From Shewanella putrefaciens (lineage in GTDB: Bacteria > Pseudomonadota > Gammaproteobacteria > Enterobacterales > Shewanellaceae): a stretch of DNA of 64,000 nt. The stretch lies in assembly GCF_016406325.1 (NCBI RefSeq), contig NZ_CP066370.1, positions 2,294,001-2,358,000 of the forward strand, in the 5' to 3' direction. The position numbers and the translations under genes were made by a program. This document shows, one piece after another, positions 1 to 64,000 of the stretch. The notes under the pieces were generated by a model, which was not told the DNA's origin, searched no databases, and saw only the letters and a list, made by a program, of their open reading frames with translations. Each line of letters begins with the position of its first letter. The stretch's first letter is position 1.

Positions 1-2
1 AT

Positions 3-404
3 ATTTTAGGGGATGTCACTAAAACCAAAGTAGCGGTATTTATGGGGTTGTGCCTAAGTTTGATTGGACTTTATATCGCCTACAGCGTGGGATTATTTCA
101 CCGTAAGCAGACAAATGATCCGATAAGTTCACGCTATCAAAAAATTTGTTTACGCCTTGCAGCACATGGGATAACGCGTCAAGAAGGTCAAGGCCCGAAT
201 GATTTTGCCGCGCAAGTGATGAAAGTTTATCAACATAAAGCACCTAACTTTTGCACCCTATTTAATGCATTAACCCAAAGCTATGTCGCGCTTAAATATC
301 AAAATTTATCCCCCAAAGTATATCAACAACAGTTAAGGCAATTTAACAACACGGCAAAGGCAGTATATTGGCGATTAATACGGCCGAATAACCCATTAAA
401 ATAG
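3..404 (+). CDS. TgpA-like transglutaminase, C-terminal part (partial, cut by window start)
   Basis: The reading frame is open from the left edge, so the true start lies outside the window; the ATG at 42 is internal. What remains is one membrane helix (about residues 10-25 of the fragment) followed by a soluble tail with the pattern CLRLAAHGITRQEGQGPNDFA. This resembles the DUF4129 end of DUF3488/DUF4129 transglutaminase-core membrane proteins (TgpA family). Only the tail is visible, so the catalytic Cys-His-Asp domain cannot be checked. It is co-directional with recC, about 150 bases upstream of it. Confidence 0.6.
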   Translation: MLGDVTKTKVAVFMGLCLSLIGLYIAYSVGLFHRKQTNDPISSRYQKICLRLAAHGITRQEGQGPNDFAAQVMKVYQHKAPNFCTLFNALTQSYVALKYQNLSPKVYQQQLRQFNNTAKAVYWRLIRPNNPLK

Positions 405-555
405 GCACTAAATCAACTGAAAAAGTAAAGAGTTGAATCTTATAAATCAAACACATAGAATTGCTTTTACTGACACTATTGTCATTTACCTTGTTGCTAC
501 TTAAACAAACCATTGTTTGTTAAACAATAGTCACTCACAACACCACGAGTTGCCC

Positions 556-3500
556 ATGCTAAAGTTAATCCAGTCTAATCAAATGGAAGTACTCTGTGCC
601 CATTTAGCCGCTTACCTTCGCCAGAGTGTCCCCAATACACGCCTATTACGCAGTGAGCATATTCTGGTACAAAGCCCCGGTATGTCGACTTGGTTACGTC
701 TTGAAATTGCAAAGCAAAATGGTATTGCAGCAGCACTCGAATTTCCACTGCCCTCCAGTTTTACATGGCAGTTGTGCCACCATTTATTACCTAATGTCCC
801 GAAGGAAAACGCCTTCACTAAGGCCGCAATGACCTGGAAACTCATGCAGTTATTGCCCCGTCTGTTAGCGGATGATGCCTTTGGGCCACTTAGGCACTAT
901 TTAGGTGACATAAGTTTACATGCGTTAAGTGACATTCACATAAATGGATTGGATGAATTGGCGCATCAGCGTCCTGCCGATGATATTAAGCTGTATCAGT
1001 TGTGCGGTCGTATTGCCGATATTTTCGATCAATATTTAGTCTATCGCCCCGACTGGATGTTAGCTTGGGAGCAAAACCAGCACCCTATAACGCTCAACAA
1101 ACCGCTCAATGAAGACCAACGCTGGCAGCCTATTTTATGGCGCGCCTTAGTTGCCTTTAATCGAGATGAACTCAATCAAAGCCATTATCACAGGGCAAAC
1201 CTGCACAGCGCATTGATTGAAGTGCTCAATGATCCCAATACCTCACTAACCCCGTTGCCTCAACGGCTCTTTGTATTTGGTATTTCATCAATGGCGCCTC
1301 AAACCCTTGAAGTGCTTTATCATTTAGCAAGCCGTATTGATGTGATTATCTTGAGTTTGAGTCCATGCCAGCATTATTGGGGTGATATTATCGATCCACG
1401 GCACCGTGCACGCATGGCGGTGCAATACGCAGGCAAGCGCCAATTAGCAGAGCAATGGGAGGATAAACTCGAGGTTGGTAATCCTCTGTTAGCAAACAAT
1501 GGCAAGATGGGGCGTGAGTTACTCGATATGTTGCTTGAGCTTCCCGCCGAGCATTGTGATTTTGGTGATGATGTTTACTGTGAACCTTGCGATGACCCTA
1601 ACGATCCTGCCAGTCACGCCAGTATGCTCCACGGGGTGCAATACGATATTTTAGAGATGCAGACCTTAGATAGCGTACTTGGGCCTGATGCTGCGCTTTA
1701 CCAAAATATCGCAGCACGCCGCATACTTAAAAAAGATGACGAGTCAATACTCGTTAAGAGCTGCCATAGCCCACTGCGAGAAGTCGAGACCCTACACGAT
1801 CACCTTCTCGATATGTTAAGTCGCCATCCCCAATTGTCCCCCAAAGATATTGTCGTGATGATGCCCGATGTCGCCGCCTATGCGCCTTATATCGATGCCG
1901 TGTTCGCTGCCAAACAGGGCCTGCATTATATTCCCTATGCCATCGCGGATCGCGGCGCGGCACAAGAATCACCTCTTATTAATAGTTTTTTGAATTTACT
2001 TGGGATTAATCAAAGTCGTTTCGGCTTGACCGATATCCTTAGCATCCTCGAAGTACCCGCCATTTTGCGCCGTTTTCAGCTTGATGACGATGAATTACAG
2101 CTGATCCGCCGTTGGCTTGATGAGGCTGGTGTCCGCTGGGGCCGAGATCAACAAAGTCGCCTAAAGCAAGGTGTCCCCGCATTTGAGCAAAACTCTTGGG
2201 CCTTTGGCATAAAACGGCTGATCTTAGGTTATGCCTTAAGTGACGATGCGCCGCTCTATCAAGATCATTTAGTGGTTACCGGCATAGAAGGACAATCGGC
2301 ACAAGCACTCGGTAAACTGCTCAACTTTATCGAAACACTCGATGAAACCCAACAAATACTCGAAAAGCCCCAAACGGGCGCCGTGCGTTTAATGGAATTA
2401 ACGACATTATTAGACGCCTTTTACGACACAGATGAAGACGAGCGCGAGCAGTTACAAGATATCCGCGATGCCATTGCCACCCTAGAACAAGAGCTATTAT
2501 CCGCAGGAAAACCGATTGAGGCACTATCAACAGCCCAAGCCGATATCGCCACATCGCTAACCTTAAGCATCGAAGTATTACAGCAATGGTTTAATCAGCG
2601 TTTAACGGAATCCCGCGTTGGTCAACGCTATCTCGCAGGCAGTGTCAACTTTTGTACCCTTATGCCCATGCGTTCCATTCCCTTTAAGCTTGTCTGTTTG
2701 CTCGGGATGAATGACGGGGTATATCCAAGGGTGCAACACCCAGTCGGTTTTGACCTTATGGCCCACTTTGGGCCGCGCAAAGGTGATCGCTCCCGCCGTC
2801 TTGATGATAGATATCTGTTTTTAGAAGCCCTACTCTCAGCGCGCGAGCAGTTATATATCAGCTACATTGGTCGCAGTGAAAGGGACAACTCGGAGCGTAT
2901 CGCCTCGATGCTTGTTTCTGAACTGATTGAATATTGTCAGCTTTGTTATCTGCCTGAAGATCTATCGCCGCAGCTTGCCACTATCAGTAACAGTGAAGAG
3001 GTAGAAAAAGCCCTGCTCAATGAGATTGTCAGTCAACAGCCATTGCAACCCTTTGATCCTAAGTTGTACCAAGCCGAAACGGCGGGCACAAAAGGGATCA
3101 AGCAAAGTTACAGCCAACAATGGTGTCCACCCAATACTCGAACGGATAATGGTCGTTTTATCGATGAATTCACTCGGATAGTGGTCGAGAATGAAATCAC
3201 ACAGGCCGCTATTATTGAAGAAGAACATCTGGATATTTCAGCCTTGATCCGCTTCTTTCGTAATCCGGCACAATACTTCTTTAACCGTACACTCAAGGTT
3301 GATTTAAGCCTTAATATTCAAGCTGATGACAATGACGAACCCTTTAGCTTAAATGCCCTTGAACGCTATATGTTACAAGCACAACTACTCGACAATAGCA
3401 TAAGCCAAGGTGTGTTAGAGCCGGACATTGAGCTTTTAAAACGCCTAAAAGCCAGTGGTAACTTGCCCATGCATCCCTTTGACGATCTACTGCTACGCCA

Positions 3501-4242
3501 ATATCAGCAGGACATTAAACCGCTTATTGGCAGGACCTTATTCCTTAAAGGCGAGCAGCAGAGCCATCATGCAGACATTAGGCTCAGCTTCGATTTAGCG
3601 ATTTCACCCACAACTCAGCCCAGTCAAACGCGCAGAGTATGGCTTGAAGGTCGCATTGATGATATTAGCCCTAAGGGACTCATCAATTACCGACCCGGCA
3701 GTGCCCATGGCCGCGATATATTGAGGCTGTATTTACGCCACCTGTGCCTTATGGCGATGGGGTATGACCATGCTAGCTATCTATTGGATATGGGACATTT
3801 TCATGCGCTTTCGCCCATCACGCCAGAGCACGCCCACCAGCTATTGACTGATTTACTGCAACTCTTTTATCAAGGTCAACAGCATCCCCTGTGTTTTATG
3901 CCACGCACCGCCCTTGCTTACGCGAGCAGTGAAGGCGAACATGCTGAAAGACTCAATGAGGCACAGGCTGAATGGCTAGATGAACAAGGAGAAATAGGTG
4001 AAGGTACAGAGCCACATTATCAACGGCTATTCCAATTCCCACAGGATTTTACTGAAAACACCTTTGGCGTACTCGCCGACCGTATTTATCGCCCCATGGT
4101 CAGTTTATACGTGAAAGACACGCTGGCTCAGCTTGAGGACTTTGCCATCAATCATGGCATGAACCTCGGTAGTGTTAACTTAGATCCAACGGCCGACATC
4201 AATAGCGTTAGCACACAACAGCATATCTCACGGGGAGAATAA
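556..4242 (+). CDS. recC: RecBCD enzyme subunit RecC
   Basis: RecC is the Chi-recognition and scaffold subunit of the RecBCD helicase-nuclease for double-strand break repair. The frame is open from a TTG at 517, but I start at the ATG at 556 because MLKLIQSNQMEVLCAHLA aligns with the RecC N-terminus of E. coli (MLRVYHSNRLDVLEAL). The product is 1228 aa, somewhat longer than the 1122 aa of E. coli. Inactivated helicase-like domains come first, with the PMRSIPFKLVCLLGMNDG segment near residue 710 typical of RecC; the RecB-like inactive nuclease fold is C-terminal. It ends two bases before recB. The order recC-recB-recD lacks the ptrA gene that sits between recC and recB in enterobacteria. Confidence 0.95.
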   Translation: MLKLIQSNQMEVLCAHLAAYLRQSVPNTRLLRSEHILVQSPGMSTWLRLEIAKQNGIAAALEFPLPSSFTWQLCHHLLPNVPKENAFTKAAMTWKLMQLLPRLLADDAFGPLRHYLGDISLHALSDIHINGLDELAHQRPADDIKLYQLCGRIADIFDQYLVYRPDWMLAWEQNQHPITLNKPLNEDQRWQPILWRALVAFNRDELNQSHYHRANLHSALIEVLNDPNTSLTPLPQRLFVFGISSMAPQTLEVLYHLASRIDVIILSLSPCQHYWGDIIDPRHRARMAVQYAGKRQLAEQWEDKLEVGNPLLANNGKMGRELLDMLLELPAEHCDFGDDVYCEPCDDPNDPASHASMLHGVQYDILEMQTLDSVLGPDAALYQNIAARRILKKDDESILVKSCHSPLREVETLHDHLLDMLSRHPQLSPKDIVVMMPDVAAYAPYIDAVFAAKQGLHYIPYAIADRGAAQESPLINSFLNLLGINQSRFGLTDILSILEVPAILRRFQLDDDELQLIRRWLDEAGVRWGRDQQSRLKQGVPAFEQNSWAFGIKRLILGYALSDDAPLYQDHLVVTGIEGQSAQALGKLLNFIETLDETQQILEKPQTGAVRLMELTTLLDAFYDTDEDEREQLQDIRDAIATLEQELLSAGKPIEALSTAQADIATSLTLSIEVLQQWFNQRLTESRVGQRYLAGSVNFCTLMPMRSIPFKLVCLLGMNDGVYPRVQHPVGFDLMAHFGPRKGDRSRRLDDRYLFLEALLSAREQLYISYIGRSERDNSERIASMLVSELIEYCQLCYLPEDLSPQLATISNSEEVEKALLNEIVSQQPLQPFDPKLYQAETAGTKGIKQSYSQQWCPPNTRTDNGRFIDEFTRIVVENEITQAAIIEEEHLDISALIRFFRNPAQYFFNRTLKVDLSLNIQADDNDEPFSLNALERYMLQAQLLDNSISQGVLEPDIELLKRLKASGNLPMHPFDDLLLRQYQQDIKPLIGRTLFLKGEQQSHHADIRLSFDLAISPTTQPSQTRRVWLEGRIDDISPKGLINYRPGSAHGRDILRLYLRHLCLMAMGYDHASYLLDMGHFHALSPITPEHAHQLLTDLLQLFYQGQQHPLCFMPRTALAYASSEGEHAERLNEAQAEWLDEQGEIGEGTEPHYQRLFQFPQDFTENTFGVLADRIYRPMVSLYVKDTLAQLEDFAINHGMNLGSVNLDPTADINSVSTQQHISRGE

Positions 4243-4244
4243 AG

Positions 4245-7200
4245 ATGGGTGAAGATAGGATGTTGAGTACACACACGACAACCCAAACGCCAACAGTACA
4301 ACATCAGGCTGAGGCACTTAACCCACTGACATTGCCCTTTGGCGGCAGTCGGCTGATAGAAGCCAGCGCAGGAACGGGTAAAACCTATACTATTTCAGGT
4401 CTTTATCTGCGTTTACTCCTAGGTGATGGCATCGATCCCCCTTTAACCTGTGAACAAATTTTAGTGGTCACCTTTACCAATGCCGCAACTGAAGAATTAA
4501 GGGATCGTATTCGTCGCCGCATTCAAGTCGCCTTTAAGTGTTTTTTAGGCTTGCCGATTGAGGATCCCTTTGTACAAGCACTTTACGACAACACGCCTGT
4601 TGATGAACGCTCAATTGCCCTTAGGCGTTTCGATTTAGCACTAAAATCCCTCGACGAAGCCGCGATTTTTACTATTCACGGTTTTTGCCAGCGAATTTTG
4701 TCGGATCTTGCCTTTGAATCATCCCTGCTTTTCGAGTCAGACTTTACCTTAGATGATAGCGAATTCCTGCACCATGCTGTGCGGGATTTTTGGCGTGAGG
4801 CTTGTTATCCCTTACCAGACTACTTAGCCCAAGTTATCGCAAAAGAGTTTGGCGAGCCCGACGGTTTAATCAAACAACTGCGGCCATTACTGGGGGCGAG
4901 CCAAGCGCAACCGCTTAGCCCAACAGCAAACTTTACCACCTTAGCGCAATCCCTCAGCCAGAGTTTAGAACGCTTCAAGTTAGCTTGGCCCCGTGGCCGT
5001 GATGGATTACTCGAGTTATTGCATAACTTGCCACTTAATGGCACGCGATTTGGCAAGCCAAGTGATCATTATCCCAAGCTTGCCGCGATGTTCGATGCCT
5101 TAGATAATTGGCTTGCCTATGGAAATGGTCTACCGCCCATAAAAGTATTGGAGGATTTATCCCTATCGGAACTTAAGCTCAATAAAGGCGGCGTGATCCC
5201 AAGTGTAAGCGAAGCTCCACTGCTTGATCATATGGAGCAATTGGCGGCACTCATAAAAGCCGTTAAACCCGCGTTTTTGTATAGTGCTAAACAGGGCATT
5301 AGCGCGCGTTTTGCAAAACAAAAACAACAACAAAATGTATTGACGCCAGATGACCTACTCACCACCTTAGCCGAAGCATTAAATGCCAACCGTCAGACCT
5401 TACCCAAAGCGGTAGCAAGTCGTTTCCCTGTGGCATTGATTGATGAGTTTCAGGATACAGACCCCCTGCAATTTGCTATTTTCTCAAGCATTTATCAAAC
5501 CCATCACGCATTCAATTTACCAACTGATAATCACCTTAATCATGCTGAAAAAAACCTCAGTCTATTGATGATTGGCGATCCTAAACAGGCGATTTATGCT
5601 TTTCGTGGCGCCGATATCTATACCTATATCGAGGCTCGCAAAGCCACTGAAGCCCACTACCACTTAGATACAAACTACCGCTCAAGCACCAATATGGTCG
5701 CTGGCGTTAACCATTTATTTAGCCGACATCCCGATCCTTTTATCAGTCAATCGATTCCCTTTGACAGCGTCAAAACCCCCAGCAGCGCGAAGCATAAAAT
5801 CTTAACCGAGCCAAGTGAAAATCCCGCTGCGCTCAGAGTAAGACTGTTAAGTGAAACCGAAAATGGCCTAAATAAAACCACGGCAAGGCATCGACTCGCT
5901 AACGATGCTGCGGCAGAAATCACCCGTTTGTTAACGAGTGCCGCCCATGGTGAATGCTATACCCCTAAAGGGCCATTAATGGCTAAAGACATTGCCATAT
6001 TAGTGCGTGATCGTAACGAAGCCGCAGTAATGAAAGCGGCACTCAGTCAGCGCCAAATCGGTGCCGTGTTTTTAAGTCGCGACAGTGTATTCGATACCCT
6101 TGAAGCGCGAGAAATGGCGTTGATCCTACGCTCACTGGCAAACCCCAAAGATGAGCGCGCACTGCGAAGCGCCCTCGCCACGGCATTACTTGGTTATAAC
6201 GCAGAACAAATTCATGCATTTAACCAAAATGAAGAGCAGAGACAACAACTGTTAGAACAGTTTTTTGATTTACACACTATCTGGCAAAAACGCGGCATCA
6301 TGCCGGCACTGCTCAGTCTTGCCAATAGTACGTCGCTTATCGAACGTTTGCTGCACGCACCTCAGCCCAAGTTGGATAGCAATCAAGAACAAGAAATAAC
6401 ATACGGTGAACGGCGCTTGACCGACTTTCGTCATTTAGCTGAACTATTACAGCAAAAGGCCACGGAACTCGACGGGATAAGTGCCCTACTCAATTGGTAT
6501 GAACAACAACTTATTGATAATACAGGAACAGATGAACAACAGCTTCGCCTAGAAAGCGAGCAGAATTTAGTGCAAATCGTCACTATCCATAAAAGTAAGG
6601 GACTCGAATACCCCGTTTGTTTCGTGCCCTTTGTCAGTCTGGCGCGGGACAATCGCCGTCGCCCAACACCTATGCTTTACCACAAAATAAACCAGACTCA
6701 TGGGCAAGCGTTAGTGTGGGATATTGAAGGAACAGAGGAAGGCTGGGAGCAGTTTAGGCAAGAAACCTTGGCCGAAGATCTCCGGCTATTGTATGTGGCA
6801 CTCACTCGGCCTGTGTATCTGTGTTACTTGTATATCGCTAACCACAGCCGTCAACTCAAAAATGGCCTAAAAAGTCAGCTCCATGAAACCGCTATTGGCT
6901 ATCTTCTGGGGATCACCGATGCCGATTGTGATTTTAACCGTATCAGCCAAGCAGCACAAAATCTTGCTCAAGGTATTGATGCGATTAGCATTGATAAAAT
7001 ACCAGAAGAAACTAGCCTGCAAACATTGCCATCAAGCCATGATGCAACGCAAACACTCGCCCCCAAAACAATCCATCGCCAGTACAGTACACCTTGGCGA
7101 GTCGGCAGTTATTCTGGTTTAGTGAAAAATACCAGCCACGGTAAAGCCGCGCCCGGTGCCGATGATGAAGCTCTTAGTGTCTTAGAACAAGGTATTGCAT

Positions 7201-8015
7201 CACGCGACCAACTTAAAACCGATAACAGCTTAGATCCTAAGCCATTTGGGCTTAATCGCTTTAACTTTGAGCGCGGTGCAAACGCGGGGAGTTTTATGCA
7301 CTTAGTGCTCGAGCTAATTGATTTTACAAAGGCAGAGTTCGATTTACCTGAGCAACTTCCTAAAGCCATGCTGCAATATGGTATCGCAGCCGAATGGGTA
7401 GACGTCTTGCATGCTTGGTATCTTGATATCCTCAAGGCACCCCTTGCACTGATGCCCGCTGAAGCCGAAGCGACGACTCCACTTATCAATCCAAAGCTGT
7501 ATTTGGCCACATTATCAAAACAAGATACCTTAGTTGAAATGGAGTTTTATTTACCCCTTAACGCGCTAAAAGATACACAGCTTAATGCGTTATTGAATCA
7601 GTTTGGTTATAGGTCAACCCTTAAATTTGATGATCTTCAAGGTATGCTGAAAGGTTTTATTGACTTAACCTTTGAATATGAAGGTAAATTTTACATTGCT
7701 GACTATAAATCCAACCATCTCGGTGATGATATATATGCCTACCATCAGGCGGCTCTTCAGGGAGCAATTAAAGAACATCACTATGATTTACAGTACATTC
7801 TTTATTCCCTCGCCCTGCACAGATACTTACGATTGCGCCTGCCCGCATATGATTATGACACCCATATAGGGGGTTGTTATTATTTGTTTTTAAGGGGAAT
7901 GTCTGCTCAATATCCTGGCTATGGTATTTATTATGATAAACCGTCTAAGGCACTGATCTATGCGCTGGATGCTTTATTTGATAACCCATTTATCGACACT
8001 GGAGTTACGGTATGA
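4245..8015 (+). CDS. recB: RecBCD enzyme subunit RecB, helicase-nuclease
   Basis: RecB is the 3'-5' SF1 helicase and the only nuclease of the RecBCD complex. Visible motifs are Walker A (EASAGTGKTYT, about residues 38-48), the helicase II motif LIDEFQDTDPLQ, motif III IGDPKQAIYAFRGAD, motif VI LLYVALTRP, and the C-terminal nuclease core GFIDLTFEYEGKFY followed by IADYKSNHLGDD, carrying the catalytic D-(x)n-DYK. Length is 1256 aa against 1180 in E. coli. The ATG at 4245 is preceded by ggggag at 4232-4237, a good ribosome site lying over the recC stop. The gene overlaps recD by 4 bases (ATGA), indicating translational coupling. Confidence 0.96.
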   Translation: MGEDRMLSTHTTTQTPTVQHQAEALNPLTLPFGGSRLIEASAGTGKTYTISGLYLRLLLGDGIDPPLTCEQILVVTFTNAATEELRDRIRRRIQVAFKCFLGLPIEDPFVQALYDNTPVDERSIALRRFDLALKSLDEAAIFTIHGFCQRILSDLAFESSLLFESDFTLDDSEFLHHAVRDFWREACYPLPDYLAQVIAKEFGEPDGLIKQLRPLLGASQAQPLSPTANFTTLAQSLSQSLERFKLAWPRGRDGLLELLHNLPLNGTRFGKPSDHYPKLAAMFDALDNWLAYGNGLPPIKVLEDLSLSELKLNKGGVIPSVSEAPLLDHMEQLAALIKAVKPAFLYSAKQGISARFAKQKQQQNVLTPDDLLTTLAEALNANRQTLPKAVASRFPVALIDEFQDTDPLQFAIFSSIYQTHHAFNLPTDNHLNHAEKNLSLLMIGDPKQAIYAFRGADIYTYIEARKATEAHYHLDTNYRSSTNMVAGVNHLFSRHPDPFISQSIPFDSVKTPSSAKHKILTEPSENPAALRVRLLSETENGLNKTTARHRLANDAAAEITRLLTSAAHGECYTPKGPLMAKDIAILVRDRNEAAVMKAALSQRQIGAVFLSRDSVFDTLEAREMALILRSLANPKDERALRSALATALLGYNAEQIHAFNQNEEQRQQLLEQFFDLHTIWQKRGIMPALLSLANSTSLIERLLHAPQPKLDSNQEQEITYGERRLTDFRHLAELLQQKATELDGISALLNWYEQQLIDNTGTDEQQLRLESEQNLVQIVTIHKSKGLEYPVCFVPFVSLARDNRRRPTPMLYHKINQTHGQALVWDIEGTEEGWEQFRQETLAEDLRLLYVALTRPVYLCYLYIANHSRQLKNGLKSQLHETAIGYLLGITDADCDFNRISQAAQNLAQGIDAISIDKIPEETSLQTLPSSHDATQTLAPKTIHRQYSTPWRVGSYSGLVKNTSHGKAAPGADDEALSVLEQGIASRDQLKTDNSLDPKPFGLNRFNFERGANAGSFMHLVLELIDFTKAEFDLPEQLPKAMLQYGIAAEWVDVLHAWYLDILKAPLALMPAEAEATTPLINPKLYLATLSKQDTLVEMEFYLPLNALKDTQLNALLNQFGYRSTLKFDDLQGMLKGFIDLTFEYEGKFYIADYKSNHLGDDIYAYHQAALQGAIKEHHYDLQYILYSLALHRYLRLRLPAYDYDTHIGGCYYLFLRGMSAQYPGYGIYYDKPSKALIYALDALFDNPFIDTGVTV

Positions 8016-10072
8016 TGCGCTCAACATTCGGCTTAAATGCGCACGCTCATTCAGCGGAACATTGGGTTGACTATGGCGCCATCCAACTTACGGCGCCACT
8101 AGCAGATTTACTCAAACAATGGGAGCAAGAGCGATTGATAACATCGCTCGATCGGCATTTTGCACTACAAATGAGTCAGTTACATCAAGGTGATAGCCAA
8201 AATCCCCTGTTTATCTTACTCTGTGCGCTGTTGAGCCAACAGTTATCTTCACAGCATAGTTGCTTAGTACTTGCCCATATCGTGCCTCTCAACCCCATGG
8301 CAGAGCAAGTCAGTCATTGTAAAATCACATTAAGCCTTGATGAATTAACTAGCATTCTGCAAACCTTTGATGCCGTGGGCCAAGCTGGCAGCAATAAACC
8401 CCTGATTATCGAAAATGGCAGACTCTACTTACAGCGTTATCATCAGTTTGAAACTGCTGTTGCCACCTCGTTAATTCAATTATCCGCACAAACCAATACT
8501 GTAAAAGTTGAGGATCTCAAAAGTCACTTAGATCAGTTATTCCCTGCCAACAATGCCGAAATAATTGATTGGCAAAAAGTGGCAACGGCCACCGCACTTG
8601 GCAAAAAGCTGGCGATTATCACCGGTGGGCCTGGCACAGGTAAAACCACAACGGTGACTAAGCTATTATTATTGTTGCAATTGGAATCAAACCAAACGAT
8701 CCGCTTAGTCGCTCCTACGGGAAAAGCCGCGGCGCGCTTAAGTGAATCCATTAAGGCCTCAAAAGCCCGCCTTGCGAAAGAACTGAGCCTTAATCAAAGT
8801 GACAATAGCCAAGCAATATTTTTAACCGCACTCAGCCGAATACCAGAAGAGGCCTCGACTTTACACCGACTACTTGGGGTCATTCCTAATTCACCTCAGT
8901 TTCGCCATCATCAAGGTAATCCGTTAAGGCTCGACTTATTGATCGTGGATGAAGCCTCGATGGTAGATTTACCTATGATGTATAAGTTGTTAAATGCCCT
9001 ACCAGAGCATGCCAGTTTGATTTTACTGGGGGATCAAGATCAGTTGGCTTCCGTTGAAGCGGGTGCTGTACTTGCCGATATTTGTGCAGGTTTAAAACTG
9101 CCTATGCCGCAAGGAGGTACACAAGAATCACTTTGGCAAATGCGCTATTCGCTCGAACAGGCCACACAACTCAGTATATTGACAGGCTATGACTTAACAC
9201 CATTTATCAGCCAGTCCCCCAAAATAGGGGATAGTTTATGTATGTTAATGCATAGCCATAGGTTCAAAGGGGATGCGGGCATAGGACTCCTTGCAAGTGC
9301 AGTTAATCGCGCTGATCTTCAAGGGATTCTACAGGTGTGGCGCCAAGGATTTGCGGAGCTTAACTGGTTAGAACACAGTACTCATCTAAGCCAAACCCAA
9401 GCTAAAATCAGTGAACCTGCACACAACACTGGGCTTAACTTACTGCTTGAACAAGCATGCGCACAATATGGCGATTACCTCGGTTTATTAAATCAGGATA
9501 TAGGGAATCGTCCTAGCACCGCAGAAATTATCGAGCGTTTTAACCACTACCGGATTTTATGCGCCATGCGCTCGGGTGATTATGGGGTAGAAGGTATTAA
9601 CAGCTATGTCACCCAAGCGCTCACCCATGCCAAACTTATCAAACCACAACAGGAGTTTTATTTAGGCCGCCCGATTATTATCCAAAGTAATGACTATAAC
9701 TTAGGCTTGTTTAACGGGGATATCGGACTAATTCTACAGGATGAAGATAAACCCGAACGCCTAATGGCACACTTTATTAAGGCCGACGGTGGTCTGCTTA
9801 AAGTCTTACCCGCACGTTTACCAAAGCATGAAACCTGCTACGCGATGACAGTGCATAAAAGCCAAGGGAGTGAATTTAATCGCGTGGCTTTGGTGCTACC
9901 ACCGAGTCCAAGCCTAGCTCAGTGGCAACTATTAACTAAAGAATTAATTTATACGGCAATTACCCGCGCGAAAGCACATTTTACTTGCTTAGGCACCCAG
10001 CAAGTTTTTGAGCGAGCCAGCAGCCAAGTCACCCAAAGGGCATCGGGTCTTGCCGATAGACTTTGGGGTTAA
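8012..10072 (+). CDS. recD: RecBCD enzyme subunit RecD, 5'-3' helicase
   Basis: RecD is the fast 5'-3' SF1B helicase of RecBCD. The Walker A motif ITGGPGTGKTTTVTKLL lies near residues 200-215, followed by APTGKAAARLSES, the DEAS box (LLIVDEASMVDLPMM), LLGDQDQLASVEAGAVLADI, and the C-terminal UvrD-like segment MTVHKSQGSEFNRVAL plus LIYTAITRAK. The 686 aa exceed the 608 of E. coli, partly through insertions around residues 370-400 and 450. Two adjacent ATGs (8012 and 8015) are possible starts, with ggag at 8001-8004 upstream; the first overlaps the recB stop. Confidence 0.95.
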   Translation: MMRSTFGLNAHAHSAEHWVDYGAIQLTAPLADLLKQWEQERLITSLDRHFALQMSQLHQGDSQNPLFILLCALLSQQLSSQHSCLVLAHIVPLNPMAEQVSHCKITLSLDELTSILQTFDAVGQAGSNKPLIIENGRLYLQRYHQFETAVATSLIQLSAQTNTVKVEDLKSHLDQLFPANNAEIIDWQKVATATALGKKLAIITGGPGTGKTTTVTKLLLLLQLESNQTIRLVAPTGKAAARLSESIKASKARLAKELSLNQSDNSQAIFLTALSRIPEEASTLHRLLGVIPNSPQFRHHQGNPLRLDLLIVDEASMVDLPMMYKLLNALPEHASLILLGDQDQLASVEAGAVLADICAGLKLPMPQGGTQESLWQMRYSLEQATQLSILTGYDLTPFISQSPKIGDSLCMLMHSHRFKGDAGIGLLASAVNRADLQGILQVWRQGFAELNWLEHSTHLSQTQAKISEPAHNTGLNLLLEQACAQYGDYLGLLNQDIGNRPSTAEIIERFNHYRILCAMRSGDYGVEGINSYVTQALTHAKLIKPQQEFYLGRPIIIQSNDYNLGLFNGDIGLILQDEDKPERLMAHFIKADGGLLKVLPARLPKHETCYAMTVHKSQGSEFNRVALVLPPSPSLAQWQLLTKELIYTAITRAKAHFTCLGTQQVFERASSQVTQRASGLADRLWG

Positions 10073-10084
10073 GGAGTAAGATTG

Positions 10085-10477
10085 ATGGCTGAAAACATCA
10101 TTAAATTAAATAACATACAAGAGGTTACCGCGCTATTTGATAACATAGCGCCGGAAGCAAATCTGCCCGCTATATGCTATGAAAAGACCCGCTATATTCC
10201 ATGGTCCGTATTTCAGAATATGCAGGTTTATGCACTCGATTTTGAGCCTTATCTTTCCATCGCTCAGCGCTGCAATATGCACTATTTTGGGATAATGCAA
10301 AGTAAACATCGTGTGTATCTTGCCCACTGCAATGATGCAGGCCATGCACCGCGCTGGGAGGCAAGGCCGATGACCTTGGCACAGATCATGGATAGTGAAT
10401 TAATGGAGTATTTGAACCAAAATCACGCCTATAACTTAGGTTTAAAGATAAGTTTCGATCTCGATTATGCAATTTAA
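10085..10477 (+). CDS. hypothetical protein, recD-proximal
   Basis: I do not recognise this 130-aa soluble protein. It follows recD by 12 bases and has a strong aaggag at 10071-10076; spacing of 8 bases favours ATG 10085 over the in-frame TTG at 10082. It is acidic and aromatic-rich, with segments AICYEKTRYIPWSVFQNMQVYALDFEPYL (given in parts: a Tyr/Trp-rich centre near residues 35-60) and a hydrophobic-polar end. There is no signal peptide or membrane span. Its position suggests cotranscription with recBCD, but nothing in the sequence ties it to recombination. Confidence 0.7.
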   Translation: MAENIIKLNNIQEVTALFDNIAPEANLPAICYEKTRYIPWSVFQNMQVYALDFEPYLSIAQRCNMHYFGIMQSKHRVYLAHCNDAGHAPRWEARPMTLAQIMDSELMEYLNQNHAYNLGLKISFDLDYAI

Positions 10478-10557
10478 CCCTATGATAACCACACGTAATT
10501 TAACAGTGACCGAGATCCAATTGAAGGTCAATCTACAATAGATAAATCGACTCATTT

Positions 10558-11196
10558 ATGCCTAAAAGACCAACGTTTAGTCCAGCAAATACCCTCGTCG
10601 TACTTGATTTTGAAACATCGGGTTTATCACCCAATCAAGGAGCTAGAGCCATCGAAATTGGTGCAGTATTGATTGAAAATGGCGTGATAACCCAACGATT
10701 TTCAGAGCTAATGGATCCTGGCTTTAGGATCAGCACTTTTATTGAAGACTACACAGGGATCAGCAACCAAATGCTGAGAAATGCCGCCCCCTGCCACGAA
10801 GTGATGGCACGTTTTGCCGATTTTATTGGCGATAACCATTTAGTGGCACACAATGCAGGCTTCGATCAACGCTTTCTTGATGCTGAATTTGCCCATATCC
10901 ACCACCAGTATCAAGGCCAATTTGCCTGTTCTTTACTACTGGCAAGACGTTTATACCCCTTAGCGAGCAATCATCAACTGGCGACTCTAGTACGTTATAA
11001 ACAATTGCCTAATAACGGCACCTTTCACCGAGCTTTAGCCGATGCAGAAATGACTGGCCACTTATGGTTAGCCATGCTGGCGGATTTACAGCGTGATTTT
11101 GCGATCACATCACCGCCTTTTAGCCTAATGCAAAAAATAACTCAAAAAACAAAAGCCGATGTGGCTAAATTTATCCGCCAATACAGCGCGAAATAG
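10558..11196 (+). CDS. DEDDh 3'-5' exonuclease (DnaQ/RNase T superfamily)
   Basis: This 212-aa protein has the three exonuclease motifs: VVLDFETSGLSP (Exo I, D and E, about residues 14-25), HNAGFDQRFLDAEF (Exo II, about 100-113) and HRALADAEMTGHLW (Exo III with the DEDDh His, about 158-171). It should remove nucleotides from 3' ends of DNA or RNA. It lacks the C-terminal extension of the Pol III epsilon subunit, so it is more likely a stand-alone proofreading or repair nuclease (ExoX/PolC-epsilon-like) than DnaQ itself. No strong ribosome site precedes the ATG at 10558. It converges on the DUF3334 gene. Confidence 0.85.
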   Translation: MPKRPTFSPANTLVVLDFETSGLSPNQGARAIEIGAVLIENGVITQRFSELMDPGFRISTFIEDYTGISNQMLRNAAPCHEVMARFADFIGDNHLVAHNAGFDQRFLDAEFAHIHHQYQGQFACSLLLARRLYPLASNHQLATLVRYKQLPNNGTFHRALADAEMTGHLWLAMLADLQRDFAITSPPFSLMQKITQKTKADVAKFIRQYSAK

Positions 11197-11212
11197 AACC
11201 CTTAACCCCACT

Positions 11213-11245
11213 AAAATAGACGAATGCTGTGCACATTCGTCTATT
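11213..11245 (-). terminator. intrinsic terminator between the exonuclease and DUF3334 genes
   Basis: A 12-bp perfect stem, AATAGACGAATG pairing with CATTCGTCTATT around a 7-base loop, is followed on the minus strand by TTTT. It lies 24 bases past the DUF3334 stop and probably also slows plus-strand transcription. Confidence 0.75.
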
Positions 11246-11268
11246 GCGCAGATTAAGAGTCTTATTAA

Positions 11269-11991
11269 TTAAAGGCCTAATTGGTCAAGTAAATCATCGG
11301 CATTAGCATCTGTTGTAAGTGAGGCTATCGCGGGTTTATCTTTCATTTTGGACCAAGGTGATACATCGCTATCGTTACTCGCACCGTTATTACCATGTTG
11401 CTCAAGCAAACTATCTGGATCGAATTCCTCATCGTATTCAAACTCGTCCAACTTAATAAATTCAGTCTTATCCATTGCAAACTCAAGGTAAAAAATATGG
11501 TTATTTTCTGTTTTAAAGGACACCCTTCTTGCGACAGCATCATCTAAATTTGCATCAATAGAAATAGTTAACTCTTTATTAATAGTCAACATCTTAGGTT
11601 GGCTTTGGCTAATGGATGTTTGCAACTCTTTAGAGATTTTATTAATAAAATCACCAAGAATTTGATTCATTAACTCCCCCATCACATTTCCCACTTCATC
11701 AGAAGTGTGGGAAAACGCCAACTCGGACTCCGGCATTCCCATATTCAACATATACCGACGATAGATCTCAATGGCGGCGGAAGCTGAAAAGTTGATCACG
11801 ACAAGTCCAGAAAAACCACCATCAAAAATAGAAAAACAGCCAAGATCTGGCTTAAGGCGAGTCCGAGCAATACTCTGCACCATACCCGCATGGCTAACAT
11901 GGCTAGCACTCGTGCTCGATAACACGTGGGCCACCGAATGACATAGCTTAAGTAAAATATCATCCGAAGTAACAATTGTATCTGTAGTCAT
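11269..11991 (-). CDS. DUF3334 family protein (CheX/CheC-like fold)
   Basis: A 240-aa soluble protein matching the DUF3334 family of Shewanella and Vibrio. Its core pattern, FDGGFSGLVVINFSASAAIEIY followed by HTSDEVGNVMGELMNQILGDF, resembles the dimeric CheX/CheC phosphatase fold with its E-(x)2-N helix (E and N in GELMNQI). I infer a link to chemotaxis or two-component signalling from that motif and from the chemoreceptor gene next door. The C-terminal 60 residues are acidic and low-complexity. I start at the ATG at 11991 rather than the TTG at 11997. Family identity is fairly sure; the function is inference. Confidence 0.8.
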   Translation of the reverse strand: MTTDTIVTSDDILLKLCHSVAHVLSSTSASHVSHAGMVQSIARTRLKPDLGCFSIFDGGFSGLVVINFSASAAIEIYRRYMLNMGMPESELAFSHTSDEVGNVMGELMNQILGDFINKISKELQTSISQSQPKMLTINKELTISIDANLDDAVARRVSFKTENNHIFYLEFAMDKTEFIKLDEFEYDEEFDPDSLLEQHGNNGASNDSDVSPWSKMKDKPAIASLTTDANADDLLDQLGL

Positions 11992-12350
11992 AATCAATTC
12001 TCAAACTGAACGATGAATTAATCTTGCGCGTAAAACCCAAAAAAATCAAAACTAAAACAATTGATTAGCCTCTTTTATCAAGAATAAAACCGTGAAAAAT
12101 CTGTAACCTATTGATATTAGGTTAGTCTTCCAGATGATATGGCAATTCAAAAACAGGGCGAATAAAGAATAGGCTCGTTAACACTCACTTTTCAAAACCG
12201 TTGAATAAGATATCCTGCTTAAGATCAAAGAAACCTTCGATTCTTATTAACCTGTTACTAAATTTAGTAGTAAGTGATTCAATTAACAATGATTCGCATG
12301 TATATTGAGTTACACTATTTTTGTGTGTATTGTGCCTTTAAGGAACCCAA
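11992..12350. other. 359-base intergenic region between divergent DUF3334 and chemoreceptor genes
   Basis: No convincing ORF is present. It must hold two divergent promoters. An inverted repeat TAACCTA-N7-TAGGTTA lies around 12107-12127, and an 18-nt A-rich motif at 12032-12049 recurs at 17353-17370. No flagellar (sigma28) promoter was recognised. Confidence 0.5.
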
Positions 12351-13988
12351 ATGATCACATTTTTACGTCAACTGACAATATTGCAACGACTGATGATAAT
12401 GCTCATCATGGCGGCAATAGGTACTGTTTGTTTTGCTAGCTTTTCAATAAAATTACAGTACAACAATTTGATAGAGCAGAAATGGCAACAGATCGACGGG
12501 CAACTTGGCAGTGTTTTGAGCATACTCGATGCCCATCGCCAAGATGCCCTTAATGGGAAATCCACCGAAGAAGAGGCAAAAAAAGCTGCAGCGGCATTAA
12601 TGACCCAAATTCGTTATGCTGGCGCGGGTTATTTTGTTGTGATAGATGATACAAATCAAATCGTTGCACACGGTGAAAATAAGGCTTTAATTGGCACTTC
12701 TGCCATGAATGTTAAGCTGACAGATGGTTCAACCCCATTAGCAACTATGTTGCCGTTAGCGCGCAAAAATGCAAAAACCACCTTAGAATATCCATTTACG
12801 AATCCTGTCACTAATGTGATTGAAGATAAACTTGCCGAAGCCCGTTATTATCCTCAATGGGGCTGGACGATTGTTACTGGCGCATATCTTAGCGATGTAG
12901 AAAAAAACCTTAAATCGGTCATCGTTGATTATCTGATTATCATGTTTTTAATCTCTGTCCCCATTTTTGCCTTTTTCCTCGTATTAAATCACTCCATCAC
13001 CTCACCACTTAACGATGCCATTGAAGCATTGGAAGACATTGCCCAAGGTGAAGGGGATTTAAGCCAACGTTTAAGCACTAAAGGTAAAGATGAAATAGCC
13101 CACCTTGCCCAAGCTTTTAATCTTTTTGCACAAAAAATTGGCGATATGATTGGCCACTTACAACCTCTTGGCCATTCATTAGATAACGATGCAAAACAAT
13201 TAATGCAAGCCGTTGAAGAGTCCAATCAAAGTGCTGAGCATATTCATCGTGAAACAGGCAGTGTTGCTACCGCGGTGAATCAAATGCTCTCAACTACCCA
13301 TGAAATGGCGAACAATACCCAACAAGCCGCAGATGCAGCAAATAGTGTTAAAGAACAAGCTCAGCAAAGCCAAATAGTAATAGACAATACCGTCCGCAAC
13401 ACTGAGAAACTCGTTCAAGAGCTTAAAGCCTCTGAAACCATAACCCAAAAACTTGGCGTTGCCTCAGGGCAAATTGGCAGTATTCTTGATGTGATCCGCG
13501 GTATTGCTGAACAAACCAATTTACTGGCACTCAATGCAGCGATTGAAGCCGCAAGGGCGGGTAGTCATGGTCGTGGTTTTGCTGTCGTTGCCGATGAAGT
13601 CAGAGCGTTAGCTAACCGTACTCAAGATTCGACGAATGAGATTCAGAAGATCATCACTGAGATCCAATCCGGTGTTAGCTCAGTGATGAAAAGTAATAGC
13701 CAAACCCAACATCAATCCGATGAACTGCAAGCTCAAGCTCACGAAGCAGGTAAATCAATGGCGGCTATTTTGCAATTGATTGCCCATATTAGTGATATGA
13801 ATACTCAGCTTGCCAGCGCAACGGAAGAACAGTCATTAGTGACAGAAGAAATTAACCGAAATATCTGTAATATCTCAGATTTAACCGAAGTTTCGGTCAA
13901 AGCAAATGAAAGTAACAGCCATGCAGCACAATCGTTGCAGGACATTAGCCAAGATATGTCCCATACACTAGGTCAATTTAAAATCTAA
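12351..13988 (+). CDS. methyl-accepting chemotaxis protein with single Cache sensor
   Basis: A 545-aa transmembrane chemoreceptor. TM1 spans about residues 12-32; the periplasmic sCache_2 domain (about 35-185) contains the typical [21 protein letters not shown] and [17 protein letters not shown] stretches; TM2 is about 190-212. A HAMP domain follows (about 212-265, [12 protein letters not shown]), then the cytoplasmic signalling hairpin with the conserved tip [20 protein letters not shown]. sCache_2 receptors commonly sense small organic acids, so that is a possible ligand class, but the ligand cannot be read from sequence. There is no C-terminal CheR-docking pentapeptide. aagga precedes the ATG, and a strong terminator follows. 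Confidence 0.92.
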
Positions 13989-14006
13989 TTGGCCCAAGGT
14001 ACATGT

Positions 14007-14033
14007 AAAAAGGCGCCAATCGGCGCCTTTTTT
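14007..14033 (+). terminator. intrinsic terminator after the chemoreceptor gene
   Basis: A GC-rich stem, GGCGCC-AATC-GGCGCC, is flanked by A5 and T7 tracts, 18 bases after the stop codon at 13988. Confidence 0.92.
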
Positions 14034-14120
14034 AATTAAAATGTTTCAAAACAAAAAACCTCACGCCTAAGCCAATAGGATTAGGGTATCCTGTCACAAA
14101 TATCAACAGAGGAACAGCCG

Positions 14121-14516
14121 ATGCGCATGACTTTAGCCGTTCACACTCGGCAATACACCATACATAGTTTTAGCCCCAATGCCCAACTACCGAGCAACAT
14201 CTTTGCCGAAGATGTGTATTTTATCAGTAAAACTGCAGAAGGTTTTACGGTCGTTATCGGCAGTGATGTTGAACTAGACAGTCTTGAACAAGAAGGCCAT
14301 TGGTGCTGTATAGAAGTGCTTGGGCCTCTCGGTTTTTCAATGACGGGCATTTTATCGAAAGTCTCTAGTACATTAGCCGACGTACAAATCAGTATTTTTG
14401 CTCTTTCAACTTTCGATACCGACTATATTTTGGTGAAACAAAGTCGTCTCACCAGTGCCATTGATGCTCTAAGAAAACAGGGTTATCAAGTTATCGAATC
14501 ACAAGAAACACAGTAG
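14121..14516 (+). CDS. ACT-domain protein (COG3603/CASTOR-type ACT)
   Basis: A 131-aa soluble protein built of two ACT-like units. The second half has the pattern GPLGFSMTGILSKVSSTLADVQISIFALSTFDTDYILVK (given here as landmarks: G-(L/F)-TGIL, then I-S-I-F-A-(L)-S-T-F-D-T-D-Y-I-L), typical of COG3603 proteins related to aspartokinase ACT regulatory domains. It probably binds an amino acid or other small molecule. It lies 23 bases upstream of ptsH on the same strand, so it may be the first gene of the pts operon; whether it has any role in PTS regulation is unknown. Confidence 0.8.
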   Translation: MRMTLAVHTRQYTIHSFSPNAQLPSNIFAEDVYFISKTAEGFTVVIGSDVELDSLEQEGHWCCIEVLGPLGFSMTGILSKVSSTLADVQISIFALSTFDTDYILVKQSRLTSAIDALRKQGYQVIESQETQ

Positions 14517-14538
14517 AACGTAAAAGAGTGGATCCGCT

Positions 14539-14796
14539 ATGTATGAAAAATTTGTCACTATTACCGCCAAACATGGTATTCACACTCGCCCAGCAGCATT
14601 ACTCGTCAAAGAGGCTAAAACCTTTAACTGTGATGTTTTAGTGGAGTGCAATGGTAAACAAGCCAGTGCTAAAAGTTTATTTAAATTACAAACATTAGGT
14701 TTATATCATGGTGTTACTGTTAGAGTGTTTGCCGATGGGGAAGATGCACAGGATGCAGTTGAAAAAGTCTCCACACTCTTAATTACCTTAAGTTAA
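14539..14796 (+). CDS. ptsH: phosphocarrier protein HPr
   Basis: HPr passes phosphate from Enzyme I to EIIA proteins. The 85-aa product has the phospho-acceptor His15 in HGIHTRPAALL and the regulatory Ser46 region ASAKSLFKLQTLGL, both matching E. coli HPr closely. It is followed by ptsI after 43 bases and then crr: the classical ptsHI-crr arrangement. Confidence 0.97.
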   Translation: MYEKFVTITAKHGIHTRPAALLVKEAKTFNCDVLVECNGKQASAKSLFKLQTLGLYHGVTVRVFADGEDAQDAVEKVSTLLITLS

Positions 14797-14839
14797 ACTC
14801 TATTTCGCATTTAATTACGCGTAAATTGTAGGAATCAAT

Positions 14840-16543
14840 ATGTCGATAACAGGGATCATAGTGTCATCGGGTATTGCCTTTGGACAGGCATTACACCTTA
14901 ACTACACCAAAAACTACCTCGATTATCGGCCCATTCCCCTCGCGAGGATCCCACAACAGCAAGCAAAGTTTTTCAAAGCATTACAGGAACTACAACAACA
15001 ACTTAGCCATAGCCAAGCTAAACTTTCTGCCGAATGTGAAAATTATCAGCTTATTGAAGCCGATTTATTGCTGTTACAAGATGAAGAACTTATTGAGCAA
15101 GTCAAAGATGCCATTAGGACTCTGCAATTATCTGCCAGCGTCGCAGTTGAGCGGATATTCGCTCACCAAGCTAATGAATTAGCATCCCTTGACGGCCCCT
15201 ATTTAGCCAATCGGGCGCAGGATGTGCGCAGCCTTGGGCAACGTCTCGTTTCTGCCATCCATGGCCACTTAGATCAAGGCTTAGAGAAACTACATTCTCC
15301 CACGATTTTGCTCGCTCAAGATCTTACCCCGGCTGAGTTTGCTTTGCTGCCAAAGGAACATATTAGCGGTATCGTTCTGAAAACTGGCGGGTTAACCAGC
15401 CATACCGCCATCTTAGCCAAAGCCGCGGGAATTCCCGCTATTTTAAGTTGCCAGTTTGATGCCGAATGTATTCCCAATGGTACGCCCTTAATTCTCGACG
15501 CCCTTAATGGCGAATTGTGGGTAAAGCCTACGCCAGAGGAGCAAGCTCGGCTGACGGTCACATTGCACCATGAACAGGCTCGACGTGCAGCACTCGATGA
15601 CTATAAAAACGTCCCTGCACAAACTCAAGATGGGCACCAGATTAGCCTATTAGCAAACGTGGGCAACTTGAACGATATCACCCATGTAAGTGATGTTGGT
15701 GCCGACGGTATTGGGTTATTTCGTACCGAATTTATGCTAATGAATGCCAGAACCTTACCCGATGAAAAAGCACAGTACAGCCTATATTGCGAGGCATTAC
15801 ATGTTCTTGGAGGAAAAACTTTCACTATTAGGACCTTAGATATAGGGGCCGATAAAGAATTGCCTTGTCTATATCAGGAAGTGGAGGAGAATCCTGCACT
15901 CGGGTTACGGGGAATACGCTACACTTTGGCGCACCCTGAACTGTTTAAAACCCAATTGCGAGCCACGCTCCGGGCCGCTAATCATGGCCCAATTCGATTA
16001 ATGTTTCCGATGGTCAATCAAGTCGAGGAACTCGAACAAATTTTTAAGCTGATTGCCGAATGTCAAGCTGCGTTAGAGGAAGAAGAAAAAGGTTATGGCG
16101 AATTGAGTTACGGCATTGTGGTAGAAACACCTGCCGCAGTACTCAACCTCAGTGCCATGCTGCCTAAACTGGACTTTGTAAGTATTGGCACCAATGACTT
16201 AACCCAATATGCCATGGCAGCCGATCGCACAAATCCGCAGCTTACACGGGACTATCCCTCACTCTCCCCTGCGATACTTGCCCTGATAAAAATGACCATA
16301 TCACAGGCGAAATCAGCAGGCGTTAAAGTATCACTTTGCGGTGAACTTGCCAGTTCACCTCTTATGGTGCCCTTATTGGTTGGTATGGGTCTTGATGAAC
16401 TGAGCGTGAATTTAAATTCCCTGCTAGAAGTTAAAGCTGCCATCTGCCAAGGGGATTTTGAACGATTTTCTGCGCTAGCGCACACTGCATTACAACAAGA
16501 TAGAATTGCAACCTTACAGCAATGTATAACAAGCTATAAATAG
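14840..16543 (+). CDS. ptsI: PTS Enzyme I (phosphoenolpyruvate-protein phosphotransferase)
   Basis: Enzyme I transfers phosphate from PEP to HPr. The 567-aa protein has the N-terminal HPr-binding domain, the swivelling phospho-His domain with the active-site His in GGLTSHTAILAKAAGIPA (about residues 182-199), and the C-terminal PEP-binding TIM barrel with GIGLFRTEFMLM, FPMVNQVEEL and the SLCGELASSP active-site Cys loop. Length fits the family (575 in E. coli). agga precedes the ATG. Confidence 0.97.
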   Translation: MSITGIIVSSGIAFGQALHLNYTKNYLDYRPIPLARIPQQQAKFFKALQELQQQLSHSQAKLSAECENYQLIEADLLLLQDEELIEQVKDAIRTLQLSASVAVERIFAHQANELASLDGPYLANRAQDVRSLGQRLVSAIHGHLDQGLEKLHSPTILLAQDLTPAEFALLPKEHISGIVLKTGGLTSHTAILAKAAGIPAILSCQFDAECIPNGTPLILDALNGELWVKPTPEEQARLTVTLHHEQARRAALDDYKNVPAQTQDGHQISLLANVGNLNDITHVSDVGADGIGLFRTEFMLMNARTLPDEKAQYSLYCEALHVLGGKTFTIRTLDIGADKELPCLYQEVEENPALGLRGIRYTLAHPELFKTQLRATLRAANHGPIRLMFPMVNQVEELEQIFKLIAECQAALEEEEKGYGELSYGIVVETPAAVLNLSAMLPKLDFVSIGTNDLTQYAMAADRTNPQLTRDYPSLSPAILALIKMTISQAKSAGVKVSLCGELASSPLMVPLLVGMGLDELSVNLNSLLEVKAAICQGDFERFSALAHTALQQDRIATLQQCITSYK

Positions 16544-16616
16544 TAGAATTTATTCGTTATGCTGCATCACGGATCGAAAAAATAATGACAAAAATCAATA
16601 CAAGGGGCTCAACATT

Positions 16617-17126
16617 ATGGGATTTCTAAGCCGCATAAGACGATTGGTATCGGGGCAACCCCATTTAGCCGGCGGTATCATGGTATATGCACCTGTGAGT
16701 GGTGATATTGTCGCCATTGAAAAAGTCCCAGATGTTGTTTTTGCAGAAAAAATTGTTGGAGACGGCATTGCAATTGCGCCTAAAGGTGATCAAATGCTTG
16801 CCCCAATTGATGGAACTATTGGTAAAATTTTCGAAACCAACCACGCCTTTAGCATAGAGTCACCACAAGGTTTAGAGCTATTTGTGCATTTTGGAGTGGG
16901 TACCGTTGAACTTCGTGGCAAAGGTTTTAAGCGACTTGCGGAAGAAGGCCAAACTGTAAAAGCTGGCGATCCGATTTTAGCGTTTGACATTGAGTATCTT
17001 AGGGATCAAGTCGAGAGTTTGCTTACCCCTGTAGTCCTCGCCAATATGGAAGACGTTAAATATCTTGATAAAGCTCAGGGAAGTGTGACCGCAGGTAAAG
17101 ATGTGATCTTTACTGTCCAACTTTAA
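16617..17126 (+). CDS. crr: PTS EIIA-Glc
   Basis: The 169-aa EIIA-Glc receives phosphate from HPr and in gammaproteobacteria controls adenylate cyclase and inducer exclusion. The active-site His90 lies in FVHFGVGTVELRGKGFKRLAEEG, next to the second conserved His in TNHAFSIESP. PDVVFAEKIVGDGIAI is almost identical to E. coli Crr. No EIIBC permease gene accompanies it here, so I infer that its role in this organism is largely regulatory, or that it serves a permease encoded elsewhere. Confidence 0.96.
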   Translation: MGFLSRIRRLVSGQPHLAGGIMVYAPVSGDIVAIEKVPDVVFAEKIVGDGIAIAPKGDQMLAPIDGTIGKIFETNHAFSIESPQGLELFVHFGVGTVELRGKGFKRLAEEGQTVKAGDPILAFDIEYLRDQVESLLTPVVLANMEDVKYLDKAQGSVTAGKDVIFTVQL

Positions 17127-17442
17127 TGATGAATATAAATTAAAACCGCTTATCCATTCTATGCCGCCGCACTGCGTACCTATAGATCACACTGTCTGTC
17201 ACAACATCTAGGCTAGCTCATAGGATCTAGCCTAAGATATACACCTGCAATGTGCCATTAAGTAAGTTAACCTAGACTGGCCAAAAAGGCTTCTCTGATC
17301 AACGATAATACTCATCAATTCTCATTCCCAAATAACCCACATTACCTCACGCAAAACCCAAAAAAATCAACGTCTACGCTGGCTCTCGTGTAAAAGAATG
17401 ACTATATATCTAGTAGTGCTTTTTTAATAAAGAGGAATAACA
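17127..17442. other. 316-base intergenic region after crr
   Basis: No ORF is present. An imperfect hairpin (ATC-TAGGCTA paired with TAGCCTA-AGAT, 10 bp with one bulge) lies at about 17209-17240; it has no T-run, so its role as a crr terminator is doubtful. The 18-nt motif AAAACCCAAAAAAATCAA at 17353-17370 is shared with 12032-12049. gagg sits before the chemoreceptor start. Confidence 0.45.
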
Positions 17443-19311
17443 ATGAAGTTCAGTCATAAGATTGTCGCCGCATCCTCTGCGTTACTTTTAGTGACAGTAA
17501 CGCTACTCACAATAAAACAATACTACTCCATCCAGAAGGAAATGCAGGCACAAGTCGAAGCCAGTGTCACTGAAATCGTTGATGGTGTAAGAAACACTGT
17601 TTCATCGGAAATAGAAGCACGTAAACAACTGGCAGCTTATACCACTAGCTTGATAGAGCAAGATCTCACCCCAGCCCACATCAGTAGCGTTATTACGCGT
17701 CCCACGGTCAAAAATGCATTTTTGCTTATCGGTTTCGGATACGAAAAGGATGGCACTAATATTAATAATAATCCGAGTTGGGATCCCGGCGCTGGATGGG
17801 ATCCAAGGGCGAGACCTTGGTATAAAGATGCAAAACAAGCCGATAAATTGATCATCACAGCACCCTATCCTGACTCTGCCTCCGGTGAAATTCTTGTCTC
17901 TATCGCAACCCCCGTAAAAGAGAGCGGTCAATTTATTGGGGCAATTTTTTATGATGTTAGCCTTGTTGGATTAGCAACATTAGTCAATGAGGTGAAACTA
18001 TTCAACGCTGGATATGTGTTTATTGTTGCACAGGATGGAACGACAATCGCCCACCCAGAAGAAAAGCGAAATGGTACTCCAATGGCTGACTATCTGCCTA
18101 ACATCAAAGTGATGGAACAACCTCAAAAAGTGAGTATTGATGGTAAAAACTTCACCTTAGATTTCTCTAAAGTGGCAGGAGAAAACTGGTATGTCGGCGT
18201 TATCTTAGATGAAGATATTGCCTATGCCGCCGTAACCGATTTACGCAATAGCTCTATTCTCTATACAGTTATCGCTTTGCTTATCAGTATTACTGTACTT
18301 CTCCTACTCATCACAACTTTGATGCGCCCATTGCAAACCTTGAATGATGCGATTCAAGATGTCGCTTCTGGAGAAGGTGATTTAACCCAACGTTTGAATA
18401 CAAAAACCGATACTGAGTTTTCATCTTTAGCCATTAGTTTCAATACCTTCACTGCTAATCTTCAACAACTCATTATTGAATCTAAATCGATTGGTCGACT
18501 CATCCATCAGAGTTCAGAAATGACATCGGTAGAGTTACAACAATCAACTGATGCAATGAACTCGCAGCTACATGAACTCGAACAACTTGCCACCGCAATG
18601 CATGAAATGGCAACGACCTCAACAGATGTCGCACGCAATGCTCAGGGTGCAGCCTCTGCAGCCAAAGAAGCAGACGACGCCACCAGTGCAGGAACTCGCG
18701 TCGTTAGCGATACAACGAAGGCGATTAATGCCTTATCCTCCGAAATCGATATGGCAGTATCTGAAGTCAAAATCTTAGGATCTGCGACAGATAATATTGC
18801 GACTATCTTAAAAGTCATTAACGATATCGCAGATCAAACCAATTTGTTGGCCTTAAATGCGGCAATTGAAGCTGCAAGGGCGGGAGATTCAGGGCGTGGC
18901 TTTGCCGTTGTAGCCGATGAAGTCAGAACTCTCGCGCAAAAAACACAGCAATCGACAACACAAATCCGCAATATGATAGAACAACTTCAGCAAGGAGCCC
19001 GAGCCGTGGCAGAAGTGATGCACCAAAGTAAGGAAACCGCAAAAGATGCCGTTACCCGCGCCCAAGATGCTAACACTGCACTCGATAAGATCCGTGAAGC
19101 CATATTACAAATCACAGACATGAACCTACAAATTGCTTCTGCGGCTGAAGAACAAAGTCTCGTTGCCGAAGAAATAAACAGTAATACAATTAGGATCAAA
19201 GATTTATCTGTCCAAGTTTCAGACACGGCCATTCGTGCTAACTCGGCGATGTATACACAAACGCAACATATCAAAGAACAAGACGCAATCCTGAATAAAT
19301 TTATCGTCTAA
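17443..19311 (+). CDS. methyl-accepting chemotaxis protein with double Cache sensor (amino-acid type)
   Basis: A 622-aa chemoreceptor: TM1 about residues 8-26, periplasmic dCache_1 domain about 35-265, TM2 about 270-292, HAMP about 293-345, then the signalling domain with tip [20 protein letters not shown]. The sensor contains [12 protein letters not shown] with R124, W126, Y127, plus Y142 and D171. These are spaced exactly like the amino-acid-binding dCache motif described for PctA (R126, W128, Y129, Y144, D173), so an amino acid or related amine is the likely ligand. The tyrosine expected at position 119 is a tryptophan, which may change specificity. It lies downstream of the pts genes as a separate unit. 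Confidence 0.92.
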
Positions 19312-19368
19312 GTCATCCCCTTTAGGAAAGGGGATATCCTACTTGTGACATCCAGCGCACAATGCCAC

Positions 19369-19399
19369 AATGCGTGCAAAATCAAAGTTTGCACGCATT
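19369..19399. repeat. 12-bp perfect inverted repeat between chemoreceptor and yffB
   Basis: AATGCGTGCAAA and TTTGCACGCATT flank a 7-base spacer. No T-run follows on either strand, so a simple intrinsic terminator is unlikely. It sits directly upstream of the yffB ribosome site and could be an attenuating hairpin or a protein operator. Confidence 0.6.
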
Positions 19400-19424
19400 G
19401 CGTGCCCTACACTGGAGCAAGATT

Positions 19425-21618
<2,194 letters not shown>

Positions 21619-21672
21619 CGGTGTCAGCTTTATCCTATTGCTGGTGTATTAATTGATATTAAGTAGGTTTTT

Positions 21673-22515
21673 ATGGATTTATCTTTATACCGTCAAACTA
21701 AGATGATTTCAGGTCGTCAACTGAGTTATCTCGATATCGGTACTGGGCCAGTCTTGCTCCTAGGACACAGTTATCTCTGGGATAGCGCTATGTGGGCGCC
21801 GCAAATTATGGCATTAAGTTCCCATTACCGCTGCATAGCACCAGACCTGTGGGGACATGGACAATCTGACACACTGCCAGACAACTGCAACAACTTACTT
21901 GATATTGCCGATCACATGCTTATGCTGATGGATACCCTTGCCATTGATAATTTTAGTGTTATAGGGCTTTCAGTTGGCGCAATGTGGGGCGCAGAGCTTG
22001 TCCTAAAAGCGCCAACTCGAGTTAACAGCTTAGTCATGCTCGACAGTTTTATTGGGTTTGAACCAGAAATTACCCGTGCAAAATACGATAATATGTTGGA
22101 TTTGATAGAAAATGCCGGTGTCATTCCCCCTGCCCTTATCAGCGCCATTTCCCCCCTCTTTTTTGCAAACAATGCCATAAACAATCATCCAGAGCTGGTG
22201 ACGGGTTTTGAACAATATTTAGCCTCAATACCCCCAGAAAATATTCCGGCAATAGTACAGCTTGGGCGTATGATTTTTGGCCGCCGAGATACTATGGATT
22301 TTGCGGAACAATTTACACTGCCTTGTTTGATCATGGTCGGTGTTGAAGATAAAGCCCGCAGTGTATTAGAAAGCTACCTGATGCACGATGCCATTGATGG
22401 CAGTGAACTGGTACATATCCCTCATGCTGGCCATATCTCAACTCTAGAGCAAGCCGATTTTATTAACCAACAGCTTAACCAATTTCTCAAACGTCTTACC
22501 AAAGATGCCTCATAA
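21673..22515 (+). CDS. alpha/beta hydrolase
   Basis: A 280-aa alpha/beta-hydrolase-fold protein. LLLGHSYLWDSAMWAPQI holds the oxyanion HG-type turn; GLSVG (about residues 98-102) holds the nucleophile Ser; the acid lies near MVGVEDKA, and the catalytic His in HIPHAGHISTLEQ. The substrate cannot be read from sequence. It sits as a separate unit between the dapE operon and the carbonic anhydrase gene. Confidence 0.85.
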   Translation: MDLSLYRQTKMISGRQLSYLDIGTGPVLLLGHSYLWDSAMWAPQIMALSSHYRCIAPDLWGHGQSDTLPDNCNNLLDIADHMLMLMDTLAIDNFSVIGLSVGAMWGAELVLKAPTRVNSLVMLDSFIGFEPEITRAKYDNMLDLIENAGVIPPALISAISPLFFANNAINNHPELVTGFEQYLASIPPENIPAIVQLGRMIFGRRDTMDFAEQFTLPCLIMVGVEDKARSVLESYLMHDAIDGSELVHIPHAGHISTLEQADFINQQLNQFLKRLTKDAS

Positions 22516-22634
22516 CAACACATTGGATAGACCAGCCGTCATAAAATTACTGGTATACTCTTGCAGAAAATTCGCTTATGCGTGATTTAGAGCATTAAAG
22601 ATAAGTTAATGCGTTAATAAAACAATAGGTTAAA

Positions 22635-23252
22635 ATGAAACTACTCAAACCTTTATTTGATAATAACCGCCGTTGGGCAGGACGCATACGCCAAGAAAAT
22701 CCCGATTTCTTTGAACAATTGGCAAAACAGCAAAATCCTGAATACCTGTGGATTGGCTGCTCAGATAGCCGTGTACCTTCTAATCAAATCATCGATTTAA
22801 TGCCCGGCGAAGTGTTTGTGCACCGTAATATTGCCAACATGGTCATCCACACGGATCTCAACTGTTTATCTGTGCTGCAATACGCCGTCGATGTACTGAA
22901 GGTAAAGCATATTATGGTAGTAGGCCACTATGGTTGCGGTGGTGTACGCGCAGCGATGAGTCAACAGCGACTCGGCCTTATCGATAACTGGCTCGGGCAT
23001 CTACGGGATATTTACCGTATCTACCAAGAAGAATTACTGCAAATGGATGAGGCCAAACGCTTCGATCGTCTGTGCGAACTCAACGTGATTGAGCAAGTCG
23101 CCAATGTTACCAGTTCAACCATAGTGCAAGAGGCATGGGACCGTGGCCAAGAAGTCGCCGTTCACGGTTGGATTTATGGCATAGATAACGGCTTACTCAC
23201 AGATTTAGATGTCACTGTCGATCGAACTCAAGGTTTAGCCAATCCTCGCTAA
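22635..23252 (+). CDS. can: beta-class carbonic anhydrase
   Basis: Interconverts CO2 and bicarbonate. The zinc ligands are all present at the same positions as E. coli Can: C42, D44 (GCSDSRVPSNQI), H98 and C101 (VVGHYGCGGVRAA). Length 205 aa is typical for the soluble cytoplasmic enzyme. A SulP-family transporter 4 kb downstream could in principle supply bicarbonate, but no direct link is visible. Confidence 0.94.
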   Translation: MKLLKPLFDNNRRWAGRIRQENPDFFEQLAKQQNPEYLWIGCSDSRVPSNQIIDLMPGEVFVHRNIANMVIHTDLNCLSVLQYAVDVLKVKHIMVVGHYGCGGVRAAMSQQRLGLIDNWLGHLRDIYRIYQEELLQMDEAKRFDRLCELNVIEQVANVTSSTIVQEAWDRGQEVAVHGWIYGIDNGLLTDLDVTVDRTQGLANPR

Positions 23253-23282
23253 GCAAATAAAAGTGGTCGATATTAACGTACA

Positions 23283-23322
23283 GCTTGCCTTATTTAGGAT
23301 TAAAGTTCCAAGTAAGGCAAGC
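23283..23322 (+). repeat. hairpin downstream of the carbonic anhydrase gene
   Basis: A 10-bp perfect stem GCTTGCCTTA / TAAGGCAAGC encloses a 20-base loop, 30 bases after the can stop. It has no T-run, so it may be a weak terminator or a 3'-end stabilising structure. Confidence 0.4.
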
Positions 23323-23481
23323 AGTTACAACATAGCCAGAAGCGATAGCTTAAAGAGAAAAGTCTTCGGCAGTATGTTGACCGCCCTATTCCACCGCATT
23401 TAAACTCTAGCCCATACTTAAGGTCTCTGCCGCGAGCCCTTTTATCTGTCTACAGCACATAACCTTGATAAGTAGGATATT

Positions 23482-24222
23482 TTGATGAACGTGATTCTGT
23501 TAATCCCAGCGCGTTACGGCTCTAGCCGCTTCCCAGGCAAGCCATTGGCACCGATTAACGGTAAGCCAATGATCCAGCACGTGTATGAACGTGCATCGTT
23601 AGCAAAAGGTCTCACGAATATTTATGTTGCTACCGATGACGAACGTATCAAAGCGACCGTTGAAGGATTTGGTGGCAAAGTGGTGATGACCAGCCCAGAT
23701 GCCGCATCGGGAACTGATCGTATCAATGAAGCGATCAAACTGCTGGGATTGAAAGATGATGATTTAGTGATCAACGTACAGGGCGATCAACCCCTGATTG
23801 ATCCCACGGCTATCGAGCAACTGATCAACCTATTCGAACGTCAACCGGGTGAGTTTGAAATGGCAACCCTAGGCTATGAAATCGTCAACAAAGCCGACAT
23901 TGATGACCCAATGCAAGTAAAGATGGTCTTTGATAACAACTACTATGCCTTGTATTTCTCCCGCTCGCGTATTCCCTTTGGCCGCGATACCCAAGATTAT
24001 CCTGTTTTTAAGCATTTAGGGATTTACGCTTATACAAGCAAATTTGTACAAACCTTCGCCGCGCTGCCATTAGGCCGCCTTGAAGATCTAGAGAAACTCG
24101 AGCAATTACGCGCTTTAGAACATGGTCATAAGATCAAAATTGCCATCAGCGCCTCTAATTCTCTTGAAGTCGATAGACCAGAAGATATCCACAAATGTGA
24201 GCAGCGTTTAGCGGCAGGTTAA
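23482..24222 (+). CDS. kdsB: CMP-Kdo (or Kdo8N) synthetase KdsB
   Basis: A cytidylyltransferase that activates Kdo, or in Shewanella the 8-amino sugar Kdo8N, for lipopolysaccharide inner core synthesis. The CTP-binding loop [15 protein letters not shown] opens the protein; [18 protein letters not shown] and GIYAYTSKF follow. 246 aa is the family length. agga before the ATG is a fair ribosome site. In Shewanella oneidensis the Kdo8N genes kdnA and kdnB lie beside kdsB; they are absent here, so the natural substrate is uncertain. Confidence 0.93.
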
Positions 24223-24257
24223 TCCCGAAAACAGATATACCAAACGAGGAGCTGTAT

Positions 24258-24521
24258 ATGTCGACCTTAGAAGTCTGGATCATTATTATTTTGGTCATCG
24301 GTGTTATCGCCAGCAATCTGGCAGCACTAAAATACAGTGCTAAGTTTAAGCTACCGCAATTTGGTCAGCATGATAAAGATAAGCAGCTAAAGACGGGTAC
24401 AAGCGCTTCTGCTGCGGATCCTAACAAAGCGCCTACCGAAGCAGATAATGAAAAACCATTACAGCAAACATCGCTGAAAGAGACTGTCTCAGAACCCAGC
24501 AAAACAGACAACAAAGAGTAA
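24258..24521 (+). CDS. DUF2897 family small membrane protein
   Basis: An 87-aa protein with one N-terminal membrane helix (VWIIIILVIGVIASNLAALK, about residues 6-25) and a hydrophilic, low-complexity Lys/Thr/Glu-rich tail. The helix-to-basic junction matches DUF2897. gagg precedes the ATG. It follows kdsB by 35 bases and shares its terminator. Function unknown. Confidence 0.75.
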   Translation: MSTLEVWIIIILVIGVIASNLAALKYSAKFKLPQFGQHDKDKQLKTGTSASAADPNKAPTEADNEKPLQQTSLKETVSEPSKTDNKE

Positions 24522-24555
24522 CCTAGGCTCAAGTTAGGTTACTTTATGGGAATTC

Positions 24556-24579
24556 AAAGGCGCTAAATGCGCCTTTTTG
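24556..24579 (+). terminator. intrinsic terminator after kdsB-DUF2897
   Basis: Stem AAAGGCGC / GCGCCTTT with a 5-base loop and a T5 tail. A second, weaker inverted repeat (AGTAACCT / AGGTTACT) lies just upstream at about 24518-24543. Confidence 0.88.
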
Positions 24580-24634
24580 TCAAATAAACGGCCAAAGACC
24601 AACCCAATAAACCTATTTCGACAAAACAACGAAC

Positions 24635-25105
24635 TTAAATGCTCTTTCTTGCCGAAGTCCGGCTCAATGGCCGCTCCTCGAGATGCGCCACTAAAAAGAC
24701 TAAAAAATTAAACAGAAATTTTATTCTAAGATTATGATTTTTATCGGGCTGTGCCGCGACTAACTTCTTTAAGGATTTAATTCTAGAATAGGCATTTTCA
24801 ACTAAATAGTCGTTTTCTTTCCCGATATACGTGGCAAAACCAGTAAATTCACCAATAAATTGCTGCGTCACTTTACGGCGATTTAGCCCCGTCAGTGCAG
24901 TGCCCTCTTTGAGTTTGGCCTCGAAGACACTGTACTCCAAACCATTGGCAATCGCGTTTTGCGACAAACCACTACTCAAGGCATCGGCAAGAAAACCTAA
25001 ATTCGCTTTTAGCTCGAAGGCTATCGCTTGTTTATTGGCACTCGATTGTTGCCAACGGCTGCGTTCTTTATCGAAAATATCGTATAGCTCTTTCCAAATA
25101 GTCAT
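24635..25105 (-). CDS. hypothetical protein
   Basis: I do not recognise this 156-aa protein. It is basic and mostly helical in composition, with a conserved-looking start MTIWKELYDIFDKERSRWQQ, a centre GLNRRKVTQQFIGEFTGFATYIGKEND (landmarks near residues 75-100), and a hydrophobic patch FLFNFLVFLVAHL near the C-terminus. No signal peptide. It is flanked by the convergent DUF2897 terminator and, behind it, by trhO transcribed in the same direction. Its coding is supported by length and an AGG-rich region before the ATG only, so moderate confidence. Confidence 0.55.
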   Translation of the reverse strand: MTIWKELYDIFDKERSRWQQSSANKQAIAFELKANLGFLADALSSGLSQNAIANGLEYSVFEAKLKEGTALTGLNRRKVTQQFIGEFTGFATYIGKENDYLVENAYSRIKSLKKLVAAQPDKNHNLRIKFLFNFLVFLVAHLEERPLSRTSARKSI

Positions 25106-25239
25106 GCGCTTTGCCTACCTTGCACGAAATGGATCCCTGTTGTTTAAATCACTAGCCGCTGAAAGTTATCATAAATTTAAGCGTTTCTGCATAAATCTAT
25201 TTCAAAAAATAATTTACGCTAAAAATACAAATCTGAAGT

Positions 25240-25264
25240 AAAAAATAGCCCGAACAAGTCGGGC
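25240..25264 (-). terminator. intrinsic terminator after trhO
   Basis: On the minus strand GCCCGA-CTTGT-TCGGGC is followed by TATTTTTT. It lies 40 bases past the trhO stop codon. Confidence 0.85.
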
Positions 25265-25304
25265 CATCTCTCAATTGGTTTTCACCTTAATAGTCGTACA
25301 CTCA

Positions 25305-26309
25305 TTAAACTGTGCCAGTTTGCTTTAGTTTATTTTTTTGTGCGGCGAGTTTACGTAGCGCTTCTTTCTTCTCTCGACGCGCTTCAATCACTTGATTTAC
25401 GTCGCTACCGATATGCGCTTCGTTTCTTGCCTTGGCGAGATTAACTTGACGTTCACGCTCGACAAAACGCTTGCGCTGCTCATCAGAAATTTTATCGACA
25501 CAATGAGGACAACTGACACCCTGCACATAGGCAGGACTGCGTTTTTCGGCTTCAGTGATCGGCATACGGCAAGCATTGCATTGATCGTACTGGCCTTTCT
25601 TCAACTCATGGTTAACGGCAACACGATTATCAAACACAAAGCACTCGCCTTCCCATAGGCTTTCTTCTTGTTTGACTTCCTCCAAGTATTTAAGAATACC
25701 GCCTTCAAGATGATACACCTCCTCAAAACCTTGCTCCTTCAAATAGGCCGTTGACTTTTCGCAACGAATGCCACCTGTACAAAACATCGCCACCTTTTTA
25801 TGTTTGACAGGATCAAGGTTCTGCTTTACGTATTCTGGGAATTCTCTAAAGGTTTCAGTGACAGGGTTAATGGCATTTTTGAAGGTTCCGATCTGTACCT
25901 CATAATCATTACGAGTATCGACTAAAATCACATCAGGATCAGAAATCAGCGCATTCCAATCCTTAGGTTTAACGTAAGTGCCAACCACTTTTAGTGGATC
26001 AATCCCTTCCACACCCATAGTCACAATTTCGTTTTTCAGTTTAACTTTAGTGCGGTAAAACGGCATTTCATCGTCGAATGATAACTTGTAAACAATATTG
26101 TCTAGACCATTTTGATTATTGAGCCACGCTAATAAGGCTTCGATAGCCTCTTGGTTGCCAGCAACCGTGCCATTGATCCCTTCACTTGCGAGTAGCAGCG
26201 TACCTTTGACCTCAGACTGTTCCATCATGGCGAGCAAAGGTGCTCGGATAGATTCAAAATGCGGCAACGACACAAACTTATATAACGCACACACAACAAC
26301 TTTAGTCAT
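25305..26309 (-). CDS. trhO: tRNA uridine(34) hydroxylase (rhodanese domain)
   Basis: TrhO (YceA) hydroxylates U34 of certain tRNAs on the way to 5-carboxymethoxyuridine, using molecular oxygen. The 334-aa protein has the N-terminal acylphosphatase-like domain ([16 protein letters not shown]), the rhodanese domain with active-site Cys in [15 protein letters not shown] (about residues 177-191), and a C-terminal CNACRMPIT / SCPHCVDK zinc-type four-Cys motif. gaggg precedes the ATG. Confidence 0.94.
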
Positions 26310-26712
26310 AACACCCTCTTTGCTGGCTGGAACTTAATTTCCAGTGCATGAACTTAAAATAAACGATGAATTTGCGACAGATCGCAAAATAGCGCGAAAT
26401 TTTACCTGAGTCACAATCAAATAAACACAGACAAAAACAAAGGTCATTAAATAGGGCGGCGTTAGGCTGGGAAAATGATTTATACGTCAATATAAAAAAT
26501 GTGATCTAGAATGCTAGCTAAAAACAAACAATCTTGTTAGGAATGAATGTAACTCAATAACTTTTAAGAAATTTTTTATTTTACCTTGTAGCAATCGGTA
26601 AAATATTCAAGTAAGGTAAAGCACACTTAAGCAACGATACCTATTCAAGTCATTAACACGTGGTAAGACATCTTAATCCCTTTTACAGGTACGAGTTACA
26701 AGGATAAGTCAG
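26310..26712. other. 403-base intergenic region between divergent trhO and small membrane protein genes
   Basis: AT-rich with no convincing ORF. A loose inverted repeat TTACCTT / AAGGTAA spans about 26581-26620. No recognised operator. Confidence 0.4.
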
Positions 26713-26919
26713 TTGGAAGATATGGATATTAATATTATGGTTATGCTAGTGGGTCTGCTCGTATTACATTTTTTATTTGCGTTTAAAGCCTTTAAAAGTC
26801 AGGTTCATATCAGTACTAATAAAAAATGTTTTTGGTGTTTATTAAGCCTGCTATTTGGCCCTTTAGGCTACTATAGCTACCATGGTTTTATCCCCTTAGA
26901 TGCCATTCTCAAAGAGTAA
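26713..26919 (+). CDS. small two-helix membrane protein, hypothetical
   Basis: A 68-aa protein with a hydrophobic helix at about residues 9-27 and a second at about 38-55 (WCLLSLLFGPLGYYSYHG), reminiscent of short phospholipase D N-terminal-like membrane segments but too short to assign. The start is uncertain: TTG at 26713 has aagga 9 bases upstream, while ATG at 26722 has its ggaa too close. It shares a bidirectional terminator with the convergent sulP gene. Confidence 0.55.
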   Translation: MEDMDINIMVMLVGLLVLHFLFAFKAFKSQVHISTNKKCFWCLLSLLFGPLGYYSYHGFIPLDAILKE

Positions 26920-26921
26920 GT

Positions 26922-26952
26922 AAAAAATAGCGCAGTACATGACTACGCTATT
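26922..26952 (-). terminator. terminator between the small membrane protein and sulP genes
   Basis: An 11-bp stem (AATAGCGYAGT with one G-U pair) and 5-base loop, followed on the minus strand by a T-run. It serves sulP and probably also the plus-strand small gene. Confidence 0.75.
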
Positions 26953-26984
26953 CATCTTTGCTGCACCACAAGGTAATGCTCAGC

Positions 26985-28757
26985 TTACAAGTGACTATGT
27001 AATAACACTGAGTCATCAGGAAGCTTTTGTATAACAGGTGCTTGCCCTTCAGCCAATGCCTGTTTATAACTTTGATTCATCTTAAGCGCTAAGTATAAAT
27101 CTGGTCGAACTAAAATCCCGCCTTCACCTGTTTGCATGCCCGTCAGTTCAAACCACCCAAGCATCTGACGTTTACGCCCGGCCAATACTAAGCGCACACC
27201 TCGTTTTTTCAGTAACTGATGTAAATCCGCCAGCATGGCCATGACACTCAGATCAAGGTGTGTAAAACAAGGCACTGCATCAATAATGATGCAATCTACG
27301 GGCTCGGGTTCACGAACAAACTTCTCGAGTAAACGGCGCTTAAAATAAGTCGCGTTAAAGTAAGTCAGTGGTGAGTTAAAACGGTAAATAAATACGCCAG
27401 GCACTGGTTTCGCTTTTCCCGAGTCATCAATACTCCGAATGACCCCTTTTTCATCTAATCCAAGCACTTGATCTGTCGGACGCATCACGGTTGCTAAAAA
27501 CTGGAATAGTCCCAGTAATACCGCCAAAGTAATCCCAGGAATAACACCAATAAATAAGACTGAAAATAGCGTAATACAAGCAAGTAAAAAAGCTGAGCGA
27601 TCTCTGACCCGTAAATTCCATAATGCTTTTAAATCGATAAGTGAAATTGAGGCAATGACTAAAACAACCCCAAGGGCGGAACTTGGAATATATTTCAGCG
27701 GTGCGGTAAAAAACAATGCTACTAAGGCGATTAATACCGCAGCAATAATCGAGACAAGCTGACTCTTTCCGCCATTGGCATCATTGACTGCAGTGCGAGA
27801 ATCTGCGCCGCTCACGGCAAAACCTTGGGATAATGCTGACGCAATATTGGCAATGCCAAGTGCTCTAAATTCTTTATCTGCATCAATATCATAACCATTT
27901 TTTGCAGCAAAACTTCGCGCTGTGAGCATCATACTGACAAAGCTCACCATGGCTAAGTTAAGTGCTGGTACTACCAATTCACGGGCAATGCCAAGATTAA
28001 ACACTGGGGCATAAAACGAGGGTAATCCTGCGGCCACCTCTCCCACTACATTGATATCAAAGGAGGTCAGATTAAATACCCAAACTAAAAATGCGGCCAT
28101 AGCCATTGCGCACATTGAGGCAGGCCAAAGGGGGCGAAAACGCTTGATCAGCGCATAGGTCGCCAATGTCACAATCCCCATCAGTAGGGTCGGCCAATGG
28201 GTTTTAGATAAGTAGGAGGGCGCCCCAGTAAGCCGCTCAATCAAGTAACGCTCATCGAAGGTAAATCCAAATATTTTGGAGAACTGCCCCACAATAATAG
28301 TAATGGCTACCCCGTTAAGGAGTCCCATCAAGATGGGTTTAGAAAGGAAGTCTGCTAATACACCGAGTCTAAACCGACTCGCGATAAGACACCAAAAGCC
28401 GGTCATCGCGGTCATCGTCATGACTAGCTGCCAATGCTTCATGCTATCACCAGCAGCAAGTGGGGTGACAACCGCGGCAATCACCGCACAGGTAGCAGCA
28501 TCAGGACCGACAATTAATTGCCTTGACGTGCCAAACAATGCATACACTAGCATAGGTAAAACACAGGAATATAAACCGACAGCGGCATTTACCCCTGTAA
28601 GTTGGGCATAGGCAATCGCCACTGGCAACGCCACTGCTGCAACGGATAATCCAGCGCGTACATCATCCCTAAGCCACTGCTTCTCATATTGCAATAACTG
28701 CGCTAACCCGGGCATAAAGGATACTAAACTGGGAAACTTCACGTGGTTAACCTCCAT
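26985..28757 (-). CDS. SulP/SLC26-family anion transporter with STAS domain
   Basis: A 590-aa inner-membrane transporter. The membrane part (about residues 25-420, 10 or more helices) has ALPVAIAYAQLTGVNAAVGLY and the GPDAATCAVIAAVVTPLA segment typical of SulP transporters; the C-terminal cytoplasmic STAS domain (about 440-565) has DCIIIDAVPCFTHLDLSVMAML. Substrates of the family include sulfate, bicarbonate and dicarboxylates; DauA-like succinate transport is also possible. I start at ATG 28757 (GGGGG at 5 bases upstream) rather than the GTG at 28778. Confidence 0.9.
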   Translation of the reverse strand: MEVNHVKFPSLVSFMPGLAQLLQYEKQWLRDDVRAGLSVAAVALPVAIAYAQLTGVNAAVGLYSCVLPMLVYALFGTSRQLIVGPDAATCAVIAAVVTPLAAGDSMKHWQLVMTMTAMTGFWCLIASRFRLGVLADFLSKPILMGLLNGVAITIIVGQFSKIFGFTFDERYLIERLTGAPSYLSKTHWPTLLMGIVTLATYALIKRFRPLWPASMCAMAMAAFLVWVFNLTSFDINVVGEVAAGLPSFYAPVFNLGIARELVVPALNLAMVSFVSMMLTARSFAAKNGYDIDADKEFRALGIANIASALSQGFAVSGADSRTAVNDANGGKSQLVSIIAAVLIALVALFFTAPLKYIPSSALGVVLVIASISLIDLKALWNLRVRDRSAFLLACITLFSVLFIGVIPGITLAVLLGLFQFLATVMRPTDQVLGLDEKGVIRSIDDSGKAKPVPGVFIYRFNSPLTYFNATYFKRRLLEKFVREPEPVDCIIIDAVPCFTHLDLSVMAMLADLHQLLKKRGVRLVLAGRKRQMLGWFELTGMQTGEGGILVRPDLYLALKMNQSYKQALAEGQAPVIQKLPDDSVLLHSHL

Positions 28758-28937
28758 ATACACCCCCAAGATACGCACATCCTTGGAGGCAAGAATATCA
28801 AGACATGCCTAAATTGTTAGCGAAAGGCCTATGTCACAAAAAATTCATCAATATTAGGTTGGTTATGACATAAAGCCAATCGTTACGCGAGTTTGTTTTC
28901 CAGAATATTTATGGATTTAAGGGTTCTGAAATTTAAG

Positions 28938-29564
28938 CTAACGTAAAATCATCGGTAAAGACACCAGAAGTAAACTACCCATAAACCAATTGAAGTGTCG
29001 CTTACGTTTAGCGGTATTGAGTTTTTTACTGATCGCTGCGCCCATCAATACCCAAGTAAATGATGCTGGAAATCCCACTAAGTTAAACACTAATACGCCG
29101 AGAAAAGCACTTAACCAAAAGCCCTCCCCACTTAATGTAAAAGCACTACAAAGGGTAATTGTCGACATCCAAGATTTAGGGTTAATCCATTGAAACAATG
29201 CAGCTTCTATTAGCGTCATTGGTTTTCGCCCATCATCTAGATAAGTTTCTTGCACTGGTAAAGTCACTAATCTGTAAGCTAAATACAACAAGTAAGCTAA
29301 AGCGAAGTATTTCAGCACTTGATGCAATAGGGGGACTGTTGCAAACAAAGCACCAAGACCAAGCAATACCGATAGATGCAAAGAGGTCGAGCCTAAGCGG
29401 ATCCCCGCAATATGTGGCACAGTCCGTAATACGCCAAAATGCGCACCTGAGCTAGCCAATAGAATATTATTCGGGCCGGGTGTCATTGTCATCGTGGCAC
29501 AAAATAGCGCCGCCGAAGTCATTAAACTCCATAATTGTGTGTCGTAAAAAAATGCAATATTCAT
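28938..29564 (-). CDS. LysE/RhtB-family amino-acid exporter
   Basis: A 208-aa membrane exporter with about six helices. The family signature TMTPGPNNILLASSGAHFG lies near the N-terminus and WINPKSWMSTI in the middle. I start at the ATG at 29564; the frame extends 17 codons upstream but those residues do not fit the family. It is divergent from a MocR-type regulator, so the regulator probably controls its expression. Confidence 0.88.
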   Translation of the reverse strand: MNIAFFYDTQLWSLMTSAALFCATMTMTPGPNNILLASSGAHFGVLRTVPHIAGIRLGSTSLHLSVLLGLGALFATVPLLHQVLKYFALAYLLYLAYRLVTLPVQETYLDDGRKPMTLIEAALFQWINPKSWMSTITLCSAFTLSGEGFWLSAFLGVLVFNLVGFPASFTWVLMGAAISKKLNTAKRKRHFNWFMGSLLLVSLPMILR

Positions 29565-29577
29565 AATTACCCATAAT

Positions 29578-29589
29578 TGTATGCATACA
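29578..29589. promoter_or_regulatory. 12-bp perfect palindrome in the lysE/mocR divergent promoter
   Basis: TGTATGCATACA lies in the 92-base gap between the divergent genes. GntR-type DNA-binding domains commonly bind AT-flanked palindromes of the form GTAT-N-ATAC, so I infer an operator for the neighbouring MocR protein. Confidence 0.45.
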
Positions 29590-29656
29590 TTGTTTGACAT
29601 AAAAATATTCAACAAATAATATACGGTGAATATTAGAGATCAATGGATTTATTGTT

Positions 29657-31021
29657 ATGGGTACAATTTGGATGCCAGACCTAAGTGCTTTTTCAGGTCC
29701 AAAATACCAACGCTTAGTCAGTGCAATTGAACAAGATATTTTAAATGAGCAACTGCCCCATGGCCGTAAACTCCCACCACAGAGGCGTTTAGCCGATGCA
29801 CTAGGTGTCACGATAGGGACAGTTACGCGTGCCTATGCCCTTGCTGAGCAGCGGGGATATGTTGAAGCCCGCATTGGCGATGGCACCTATGTCAGCGGTT
29901 CCCCATCTCCAGTAGCAGAATTAACGAATGTGCCACTCAATATGGCAACCTGCCAACAACCTCTCACCGATCAAACGAGTACATTAAGCGACTGCCTTAG
30001 CCAACTCGCGAAAGATCCCAGAAAATTGAGTCAATTGATGGGTTATAGAGCAAGCCCGTTAGATCAACACCAACAAGTGTTCCATCAATGGTTATCCCAA
30101 CGAGGCATAGAACAAAAGCCTGAACAATTGATCTTTAGTCACGGGGGGCAACAGGCCATTTTTGCCTGCCTGAGTGCATTTTTATCTAAGGGTGATGTGC
30201 TACTGCACGAACAATACAGTTATCCCGGTGTACGCATTTGCGCTAAACAATTGGGTATTACCAGCATCGGAGTCCCACTGACGGATGAAGGGGTTGATCT
30301 CGCTCGATTTGAAGCATTAGTGCAGTTGCATAATCCTAAACTGGTTTATTTGACCTTGAATAACCAAAATCCAACCTGTATCCAATACAGTCATGAGCAA
30401 AGGTTAAAATTACTTGAACTTTCTGAATTATATGAATTTTATATTATTGAGGATGATGTCAATTATTGTTTGCCAGAGGAATGGCATATACCGCTATGGC
30501 AATTAGCACAGCAAAAAGCCGTTCCTCGAGTGATCTATATTTCCAGCCTTTCGAAACTTTTTTCTGGCGGTTTAAGGCAAGGTTTTATCTTAGTACCGGA
30601 AGCACTCATCGCCCCAGTTCGCTTGGCTATTCACAGCCAATGCTGGATGGTATCACCGCTCAATGTGGAAATAGCCTGCCAAATCATCAAAAAAGGAAAC
30701 ATCACAGCAGCCCGGGATGCCATAGTACGCCAACGCCAAAGCCAATGTATTGCTATGGGTGAACGCTTAGGTTTAAAACAGCGCTGGCGCGGCTTAAATG
30801 GCTGGTTGCAATTACCCGAGGATATTAAAGCACATCACTTAGTCACGGCTTTAGCAGCCAAAGGCGTACTCATTCGTAACGGTGATGATTTTAATTGCCA
30901 CGATAATTTTATCCGCTTAAGTCTTGGTGGCGCGGACAATGATGCGCAATTCAATCTCGCCGTTGAATGCATAGAAGCGACCATACATTCCTTGGTGCAA
31001 AATGCCTACTCTGTGGTTTGA
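29657..31021 (+). CDS. MocR-type regulator (GntR HTH fused to PLP aminotransferase fold)
   Basis: A 454-aa fusion: N-terminal winged helix (about residues 10-78, LPPQRRLADALGVTIGTVTRAYA and GYVEARIGDGTYV) joined to a fold-type I aminotransferase domain (about 115-445). The PLP-binding lysine is in YISSLSKLFSGGLRQGF; IIEDDVNYC holds the Asp that contacts the pyridine nitrogen. MocR regulators sense PLP-linked amino compounds. Divergence from a LysE-type exporter suggests it regulates amino-acid export. Confidence 0.9.
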   Translation: MGTIWMPDLSAFSGPKYQRLVSAIEQDILNEQLPHGRKLPPQRRLADALGVTIGTVTRAYALAEQRGYVEARIGDGTYVSGSPSPVAELTNVPLNMATCQQPLTDQTSTLSDCLSQLAKDPRKLSQLMGYRASPLDQHQQVFHQWLSQRGIEQKPEQLIFSHGGQQAIFACLSAFLSKGDVLLHEQYSYPGVRICAKQLGITSIGVPLTDEGVDLARFEALVQLHNPKLVYLTLNNQNPTCIQYSHEQRLKLLELSELYEFYIIEDDVNYCLPEEWHIPLWQLAQQKAVPRVIYISSLSKLFSGGLRQGFILVPEALIAPVRLAIHSQCWMVSPLNVEIACQIIKKGNITAARDAIVRQRQSQCIAMGERLGLKQRWRGLNGWLQLPEDIKAHHLVTALAAKGVLIRNGDDFNCHDNFIRLSLGGADNDAQFNLAVECIEATIHSLVQNAYSVV

Positions 31022-31085
31022 CTCAAAACAGCCATGAATTTTGTTCACGCAAAATGCAAGATAAACTGAAAATCGCGCTAATCTG

Positions 31086-31123
31086 TTAAAAATAACGCCA
31101 GCAGCATTACTGCTGTTGGCGTT
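31086..31123 (-). terminator. terminator of the choice-of-anchor I lipoprotein gene
   Basis: A 13-bp stem with one mismatch (AACGCCARCAGCA type) and a 4-base loop, followed on the minus strand by ATTTTTAA. It also lies 70 bases past the mocR stop, so it may act in both directions. Confidence 0.8.
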
Positions 31124-31147
31124 AATCTGGATGGGTATACTAAACCG

Positions 31148-33022
31148 TTATTTTACATTCAACTGATAAACACTGGTGCTGCCGCTAACCTCGTTGCCAA
31201 TAATCAACAAAGGTTTGCTGTTAGGACTCTTATCAGCACTCACAAACTTCATCCCTTCTGGGCCTAAATCCCCCGCCAGAGTCGCATCACCTTTAACCAC
31301 TCCAGTTTCAGTATTAATCGTAAAGTCAGCGTCAAAATCACGATTGACGACATAATCAATAAAATGCACATCGAAAGGATTCGTCACGTCATAAATCATA
31401 AAACCCGAAGTTCGCTCCAAACCAATAAAGGCATAAAGACGCTGGCCAATTTGACCTAAGGCCAAGGCTTCTGGCTCCGGGCCTTTATCATCACTGCGGC
31501 TATCACCTTTATTTTCTTCGTTGTTATTATTGAATTTATTACCTAATAGTGCTGCGGTAATACGTTCAAAATCACTGCCACTGTCAAACACTTGTTGACC
31601 ATCGGCAGTCCAAATCGAGAATGAACGAGCACCAAAACTAACAATCCTATCGTAATCGCCATCTTTATCATCATCCCCCATGCTTGTCGTTACCTTAAGA
31701 CGTGCTAATTGGGTTTTATCCTTAGCGGCTGCAAATTGGGGATGATTGGCATCGAGTATTAAATCCCCTGCTCGGGCTTCTTCCGAAAAAGCACTGTAGT
31801 CACGGGAGTCACCTTCATTAGCTGTGACAATAAAGTCTGTGTTATTCCAGCGGTACGTCGCAAGAGTGTCGGGTTGATACATGCCGTAAACGCCGGTGTA
31901 GCTTTGCAAGTTCACTCGGTCATCTTTATCACTCGCATCAATTTTATTCACTTCAAGCCCATAATCCTTCAGACCTAAGGGTAAAATTTTTGCAACTTTG
32001 GCATTGACGATATCAATGACAGCAATGGCATTGTTCTCTTGTAAGCTGACAAATGCACGACGGTTATCTTGGCTTATGGCGATATATTCAGGTTCTAAAT
32101 CCTGTGCCACACTGGCCATTGGGCCATTAATTTTGATGTCCGCAGTGATCTCACTATGACGTGTACCACCTTGATTAAAATCACTAAAGCCTATGATGGT
32201 AGCCGTTGCTGCAGGTTTACCCTCTGTAATAGCAATAAGCGCAATGCTGCCTTCAGGATCTAAGGTATAGGATGAATTGGGTTCGCCTTCATTGGCGACT
32301 ACTACCATTTTGCCATCATGGGTAAATACCACATTATCCGGCAAGGCACCAACTTCAACGGCACTGATAAACTGTGGAGTATCTGCACCGTTAAGCTGAT
32401 AAAAGGCTACAAAACCATTAGCTTGCGTTTTATTACCCGCAGCATCCCCACGTTCAATTGCCGCAGCAAGCAAGTTACCCGAAATGCTAACGCTATTGAC
32501 GCTCCCCATAAAGGTTTGCCCCACATCTTTAGCAACATCGAGTTCTGCTAGTTTATCGAGATTATTCAATGCCAAGGGTTCAGTGGCTGCTGATGAGGTC
32601 GCTAATAAACTACCATCAATAATATCGACTTTACCGCTGATCGCATTAACGACAAAAATACGATTTGAAGCACCATGGTATTCAACAATCTCGGCGGCAC
32701 TTAATCCATAAATGCCCGTCTGATGCCGACCAATCAACTCTGCAGTTAATCCTACTACTTGAGGCTGACACACAAACTGTATTTGTGTGGGGTCTACTTC
32801 ACTTTCATCTAATACCCCATTGCGATTAACATCTAATCCGGTCTCTATACGCTGACCTCCCGCGGGACAATTAGCATCCCCAACATTCAATGCAGTCACG
32901 TTAACAAGTGAACTCAGTCCATTGTCGCCTTTATCACCCGTAGCACCGTCATCACCACTGCAAGCACAAAGCAATAAGCTACCCATAACAGCCGCTGTAA
33001 GAGGGAATGTTCTTATTTTCAT
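31148..33022 (-). CDS. choice-of-anchor I domain lipoprotein, probable Pho-regulon member
   Basis: A 624-aa secreted lipoprotein. The signal ends in LLLCACSG, with C as the lipidated residue; a short collagen-like GATGDKGDNG stretch and a DUF7151-like segment (GLDVNRNGVLDESEV) follow. The main part (about residues 90-620) is a beta-propeller-like choice-of-anchor I domain with repeated YVTN-type strands such as PDNVVFTHDGKMVVVANEGEP and LEPEYIAISQDNRRAFVSLQENNAIAVID. Related proteins are sometimes annotated as alkaline phosphatase-like. Three Pho-box units lie 78 bases upstream, so expression under phosphate starvation is likely. Enzymatic activity is not demonstrable from sequence. Confidence 0.82.
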   Translation of the reverse strand: MKIRTFPLTAAVMGSLLLCACSGDDGATGDKGDNGLSSLVNVTALNVGDANCPAGGQRIETGLDVNRNGVLDESEVDPTQIQFVCQPQVVGLTAELIGRHQTGIYGLSAAEIVEYHGASNRIFVVNAISGKVDIIDGSLLATSSAATEPLALNNLDKLAELDVAKDVGQTFMGSVNSVSISGNLLAAAIERGDAAGNKTQANGFVAFYQLNGADTPQFISAVEVGALPDNVVFTHDGKMVVVANEGEPNSSYTLDPEGSIALIAITEGKPAATATIIGFSDFNQGGTRHSEITADIKINGPMASVAQDLEPEYIAISQDNRRAFVSLQENNAIAVIDIVNAKVAKILPLGLKDYGLEVNKIDASDKDDRVNLQSYTGVYGMYQPDTLATYRWNNTDFIVTANEGDSRDYSAFSEEARAGDLILDANHPQFAAAKDKTQLARLKVTTSMGDDDKDGDYDRIVSFGARSFSIWTADGQQVFDSGSDFERITAALLGNKFNNNNEENKGDSRSDDKGPEPEALALGQIGQRLYAFIGLERTSGFMIYDVTNPFDVHFIDYVVNRDFDADFTINTETGVVKGDATLAGDLGPEGMKFVSADKSPNSKPLLIIGNEVSGSTSVYQLNVK

Positions 33023-33493
33023 CGTTATATTATTTCCTGTCAGAATGGGGTAAAGAGAAACTAAAGCCCATTAAACTAAAGAAGGAAAAAGTCGCAGGAA
33101 TGACAATATGGTGACACTTAGGTGACAAGATAAAACCTAGATACAACAGTTGGTTAAAAATTGAAAAAGTATATTCACCGTTCAAGGCATATCATTTATT
33201 CAGTTCTCCTTTCGTTACACTTTAATACGAAAAAGAAGAGAAAGAAGCGACGCCAATGATTGGTTTATTTGCCTGACCGCTTTACTATGTTATTGCTTAG
33301 CTTCTTCGAGCCTTGTGTGCCAGTGAACGAGACAAGCCATTCGCGTTAATCCCCATATACATAACAATCAATATTGTATTGAGCTAAATATTGATGATAG
33401 ATATGGTTGACCAAGGAATAGGCTTCTTACCATTTAACAGCAAGTGTTAATCACAGAAGTGAGTTTTTATTTCTTTCGCCACCCGAGGTTACA
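33023..33493. other. 471-base intergenic region between lipoprotein and Bcr/CflA genes
   Basis: Contains the Pho boxes close to the lipoprotein gene and an otherwise featureless AT-rich stretch. I see no further gene; the only in-frame runs are short. Confidence 0.5.
33100..33128 (-). promoter_or_regulatory. triple PhoB-binding (Pho box) direct repeat
   Basis: Reading the minus strand: TTGTCAC, 4 bases, GTGTCAC, 4 bases, TTGTCAT. Each unit matches the PhoB half-site (C/T)TGTCA(C/T) and the 11-bp period equals the known Pho box. The last unit ends 77 bases before the lipoprotein start codon. Confidence 0.8.
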
Positions 33494-34714
33494 GTGGATC
33501 CACAATTACAACCTAGTAGCACAGCCACTAATATCAGACGCATACCCAATTTAGGCCTGCTTATTCCCATGCTAGCCGCCATAGTGGCAATTACCCCTCT
33601 GGCTATCGACATGTATTTACCCGCAATGTCGACCTTGGCACTGAGTTTCCATACCGACATCACTACAGTGCAACAATCACTGAGCATCTATTTAGCAGGT
33701 TATGCACTCGGCATGTTGTGTTTTGGCCCATTAGCCGATCGCATCGGTCGAAGACCTATGGTCATTATGGGGCTGAGCGGATTTATGCTGACAAGTTTTC
33801 TGATTGGCTTTGCAGCACAAGTCGAAATATTTTTAGGGCTGCGTTTCTTGCAAGCTTTTATTGGTGCTGCGGCAACAGTCGTTGTTCCTGGGTACATTAA
33901 AGAAGTGTATGGGGACAATACGGCAAAAGGCATGTCCTACGTCAGCTTAATTATGATGCTAGCCCCCTTATTAGCCCCCAGTATCGGTAGCTTAATTTTA
34001 GAGTTAGGCGAATGGCATTTAATTTTCTTCATTCAATCTGCCTATGCAGCGCTGTTGCTATTGATGGTGATAATACTGCTGAAAATGCCAAGCGATAAAG
34101 ATCAAGATACCCGTAGTCAAAAATCCTTCTTAGGTGCATATGCCACTGTATTTTCCCGTGCTGGCGTTAAACTGAATATTGCCAGTGGTGTATTAACCTC
34201 CTTTGCCTTCTTCTGTTACCTCACAGCATCTCCCTTTATTTATATGGAAGTATTTGATTTAGATAAATCTTTTTTTGCTATTTTATTTAGTATTAATGTT
34301 GGCGCTTTGATGCTGGCCAATATCCTTAATACCCGAGTAGTAGGTCGTTATGGCTCCTTAAGAATGTTACACGTTTCAACTTTCTTTGGTGCCTTGGCCG
34401 GTGTCGGACTATTAGCAGTAAACCTACTAGAACTTAGTTACCACTTTACTGTGATGATGCTCATTCCTCTCATGGGGTGCTTAGGGATAATGTCGGTGAA
34501 TGCCGATGCCATAGTGCTCATGAAATTTAAACAAGAGACCGGAACTGCTACTGCAGTTATTGGTACCTTAAGGTTTGGTTGTGGTGCTCTTGCAGGCCCT
34601 CTGCTTGCTGTATTTTATAATGGTACTGCCGTCCCCTTCTCGGCATTAATGTTAGCAGCAGTGGTACTCGTGGGGATTTGTCAGTGGAATGGACCTAAGC
34701 ATAAAGCAGGCTAG
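33494..34714 (+). CDS. Bcr/CflA-family MFS drug efflux transporter
   Basis: A 406-aa 12-helix transporter. It begins with a short hydrophilic end, then PLAIDMYLPAMSTLALSF, typical of Bcr/CflA, and motif A GPLADRIGRRPMVIMGL between TM2 and TM3. It exports small hydrophobic drugs or metabolites; the substrate is unknown. The GTG start at 33494 is supported by gagg about 6 bases upstream. Confidence 0.88.
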   Translation: MDPQLQPSSTATNIRRIPNLGLLIPMLAAIVAITPLAIDMYLPAMSTLALSFHTDITTVQQSLSIYLAGYALGMLCFGPLADRIGRRPMVIMGLSGFMLTSFLIGFAAQVEIFLGLRFLQAFIGAAATVVVPGYIKEVYGDNTAKGMSYVSLIMMLAPLLAPSIGSLILELGEWHLIFFIQSAYAALLLLMVIILLKMPSDKDQDTRSQKSFLGAYATVFSRAGVKLNIASGVLTSFAFFCYLTASPFIYMEVFDLDKSFFAILFSINVGALMLANILNTRVVGRYGSLRMLHVSTFFGALAGVGLLAVNLLELSYHFTVMMLIPLMGCLGIMSVNADAIVLMKFKQETGTATAVIGTLRFGCGALAGPLLAVFYNGTAVPFSALMLAAVVLVGICQWNGPKHKAG

Positions 34715-34762
34715 CAATCAAAACGCAATATCAGCTTTCATTAATATTGCTTATCTTTGATG

Positions 34763-34790
34763 AAAAACGATGTCCTGACATCGTTTTTTT
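34763..34790 (+). terminator. intrinsic terminator after the Bcr/CflA gene
   Basis: AAAACGATGT-CCTG-ACATCGTTTT stem with a T7 tail. Confidence 0.92.
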
Positions 34791-34925
34791 ATTTTACATC
34801 GTTTACTTCATTGATATTTAGCGTTTTTATAAAAATATCATCACAAAAACCTAGCCTCACAGACTTATTTACTGCGCTTAGAAAGTTGAAAATGTTTCAA
34901 GTTGGTTATTTTTTAGATAAAACGC

Positions 34926-34953
34926 TTGAAATGTCATTTTTTTTGAATATGAT
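34926..34953 (+). promoter_or_regulatory. candidate sigma70 promoter of ilvIH
   Basis: TTGAAA and TATGAT are separated by 16 bases, 175 bases before the ilvI start. Agreement with the consensus is good, but the position is a prediction. Confidence 0.45.
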
Positions 34954-35128
34954 GAAATTCTGTTCATTGCAACAGTTGCTGCATCCAAGAGGATGAGTCA
35001 CTTGCCCTACTAGAGCAAGTTCAGCAGTTTGGAGTCTGAATTACCCTTCAGGCTTAACTTTAGAGCGATTACCGTCGCTGTAACAAAATACTGTTTACCG
35101 TAACGGTACTATGCAATAGGAGTTCCAC

Positions 35129-36847
35129 ATGGAGATGTTATCCGGCGCCAGCATGATAGTGCGATCCTTAATAGACGAAGGTGTAAAGCACGTATTTGGT
35201 TATCCTGGCGGTTCAGTTTTAGATATCTACGATGCCCTACACGTTATCCCCGGTATAGAACACATTCTGGTTCGTCACGAACAAGCCGCCGTGCATATGG
35301 CCGATGGTTATGCACGTGCAACGGGTAAAGTGGGCGTGGTACTTGTCACCTCAGGTCCTGGCGCCACGAATGCAATTACTGGTATTGCTACTGCCTATAT
35401 GGATTCAATTCCGCTGGTGGTATTGTCCGGCCAAGTACCGAGTAACCTGATTGGCAATGATGCCTTCCAAGAATGCGATATGATCGGTATTTCGCGCCCG
35501 GTAGTAAAACACAGCTTTTTAGTCCAAGATCCAAAACAAATCCCTGAAATTATTAAGAAAGCGTTTTATATTGCTTCAACAGGACGCCCTGGCCCTGTCG
35601 TTGTCGATTTACCAAAAGATTGTTTAAACCCTGCGTTGCTGCACGAATACCTCTATCCCGAAAGCGTAAAAATGCGATCCTATAATCCAACGACTTCAGG
35701 CCATAAAGGTCAAATACGCCGAGGCCTACAAGCGCTACTGACGGCTAAAAAGCCAGTGCTATATGTGGGTGGTGGTGCCATTATCTCTGGTTGCGACAAG
35801 CAAATTTTGCAACTTGCTGAAAAACTGAATATCCCAGTGATTAGTACACTTATGGGACTTGGCGCCTTTCCTAGCACCCATAAAAATAGCTTAGGTATGC
35901 TAGGTATGCATGGCCGTTACGAAGCTAATATGACCATGCATCATTGCGACTTAATCTTCGGCATAGGTGTCCGTTTCGACGATAGAACCACTAACAATGT
36001 TGAAAAATATTGCCCAAATGCGACCATTCTGCATATAGATATCGACCCTTCATCCATATCCAAAACCGTGCGCGTGGATATTCCCATTGTAGGCTCTGCC
36101 GATAGCGTGCTTGACAGTATGTTAACGCTGTTAGACGAATCGAATGAACGCAATGATAACGATGCTATCGCAACATGGTGGAATGATATCGAGCAATGGC
36201 GTAGCCGTAATAGTCTCGCCTATGACAAAAATACTGATCGTATTAAGCCGCAGCAAGTCATTGAAACTTTATATAAATTGACTCATGGGGATGCCTATGT
36301 CGCCTCTGATGTGGGTCAGCATCAAATGTTTGCAGCACTATACTACCCCTTCGATAAACCCCGCCGCTGGATCAACTCTGGTGGCTTGGGCACTATGGGA
36401 TTTGGTTTGCCGGCTGCGATGGGAGTTAAGTTAGCTATGCCAGATGAAACCGTAGTCTGTGTCACGGGTGATGGCTCAATCCAGATGAATATTCAAGAGT
36501 TATCAACCGCATTGCAATACGATACTCCTGTCAAAATTATCAATTTAAACAATCGCTTTCTTGGGATGGTTAAACAATGGCAGGACATGATTTACTCTGG
36601 TCGTCATTCTCATTCTTATATGGATTCAGTGCCTAATTTTGCCAAAATTGCCGAAGCTTATGGACATGTGGGTATGACTATCAGCGATCCTGCCGAGCTT
36701 GAATCAAAAATGGCAGAGGCCTTAGCGATGAAAGACAGATTAGTCTTTATTGATATCATGGTGGATGAAACTGAGCATGTTTACCCTATGCTTATCCGCG
36801 GCGGGGCAATGAATGAGATGTGGCTAAGCAAAACGGAGAAATGCTAA
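35129..36847 (+). CDS. ilvI: acetolactate synthase large subunit
   Basis: The catalytic, ThDP-dependent subunit of acetohydroxyacid synthase, first common step of valine, leucine and isoleucine synthesis. The 572-aa protein has [12 protein letters not shown] and the catalytic Glu in [17 protein letters not shown] (about residues 45-62), the FAD-linker region [19 protein letters not shown], and the ThDP motif [17 protein letters not shown] followed by [12 protein letters not shown]. ggag precedes the ATG. It overlaps ilvH by one base. Confidence 0.95.
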
Positions 36848-37341
36848 TGCGTCGAATTATATCTGTTTTATTAGAAAACCAATCCGGTGCCCTGTCTCGA
36901 GTAGTGGGCTTATTTTCACAACGCGGCTATAACATTGAAAGTTTAACCGTGGCACCCACCGATGATATTACACTGTCGCGTTTAACTGTCACCGTCGTTG
37001 CCGATGAAAAGATCCTTGAGCAAATCGAAAAACAACTGCATAAGTTGATTGATGTACTTAAAGTATCGAATATCACGGAGTCAGCCTATATTGAGCGTGA
37101 ACTTGCCTTAGTGAAAGTGCGAGCTCAGGGTGAGTTCAGGGAAGAAATCAAGCGGACTGCCGATATTTTTCGTGGCCAGATTGTCGATGTCACCGCGAAC
37201 CTTTATACCATCCAGCTAGTGGGTACGACTGACAAACTCGATGCTTTTATCCATGCGATGGGCGAAGTTACAAAAGTGGTTGAAGTCTCGCGCTCAGGCG
37301 TTGTCGGCCTTTCCCGTGGTGAAAAAGCCATGAAAGCCTAA
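36847..37341 (+). CDS. ilvH: acetolactate synthase small regulatory subunit
   Basis: The regulatory subunit giving valine feedback inhibition. It is 164 aa: an N-terminal ACT domain ([40 protein letters not shown]) and a C-terminal half ending SRSGVVGLSRGEKAM. I start at the ATG at 36847, because [11 protein letters not shown] matches the E. coli IlvH start and ggag lies upstream; a longer frame from 36820 would run through ilvI. The TAATG junction indicates coupled translation. Confidence 0.95.
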   Translation: MRRIISVLLENQSGALSRVVGLFSQRGYNIESLTVAPTDDITLSRLTVTVVADEKILEQIEKQLHKLIDVLKVSNITESAYIERELALVKVRAQGEFREEIKRTADIFRGQIVDVTANLYTIQLVGTTDKLDAFIHAMGEVTKVVEVSRSGVVGLSRGEKAMKA

Positions 37342-37360
37342 GGCTCAGAAAATATAAAAC

Positions 37361-37390
37361 AAAGGGGAGCATTTGCTCCCCTTCTCTTTT
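37361..37390 (+). terminator. bidirectional terminator between ilvH and ibpA
   Basis: AAGGGGAGC-ATTT-GCTCCCCTT stem, followed on the plus strand by CTCTTTT and on the minus strand by TGTTTT. Confidence 0.88.
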
Positions 37391-37411
37391 AGGCTAGCAT
37401 CGCAAAGACCA

Positions 37412-37855
37412 TTATTGCTGGTTATCTAATAAACGCGATGATGTGATTTCAATTTTGCGTGGTTTTAATGCTTCAGGGATTTCACGCACTAAGTCGATAT
37501 TCAATAACCCATTTTCTAAACTGGCACCCAGTACAGTGACATAATCGGCCAATTGGAAAGTACGCTCAAATCCGCGTTCAGCAATACCTTGGTACAGATA
37601 TTTACGCTCGGTTTGGCTTTCAGCCTTATTGCCTTTTACCAGTAACTTTTCACCTTCGCTACTGATCTCAAGCTCTTCCATTGAGAATCCCGCGACAGCC
37701 ATAGTGATGCGGTAACGGTTTTCACCTAATAATTCAATGTTATATGGAGGATAACCTGAGTTACCATTATTAGCTGCGGCATGTTCGGCCAGTTGTGCTA
37801 AACGATCAAAACCAATGGCACTACGGTAAAGTGGAGTTAAATCATAAGTACGCAT
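37412..37855 (-). CDS. ibpA: small heat shock protein IbpA (Hsp20)
   Basis: An Hsp20-family holdase binding aggregating proteins. The alpha-crystallin domain spans about residues 34-130, with [42 protein letters not shown] and the ENGLLNIDL strand; [11 protein letters not shown] is the C-terminal I-x-I region. I start at the ATG at 37855 (147 aa): [19 protein letters not shown] aligns with E. coli IbpA and aagga is 7 bases upstream, whereas the ATG at 37861 leaves only one base. Upstream lie a sigma32-like promoter and a ROSE-like hairpin. Confidence 0.94.
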
Positions 37856-37861
37856 ATTCAT

Positions 37862-37878
37862 ATCCTTGTCTTAAGCAA
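37862..37878 (-). promoter_or_regulatory. ROSE-like RNA thermometer hairpin at the ibpA ribosome site
   Basis: In the RNA, UUGCU (37878-37874) can pair with AGGAU of the Shine-Dalgarno (37866-37862) across a 7-base loop, giving U-A, G-G, C-G and U-A pairs. This is the signature pairing of ROSE elements upstream of ibpA-type genes. Upstream leader hairpins were not folded. Confidence 0.6.
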
Positions 37879-37994
37879 TATGGGAAATTAGCGGACAACC
37901 TTCACAAACAAACGTGATATGTCTCGCCGAACTTAACTTCTGTCCTTGCGGCACAGAAACAATCACGGATCCTCATCGAGCGATCCTGCAATAG

Positions 37995-38024
37995 ATATAA
38001 GGATAGGAAAGCCGATTTCAAGGG
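37995..38024 (-). promoter_or_regulatory. sigma32-like heat-shock promoter of ibpA
   Basis: Minus strand CCCTTGAAA (-35, matching the sigma32 consensus CTTGAAA), about 13 bases, then CCTTATAT (-10, consensus CCCCATNT, 6 of 8). It predicts a leader of roughly 130 bases. Confidence 0.6.
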
Positions 38025-38048
38025 AAAAATTTAAAAAAATTTTCCAAT

Positions 38049-38072
38049 AAAAAAGGAGCCATCAGGCTCCCT
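38049..38072 (-). terminator. intrinsic terminator after ndk
   Basis: GGAGCC-TGAT-GGCTCC stem followed on the minus strand by T6. It lies 21 bases past the ndk stop. Confidence 0.92.
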
Positions 38073-38092
38073 TCTTCGGTCTTGCACTCAGA

Positions 38093-38524
38093 TTAACGAG
38101 TACGTGGACACAGTTCTTCAGCACTGAAGAAGTAAGCAATTTCACGAGCAGCAGATTCAACAGCGTCTGAACCGTGTGCAGCGTTTTCGTCGATGCTTTC
38201 AGCGAAATCAGCACGGATAGTACCAGGAGCAGCTTGAGCTGGGTTAGTTGCACCTAAAATTTCACGGTGAGCTAAAACAGCGTTTTCGCCTTCTAATACT
38301 TGGACCATAATTGGGCCAGAAGTCATAAATGCAACCAGAGCACCAAAGAAACCGCGTTCGCTATGCTCTGCATAGAAACCTTCAGCTTGTTCTTTAGTCA
38401 GGTGTAACATTTTAGCTGCAACGATCTTAAGACCTGCAGTTTCAAAACGATTGTAGATAGCACCGATGTGGTTTTTTGCAACAGCATCTGGTTTGATAAT
38501 AGAAAATGTGCGTTCGATCGCCAT
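38093..38524 (-). CDS. ndk: nucleoside diphosphate kinase
   Basis: Equilibrates nucleoside tri- and diphosphates through a phospho-histidine. The 143-aa protein has the catalytic His in [12 protein letters not shown], the start [14 protein letters not shown] with the substrate-contacting Lys, and the [14 protein letters not shown] strand. It ends just upstream of the ibpA promoter. Confidence 0.97.
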
Positions 38525-38669
38525 AATAACGAGCTTCCTTTGTCAGCAAGTTTGAAAAAATTCGCGCGGATTATACGAAATTTAAAAGCCAAATCCTATC
38601 TTTATAGCCAATTAGCCTGAGATATTGCGCACAGTAGCTTTATTCGTAAACAGTTTGACCATACAAAAT

Positions 38670-38700
38670 GCCCCACTAGGATCAAAAATCCGAGTGGGGC
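38670..38700 (-). terminator. hairpin downstream of the 55-aa membrane protein gene
   Basis: A 13-bp stem with one mismatch (GCCCCACT-AGGAT type) and 5-base loop, followed on the minus strand by ATTTTGT. It is a fair terminator for the small gene at 38722-38889. Confidence 0.65.
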
Positions 38701-38721
38701 CAATCAATTATGAATATGGGA

Positions 38722-38889
38722 TTATTTTCGATTTTTAGCCCAAATCCCCGCCCATGCAATCAAAGCCACAAGGATAATTGCAGGGGCAAGATCTAATAGG
38801 TGATGGAATAGACCAACACCGCCATGCCCTGGATGAGCCCAAGCCATTGAAGGAACGAGTATAGATAACAAAACAAGCAAAAGTTTCAT
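38722..38889 (-). CDS. small membrane protein with signal peptide, 55 aa
   Basis: This gene is too short for standard ORF cut-offs. It starts MKLLLVLLSILVPSMAWA, a classical signal peptide with AWA cleavage site, then a His/Gly-rich patch HPGHGGVGLFHHLLD, one membrane helix LAPAIILVALIAWAGIWA and a basic KNRK tail. AAGGA lies 7 bases before the ATG and a terminator follows. The periplasmic His-rich end suggests possible metal binding. I cannot name a family. Confidence 0.75.
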   Translation of the reverse strand: MKLLLVLLSILVPSMAWAHPGHGGVGLFHHLLDLAPAIILVALIAWAGIWAKNRK

Positions 38890-39119
38890 GTGAACATCCT
38901 TGCAGTTGCGATACCAAAGTTAAGCCAGCAAAATGTCTTAACCAATGTATAACAAGATACGGTATTCATCCAGAATGAACTTGATTGCGATCAAACTCCC
39001 ACAAAATATTCTCTATGCCACCACTAAAACGTGAGACAAATCACCTTAGCCAATATTAATAAAGACAGTATGACTCACATTAATGGTGTTATCTGTGCTT
39101 TTAACTACCCAAAAATCAG

Positions 39120-39317
39120 TTATTTCTCTTCAATCCAACATTGCTGAATGGCTTCAAGAATACGTTCATTACAATGTTTAGGCTCATCATCAAAGTCATC
39201 TAAGGCTAAGATCCATTCATACAACTCAGTAAAATGTAATTTGTGAGGGTCAACATCTGAGTGTTTTTCGAGTAACTCTAATGCAATATCTAAGGAATCT
39301 GTCCATTTTAAGCTCAT
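39120..39317 (-). CDS. iscX: Fe-S cluster assembly protein IscX
   Basis: A 65-aa acidic protein that binds IscS and modulates iron-sulfur assembly. MSLKWTDSLDIALELLEK and the acidic LALDDFDDEPKHCNERILEAI stretch match E. coli IscX closely. The ATG at 39317 has aaggag 6 bases upstream. Unlike in E. coli, it does not directly follow fdx: rimK and a strong terminator lie between. Confidence 0.93.
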   Translation of the reverse strand: MSLKWTDSLDIALELLEKHSDVDPHKLHFTELYEWILALDDFDDEPKHCNERILEAIQQCWIEEK

Positions 39318-39387
39318 CTCTTTCTCCTTATTCATTTATAGGGAAGCGAAAAAACTGATAGCCTTAATGCGACGCAACCTACACTAT

Positions 39388-40293
39388 TTAACCTTGCGCC
39401 TGAGTCACCTTTTTCACTTTAGTCACATTTTTTTCAACAAATTCAATAATCGCACCTGCCACATCTTTAGTGGTGGCACCTTCAATCCCTTCAAGCCCAG
39501 GGGAGGAATTCACTTCCATTATGACGGGGCCATGATTCGAGCGTAGCAAATCAACACCTGCCACATTCAGTCCCATAGTCTTAGCTGCACGAATAGCAAC
39601 GGAGCGCTCTTCAGGCGTAAGTTTAACTAAACTTGCGGTACCACCACGGTGCAAGTTAGAGCGGAACTCACCTGGCATAGCTTGACGCTTCATGGCGGCA
39701 ATCACTTTATCACCAAGCACAAAACAACGAATATCCGCGCCATTTGCTTCTTTAATATATTCTTGCACCATGATATTGGCTTTAAGGCCCATAAAGGCTT
39801 CGATGACACTCTCGGCAGCTTTACGGGTTTCTGCTAAGACCACGCCAATTCCTTGTGTGCCTTCAAGTAATTTGATAACAAGAGGCGCACCACCCACCAT
39901 ATCAATTAAGTCAGGAATATCACTGGGTTTATTAGCAAACCCTGTAATTGGTAACCCAATTCCACGACGTGACATCAACTGCATTGAACGTAATTTGTCA
40001 CGTGAACGGGAGATGCCAACGGAATCATTCAAAGCATAGACCCCCATCATCTCAAACTGACGCAGCACCGCCGAACCATAAAAGGTGATCGATGCGCCAA
40101 TACGGGGGATCACTGCATCAAACGTAGGAAGTTCTCTCCCACCAATATGAATACTCGATTGCCGCATGTTGATATTCATATAACATTCAAGGGGATTAAT
40201 TACGTGTACTTCATGACCACGTAGTTGAGCCGCTTCAACGAGTCGCTTAGTTGAATATAGCTCAGGCCCTTGCGATAGGATCGCGATTCTCAT
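39388..40293 (-). CDS. rimK: ribosomal protein S6-L-glutamate ligase RimK
   Basis: An ATP-grasp ligase adding glutamates to the C-terminus of ribosomal protein S6. The 301-aa protein matches E. coli RimK along its length: [22 protein letters not shown] start, [22 protein letters not shown], the ATP site [22 protein letters not shown] and metal-binding [15 protein letters not shown]. Start ATG 40293 has ggag 6 bases upstream; an in-frame TTG at 40308 is less likely. iscX follows by 70 bases, probably cotranscribed. Confidence 0.94.
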
Positions 40294-40393
40294 TCTGGTC
40301 TCCGGCAACCATTTAATTTTGAGCGCATAATACGCCTGCTAAAGGATAAATCAATCATCGCTATTATTGCTTGAGCAAATGCTCAGCATCATA

Positions 40394-40428
40394 AGTCAAA
40401 AACCAGTCGCTTGGACTGGTTTTTGACT
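40394..40428 (-). terminator. strong terminator between fdx and rimK
   Basis: A 15-bp perfect stem, AGTCAAAAACCAGTC paired with GACTGGTTTTTGACT around a 5-base loop; the stem itself contains a T5 run on the minus strand. It separates the isc operon from rimK-iscX. Confidence 0.85.
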
Positions 40429-40451
40429 ATTTAAGCGGCGCAGCTTGATGG

Positions 40452-40790
40452 CTAATTACCTTCACTCACCATATTGACCGTGTACTTAGGGATCTCAATC
40501 ACCATATCACTATCGACCACTTTAGCCTGACAGGATAAGCGACTCTCAGGCTCAAGTCCCCAAGCTTTGTCTAACATATCATCTTCAAGTTCATCACTTG
40601 GCTCTAGTTCATCAAAGCCTTCACGCACAATACAGTGACATGTTGTGCAAGCACAGGACTTTTCGCAAGCATGCTCAATATTGATGCCGTTACGCAACGC
40701 AACATCAAGAATAGTTTCACCGACATTTGCCTCAAGCACAGCACCATCAGGGCACAGCTCTGCGTGGGGAAGAAAAACTAATTGTGGCAT
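40452..40790 (-). CDS. fdx: isc-type [2Fe-2S] ferredoxin
   Basis: The 112-aa ferredoxin donating electrons in Fe-S assembly. Cluster cysteines are in HACEKSCACTTCHC (C-x5-C-x2-C) and SRLSCQAKV. It is the last gene of the isc operon here, directly after hscA with a gap of 8 bases, and starts at ATG 40790. Confidence 0.95.
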   Translation of the reverse strand: MPQLVFLPHAELCPDGAVLEANVGETILDVALRNGINIEHACEKSCACTTCHCIVREGFDELEPSDELEDDMLDKAWGLEPESRLSCQAKVVDSDMVIEIPKYTVNMVSEGN

Positions 40791-40798
40791 CACATCAC

Positions 40799-42661
40799 CT
40801 ATATGTTATCGATCGATTGGCCCTTAAATGCCACTCGAATAGAGTTGTCCATACGTCTAGCGGCAAAATCTTGGGTTTGCTCATCCAGTCGTTCAATCGC
40901 TTGTTTAATTGCCTCGGCATCATCGCCCGTGGCCAATTGCGCCACATTGGCCATAGTGGCATCGATCTGCCCACGCTCATCATCATTTAGCAAATCGCCA
41001 TCCTTCGCTAACGCAGCATGTAAAGATTCGAGCACCCTTGCAGCTTCGACTTGCTGCTCGGCAAGCATACGGCGGCTTATATCATCTTTTGCGTACTTCA
41101 TCGAATCTTTCAACATAGTCGCAATTTCAGTATCTGATAAACCAAAAGATGGTTTTACTTGAATGCTCGATTGCACCCCTGTGGATTTTTCCATCGCGGT
41201 CACACTGAGTAAACCATCGGCATCCACTTGGAAGGTCACCCGAATGTGCGCAGCACCTGCGGCTAAAGGCGGAATACCTTTCAAGGTAAAACGCGCGAGT
41301 GAACGGCAATCAGCGACCAGCTCACGCTCCCCCTGCACCACATGGAACGCCATGGCCGTTTGACCATCTTTAAACGTGGTAAATTCCTGCGCCCGTGCAA
41401 CCGGAATCGTGGTATTACGCGACACCACTTTTTCCACTAAGCCGCCCATGGTCTCTATGCCTAACGACAAAGGGATCACATCGAGCAATAACAAATCCGA
41501 TTCGGGTTTGTTACCCACTAAAATGTCGGCTTGAATTGCGGCGCCAATGGCGACAACACGATCGGGATCGATAGATGTCAACGGTGGTTTGCCAAAAAAA
41601 GCTTCGACCTGTTCACGCACTAATGGCACGCGCGTTGAACCGCCAACCATGACAGTTGCAAGCACTTCTTCTGCTGTGACGCCAGCATCACGTAGTGTAC
41701 GGCGACAGCTGGCAATCGTCTTTTTCACTAATGCCGCAATCATGGCATCAAATTCAGCTTTAGTAACGATTTGCGTCAGTTCAGTCCCATCGGCAAGGAT
41801 CACTTTCGCTTCAGTTTCTGCAGCATCCGTTAAGGCTTCTTTAACTCGACGCGATTCAATCAACAACTGACGGCTTAATTGTGAGTCGATATCACCAAGC
41901 TGCCAAACTTGCTGCATATGTTCCTGTAGCAAATGATCGAAATCATCACCACCAAGAGCCGAATCTCCCCCTGTTGCCAATACTTCAAATACGCCACGAT
42001 TTAAACGTAAAACTGAAATATCAAAGGTACCACCACCTAAATCGAAAATGGCAATCACACCCTCTTGCTTAGAGTCTAAACCATAGGCAATCGCGGCTGC
42101 GGTTGGCTCATTGAGCAAACGCAAGACTTTAACACCCAACAATGCCGCAGCATCTTTAGTGCCTTGACGTTGGGCATCATCGAAATAGGCGGGAACTGTG
42201 ATTACCACACCTTGGAGTTCGCCGCCTAAGGTTTTTTCTGCTCGGGCAATAAGTGGTCGCAAAATCTCAGCAGAGACTTGCACTGGATTGACTAGGCCTT
42301 GGGGAGTGACAAATAAAGGTAACCCATTTTCACTTTCGGCAAACTCATAGGGAAAGGACTGTTCACCCGTTTGAATATCGGTCAGACTACGCCCCATAAA
42401 ACGCTTTACCGATACTATCGTGTTCTTTGGATCTTGGGCTGAGCTTAATGCCGCAAGCGCACCAACTTCAACAGTGTCTTGGGTATAACGGACAATGGAG
42501 GGTAAAGAATGTTGTCCATCTTCGTCCGGCAAGGTTGCCGTTTCTCCACTTCGAACTGCTGCAACCAACGAATTGGTCGTACCTAAATCGATACCAACGG
42601 CAAGTCTATGTTGGTGTGGCGCGGCACTTTGACCGGGCTCAGCTATCTGCAAAAGGGCCAT
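40799..42661 (-). CDS. hscA: Fe-S assembly chaperone HscA (Hsp70-type)
   Basis: A specialised DnaK-like chaperone that releases the cluster from IscU. 620 aa; ATPase motifs [27 protein letters not shown] and [10 protein letters not shown], followed by the substrate-binding domain. I start at ATG 42661 because [21 protein letters not shown] aligns with E. coli HscA; the longer frame from 42691 adds ten unrelated residues. Confidence 0.96.
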
Positions 42662-42728
42662 ATATATCCAACTTAGTAACGCCAACCCCAAAAAAATGAA
42701 GTTGGCTGAATCACATAAACACGGAAAA

Positions 42729-43253
42729 TTAATCTAACAGAGCATCTTCAATTCTTGTCAGCTCATCATGCAATTTTGCCATAAACTTGAGCTTGCGAAC
42801 TTGATCTGCCGCTAACAAAGCATCTTCATCTTTGCTACTGTTAAGTTGTGCAGTCAACATATGAGTAAGTTTGGCACGATACTCGGCAAAGGATTGATAT
42901 AACTCATCAATACTCTCTTGAGGATCAGTGCTGTGACGGATATCTTCTAAAGCCTCACGCCACTCCATTTGCTGCATCAAAAAAACAGTATCTTTGACTG
43001 TGGTCGTTTCATGGCTTAGATCAATACCGCGCAGTGACAACAGATGCTCAGCACGACGAATGGGGTCTTTTAAGGTTTGATAACCATCATTCACTTGTGC
43101 TGTACGCTGCACAGACAACAACTTCTGCTGCTCAGTATCATGGGCAAACTTATCGGGATGCACCGCCCGCTGCAATTCGCGATAGCGTTCTGCAAGCACA
43201 GCGGTGTCTATATCGAAGGCAGGAGAAAATTTAAACAGCTCGAAATAATTCAT
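42729..43253 (-). CDS. hscB: Fe-S assembly co-chaperone HscB
   Basis: The 174-aa J-protein partner of HscA that brings IscU to it. J-domain start [16 protein letters not shown] with the HPD motif in [10 protein letters not shown]; the C-terminal three-helix bundle (about residues 85-170) binds IscU. Confidence 0.95.
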
Positions 43254-43269
43254 GCGTCAACTTTAGCGG

Positions 43270-43593
43270 TTAAACAGTGAAACTCTCACCACAACCACAC
43301 TCACCTTTTGCGTTAGGATTGTTAAATTGGAAGCCTTCATTGAGCCCTTCTTTAACAAAATCCAGCTCGATCCCTTGAAGATAGATAAGACTTTTGGCAT
43401 CTATAATGATTTTCACATCTTCGATATCAAACACTTCATCGTCATCATTCAAAGTATCAACAAACTCAAGCACATAAGCCATGCCAGAACAACCAGAAGT
43501 TCTTAAGCCAAGGCGAAGGCCAATACCTTTGCCTCTATTTGCTAAGAAAGATCTGACTCGCTCTGTTGCCGCTGGGGTCATTGTAATCGCCAT
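43270..43593 (-). CDS. iscA: iron-sulfur assembly protein IscA
   Basis: A 107-aa A-type carrier for Fe-S clusters or iron. The three conserved cysteines are in [16 protein letters not shown] and GECGCGESF. It lies 14 bases after iscU. Confidence 0.96.
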
Positions 43594-43607
43594 CTTAACT
43601 CCAGAAG

Positions 43608-43991
43608 CTACTGAGCTTGCTTCGATTTATACTCATCAATAGCGGCTTTAATGGCATCTTCTGCCAAAATTGAGCAGTGAATTTTCACTGGAGGTAACGC
43701 AAGTTCCTCAGCGATATCAGTATTTTTAATCGCTGCGGCTTGTTCAATCGTTTTACCCTTGACCCACTCAGTTACCAGTGAACTAGAGGCAATGGCACTA
43801 CCACAACCGTAGGTTTTGAACTTAGCGTCTTGAATGATGCCATCAGCACCAATTTTCAACTGAAGTTTCATCACGTCACCGCAAGCAGGCGCGCCTACCA
43901 TACCGGTCACGACCGAAGGATCGTTTTTATCAAAGGAACCTACATTACGTGGGTTCTCATAATGATCTATCACTTTTTCACTGTAAGCCAT
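43608..43991 (-). CDS. iscU: iron-sulfur cluster scaffold IscU
   Basis: The 127-aa scaffold on which clusters are built. Cys37 and Asp39 ([13 protein letters not shown]), Cys63 ([12 protein letters not shown]) and Cys106 ([10 protein letters not shown]) are all present, as is the HscA recognition motif LPPVK. Confidence 0.97.
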
Positions 43992-44029
43992 GGTATTACT
44001 CCAAAATTATCTATTGTTAAGTGTCAGAA

Positions 44030-45244
44030 CTAATGATGTGCCCACTGAACTTGGTTCAGGTCGATACCATCTTTAAACATTTCCCATAACGGGGACATTT
44101 CTCTTAATTTATCAATAGATTGTGTAATAGTTTCGATAGCATGGTCGATTTCTTCTTCCGTTGTGAAACGGCCAATGGAGAAACGAATTGAGCTATGTGC
44201 CATTTCATCATTTAAACCCAGTGCACGTAATACGTAGCTCGGTTCAAGGCTGGCTGAAGTACAAGCCGAACCCGATGAAACAGCTAAATCTTTTAAGGCC
44301 ATCATCAAAGACTCACCTTCAACATAGTTGAAGCTGACATTGAGGCTACCGCAAAAACGTTGAGTTAGATCACCGTTAATATACGTCTCTTCAATATGTT
44401 TGATGCCATTCCATAATTTATCGCGCAAACGACCAATACGTTCGTTATCTGTTGCCATTTCCGCTTTAGCGATCGCGGCAGCTTCACCTAAACCGACTAT
44501 TTGGTGAGTCGGTAATGTACCACTGCGCATACCACGTTCGTGTCCACCACCATGCATTTGCGCTTCTAAGCGAATACGAGGTTTACGGCGAACATAAAGG
44601 GCACCAATGCCTTTAGGGCCATACATTTTATGACCAGAGATTGAAATAAGATCGACCTTTGTGGCTTGCACATCAATTGGCAATTTGCCTGCACTTTGTG
44701 CCGCATCCATATGGAAAATGATGCCTTTTGAGCGGCATAACTCACCGATTGCATCGATATCGTGGATCACACCGATTTCATTGTTGACGTGCATGATGCT
44801 AACAAGAATAGTGTCGTCACGCATCGCAGCTTCTAAACGTTCCATCGGAATAATGCCGTTAGATGCGGGCTCTAAATAGGTGACTTCAAAGCCTTCACGT
44901 TCTAGTTGACGGCAGGTATCGAGTACAGCTTTGTGTTCAGTCTTGCTGGTAATGATATGCTTGCCTTTCTTGTTATAGAAATGAGCAACACCTTTGATGG
45001 CTAAGTTATTTGACTCAGTCGCGCCAGAGGTAAACACAATTTCACGGTGATCGGCATTGATCAAATCAGCCACTTGATTGCGAGCAATATCCACCGCTTC
45101 TTCAGCTTGCCAGCCGTAGCGATGTGAACGAGAGGCTGGGTTGCCAAAGATGCCATCCATCGTCATATATTGGAACATCTTTTCCGCGACTCTCGGATCG
45201 ACAGGCGTGGTGGCGGCATAATCTAAATAGATAGGAAGCTTCAT
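44030..45244 (-). CDS. iscS: cysteine desulfurase IscS
   Basis: PLP enzyme supplying sulfur for Fe-S clusters and tRNA thiolation. The 404-aa protein has the PLP lysine in [18 protein letters not shown] and the persulfide Cys in [36 protein letters not shown] is the family N-terminus. Confidence 0.97.
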
Positions 45245-45320
45245 AACACACTCCGTACTTAGCAGTCTCTGCCGAGGCTACATACAACGTACAATATAAT
45301 TTTTATGTATAACAAGGAGC

Positions 45321-45782
45321 CTATAAAATGACTCTTTGTTCCTTTTGCATAGTGTCTTGCTTAAGCGAGATAAATTGCACATCGCGCTTCTGCATCAAGC
45401 CGGCAAGACTGATACCATCTAAAAAATCTGAAATTTGTTTGCTTAGATCACCCCAAAGCGAGTGCGTTAAGCAGCGAGTTCCACTCTGACAATTGCCTAA
45501 TCCTTGACAACGAGTCGCATCAACGGACTCATCTACGGCATGAACAACCATACCCACTGAAATATCGTTGGCTTCTAGCCCTAAACGGTAACCACCACCA
45601 GGACCACGGACACTGGCCACTAAGCCATGTTTACGTAACTTTGCGAAGAGTTGTTCCAAATAAGAAAGCGAAATCCCTTGTCTTTCAGAGATATCCGCTA
45701 AGGGAACCGGCCCCGATGCTGAGTGGATGGCCACATCCAGCATAGCGGTTACTGCATAACGACCTTTAGATGTAAGTTTCAT
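45321..45782 (-). CDS. iscR: Rrf2-family Fe-S regulator IscR
   Basis: A [2Fe-2S] transcription regulator that represses the isc operon when its cluster is occupied. 153 aa: winged helix [16 protein letters not shown] with recognition helix [18 protein letters not shown], and cluster ligands in [17 protein letters not shown] (three Cys and His). Start at ATG 45782 fits the family; the ATG at 45791 is only 2 bases from its ribosome site. Its own binding sites lie just upstream. Confidence 0.96.
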
Positions 45783-45823
45783 AGCTACCATAGCTCCCGA
45801 ACAGGTATGGAAAGCATTTCAAC

Positions 45824-45848
45824 ATACCTGAGTAAATTAGTCAAGTAT
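45824..45848 (-). promoter_or_regulatory. IscR type 1 binding site at the isc promoter
   Basis: The 25-bp palindrome matches ATASYYGACTRWWWYAGTCRRSTAT at all but one position (ATACCTGAGT / AGTCAAGTAT halves on the plus strand). It includes a TTGACT -35-like hexamer on the minus strand, so binding would block the promoter. Confidence 0.85.
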
Positions 45849-45873
45849 AAGTCCTACTAAAACACTCAGGTAA
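45849..45873 (-). promoter_or_regulatory. second, degenerate IscR-like site
   Basis: Immediately adjacent to the first site; the half CCTGAGT and the centre GTTTTAGT fit the type 1 pattern but the other end does not. Tandem IscR sites are known at the E. coli isc promoter. Confidence 0.45.
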
Positions 45874-45978
45874 TAGGTCATATTGTAAACCAATACCCTG
45901 TCATCTTGGTGGGGTATTTAACCTTTTTCTCTCTGAAGATTCAATGCCAAAACCGCAATAAATAAGCCTTAAGAGACC

Positions 45979-45992
45979 TAGATCGCGATCTA
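45979..45992. repeat. 14-bp perfect palindrome TAGATCGCGATCTA
   Basis: Self-complementary, containing two GATC sites, about 135 bases upstream of the isc promoter and 140 bases after cysE. No known operator was recognised. Confidence 0.55.
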
Positions 45993-46131
45993 AAGCACTA
46001 TCATTAGCGATAAACCTGATTGCTTATTCCAAAACACCACAAAGAGAGTGAAATATAAACCTATTCCCTAATCTGTGGATTTATTAACAGCACTGGCACT
46101 TCTTCTGGGCAAACACGATCTGTAGCGAAGC

Positions 46132-46953
46132 TTAAATGCTAGGATCAAACTCTTCTAATGAACTTTGACGTTTATCCGCTGCTGCTTTTTCTGCCTCATT
46201 AAACTCACCCATATCAAGCTCTGGCAGTTTTTCAGTGCAAACATCCCCACCTAAACGTTGTATTGCCTGACACAATTCTTGCACTTTTGAATCCATTAAA
46301 TGCATATGATCTAGCATTTGACCTATGGCATTAGCGACAGGATCAGGATTATCAGGTGAAACTGCATAGGCATCAAAACCGTATTTCTTTGCCATAGCAC
46401 TACGGCGTTCAGATTTTTCCTTCGATTGAGGTGAAGGGGTTGCGACAACGCGCCCAGGAATACCGACTACTGTGGTATCCTTAGGTACATCTTTAACAAC
46501 AACTGAATTAGAGCCTACGCGTGCGCCATCATGCATAGTAATAGGACCAAGGATCTTAGCCCCTGCACCGACCACTACGTTATTGGCTAAGGTTGGATGA
46601 CGTTTCCCTGCCTGCCAAGTCGTTCCCCCTAAGGTTACCCCATGGTATAAAGTACAATCATCACCAATCTCTGCGGTTTCACCGATCACAACCCCCATAC
46701 CATGATCGATAAAAAACCGATGGCCTATGGTTGCGCCGGGATGAATTTCAACCCCCGTCAGCCAACGGGAAAACGTCGATAAACAACGTGCTGTCAAGCG
46801 CCAATCTGCCTTCCATAATTTATGGCTTATCCTGTGCAACCAAATAGCATGCATTCCTGGATAGTTAACCAAGATCTCAAAGGCACTGCGCGCCGCTGGA
46901 TCACGGTGATAAATAGATTCAATATCTTCTTTTAGCCTAGCTATCACGCCCAT
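46132..46953 (-). CDS. cysE: serine O-acetyltransferase
   Basis: Makes O-acetylserine for cysteine synthesis. The 273-aa protein has the left-handed beta-helix with [26 protein letters not shown] and [18 protein letters not shown]; the catalytic His lies in the DHGMG segment. It resembles the short-N-terminus CysE found beside isc genes, which fits supply of cysteine to IscS. An extra Lys/Glu-rich C-terminal tail of about 80 residues follows the helix. Confidence 0.93.
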
Positions 46954-46994
46954 TGTTTATCCTTCGCGATTATTTTTGACTATTGTAGGGTTAA

Positions 46995-47720
46995 CTATTT
47001 TTGTTTATTGCTAACCACTTTATCGATGGAAGTCAGGATCCCTCTAAGAATATTCATTTCCTGGCTTTCAATCCGTGCACGACTGAACAAACGGCGCAAT
47101 TTAGTCATCACTTGTCCAGGGTGGTTTTTAATAATAAAGCCCGTAGAAAATAACGTATTTTCAAGGTGTACAAAAAAACGCTCTTGATCGGCTGCCAATG
47201 GATATTCTGTCGGCTCTTGTGCAGATTCAATTCCAGCTAAGTGTGCAACGCGGGTTTCATAACAAATAATTTGTACCGCTTGAGCGAGGTTAAGTGAGCT
47301 GTACTCAGGATTTGCAGGGATCGCCACATGATAAGTACATTGTTGCAACTCTTCATTGCTGAGCCCATGATTTTCACGGCCAAAAACAATGGCAACAGGG
47401 CCAGTTACGCTTTCTGTAACCAGTTTCTGCCCTGCTTCGCGTGGTTCAAGCATAGGCCAATCTAAGGTTCTGCTGCGCGCACTGGTGGCAATGACCAGAC
47501 TACAATCGGCAATGGCTTCGGCGAGTGAGTCGACTTTAACGAGGTGTTTCAAAATATCAGAAGCACCCGCGGCAAGCGCAATAGATTGACCATCGGGTTC
47601 TACGCGAGGTTCGGCAAGATATAGCGTAGACAGACCCATTGTTTTCATCGCTCTGGCGGTGGAACCTATATTGCCGGGGTGCGATGTCCCCACTAAAACC
47701 ACACGAATATTACTTAGCAT
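46995..47720 (-). CDS. trmJ: tRNA (cytidine/uridine-2'-O)-methyltransferase TrmJ
   Basis: A SPOUT methyltransferase modifying position 32 of tRNA. 241 aa; [22 protein letters not shown] at the start, the SAM-binding trefoil knot region [17 protein letters not shown] and [22 protein letters not shown]. It is divergent from suhB, as in E. coli. Confidence 0.95.
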
Positions 47721-47802
47721 GAAACAACTTAATTTAATTCATAAAACACTGGGGGCGAATATTATCACAGGCGCGGGCGAATGCTTATATGAAAATCGGT
47801 AT

Positions 47803-47830
47803 TTGATATAACAATCAAATCGAGTATAAT
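47803..47830 (+). promoter_or_regulatory. sigma70 promoter of suhB
   Basis: TTGATA, 16 bases, TATAAT: near-consensus, about 44 bases before the suhB start. Confidence 0.7.
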
Positions 47831-47873
47831 GCCGCCCGCTATTTTAACGTTCTTTAACATCCAGGGGATTGCA

Positions 47874-48677
47874 ATGCATCCGATGCTGACGATTGCTGTA
47901 CGCGCTGCCCGCGCGGCCGGCCAAACTATTATGCGCGCCTATACTGAACTTGACCGTGTTGAAGTCAGTGCTAAAGGTATCAATGATTTTGTTACCAGTG
48001 TAGACAAGGAAGCAGAAGCGGCTATTACGTATCAAATTCGTAAATCTTACCCAGATCATACGATTGTGGGTGAAGAGAACGGCGAAAACCGTGGTAGTAA
48101 CAAAGACTATATTTGGATAGTTGATCCTCTGGATGGCACTAACAACTTTATTCGAGGCATTCCCCACTTCGCTGTTTCTATTGCACTGCAACATAAAGGT
48201 AAAACTGAAGTTGCCGTCGTTTATGATCCTGTTCGCGAAGAACTCTTTACCGCTATCCGTGGTAAAGGCGCCAAACTTAACGATTTCCGTATCCGTGTTA
48301 CTAATGTGAATGAATTAGCGCCAACCATGATTGGCACTGGTTTTCCATTCAAATCTCGTCAACACACCGAAACTTATATGGCTATTTTCGGTGAGGTTTT
48401 CAGTCAATGTTCAGACTTACGTCGCGCGGGTTCCGCCGCATTAGATTTAGCCTATGTTGCCGCGGGGCGTTTGGACGGTTTCTTCGAAATAGGCTTAAAG
48501 CCTTGGGATATTGCTGCTGGCGATCTGATTTGCCGCGAAGCTGGCGGTACTGTGACTGATTTTACGGGAAACCATAACTATTTGGTTTCGGGTAATATCG
48601 TCGCTGGCTCACCTAAAGTGACGACAGAATTAGTGAAAATCATGCGTCCTTTATTGAATGAAGGCTTAAAGCGTTAA
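47874..48677 (+). CDS. suhB: inositol-1-monophosphatase SuhB
   Basis: A magnesium-dependent phosphatase that in E. coli also joins the rRNA antitermination complex. 267 aa, the E. coli length, starting MHPMLTIAVRAARAAGQ at ATG 47874 with agggga upstream. Metal-site motifs are GEENG, DPLDGTNNF and WDIAAGDLI. Confidence 0.96.
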   Translation: MHPMLTIAVRAARAAGQTIMRAYTELDRVEVSAKGINDFVTSVDKEAEAAITYQIRKSYPDHTIVGEENGENRGSNKDYIWIVDPLDGTNNFIRGIPHFAVSIALQHKGKTEVAVVYDPVREELFTAIRGKGAKLNDFRIRVTNVNELAPTMIGTGFPFKSRQHTETYMAIFGEVFSQCSDLRRAGSAALDLAYVAAGRLDGFFEIGLKPWDIAAGDLICREAGGTVTDFTGNHNYLVSGNIVAGSPKVTTELVKIMRPLLNEGLKR

Positions 48678-48713
48678 TTTATTCACAATAATTCACCCAA
48701 GAACCCATATTAA

Positions 48714-48749
48714 AAAGCCCGTGATATTTAAAAATATCACGGGCTTTTG
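48714..48749 (+). terminator. bidirectional terminator between suhB and lolE
   Basis: A 17-bp perfect inverted repeat, AAAAGCCCGTGATATTT and its complement, with a T4G-T3 tail on the plus strand and A/T symmetry for minus-strand use. Confidence 0.92.
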
Positions 48750-48780
48750 TTTAGTTTCTCATCAAGCCAATATCTGCCAA

Positions 48781-50031
48781 CTACCTACCCGCTAATGCTT
48801 GCGCAGGTCCAATTTGACTGGCCTTCCATGCTGGATACAGCGTTGCAATCAGACTCATCACAAATGCCATAGCAATCACTAAGATGGCATCTGAGGTATG
48901 TAATTCTGAAGGCAAAAAGTCAACGAAATACACATCAGCCGATAAAAGCTCAATACCCAATAACTGTTCAATAGCACTGGCTATCTCACTTAAATTAAGT
49001 GCAACACTAATACCAATAATTCCCCCTAAACTGCAGCCTAATAGGCCATTTAGAGCGCCCTGCACCATAAAAATGCCCATTATGCTTAAGCGGCTCAGCC
49101 CCATGGTCATTAAAATCGCAATTTCAGAGGCTTTATCCCGTACCGCCATCACGAGGGTTGAGACAATATTAAAACAGGCAACACCAATCACTAACACTAA
49201 TACCAAGTACATCACGGTGCGAACCAGTTGAATATCTTGATATAAATGCCCTTGGGTTCGAGTCCAATCACTAATATAAACCGATTGTTTTTGCGCATAG
49301 CCAAGTTCACGGACTTTGGCTGGTGCATCAAATACTTGCTCGACACTGATCCGCACCCCTGTCACGCCATTCTGCATATTAAGGATCTGCGCAGCATAAC
49401 GCATTGGAATATAAGCCGTCGTCAGTTCAAGCTCTCCCCCCAAGGCATAAACGCCCGAGACCACAAAACGATGACTCTTCGCTGCACGTAGACTGCCCGC
49501 ATTTTCGGGGTCCATATCCTGCACATATAACGCTAGCGTATCGCCAATCTCAAGTCCTAACTTTTTCAGTAAACTTTTACCAAGGACAATATGATTCTCA
49601 TCCTGCGCGAGGCTCTGCCAGCTTTCATCATTCATAAACTGGGCTAGTGTGGACACTTTAGTCTCTTCTTCAGGCGCAATTCCAACCACGGATAATCCTT
49701 GAAATCCGCCAGGCTTTTGCACTAATCCTTGCATGCGAATAAAGGGCGCCGCACCACGAATCCCCTCAATTTGCAGGGCGCCCTCTGCAACGCTCTGCCA
49801 ATCGACAATGGGCTCGTTAACCCCAACAATATCGGCTTGAGGGATAACGCCAAGGAGTCGTTGCTCAAGCTCACGTTCAAAACCATTCATGGCCGACAAC
49901 ACCACGATCAATACCGCAACGCCCAAGGCAATGCCGGCGGTGGATGCAAAAGAGATAAAGCTAATAAAACTGTTTGATTGGCGAGCGCGGTAAAAACGCC
50001 AGCCGATAGATAACGCTAACGGTCCTTTCAT
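48781..50031 (-). CDS. lolE: lipoprotein-releasing ABC transporter permease LolE
   Basis: Inner-membrane permease extracting outer-membrane lipoproteins and handing them to LolA. 416 aa: one N-terminal helix (about 20-45), a periplasmic domain, and three C-terminal helices of the FtsX type. [22 protein letters not shown] start and [19 protein letters not shown] lie in the LolE group. It overlaps lolD by 4 bases. Confidence 0.93.
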
Positions 50032-50723
50032 ACTTGGGTTTCCGCCGCGACTTGCAAGTAACCGTTTTTCATCATCAATTGCCTATCCATACGCGCGGCT
50101 AATTTATGATCATGGGTTACCACCACAAAGGCTGTACCGAGTTGATTTGCTAACTCGCGAATAAGCTCATATACGGCATCACCACTATTTGCATCAAGAT
50201 TGCCCGTTGGTTCATCGGCGAGCACCAATTTAGGTTGATTGATTAACGCCCGCGCAATGGCTACTCGTTGACGTTCGCCGCCCGATAATTCGGCGGGAAT
50301 ATGCGTTATGCGGTGACCCAGCCCCACCCGCTCAAGTAGCAGTTTTGCATCGGCAATCGCTTGCTTACGATCTTTCCCTTGAATAAATGCGGGCATTGCC
50401 ACATTTTCTAGCGCAGTAAATTCAGGCAATAAATGGTGAAATTGATAAATAAAGCCTAAATCTTGATTGCGGATCTGCGCTTGGCGAGCACTGGATACTT
50501 GATATAAATCTTCGCCTAACAGCAAAACTTTACCCGCCGTTGGCTCATCCAAAGTGCCCATAATATGCAATAAGGTACTCTTACCCGAACCAGAGCTACC
50601 GACAATGGCTAACTGTTCGCCTTTAAAGACCTGCAGATCCACATTGGACAATACTTGCGTAGTCACCGCACCATCATGGTAACTCTTACTGACATTCTGC
50701 ACTTGCAGTAACACGTCTTGCAT
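50028..50723 (-). CDS. lolD: lipoprotein-releasing ABC ATPase LolD
   Basis: The ATPase of LolCDE. 231 aa with Walker [16 protein letters not shown], signature [15 protein letters not shown] and Walker [13 protein letters not shown]. It lies between lolC and lolE. Confidence 0.95.
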
Positions 50724-50804
50724 TGAGGTTCTCTCTATAAAATACTTGTTATAGGTTTGGCCATTTACCTAAGCCAACACTTGATTATTCGTATCAACTT
50801 CCGA

Positions 50805-52037
50805 TTATTCATATCTTAGTGCAGTAGCAGGTTGCACTCTGGCTGCACGCAATGCGGGATATAAGGTCGCGAGTAACGTCACGAGTAAAGTACCCACCAC
50901 AATAACGAACAGTTGCGTCAACTCAAGTTTGACGGGTAGCACTTGTCCAGCACCTAAAATAGAAATGCCAAGGGTAGACATAATCCCATTCAAATTAAGC
51001 GTGAGGAGAATGCCAACCCCTAACCCCAGCACTAAACCTAATATGGCGTTGAGCGAACCTTGCACAACAAATATGCCCATAACAGCGGGTGTAGTTAGAC
51101 CTTGGGTTTTCAGCACCGCCACATCCGTGGTTTTATCCACCACCATCATCACTAATGCAGAAACAATGTTAAAGGCTGCCACGGCAACAATCAGACTGAG
51201 CATCAGTGACATCATGTTTTTTTCCATTTTCACTGCGCCAAATAAGTGCCCGTAGGTATCGCGCCAATCGCTGGTTGTTGCCTCGATATTTTGTTTGAGT
51301 AAGATATCTTGCACCTTAGGCGCTAACGCGGGTGCGCTGAAGGGATCATCAAGATAAAGCCTAAGTTGATCGATTGCTTCGCTAGGCTGGCGCATTAACC
51401 GCTTGGCATCTTGATAGTGAATATAAGCAACACCCGCATCGACTTGAGAGCCCATTTCAAATATGCCCGAAACCAAAAACTTACGTTGGCTAGGTACTGG
51501 TCCAAAGGGCGAATACACCACCCCATCACCACTTAATAATCGAACCGTATCACCTGGATTCACTTTAAGTTGGCGCGCCAACTCGGAGCCCAAAATGACC
51601 TTATATTGACCACTGATTAGTTCATCAAATGCACCTGAATAGGTGTGCTGTGCAATAACCGAAAGCTTTGCGGCAAGCTCGGGAAATACCCCAAACACTT
51701 GCACGGCGCGAATATTAGCCGCCGATTGCACCATAGCTTGGGTTGAAACACTGGGTGTGACACCTTGCACACCGGGTAAACCCTTAAGAGCATTAGCCTG
51801 TTCAGTCCAATTGTTTAAGGGCGCACTGGTATAAACCGTGAGCTGCGGCACTGCGCCAAGGATGCGTTGTTTAAGTTGACCTTCGAGACCATTCATCACA
51901 GAACTGACCACAATTAAGGCGGCAACGCCTAAAAAAATGCCCGACACTGCAAATAAAGTAATAAACGAGGCAAACGCGTTTGCTTTTCTGGCCCGCCAGT
52001 AGCGGTAACCAACGTAGAAAGGAATTCCTAAATTCAT
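50805..52037 (-). CDS. lolC: lipoprotein-releasing ABC transporter permease LolC
   Basis: The second permease, which binds LolA. 410 aa, same layout as LolE: N-terminal helix (about 22-45), periplasmic domain, FtsX-type helices. PFYVGYRYWRARKANAFASF is the LolC start. First gene of lolCDE, divergent from the PilZ-like gene. Confidence 0.94.
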   Translation of the reverse strand: MNLGIPFYVGYRYWRARKANAFASFITLFAVSGIFLGVAALIVVSSVMNGLEGQLKQRILGAVPQLTVYTSAPLNNWTEQANALKGLPGVQGVTPSVSTQAMVQSAANIRAVQVFGVFPELAAKLSVIAQHTYSGAFDELISGQYKVILGSELARQLKVNPGDTVRLLSGDGVVYSPFGPVPSQRKFLVSGIFEMGSQVDAGVAYIHYQDAKRLMRQPSEAIDQLRLYLDDPFSAPALAPKVQDILLKQNIEATTSDWRDTYGHLFGAVKMEKNMMSLMLSLIVAVAAFNIVSALVMMVVDKTTDVAVLKTQGLTTPAVMGIFVVQGSLNAILGLVLGLGVGILLTLNLNGIMSTLGISILGAGQVLPVKLELTQLFVIVVGTLLVTLLATLYPALRAARVQPATALRYE

Positions 52038-52131
52038 TGAAAGGGGGCTGCGTCCTGTGTGCTGAACTTGCTAAATCATGAAGATGGGCACGATAATAGG
52101 GGTTTAGGTCCTATAAATAAAGAGGCAAGCC

Positions 52132-52737
52132 TTGTTCACTGACTCCAATCCGTATTTTAGTGTGCCTCACCCCTTCACAGCTTACCTAAGTGCATGGCCG
52201 CAGAGTCAGCCAGTACCCAGTGAAATAGCATTAAGATCAATGCAATCATTGGGGATACAGCTACTCAGTGAAGTCAAAGAACTCGAGGCAAACTGCCTAC
52301 TGCAACTGCGGCATATAGATAATGAAGCTAAGGCCGTTGTCGACTTTCTCAAACTACAATCCCGCAAAGTCGATTTAGTACTGCAACATGTACTAGAAAA
52401 AGAAACCCAAGAAGGCGATAAATTCCAGGGCTGTCAATTTGGTGGTAGCAGTATTCGGCTGATAAGCGCCAGCCCACTCCCCCTTGGCGCCCAGTATAAA
52501 ACGACGCTTTTTATCCACGATGGATTGGTCGCCATTTTATGTTTCGCGAAGGTAGTCGCAAGTAACCCTGATACAAGGGTTCAAAACGATGGCGATCCCA
52601 CTGCCGAGCAATATTTTATCGATCTTGAATTTAGCCAAATTCTTGAATCCGATATCGAACAATTGGTAAAAGCCAGCCTTAACGTACAACAAAAACAACT
52701 GAAACTGCGTAAACTTGCCAGAGATGGAAACCAATAA
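52132..52737 (+). CDS. PilZ-like domain protein (degenerate)
   Basis: A 201-aa soluble protein in the position occupied by a PilZ protein (PlzB) between lol genes and mfd in Vibrio. I see a beta-rich central part (about residues 85-160, CQFGGSSIRLISASPLPLG) in place of the D/N-x-S-x-x-G motif and no clear R-x3-R, so c-di-GMP binding is doubtful. The start is TTG at 52132 with gagg 8 bases upstream; no early ATG exists. Assignment rests on context and fold-like pattern. Confidence 0.6.
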   Translation: MFTDSNPYFSVPHPFTAYLSAWPQSQPVPSEIALRSMQSLGIQLLSEVKELEANCLLQLRHIDNEAKAVVDFLKLQSRKVDLVLQHVLEKETQEGDKFQGCQFGGSSIRLISASPLPLGAQYKTTLFIHDGLVAILCFAKVVASNPDTRVQNDGDPTAEQYFIDLEFSQILESDIEQLVKASLNVQQKQLKLRKLARDGNQ

Positions 52738-52824
52738 TGGCTGACTTTTCACTGGCACCTGCGCCTGCAAGTCTCTACAATGTCTGCAACTCTTTGTGAA
52801 TGAATCAGTTTATATTCCACGCCA

Positions 52825-54888
52825 ATGACTCACTTTTCAGCCCTAACGCCACCAGTCGTCAAAAATGGTACTCAAATGCAAACCCTATCCGCACTCGGTG
52901 GTGTTTGCCAAGCGGTCACACTCGCCAGCTTAGTGCGCCAACATCCAGGGACAACACTGCTTGTCACCAGCGACACGCCTAGCGCCTTAAGCTTAGAGTT
53001 AGAGCTCACCTATTTACTCGGTAAATGTGATATCAAGGTTCGGCTATTCCCAGATCGTGAGACCTTGCCCTATGACAGTTTCTCGCCCCATCAGGATCTG
53101 ATCTCTCAACGCCTAGAAACCCTGTCACAAATATCCCAAACCGAACACAGTGTGGTTATCGTCCCCGTCACCACTTTGATGATGCGCCTGCCACCTAAAG
53201 CCTATTTAAGCGCCAACGTTTTTGTACTTAAAAAGGGCGATAGATATCAATTACACAATGTACGCCAACATTTAACTGATACAGGTTACCACTTGGTGGA
53301 GCAAGTGTATGAACATGGCGAGTTTGCTATCCGTGGTTCGATTTTGGATATTTTCCCCACGGGCGTTAATATGCCGCTGCGCATCGAGCTATTCGATGAT
53401 GAAGTTGAGACCATTCGCCATTTCGACCCTGAAACCCAGCGTTCGTTACATCCTGTTGAGTCCATTCGACTATTACCGGCAAAGGAGTTTCCGACCGACA
53501 GCGCCGCCATTGAAGGATTTAGACAAAGATACCGCCGCCGTTTTGAAGTGATAGTCAAAGAGCCTGAATCGGTTTACCAATTGGTGAGTCGTAATCAAAT
53601 GCCCGCAGGGATTGAAAATTACCTGCCACTGTTTTTTGATGAAGTCGCCACCCTATTTGATTACTTACCCAAGGAGACTCAACTTGTCACCCTTGGGGAT
53701 ATTGAAAAATCCGCCCGAGCCCATTTACAGGAAGTCGAAACCCGCTACCAAGACAGACGTGTCGATCCACTGCGGCCACTGCTCGCGCCTAAAGAACTGT
53801 ATTTACTGATTGAAGAGCTATTTGCGGCATTTAAACCACTGCCGCGCTATCAGTTTATTTCGCCCACTACCGAGTCGGCAGAGACAGGTAAAGCCACAGT
53901 TATCGATGCTAATCAACTTCCCGATATCAGTGCGAATCACAAATTAAAGCAGCCATTACTCGCATTACAAGATTACGCCCAAAATGCACCGCGGATGCTA
54001 TTTAGCGCCGAGTCTGAAGGACGGCGCGAAGCCCTGCTTGAACTCTTAAGTAAAATCCAACTTAAACCCGCATTATTCAGCCATTTTGATGAATTTATTC
54101 AAAGTGATGCCAAACTGGGGCTTATCGTTTCGCCACTGTCACGCGGCTGTTTACTTAAGCTCAGTCCAAAAGATGCCGTGAGCATTATTTGTGAGACAGA
54201 ACTTTTTGGTCACCGTATCTCCCAGCAGCGGCGCCGGGAAAAACAGCGCCAGATCAGCAATGATGCACTGATTAAAAACTTAGCCGAACTAAAAGTCGGT
54301 CAACCCATAGTGCACCTCGAACACGGCGTGGCACTATACCAAGGCTTAGTGACCCTAGACACGGGCGGTTTAGTAGCCGAATACCTGCAATTAGAATACG
54401 CCGGTGGCGATAAACTCTATGTACCCGTATCGAACTTACACCTGATCAGCCGTTACAGTGTTGGTGCAGATGAAGACGCCCATCTCAATAAACTTGGCAA
54501 CGAGACGTGGGCTAAAGCCAAGAACAAAGCCATAGAGAAAATCCGCGATGTGGCAGCCGAACTGCTTGATGTTTACGCCCGTCGCCAAGCGCGTCCCGGC
54601 GAAAGTTGCCAGATTGACGAAGAGGAATATGCCCAATTTGCCCAAGGGTTCCCCTTTGAAGAAACCGTCGATCAAGAAAGTGCTATCCATGCCGTATTAG
54701 CAGACATGCGTTCCCCAATTGCCATGGACAGACTTGTATGTGGTGACGTGGGCTTTGGTAAAACGGAAGTCGCAATGCGCGCGGCCTTTGTGGCCGTCAA
54801 CGCAGGTAAACAAGTAGTTGTACTGGTGCCCACCACACTGCTTGCCCAGCAACACTATGAAAACTTTAAGGATAGATTCGCCGATTGA
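52825..54888 (+). CDS. mfd: Mfd N-terminal fragment (687 aa)
   Basis: Carries the UvrB-homology region (ETLPYDSFSPHQDLISQRLE, EHGEFAIRGSILDIFP), the RNA-polymerase interaction domain (VGQPIVHLEHGVALYQGL) and the first helicase motifs up to LVPTTLLAQQHYENF. It lacks the second half of the motor, so if made it could bind polymerase and UvrA-site surfaces but not translocate. Confidence 0.8.
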   Translation: MTHFSALTPPVVKNGTQMQTLSALGGVCQAVTLASLVRQHPGTTLLVTSDTPSALSLELELTYLLGKCDIKVRLFPDRETLPYDSFSPHQDLISQRLETLSQISQTEHSVVIVPVTTLMMRLPPKAYLSANVFVLKKGDRYQLHNVRQHLTDTGYHLVEQVYEHGEFAIRGSILDIFPTGVNMPLRIELFDDEVETIRHFDPETQRSLHPVESIRLLPAKEFPTDSAAIEGFRQRYRRRFEVIVKEPESVYQLVSRNQMPAGIENYLPLFFDEVATLFDYLPKETQLVTLGDIEKSARAHLQEVETRYQDRRVDPLRPLLAPKELYLLIEELFAAFKPLPRYQFISPTTESAETGKATVIDANQLPDISANHKLKQPLLALQDYAQNAPRMLFSAESEGRREALLELLSKIQLKPALFSHFDEFIQSDAKLGLIVSPLSRGCLLKLSPKDAVSIICETELFGHRISQQRRREKQRQISNDALIKNLAELKVGQPIVHLEHGVALYQGLVTLDTGGLVAEYLQLEYAGGDKLYVPVSNLHLISRYSVGADEDAHLNKLGNETWAKAKNKAIEKIRDVAAELLDVYARRQARPGESCQIDEEEYAQFAQGFPFEETVDQESAIHAVLADMRSPIAMDRLVCGDVGFGKTEVAMRAAFVAVNAGKQVVVLVPTTLLAQQHYENFKDRFAD

Positions 54889-54903
54889 CCCGTTGTCACA
54901 GAG

Positions 54904-56313
54904 GTGATGTCGCGATTTAGAACGGCAAAAGAACAAACCCAAGTGCTCAAGCAGCTGGAAGAAGGTAAAGTCGATATCGTTATCGGCACCCATAAGTTAC
55001 TGCAATCTGAAGCTAAATTTGAAAATCTCGGCTTACTGATCATTGATGAAGAACACAGATTCGGTGTACGCCAAAAAGAAAAAATTAAGGCGCTGCGGGC
55101 CAATGTGGATATTTTAACCCTCACAGCAACCCCCATTCCGCGAACCTTAAATATGGCCATGTCGGGCATGCGTGATTTATCTATTATCGCCACCCCACCC
55201 GCTAAACGCTTAGCCGTAAAAACCTTTGTACGCGAATCCGATCCCGCAACCGTGCGCGAAGCCATTCTGCGGGAAATTCTGCGTGGTGGCCAAGTCTATT
55301 ATCTGCATAACAATGTCGAAAGCATTGAAAAATGTGCCCAAGGGATTATCGACTTAGTGCCTGAAGCTCGCGTTGTCGTCGCCCATGGTCAAATGCGTGA
55401 ACGGGATCTTGAGCGTGTAATGTCAGACTTTTATCATCAAAGATTCAACGTGTTAGTCTGCACTACTATTATCGAAACTGGGATTGACGTCCCCAGCGCA
55501 AATACCATTATCATCGAGCGCGCTGATACCTTTGGTCTGGCACAATTACACCAACTGCGTGGTCGTGTAGGCCGCTCACATCATCAAGCCTATGCTTATT
55601 TGATGACACCACACCCCAAACGCATGACAAGTGATGCCCGTAAACGCCTTGAAGCCATTGATGCACTAGAAGATCTTGGTGCTGGATTTATGCTCGCAAC
55701 CCAAGATTTAGAGATCCGCGGTGCGGGAGAACTCCTTGGGGACGAGCAAAGCGGCCATATTTCCAAAATTGGTTTTAGCCTTTACATGGAAATGCTCGAG
55801 TCGGCGGTAAAAGCGCTTAAACAAGGCAAAGAGCCATCGCTTGCGCAAATGCTCAACCAGCAATGTGAAATCGAACTGAGGATCCCAGCGCTATTGCCTG
55901 AGGCCTATGTGAGCGACGTAAATATTCGCCTATCCTTATATAAACGCATTGCAGGCTGCGAAACCCAAGAGGCACTCGATGAATTAAAAGTCGAATTAAT
56001 TGATCGCTTTGGCTTACTGCCAGAGGCAACTAAAAACCTCATGGAAATGACGCTCTATAAACATCAAGCAACTCGCCTAGGGGCGACTAAAATTGAAGTA
56101 CACGCCAAAGGCGGCAGTATCGAATTTAGCCATGATCATGTGATAGATCCGGGTTTTATTATTGGATTACTCCAAAGCCAGCCACAAATCTATCGAATGG
56201 AAGGGCCGAATAAGTTAAAGTTCAGTCTTACTGCTGAAACAGCCAAAGATAGACTCGATGTAGTCAAACTCTTGCTTGAACAATTATCGCAACATCGTCT
56301 TGGAGATAAATAG
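54904..56313 (+). CDS. mfd: Mfd C-terminal fragment (469 aa)
   Basis: Same frame as the upstream fragment. It begins after the TGA with GTG-ATG at 54904-54909 and holds motifs II (LLIIDEEHRFG), III (LTATPIPRTLNMAMSGMRDL), V-VI (TTIIETGIDVPSANTIIIERAD, QLRGRVGRS) and domain D7. agagg lies only 2 bases from the start codons, so independent translation would be weak. Confidence 0.7.
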   Translation: MMSRFRTAKEQTQVLKQLEEGKVDIVIGTHKLLQSEAKFENLGLLIIDEEHRFGVRQKEKIKALRANVDILTLTATPIPRTLNMAMSGMRDLSIIATPPAKRLAVKTFVRESDPATVREAILREILRGGQVYYLHNNVESIEKCAQGIIDLVPEARVVVAHGQMRERDLERVMSDFYHQRFNVLVCTTIIETGIDVPSANTIIIERADTFGLAQLHQLRGRVGRSHHQAYAYLMTPHPKRMTSDARKRLEAIDALEDLGAGFMLATQDLEIRGAGELLGDEQSGHISKIGFSLYMEMLESAVKALKQGKEPSLAQMLNQQCEIELRIPALLPEAYVSDVNIRLSLYKRIAGCETQEALDELKVELIDRFGLLPEATKNLMEMTLYKHQATRLGATKIEVHAKGGSIEFSHDHVIDPGFIIGLLQSQPQIYRMEGPNKLKFSLTAETAKDRLDVVKLLLEQLSQHRLGDK

Positions 56314-57323
56314 TGTTACGTCAACTCGCGGTCTCTATCGCCACCCTCATTGCACTATCGCATAGCCAGTTAGCCCGCGCTGAGGCTTGGTTTGAAGTGG
56401 AAGTCTATATCTTCGAACGCAAAAGCCAATCAACCGAGCAATGGCCAGATACTCCCATAGCCACTAAGACGAATCGAGTCATTGACTTAATCTCACCCGT
56501 TGTCGGCCAAGCGGTGACACCAATGGCCACGGAGTCAGCACCTTGTACTTTAGTATTTGATGCTGAGGCCAATAGTCACTGTGCTGAAAACCTCAACACA
56601 GATGGCACCTCAAGCATCGATCCCTTAGCCAATATGTCAGATAGAGTAGAATACCGTTATCCCTCCGTGATACCCGCCCAAATTGGTAGCAATGGAACTC
56701 AATATGGCTCTGCAAAGGGAGAACCTATATTACTCTCGACGAGCCAAGGTAAGTTTTCAAGTATTATTAATAGCTTATCAAGGGAGCGGGGAAATCGCAG
56801 CCTATTACATATGACATGGCAGCAACCGATGCGTACTAAGAATGGCTCAGTGCCTATCCGTTTATTTGCGGGCAAAGATTTTTCAGGAACCTACCATTTT
56901 GACGGCCGAAAAATAGTGCAACAGGCTCTCAATGAGTCCATATCGAATACCAATGGCAGCACAGTGTCAGCACCGGCAATTTCCCCTGTATGGGAACTTG
57001 ATGGCACATTAAATATCTATCTTAACCACTATTTGTATATTGAAACGGCATTAAATTTACGTAAAGAAGGTAGAAAAATGTTACCCGCGCCGACGGACGA
57101 TGCGAATGTCAGTACGTCAGCTTCACTTACGGCCCCTAAGGTAATGACACCTTATTTAATGGCAATTCCACTTGAGCAAAATCGCCGAATCAAAAGTGAA
57201 GAAATCCATTATTTAGATCATCCCGAAATGGGTATGGTGATCCAAATACGTAAGATGGCACAACCAAGTGCCCAACAACAAAACCAAAATGCCGAATCGA
57301 TACAAACGGTTGGACAATATTAA
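56313..57323 (+). CDS. CsiV-family periplasmic protein
   Basis: A 336-aa exported protein: signal peptide LRQLAVSIATLIALSHSQLARA, then AWFEVEVYIFERKSQSTEQWP, the hallmark of the CsiV (peptidoglycan-binding, PF10972-type) family. The family supports peptidoglycan synthase activity in Acinetobacter-like bacteria. GTG start at 56313 overlaps the mfd stop, so it depends on translation through mfd or on an internal promoter; the mfd nonsense codon could therefore have polar effects. Confidence 0.75.
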   Translation: MLRQLAVSIATLIALSHSQLARAEAWFEVEVYIFERKSQSTEQWPDTPIATKTNRVIDLISPVVGQAVTPMATESAPCTLVFDAEANSHCAENLNTDGTSSIDPLANMSDRVEYRYPSVIPAQIGSNGTQYGSAKGEPILLSTSQGKFSSIINSLSRERGNRSLLHMTWQQPMRTKNGSVPIRLFAGKDFSGTYHFDGRKIVQQALNESISNTNGSTVSAPAISPVWELDGTLNIYLNHYLYIETALNLRKEGRKMLPAPTDDANVSTSASLTAPKVMTPYLMAIPLEQNRRIKSEEIHYLDHPEMGMVIQIRKMAQPSAQQQNQNAESIQTVGQY

Positions 57324-57408
57324 GCAAGCTCGTACATTGCAAAAACGAAAGTCAAATCAGTGCGCCAAAATTAATGCTTCATTTTTTGACTTAACACTGC
57401 ACTGTTAT

Positions 57409-57684
57409 TTAAGACTGTACAATGGAGAAGTCGAGGTAAATATCATCGCCCTCGTCTTCTCCCACAGTCACTGTTAATCCCTCGGTACAAGGTACACCCA
57501 CCTCGCACCAAGCAATCAAATTATTCACCGCAATATCACTGCCCTGCGCTAACACTTCGACACTACCATCACGACAATTCGTTACATATCCCGTTACACC
57601 TAAGGCTCTGGCTTTAGTCAGCGTTGCATGACGACAACCCACACCTTGTACTTTACCCATCAAATTAATTAATACACGCTTCAT
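57409..57684 (-). CDS. acylphosphatase
   Basis: A 91-aa enzyme hydrolysing acyl phosphates. The phosphate loop is GKVQGVGCRHAT with the catalytic Arg; the catalytic Asn is in GYVTNCRDGSVEV. The usual Phe before the Arg (GVGFR or GVFFR) is Cys here. ATG 57684 has gggg 6 bases upstream; an in-frame GTG at 57702 is less likely. Confidence 0.9.
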   Translation of the reverse strand: MKRVLINLMGKVQGVGCRHATLTKARALGVTGYVTNCRDGSVEVLAQGSDIAVNNLIAWCEVGVPCTEGLTVTVGEDEGDDIYLDFSIVQS

Positions 57685-57803
57685 CTCACGCCCCTTTTGC
57701 ACACAAGCCTGTTATTGAATTAAGCATAGCCGCAATTATCCGAAGGCTAAGTGTTAACCTATGGATCTATAGAGCAAAAAACAAACAATATTTGAATTTA
57801 CGC

Positions 57804-57836
57804 AAAAAAACAGCTAACAAAACTGCAGTTAGCTGT
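57804..57836 (-). terminator. orphan intrinsic terminator
   Basis: On the minus strand ACAGCTAAC, 9-base loop, GTTAGCTGT, then T7. It lies upstream of the acylphosphatase start and far from any gene that could use it. Confidence 0.8.
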
Positions 57837-57920
57837 GTCGGGCGACATACGCAAAGGGATATCCAATAAATGGACAAATAAAGCAGCGATTTTGTATCAT
57901 TTTGTTACAGAATAGCGAGA
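57804..57920 (-). ncRNA. candidate small RNA of about 115 bases
   Basis: Bounded by TTGAAA-16-TAGAGT (57954-57927) and the orphan terminator. The palindrome TAGCGA-TTC-TCGCTA (57927-57913) overlaps the predicted start, so it may be an operator rather than part of the RNA. No match to a known small RNA was recognised. This is a prediction from signals only. Confidence 0.35.
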
Positions 57921-58250
57921 ATCGCTACTCTACACAATAAATAATTATTTTCAAGAGTTTGAAAAATAAAACTATCCACCTTTAGGGAATATAATACTTT
58001 TAGTTGAAAATCATCTTAGGCTTCTGTCTATATTGTTCATATTTGAAAACACCCATGTGATCACAGTAAGCATCAGACTATTTTGATGCTTATACCAATC
58101 GTATTAAAGGTGAGATAGTGTTTATCTGGTAGGCTAATGATGACGAAACAAAGGGGTTGGTAATTGAAATGTCGCTATTCCACTTCAATCACGAGCGGCG
58201 TACATAGCAAAAAAGTTAACGTAATTCCAGCAAAGGATATGCAAATGGCA

Positions 58251-58287
58251 AAAGCAGAAAACCGGCTCATCCGCCGGTTTTTGCTTT
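58251..58287 (-). terminator. intrinsic terminator of the lipoprotein-YwqK operon
   Basis: AAAACCGGC-N6-GCCGGTTTT stem extended by AAAGCA / TGCTTT, 32 bases past the stop codon. Confidence 0.85.
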
Positions 58288-58319
58288 ATTACGCACTCAC
58301 CTGATTAAGCGATAACATG

Positions 58320-60020
58320 CTACTCGCTTATCATCTGACCATTTTGATAGCGATATTCGGATGACGGTTCACCATTAACGTAGTACACCAACCTGCCGTG
58401 CAGTTGATTATCAAGATACTCATCACTTTGCAGTAGGCTACCATCTTCGTTAAAGCTGTAGCTTTTACCTTGCAATTGACCTTTCTTATCATATTGCATC
58501 TGCCCTAATAAATGGCCGTTAGCGGAAAAGGCCTGCCAGTTCCCTACTTCGTGTCCTGCCTTATAGTTGCCATGCCATAGCTTAACCATGCTGTAGCTGC
58601 TTTCATCTTGCAGCAGCCATTGGCCTTCGCGCTGACCATTAACATATTGACCTTGGGCCTGCAATTGTTTATCAAAGCCACGCTGTAGATACGCGCCATG
58701 TAACTTTTCGTTTTTATAAAACGCTTGATGCATTACCGTGCCGTCTGTGGCGATTTCGCTCTGTTCACCATTAAGCTGGCCTTGTTGGTTAAACTGCTCA
58801 TTACGGGTCGTATCAGCGTTTTTGGTCACCCACTTACCAACCTTTACGCCTAAGTGATATTGCCCAGTGACAAATCCACCAACTACGGCATTATCTTCGC
58901 GATATGCACCGTGCATTTTACCTTTGCGGTAGTTTATTCGTCTGATATAGCCATTCCAGCCATCACCGATATACAAACCTTCGTAGTGCCCCTCGAGTTG
59001 TTCTTCGCGCCCAATCAATTCACCGGTTGCAGTAAAACGCTGACGTAGGCTCCAATCTTTGACAGTATCATACTGATATTGATAGGTTAATACTCCTGTT
59101 GCATCGAAGCGTTTTTCAGTAGTCATCCGACCTTTAGCGAGGTATTGCGTGTCGTTCTGGCTTACTACTTTACCAGCATCATCGTAGGTAATATTTTGAA
59201 TTTCACGGCCATCCTTATCGTACAATTGTTGCGCTGCTAACTGCCCTAGTTGATCAAAACGCTGCTGGTTTCCCACCTGCTTATCATGCTGATAGTGTTT
59301 AATTTCTCGTAGCACATCTGCGGCCTGATAAATCAACACTTCACCGTGTAATTTCCCCTTAATGTAAAACTCTTTGGTGAATAACCAGCCTTCCTTTGTC
59401 CAATACAGTCGCTCACCTTCTCTTTTTCCTGCCACCATATTCACGGTTTGTTCTGGCTGACCATTGGAATGAAAGCTTTCATAAAGCCCTTCCATACCGT
59501 TAGCACCATAGGTTACCCGTGTTTGCAACTGGCCATTGTCAAAATAACTTTGCGATAAACCTAATTCAGCCCCATTCACGCGATGCTGATGATCTCGTAA
59601 TTGGCCATTGGTATGGTAACTTTTCTGCTCACCATGCAACTGCCCATTCAGGTAGTGGTACTCTCCCGAGAGCGTTCCATCTTCCCAGTAATGCAAATGT
59701 GCTCCCTGATAACGCCCTTGTGCATCGCCACTGCCTTTGCGAGACAGTTGACCGTCGGGATAGAAGAACTCGAAATCACCGACAAGATAACTCTCGGCTA
59801 AATTAGGTCCTTTAACGCTACCCTTAAAAACCGGCTTATCCGTCTCCAGATAAAATAGCTGCACTGGCAACACGCCATTTTGCTCTGTTGCCGCTTGCTC
59901 CTGATAATAGATAGCTTCGCCCGGCACATCGCTAACCCGCCATAGTTCGTCGAGTAAGATCCGCTCCGCTGACAGATTAAATGACATCAAGAGTACTGAT
60001 AATACTAATAAAACTCTCAT
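58320..60020 (-). CDS. exported YwqK/MORN-variant repeat protein
   Basis: A 566-aa protein with signal peptide (LLVLSVLLMSFNLSA-E) and, from about residue 80 to the end, roughly 18 copies of a 20-24 residue repeat of the type Y-x-N-G-Q-L-x-G-E, e.g. YHYLNGQLHGEQKSYHTNGQ and EYLDNQLHGRLVYYVNGEP. This is the MORN_2/YwqK repeat. Family members of this length with a signal peptide are likely cell-envelope proteins, not the cytoplasmic YwqK immunity proteins. The start codon has an extreme ribosome site, and it follows the lipoprotein gene by 9 bases. Confidence 0.75.
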   Translation of the reverse strand: MRVLLVLSVLLMSFNLSAERILLDELWRVSDVPGEAIYYQEQAATEQNGVLPVQLFYLETDKPVFKGSVKGPNLAESYLVGDFEFFYPDGQLSRKGSGDAQGRYQGAHLHYWEDGTLSGEYHYLNGQLHGEQKSYHTNGQLRDHQHRVNGAELGLSQSYFDNGQLQTRVTYGANGMEGLYESFHSNGQPEQTVNMVAGKREGERLYWTKEGWLFTKEFYIKGKLHGEVLIYQAADVLREIKHYQHDKQVGNQQRFDQLGQLAAQQLYDKDGREIQNITYDDAGKVVSQNDTQYLAKGRMTTEKRFDATGVLTYQYQYDTVKDWSLRQRFTATGELIGREEQLEGHYEGLYIGDGWNGYIRRINYRKGKMHGAYREDNAVVGGFVTGQYHLGVKVGKWVTKNADTTRNEQFNQQGQLNGEQSEIATDGTVMHQAFYKNEKLHGAYLQRGFDKQLQAQGQYVNGQREGQWLLQDESSYSMVKLWHGNYKAGHEVGNWQAFSANGHLLGQMQYDKKGQLQGKSYSFNEDGSLLQSDEYLDNQLHGRLVYYVNGEPSSEYRYQNGQMISE

Positions 60021-60031
60021 ATCACCTCCTT
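60021..60031 (-). promoter_or_regulatory. full-length Shine-Dalgarno sequence overlapping the upstream stop codon
   Basis: AAGGAGGTGAT, complementary to the whole anti-Shine-Dalgarno end of 16S rRNA, sits directly before the ATG; with the preceding T it gives a 12-base match, and the TAA stop of the lipoprotein gene (60032-60030) forms its first bases. Confidence 0.85.
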
Positions 60032-62270
60032 AAGGTAACGGTGGGAAAGTGTTAACCCACTGTTTATTGACGGGTTCGCCGCTTATCGTCAAATACTCTA
60101 TCGCGGCTGCACGCCCCGCCAGTACAAACCAGCGCTCCTCACGTAATACTTGCTGCAACGGACGCTGATAAAAATCATCGCTCTCATCTTGAATAGCAGG
60201 AGCTAGCGGTACATTCTGCGCATTTAAAAAACGATAACGGCGCATAAAATCGGCCACAGTTTGACGGGTATCAACATTCGGCAATTGCGTGATATCAATC
60301 AACCAGCTTTGCTCGGGGTGATACACTAGCGCTTGCCATTGAGGCGTACCTTTACAGGCCAAGGTGCTGCTGACATTGATATCGTAAAAATTGCGGCGGA
60401 TCCCATCGGCGCTACTCAATTGGTACAGTACAGACTTATCCAGCCCACCACCGAAACCCGAATTAGTGTTAGAGCTTATATTTGTCCATTGCAGTGTGTG
60501 CCCGTTTACCTTAGGTGCATCCACAACACTGAGCGTACACACCGCTGCCTGCTCTGAGGTTAACAACAAGCTGACACCGTACTTAGCCACGATTTGCGGC
60601 TCAAGTAAGGCGATATCGACAGGTGTGATAGCTTGCGGCTGATTATCATAAGCCGCATACATATCATCACGGTAAAGCAGTTGTTGCTGGACTGGTGGAT
60701 ACGCCACATTTTGCGCGTAATCTAAGGTCGGAATAAAACGAATATTTTTAGTCAGTTCGCCGCTGTCAGCCGCAGTATTCACATAGAGTGTCAGCGTTGG
60801 CGGCACAGTGGTAAAGGTAAACTGCGTGGTCGTTTCATATTGGTCAAATGACACCAGCGCCAACATATTTTGCTCTGCTGAAGTTAACCAATCCGGTCCA
60901 GTGGGCGGCGGTGAAAGATACTGCACCATAGCGCCTTCGGCACCATCATAATGCCTATATAACCAAGATTTGTCAGAACCTCGCGATTTCAATAAATAAC
61001 TGAATGGCTTGTCGGGGAGCGGCGAGAGTTCCAGTTGTAAGTCTTCATACTGCAAGGTCACGGTTTTGCTGGGATCGGGTGTCAGGTTAAGTTTTACCAG
61101 TTTTGCGCCATGATAATGGGCTTTTGCGCGAAACTCAGTAACCTGCGTTAAGAGTTCATTCGGCGCATTCCAGCCGATAAGCAGATTTTGCTGAACGGAT
61201 TGATAAAAACCATCCTGCTCTGGATAACTGTAACTGCCCACCTTACTCAGTTGCAGCGGTAGCACTGTGCCATCCGCACTGTGTGCCGTGATATCGGTTA
61301 AGTTAAACCCACCTTCGGGTTTATAACCTGAAAAATCATGTTGATAAGTTAGATTCAACAAGTCATCTTGCTGGTAAAAGTAACCCGCATCATAGGCAAA
61401 TACGACATCTTGGGTTAAAGCTTTATTAACGTCATCCAGCACAATGTCAGGCTGTTTTGGATACTCAAAGGCAGGGAAATCATAATCAAAACCTAAACGC
61501 TGCGTTAGATCACCTAGCTGGCGCTGTTGCGGCAACATAATGACATTGCTGCGCACTCTGCCTTTATAGCCGTAGCGCTCAAACGGCGCTTCCGCGACTA
61601 AGGCTAACTGCGCTAACCAACCCCGCTCACGCTCTAACATCAACTGACCGTATATTTTGGCTTGCTCACTGTCACTTTCAACTTTGGCTAACACATGCGA
61701 GTCTGTGACTTGTAGTACGGTAAGCTTGGCATTGGCGTGGCCTTGATAGGCAGGAAGCGCAACAACTGCACCTGTTTTAGCGGGTATAGAACTTAGAAAG
61801 GCCGATGAACTAAAGAGCTTTTTCAGTTCCTGCTCAAGCTCTGCACCGCGCTCAGCCAACTGAGCTTGCCATACCGATTTGTTTAGTGCGCTAAATTCTT
61901 TAATGCTGCCATTGTCTAGATTTAACGTAAATTCAAATCCTTGCGAGAAAATAGCGTGCATTTCTGGATTACGATCGGCTCGTTGGCCACTGCTGACACC
62001 GCTTCCTTGACCATCGCGCATGTTCATATAATCGACATGTACTTGAAACCGACTGTTTTTGCCTGTTTCGAGGACCTTATAACGCAACAATTGATGTGAG
62101 CTGGTGTTAACCGTTTCGGTACGCCGACCATTATCTACTGTGATCTTGCTGGTGCTATAAAGCTGATACGAGCGTTCTTCCCCTTTTTCAGGTGTAAACT
62201 CAACATCAGCATCCCCAAAAGAACAGGCCGATAATAAACAGCATGCAACTACGCTAACCAAGTACTTCAT
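60030..62270 (-). CDS. large lipoprotein of unknown function
   Basis: A 746-aa lipoprotein (MKYLVSVVACCLLSACSF; lipobox LSAC). The start at ATG 62270 is supported by AAGGA 6 bases upstream; the frame runs open to 62306. After the signal lies a beta-rich region (residues 20-350) and a second part with PPPTGPDWLTSAEQNML near 460 and a C-terminal Arg-rich segment. I recognise no domain. It forms an operon with the YwqK-repeat gene, so a joint envelope role is inferred. Confidence 0.75.
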   Translation of the reverse strand: MKYLVSVVACCLLSACSFGDADVEFTPEKGEERSYQLYSTSKITVDNGRRTETVNTSSHQLLRYKVLETGKNSRFQVHVDYMNMRDGQGSGVSSGQRADRNPEMHAIFSQGFEFTLNLDNGSIKEFSALNKSVWQAQLAERGAELEQELKKLFSSSAFLSSIPAKTGAVVALPAYQGHANAKLTVLQVTDSHVLAKVESDSEQAKIYGQLMLERERGWLAQLALVAEAPFERYGYKGRVRSNVIMLPQQRQLGDLTQRLGFDYDFPAFEYPKQPDIVLDDVNKALTQDVVFAYDAGYFYQQDDLLNLTYQHDFSGYKPEGGFNLTDITAHSADGTVLPLQLSKVGSYSYPEQDGFYQSVQQNLLIGWNAPNELLTQVTEFRAKAHYHGAKLVKLNLTPDPSKTVTLQYEDLQLELSPLPDKPFSYLLKSRGSDKSWLYRHYDGAEGAMVQYLSPPPTGPDWLTSAEQNMLALVSFDQYETTTQFTFTTVPPTLTLYVNTAADSGELTKNIRFIPTLDYAQNVAYPPVQQQLLYRDDMYAAYDNQPQAITPVDIALLEPQIVAKYGVSLLLTSEQAAVCTLSVVDAPKVNGHTLQWTNISSNTNSGFGGGLDKSVLYQLSSADGIRRNFYDINVSSTLACKGTPQWQALVYHPEQSWLIDITQLPNVDTRQTVADFMRRYRFLNAQNVPLAPAIQDESDDFYQRPLQQVLREERWFVLAGRAAAIEYLTISGEPVNKQWVNTFPPLP

Positions 62271-62860
62271 GGTTATTCCTTGTATCTCAAATAGTAAGCG
62301 CCGCATTATGCCCTTTCGTGCCCAGTAAATAAAATGCTTTGGCTATTTATGCCTGTTCAGCACAACACACGAGTACGCTACTAAAACATCCTTTTTAGAT
62401 AGTCACAGCTACTGCAATGCCAATCTTAGGCAAATTCTTAATGACGAATTCCCGCATAAAGAACTAATGCACAAAGCTAGATCTGCGGCATTAATTGTCA
62501 TTGTTTACCAGTAACTCGCCGATTATTTTATTTAATAAGAAGTATCCCTATAGGCTCAACGGCGACATCTGCAGCACAAGTGTAAATGCCGCGTTCACAT
62601 GATCAATGATGTTCCCGACATCATAGTGACATTTCCCATATCCCTATGGGTCAGATGTGAAAGAGCGGTCATGTCGCCAACGGTCACTGTTGTAACAAAG
62701 CCAATCTTAACTAAGTTATTAATACACAAATCAGCCCTAAACAGCTTTGCCCCAAAGTTTGCTAGCATTTATTTAGTGAATCGAAAATTGACGAACTATT
62801 TGCCCTAACAGTTCTTATCGATGAACCTTATTTTTAGTGAGTCTTCATGAATAAGCGGAA

Positions 62861-62876
62861 CTGGATGGGTATACAG
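62861..62876. promoter_or_regulatory. LexA-box-like sequence
   Basis: CTG-N10-CAG (CTGGATGGGTATACAG) has the exact SOS-box spacing, but only 6 of 10 inner bases match alternating TA. It lies 347 bases upstream of the recombinase gene, so relevance is doubtful. Confidence 0.25.
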
Positions 62877-62921
62877 TCATATTTAAATTTAGATGTTTTT
62901 GAGTGTTTTTACACTCATTAG

Positions 62922-63124
62922 TTTGCGCGTTTTTCCAGCCTAAAATTAACAAAACTCTTTAAAATCATTTATATATACTTTTCCAAAATTAGTTAATAGG
63001 TTTGGAAAACGCGCATGCGCGTTTTTCCAGATGGTGTATTTGATAGAAAGCTGATAAGTTCTTTGCATACAGATAGTTAACTGTGCGCGTTTTCACTGGT
63101 CTAATGAGGTAAACGCGCATGCGC
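62922..63124. repeat. cluster of GCGCGTTTT direct and inverted repeats
   Basis: TGCGCGTTTTTCCAG at 62924, a near-perfect palindrome centred on CGCGCATGCGCG at 63004-63029 with TGGAAAA/TTTTTCCA flanks, GTGCGCGTTTT at 63084, and AAACGCGCATGCGCAC at 63111. AACGCGCATGCGC occurs twice. They look like binding sites or ends for the recombinase or transposase that follows. Confidence 0.65.
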
Positions 63125-63222
63125 ACTAATAAAATGTTGAACTAAGCCGCTGCGCGGAGCCTAAAACGATCCACTGTTCCACACTTACTCCTAGGGATAA
63201 TCCCTCACCTAGGAGGTCTACC

Positions 63223-64000
63223 ATGTCATCACTTCTGCAACAATTCCATGATGAGATTAGTTTACGTGGTTACTCGGCCCGTACGCGTAACGCTTATTTG
63301 TATGCCATCACCCAACTGCAGCAGTATGCCAACCAACCGCTCGATAACATTACGGATGAGCAGCTTACGGCTTATTTCCGTTACTTAAATCTTGAGCGGC
63401 ATCATTCCAGAGCCACCTTAAAGTTACAGCTTAATGGCATTCATTTTTTCTATGAACATGTCCTAAAACGTGACTTTACGATTCAGCTAAGTTTACCGAA
63501 ACGTCCGCACAAGCTGCCGCAATTGCTGAGTTGCCAAGATATCGCGGCACTGCTGTACCACTGTCAAAACCTGAAACAACGCGCCATGTTGGCGCTGTGT
63601 TATGGTTGTGGTTTACGCGTCAGTGAGTTAACCCATATTAAGGTCGCTGATATCGACGGACAGCGGCAGTTGCTCAAAGTGTGTCAAGGCAAGGGGGCCT
63701 GCGACCGCTGGGTGATACTCTCACCGACTTTACTCACCCTGTTGCGTCAGTATTGGCAAGCGTATCATCCAGTCGAATGGTTGTTTGCCTCGACCTATCA
63801 TGATGTGGTTTATCCGCTTCATGAGTCGACCTTTCGTAAAGCCTTAGCGAAGGCGGCCCGCTTAGCGAGTATCACTAAGCCATGCAGTCCACACAGCCTA
63901 AGGCATGCTTATGCGACCCATCAATTACAAGCGGGTATGCCCCTTCATCAATTACAAGCTCAACTTGGTCATCACAGTATTAAGTCCACCGAGCGCTACT
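63223..64000 (+). CDS. tyrosine recombinase/integrase (partial, cut by window end)
   Basis: At least 259 residues: N-terminal SAM-like core-binding domain (YSARTRNAYLYAITQLQQYA) and catalytic domain with R in YGCGLRVSEL, K in CQGKGAC, HSLRHAYATHQLQAG (H-x2-R) and LGHHSIKSTERY, whose final Tyr is the nucleophile, reached just before the edge. The HAYATHQL...GMPL pattern and YGCGLRVSELTHIKVADIDG fit the recombinases found directly upstream of IS91-family transposases rather than integron integrases. aggagg lies 6 bases before the ATG. Confidence 0.85.
   Translation, partial: MSSLLQQFHDEISLRGYSARTRNAYLYAITQLQQYANQPLDNITDEQLTAYFRYLNLERHHSRATLKLQLNGIHFFYEHVLKRDFTIQLSLPKRPHKLPQLLSCQDIAALLYHCQNLKQRAMLALCYGCGLRVSELTHIKVADIDGQRQLLKVCQGKGACDRWVILSPTLLTLLRQYWQAYHPVEWLFASTYHDVVYPLHESTFRKALAKAARLASITKPCSPHSLRHAYATHQLQAGMPLHQLQAQLGHHSIKSTERY

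What the first reader, a model, noticed from the sequence alone, without database searches (positions are those of the whole stretch)
54886..54888. mfd carries a single in-frame TGA at a conserved tryptophan
Seen directly: frame continuity is perfect across 1162 codons, with TGA at codon 688 between motifs Ia and II, and no other lesion. Comparison with the E. coli Mfd sequence I know (FANWPV) shows TGG to TGA as the simplest event. Lack of further decay means the change is recent, a sequencing error, or tolerated by readthrough (UGA followed by C). If real, the strain should lack transcription-coupled repair and the mutational effect of Mfd, and csiV, which overlaps the mfd stop, may be affected by polarity.
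Basis: partly seen in the sequence, partly recalled or inferred. Interest (0 to 1): 0.7.

Follow-up and report, generated by a model that had tools for sequence, protein, structure and literature searches.

The report
One-off stop codon in repair gene
In this Shewanella genome the DNA-repair gene mfd is cut in two by a single stop codon that its relatives lack, most likely a recent one-strain mutation or a sequence error, although the cell's only tryptophan tRNA has features that might let a little full-length protein be made.

Summary
Confirmed: mfd (52825-56313 +) has one in-frame TGA at 54886-54888 (codon 688 of 1162) and no other stop or frame break. It is private to this genome. In 93 of 96 other Shewanella genomes mfd is one open frame; two (G001, G049) break frame elsewhere and one is split by contig ends. 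All 38 near-identical database proteins have Trp there; one of them, held in 35 contigs, matches both halves exactly. So this is a recent private nonsense mutation, or a sequence or culture artefact. Selenocysteine and a changed code are not supported: no tRNA-Sec over cut-off, no UCA-anticodon tRNA found, and UGA ends 61 of 362 sampled genes. The 687-aa fragment lacks half the motor.

Both raise UGA reading in E. coli, so traces of normal Mfd are possible. Against strong readthrough, this tRNA is common in the genus and UGA stops are not rarer with it (108 of 671 genes) than without it (27 of 314). An ordinary pseudogene with one testable twist.

The parts
52825..54885 (+). mfd, part before the stop: 687 codons with UvrB-like, D3 and RNA polymerase-interaction domains and the first part of the DEAD domain
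54886..54888 (+). in-frame TGA at codon 688 of mfd; a Trp codon in 108 of 111 loci read
54889..56313 (+). mfd, part after the stop: 474 codons (rest of DEAD, Helicase_C, TRCF/D7) and the TAG stop
54904..54909 (+). in-frame GTG and ATG, 16 and 19 bases after the TGA; possible but weak restart sites (GAGG ends only two bases before the ATG)
   Evidence: restart itself is inference
56313..57323 (+). csiV (PF10972), GTG start on the last base of the mfd TAG, with GGAG a few bases upstream

Best explanation
A real, recent, strain-private nonsense mutation has made mfd a young pseudogene. Shown: one internal stop, otherwise intact frame, intact gene in relatives, no selenocysteine or code-change machinery found. 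Inferred: most ribosomes stop at codon 688 and release a 687-aa fragment that keeps the UvrA- and RNA polymerase-binding parts but has half a motor, so it cannot translocate, remove stalled RNA polymerase or couple repair to transcription. Also inferred: at most a small fraction of ribosomes insert Trp through the only tRNA-Trp and give traces of normal Mfd. Excision repair itself should remain (uvrA open).
For: Single stop in an otherwise intact frame. 93 of 96 other Shewanella genomes have one open frame over both halves. 38 of 38 proteins P0003-P0040 have Trp. None of the 120 listed proteins of 7993 hits has the cut length. No relaxed selection yet against S. profunda: pN/pS about 0.03 on both sides of the stop. 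A second private nonsense codon in a ketoreductase gene of the same genome, where 29 other loci have Gln codons, and a frame break in a gamma-glutamyltransferase-like gene show that mfd is not the only broken gene. Two other Shewanella genomes also have broken mfd frames (G001, G049), so loss seems tolerable.
Against: No reads are available. P0005, otherwise identical in both halves and held in 35 contigs, has Trp, which would also fit an error in this one assembly. The only tRNA-Trp has two features tied to UGA reading in E. coli, so loss may not be complete. The frame breaks of G001 and G049 may themselves be sequence errors.
Confidence: 0.56

Rival explanations
1. Sequence, assembly or culture artefact: the strain in nature has intact mfd and the TGA is a wrong base or a mutation fixed in one stored culture.
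For: A protein otherwise identical over both halves has Trp and is held in 35 contigs. Other private lesions occur in the 464 kb of this genome that I sampled: a TAA in a ketoreductase gene and a frame break at a run of C.
Against: The genome is one contig, 100% complete with 0.29% contamination; the mfd change is a substitution, not a homopolymer indel; the codon scan of 464 kb gave by eye only two internal stops, which is no unusual number of lesions.
Confidence: 0.25
2. Tolerated allele: the only tRNA-Trp, with A24 and an unpaired G27/A43, reads UGA-C as Trp often enough for useful amounts of exact wild-type Mfd.
For: The only tRNA-Trp found has CCA anticodon, U11-A24 and G27/A43. In E. coli G24A is the Hirsh UGA suppressor (PMC11805395, passages) and an unpinned top pair raised UGA readthrough about 2.5-fold on overexpression (PMC13092985, passages). 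UGA followed by C is rare among stops of this genome: 5 of 61.
Against: UGA ends 61 of 362 sampled genes here, and 108 of 671 in seven genomes with this tRNA type against 27 of 314 in six with the other type, the opposite of avoidance. The tRNA is common in the genus (37 of 97 genomes identical) yet no other mfd with TGA was seen. PMC13092985 also reports in vitro work in which the unpinned pair alone had no effect, and notes that native-level effects are unknown.
Confidence: 0.15
3. Split gene: translation restarts just after the TGA and the two fragments assemble into a working Mfd.
For: In-frame GTG and ATG lie 16 and 19 bases after the TGA, with GAGG just before them.
Against: The GAGG-to-ATG gap of two bases is short; these codons lie inside the conserved frame and so are no adaptation; the cut is inside the first RecA-like domain.
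Confidence: 0.03

Closest known systems
Strain-private nonsense pseudogene of a conserved, dispensable gene
   Same: One stop in an otherwise intact frame, relatives intact
   Different: Nothing, if the base is real; the gene is one of the widely conserved ones
Hirsh UGA suppressor (tRNA-Trp G24A of E. coli)
   Same: CCA anticodon and A24 paired with U11 (PMC11805395 passages)
   Different: Here A24 is the native state shared with many Shewanella, not a suppressor mutation, and UGA remains a normal stop
[quoted passage not shown]
   Same: Pair 27/43 open (G/A), seven-base loop, CCA
   Different: Also carries A24, so it falls among the tRNAs that paper set aside from its 'Blastocrithidia-like' class (section 18); Shewanella is not named in its main text
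Selenocysteine or UGA-Trp recoding
   Same: An in-frame TGA
   Different: No tRNA-Sec over cut-off, no UCA-anticodon tRNA found, UGA used as a stop

Membership tests
Mfd / transcription-repair coupling factor | UvrB-like, RNA polymerase-interaction, two helicase and TRCF domains in order | tested here: met
   on the two halves apart; searches align them to E. coli Mfd
Mfd / transcription-repair coupling factor | One continuous translated frame | tested here: not met
   TGA at codon 688
Nonsense pseudogene | Intact orthologue in close relatives | tested here: met
   93 of 96 genomes; 38 of 38 near-identical proteins
Nonsense pseudogene | Further decay or relaxed selection | tested here: not met
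   No other stop or indel; pN/pS about 0.03 on both sides against S. profunda; expected if recent
Nonsense pseudogene | No functional product | not testable with these tools
   needs protein or phenotype
Selenocysteine recoding | tRNA-Sec | tested here: not met
   15 weak matches, none over the cut-off; those examined are tRNA-Ser or tRNA-Arg
UGA reassigned to Trp (table 4 type) | UCA-anticodon tRNA | tested here: not met
   97 distinct tRNA genes, none UCA; the place list stopped at exactly 100, so a cap cannot be excluded
UGA reassigned to Trp (table 4 type) | UGA not used as a stop | tested here: not met
   61 of 362 sampled genes end in UGA
Programmed (conserved) readthrough | Same stop conserved in relatives | tested here: not met
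   TGA only in this genome among loci and genomes examined
4-bp anticodon-stem tRNA-Trp CCA | Open top pair 27/43 with CCA anticodon | tested here: met
   G27/A43, CCA
4-bp anticodon-stem tRNA-Trp CCA | Reads UGA as Trp at native level | tested here: inconclusive
   Only indirect: UGA stops are not rarer with this tRNA type; no direct measurement

The most novel reading that the evidence does not exclude
Much of the genus Shewanella translates with a tRNA-Trp that is by nature of a double UGA-reading type (A24 plus open 27/43 pair), so TGG-to-TGA changes in weakly expressed genes such as mfd are only partly harmful, and this mfd allele is a natural readout of that leakiness.
Probability: 0.13. 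Interest if true: 0.6.

Novelty: new member of a known kind. Interest (0 to 1): 0.28.

Why it matters
If the TGA is real and terminates, this is a natural strain without a widely conserved repair and mutagenesis factor; two other Shewanella genomes with broken mfd frames (G001, G049) suggest that such loss can be borne. If full-length Mfd is made in spite of it, the strain would be a native test of whether A24/4-bp-stem tRNA-Trp reads UGA at natural levels, a point PMC13092985 leaves open. Users of this genome as a species reference should know that the truncation is not typical of its relatives.

Tried and rejected
Selenocysteine and a changed code: not supported. A suppressor mutation special to this strain: rejected, since its tRNA-Trp is identical to that of 36 other genomes. 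Fewer UGA stops in Shewanella with this tRNA type: tested, not found, the trend is opposite (small samples, my own codon-score gene calls, not controlled for ancestry). Relaxed selection after the stop: not seen, but uninformative for a recent event. The first nonsense scan used a wrong threshold and found nothing, not even mfd, with another cut, gave 24 candidates, which I judged by eye from the printed contexts only; I checked just mfd and the ketoreductase further. The frameshift scan missed both control genes (L117, L118), so its count of frame breaks is a lower bound; of its four rows I followed only the one in L137. Papers: 'Shewanella putrefaciens' with 'mfd' gave 4 listings and 'mfd' with 'premature stop codon' and 'transcription-repair coupling factor' gave 6, none by title or start of abstract about such a strain; other listings were seen and not used beyond PMC6320318. 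The strain could not be named; the name S. putrefaciens is recalled, and the nearest named genome held is S. profunda DSM 15900 (94.4% over a 10.5-kb alignment).

Full report
Observation. mfd lies at 52825-56313 (+). Its frame has one internal stop, TGA at 54886-54888, after 687 codons, and goes on for 474 codons to TAG. Scanned apart, the halves hold the Mfd domains in order, and the stop falls inside the DEAD domain, between profile positions 70 and 80 of 167. E. coli Mfd (6x26) aligns to residue 674 before and from residue 677 after the stop.

Private to this genome. The window belongs to G000, one contig of 4,386,330 bases. With each half as query, 97 Shewanella genomes including G000 were searched. 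Of the 96 others, 93 carry mfd in one open frame over both halves (recounted from the listed open-frame lengths). G001 breaks frame near residue 247 of the second half, G049 near residue 507 of the first half, and G082 is split over contig ends. In loci L001-L111 the codon is TGG in 108, TGA in 2 (both G000) and TTG in 1; some species occur twice. In the protein search (7993 hits, best 120 listed) proteins P0003-P0040 are 99-100% identical over 98-100% of the query; all 38 have Trp, one of them (P0005, 35 contigs) is otherwise identical in both halves, and none of the 120 listed has the cut length. P0003 and P0008 end at 1053 residues through a frame change near the C terminus. The TGA is therefore recent, or an artefact of sequencing or culture.

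No decay. Against S. profunda DSM 15900 (96.0% over the gene, 140 mismatches, no gaps) 126 codons differ silently and 10 change sense, one being the TGA; pN/pS is about 0.03 before and after the stop. The Trp is near-invariant, not absolute: P. luteoviolacea has Leu.

Decoding machinery. No tRNA-Sec match passes the cut-off. The tRNAs in the fetched stretches number 97 distinct genes, none with UCA, and one tRNA-Trp, CCA (the place list stopped at exactly 100, so a cap is possible). prfB is present. The tRNA-Trp has U11-A24 and an unpaired G27/A43. In E. coli, G24A of tRNA-Trp is the Hirsh UGA suppressor (PMC11805395, passages), and opening the top pair raised UGA readthrough about 2.5-fold with the tRNA overexpressed (PMC13092985: abstract, passages and section 18). 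The same paper reports in vitro work in which the open pair alone had no effect, and that 4-bp stems go with lower UGA use in 13 of 19 orders. In one search the identical tRNA is in 37 of 97 genomes including G000; 73 of 97 have a full-length match of at least 94%, 18 only 83-86%, 1 a partial match, 5 none at E <= 1e-14 (counted by eye). In the Shewanella sequences read, 8 genomes have A24 with G27/A43 and 4 (the 86% type) have G24 with G27-C43. Over all copies held, non-Shewanella included: 39 A24 with G/A, 8 G24 with G-C, 3 others, of 50.

Does UGA leak? If this tRNA read UGA well, UGA stops should be avoided. On sampled stretches with codon-score gene calls, G000 ends 61 of 362 genes in UGA; seven genomes of the A24 type, G000 included, 108 of 671; six of the other type 27 of 314. 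The trend is against strong leakiness and is also opposite to the order-level trend of PMC13092985. The samples are small, ancestry is not controlled, and the type of G025, G053, G086, G091, G019 and G083 was taken from identity, not read. Among the 61 UGA stops of G000 the next base is T 28, A 17, G 11, C 5, which fits UGA-C being a disfavoured stop. For bacteria the passages read in PMC5289835 are mixed: +4C with readthrough in yeast and with the prfB frameshift site, +4A with tRNA-Trp misreading in E. coli.

Background of lesions. A codon-score scan of 464 kb (window plus 20 stretches) gave 24 candidates; by eye two are internal stops: mfd, and a ketoreductase gene in a fatty-acid-like cluster (L130 1849-1851), where the 29 other loci read have a Gln codon. 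A gamma-glutamyltransferase-like gene (name recalled from its motif, no family search made) breaks frame at a run of C (L137 near 11880). So mfd is not the only private lesion; this fits a strain with recent pseudogenes and equally a sequence with a few errors.

Mechanism. The 687-residue product would keep the UvrA- and RNA polymerase-binding parts but only half of the first motor domain; by the established picture of Mfd, ATP-driven translocation is needed to remove stalled polymerase and recruit repair, so loss of function is expected (inference). uvrA and mutS are open frames. [quoted passage not shown] csiV (PF10972) starts on the last base of the mfd TAG and has its own GGAG; 1.4 kb of untranslated message before it could lower its expression, but the promoter scan found no more sites than shuffles (6 against a mean of 8.3) and nothing here tests polarity. 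CsiV's part in PBP1A-dependent wall synthesis in V. cholerae is from PMC4063736 (passages).

Verdict. A private nonsense allele or an artefact, ordinary in kind, in a genus whose commonest tRNA-Trp makes limited UGA readthrough worth measuring.

Noticed in passing
L128 1501-1577 (G000:C1:3248375-3248451:-): The only tRNA-Trp found in this genome has A24 and an unpaired G27/A43; within Shewanella there are two tRNA-Trp types, this one and one with G24 and G27-C43.
   Followed up: partly
L130 1573-2316 (-): A ketoreductase gene beside ketosynthase- and dehydratase-like genes is cut by a private in-frame TAA at 1849-1851; the 29 other Shewanella loci read have a Gln codon there.
   Followed up: yes
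L137 near 11880 (-): A gamma-glutamyltransferase-like reading frame shifts at a run of C; relatives were not checked.
   Followed up: no
L117 (G049) and L118 (G001): Two other Shewanella genomes have mfd with a frame break, near residue 507 of the first half and near residue 247 of the second half; real or error unknown.
   Followed up: partly
P0003 and P0008: Two near-identical database proteins end at 1053 residues with a changed C terminus, losing most of D7.
   Followed up: no
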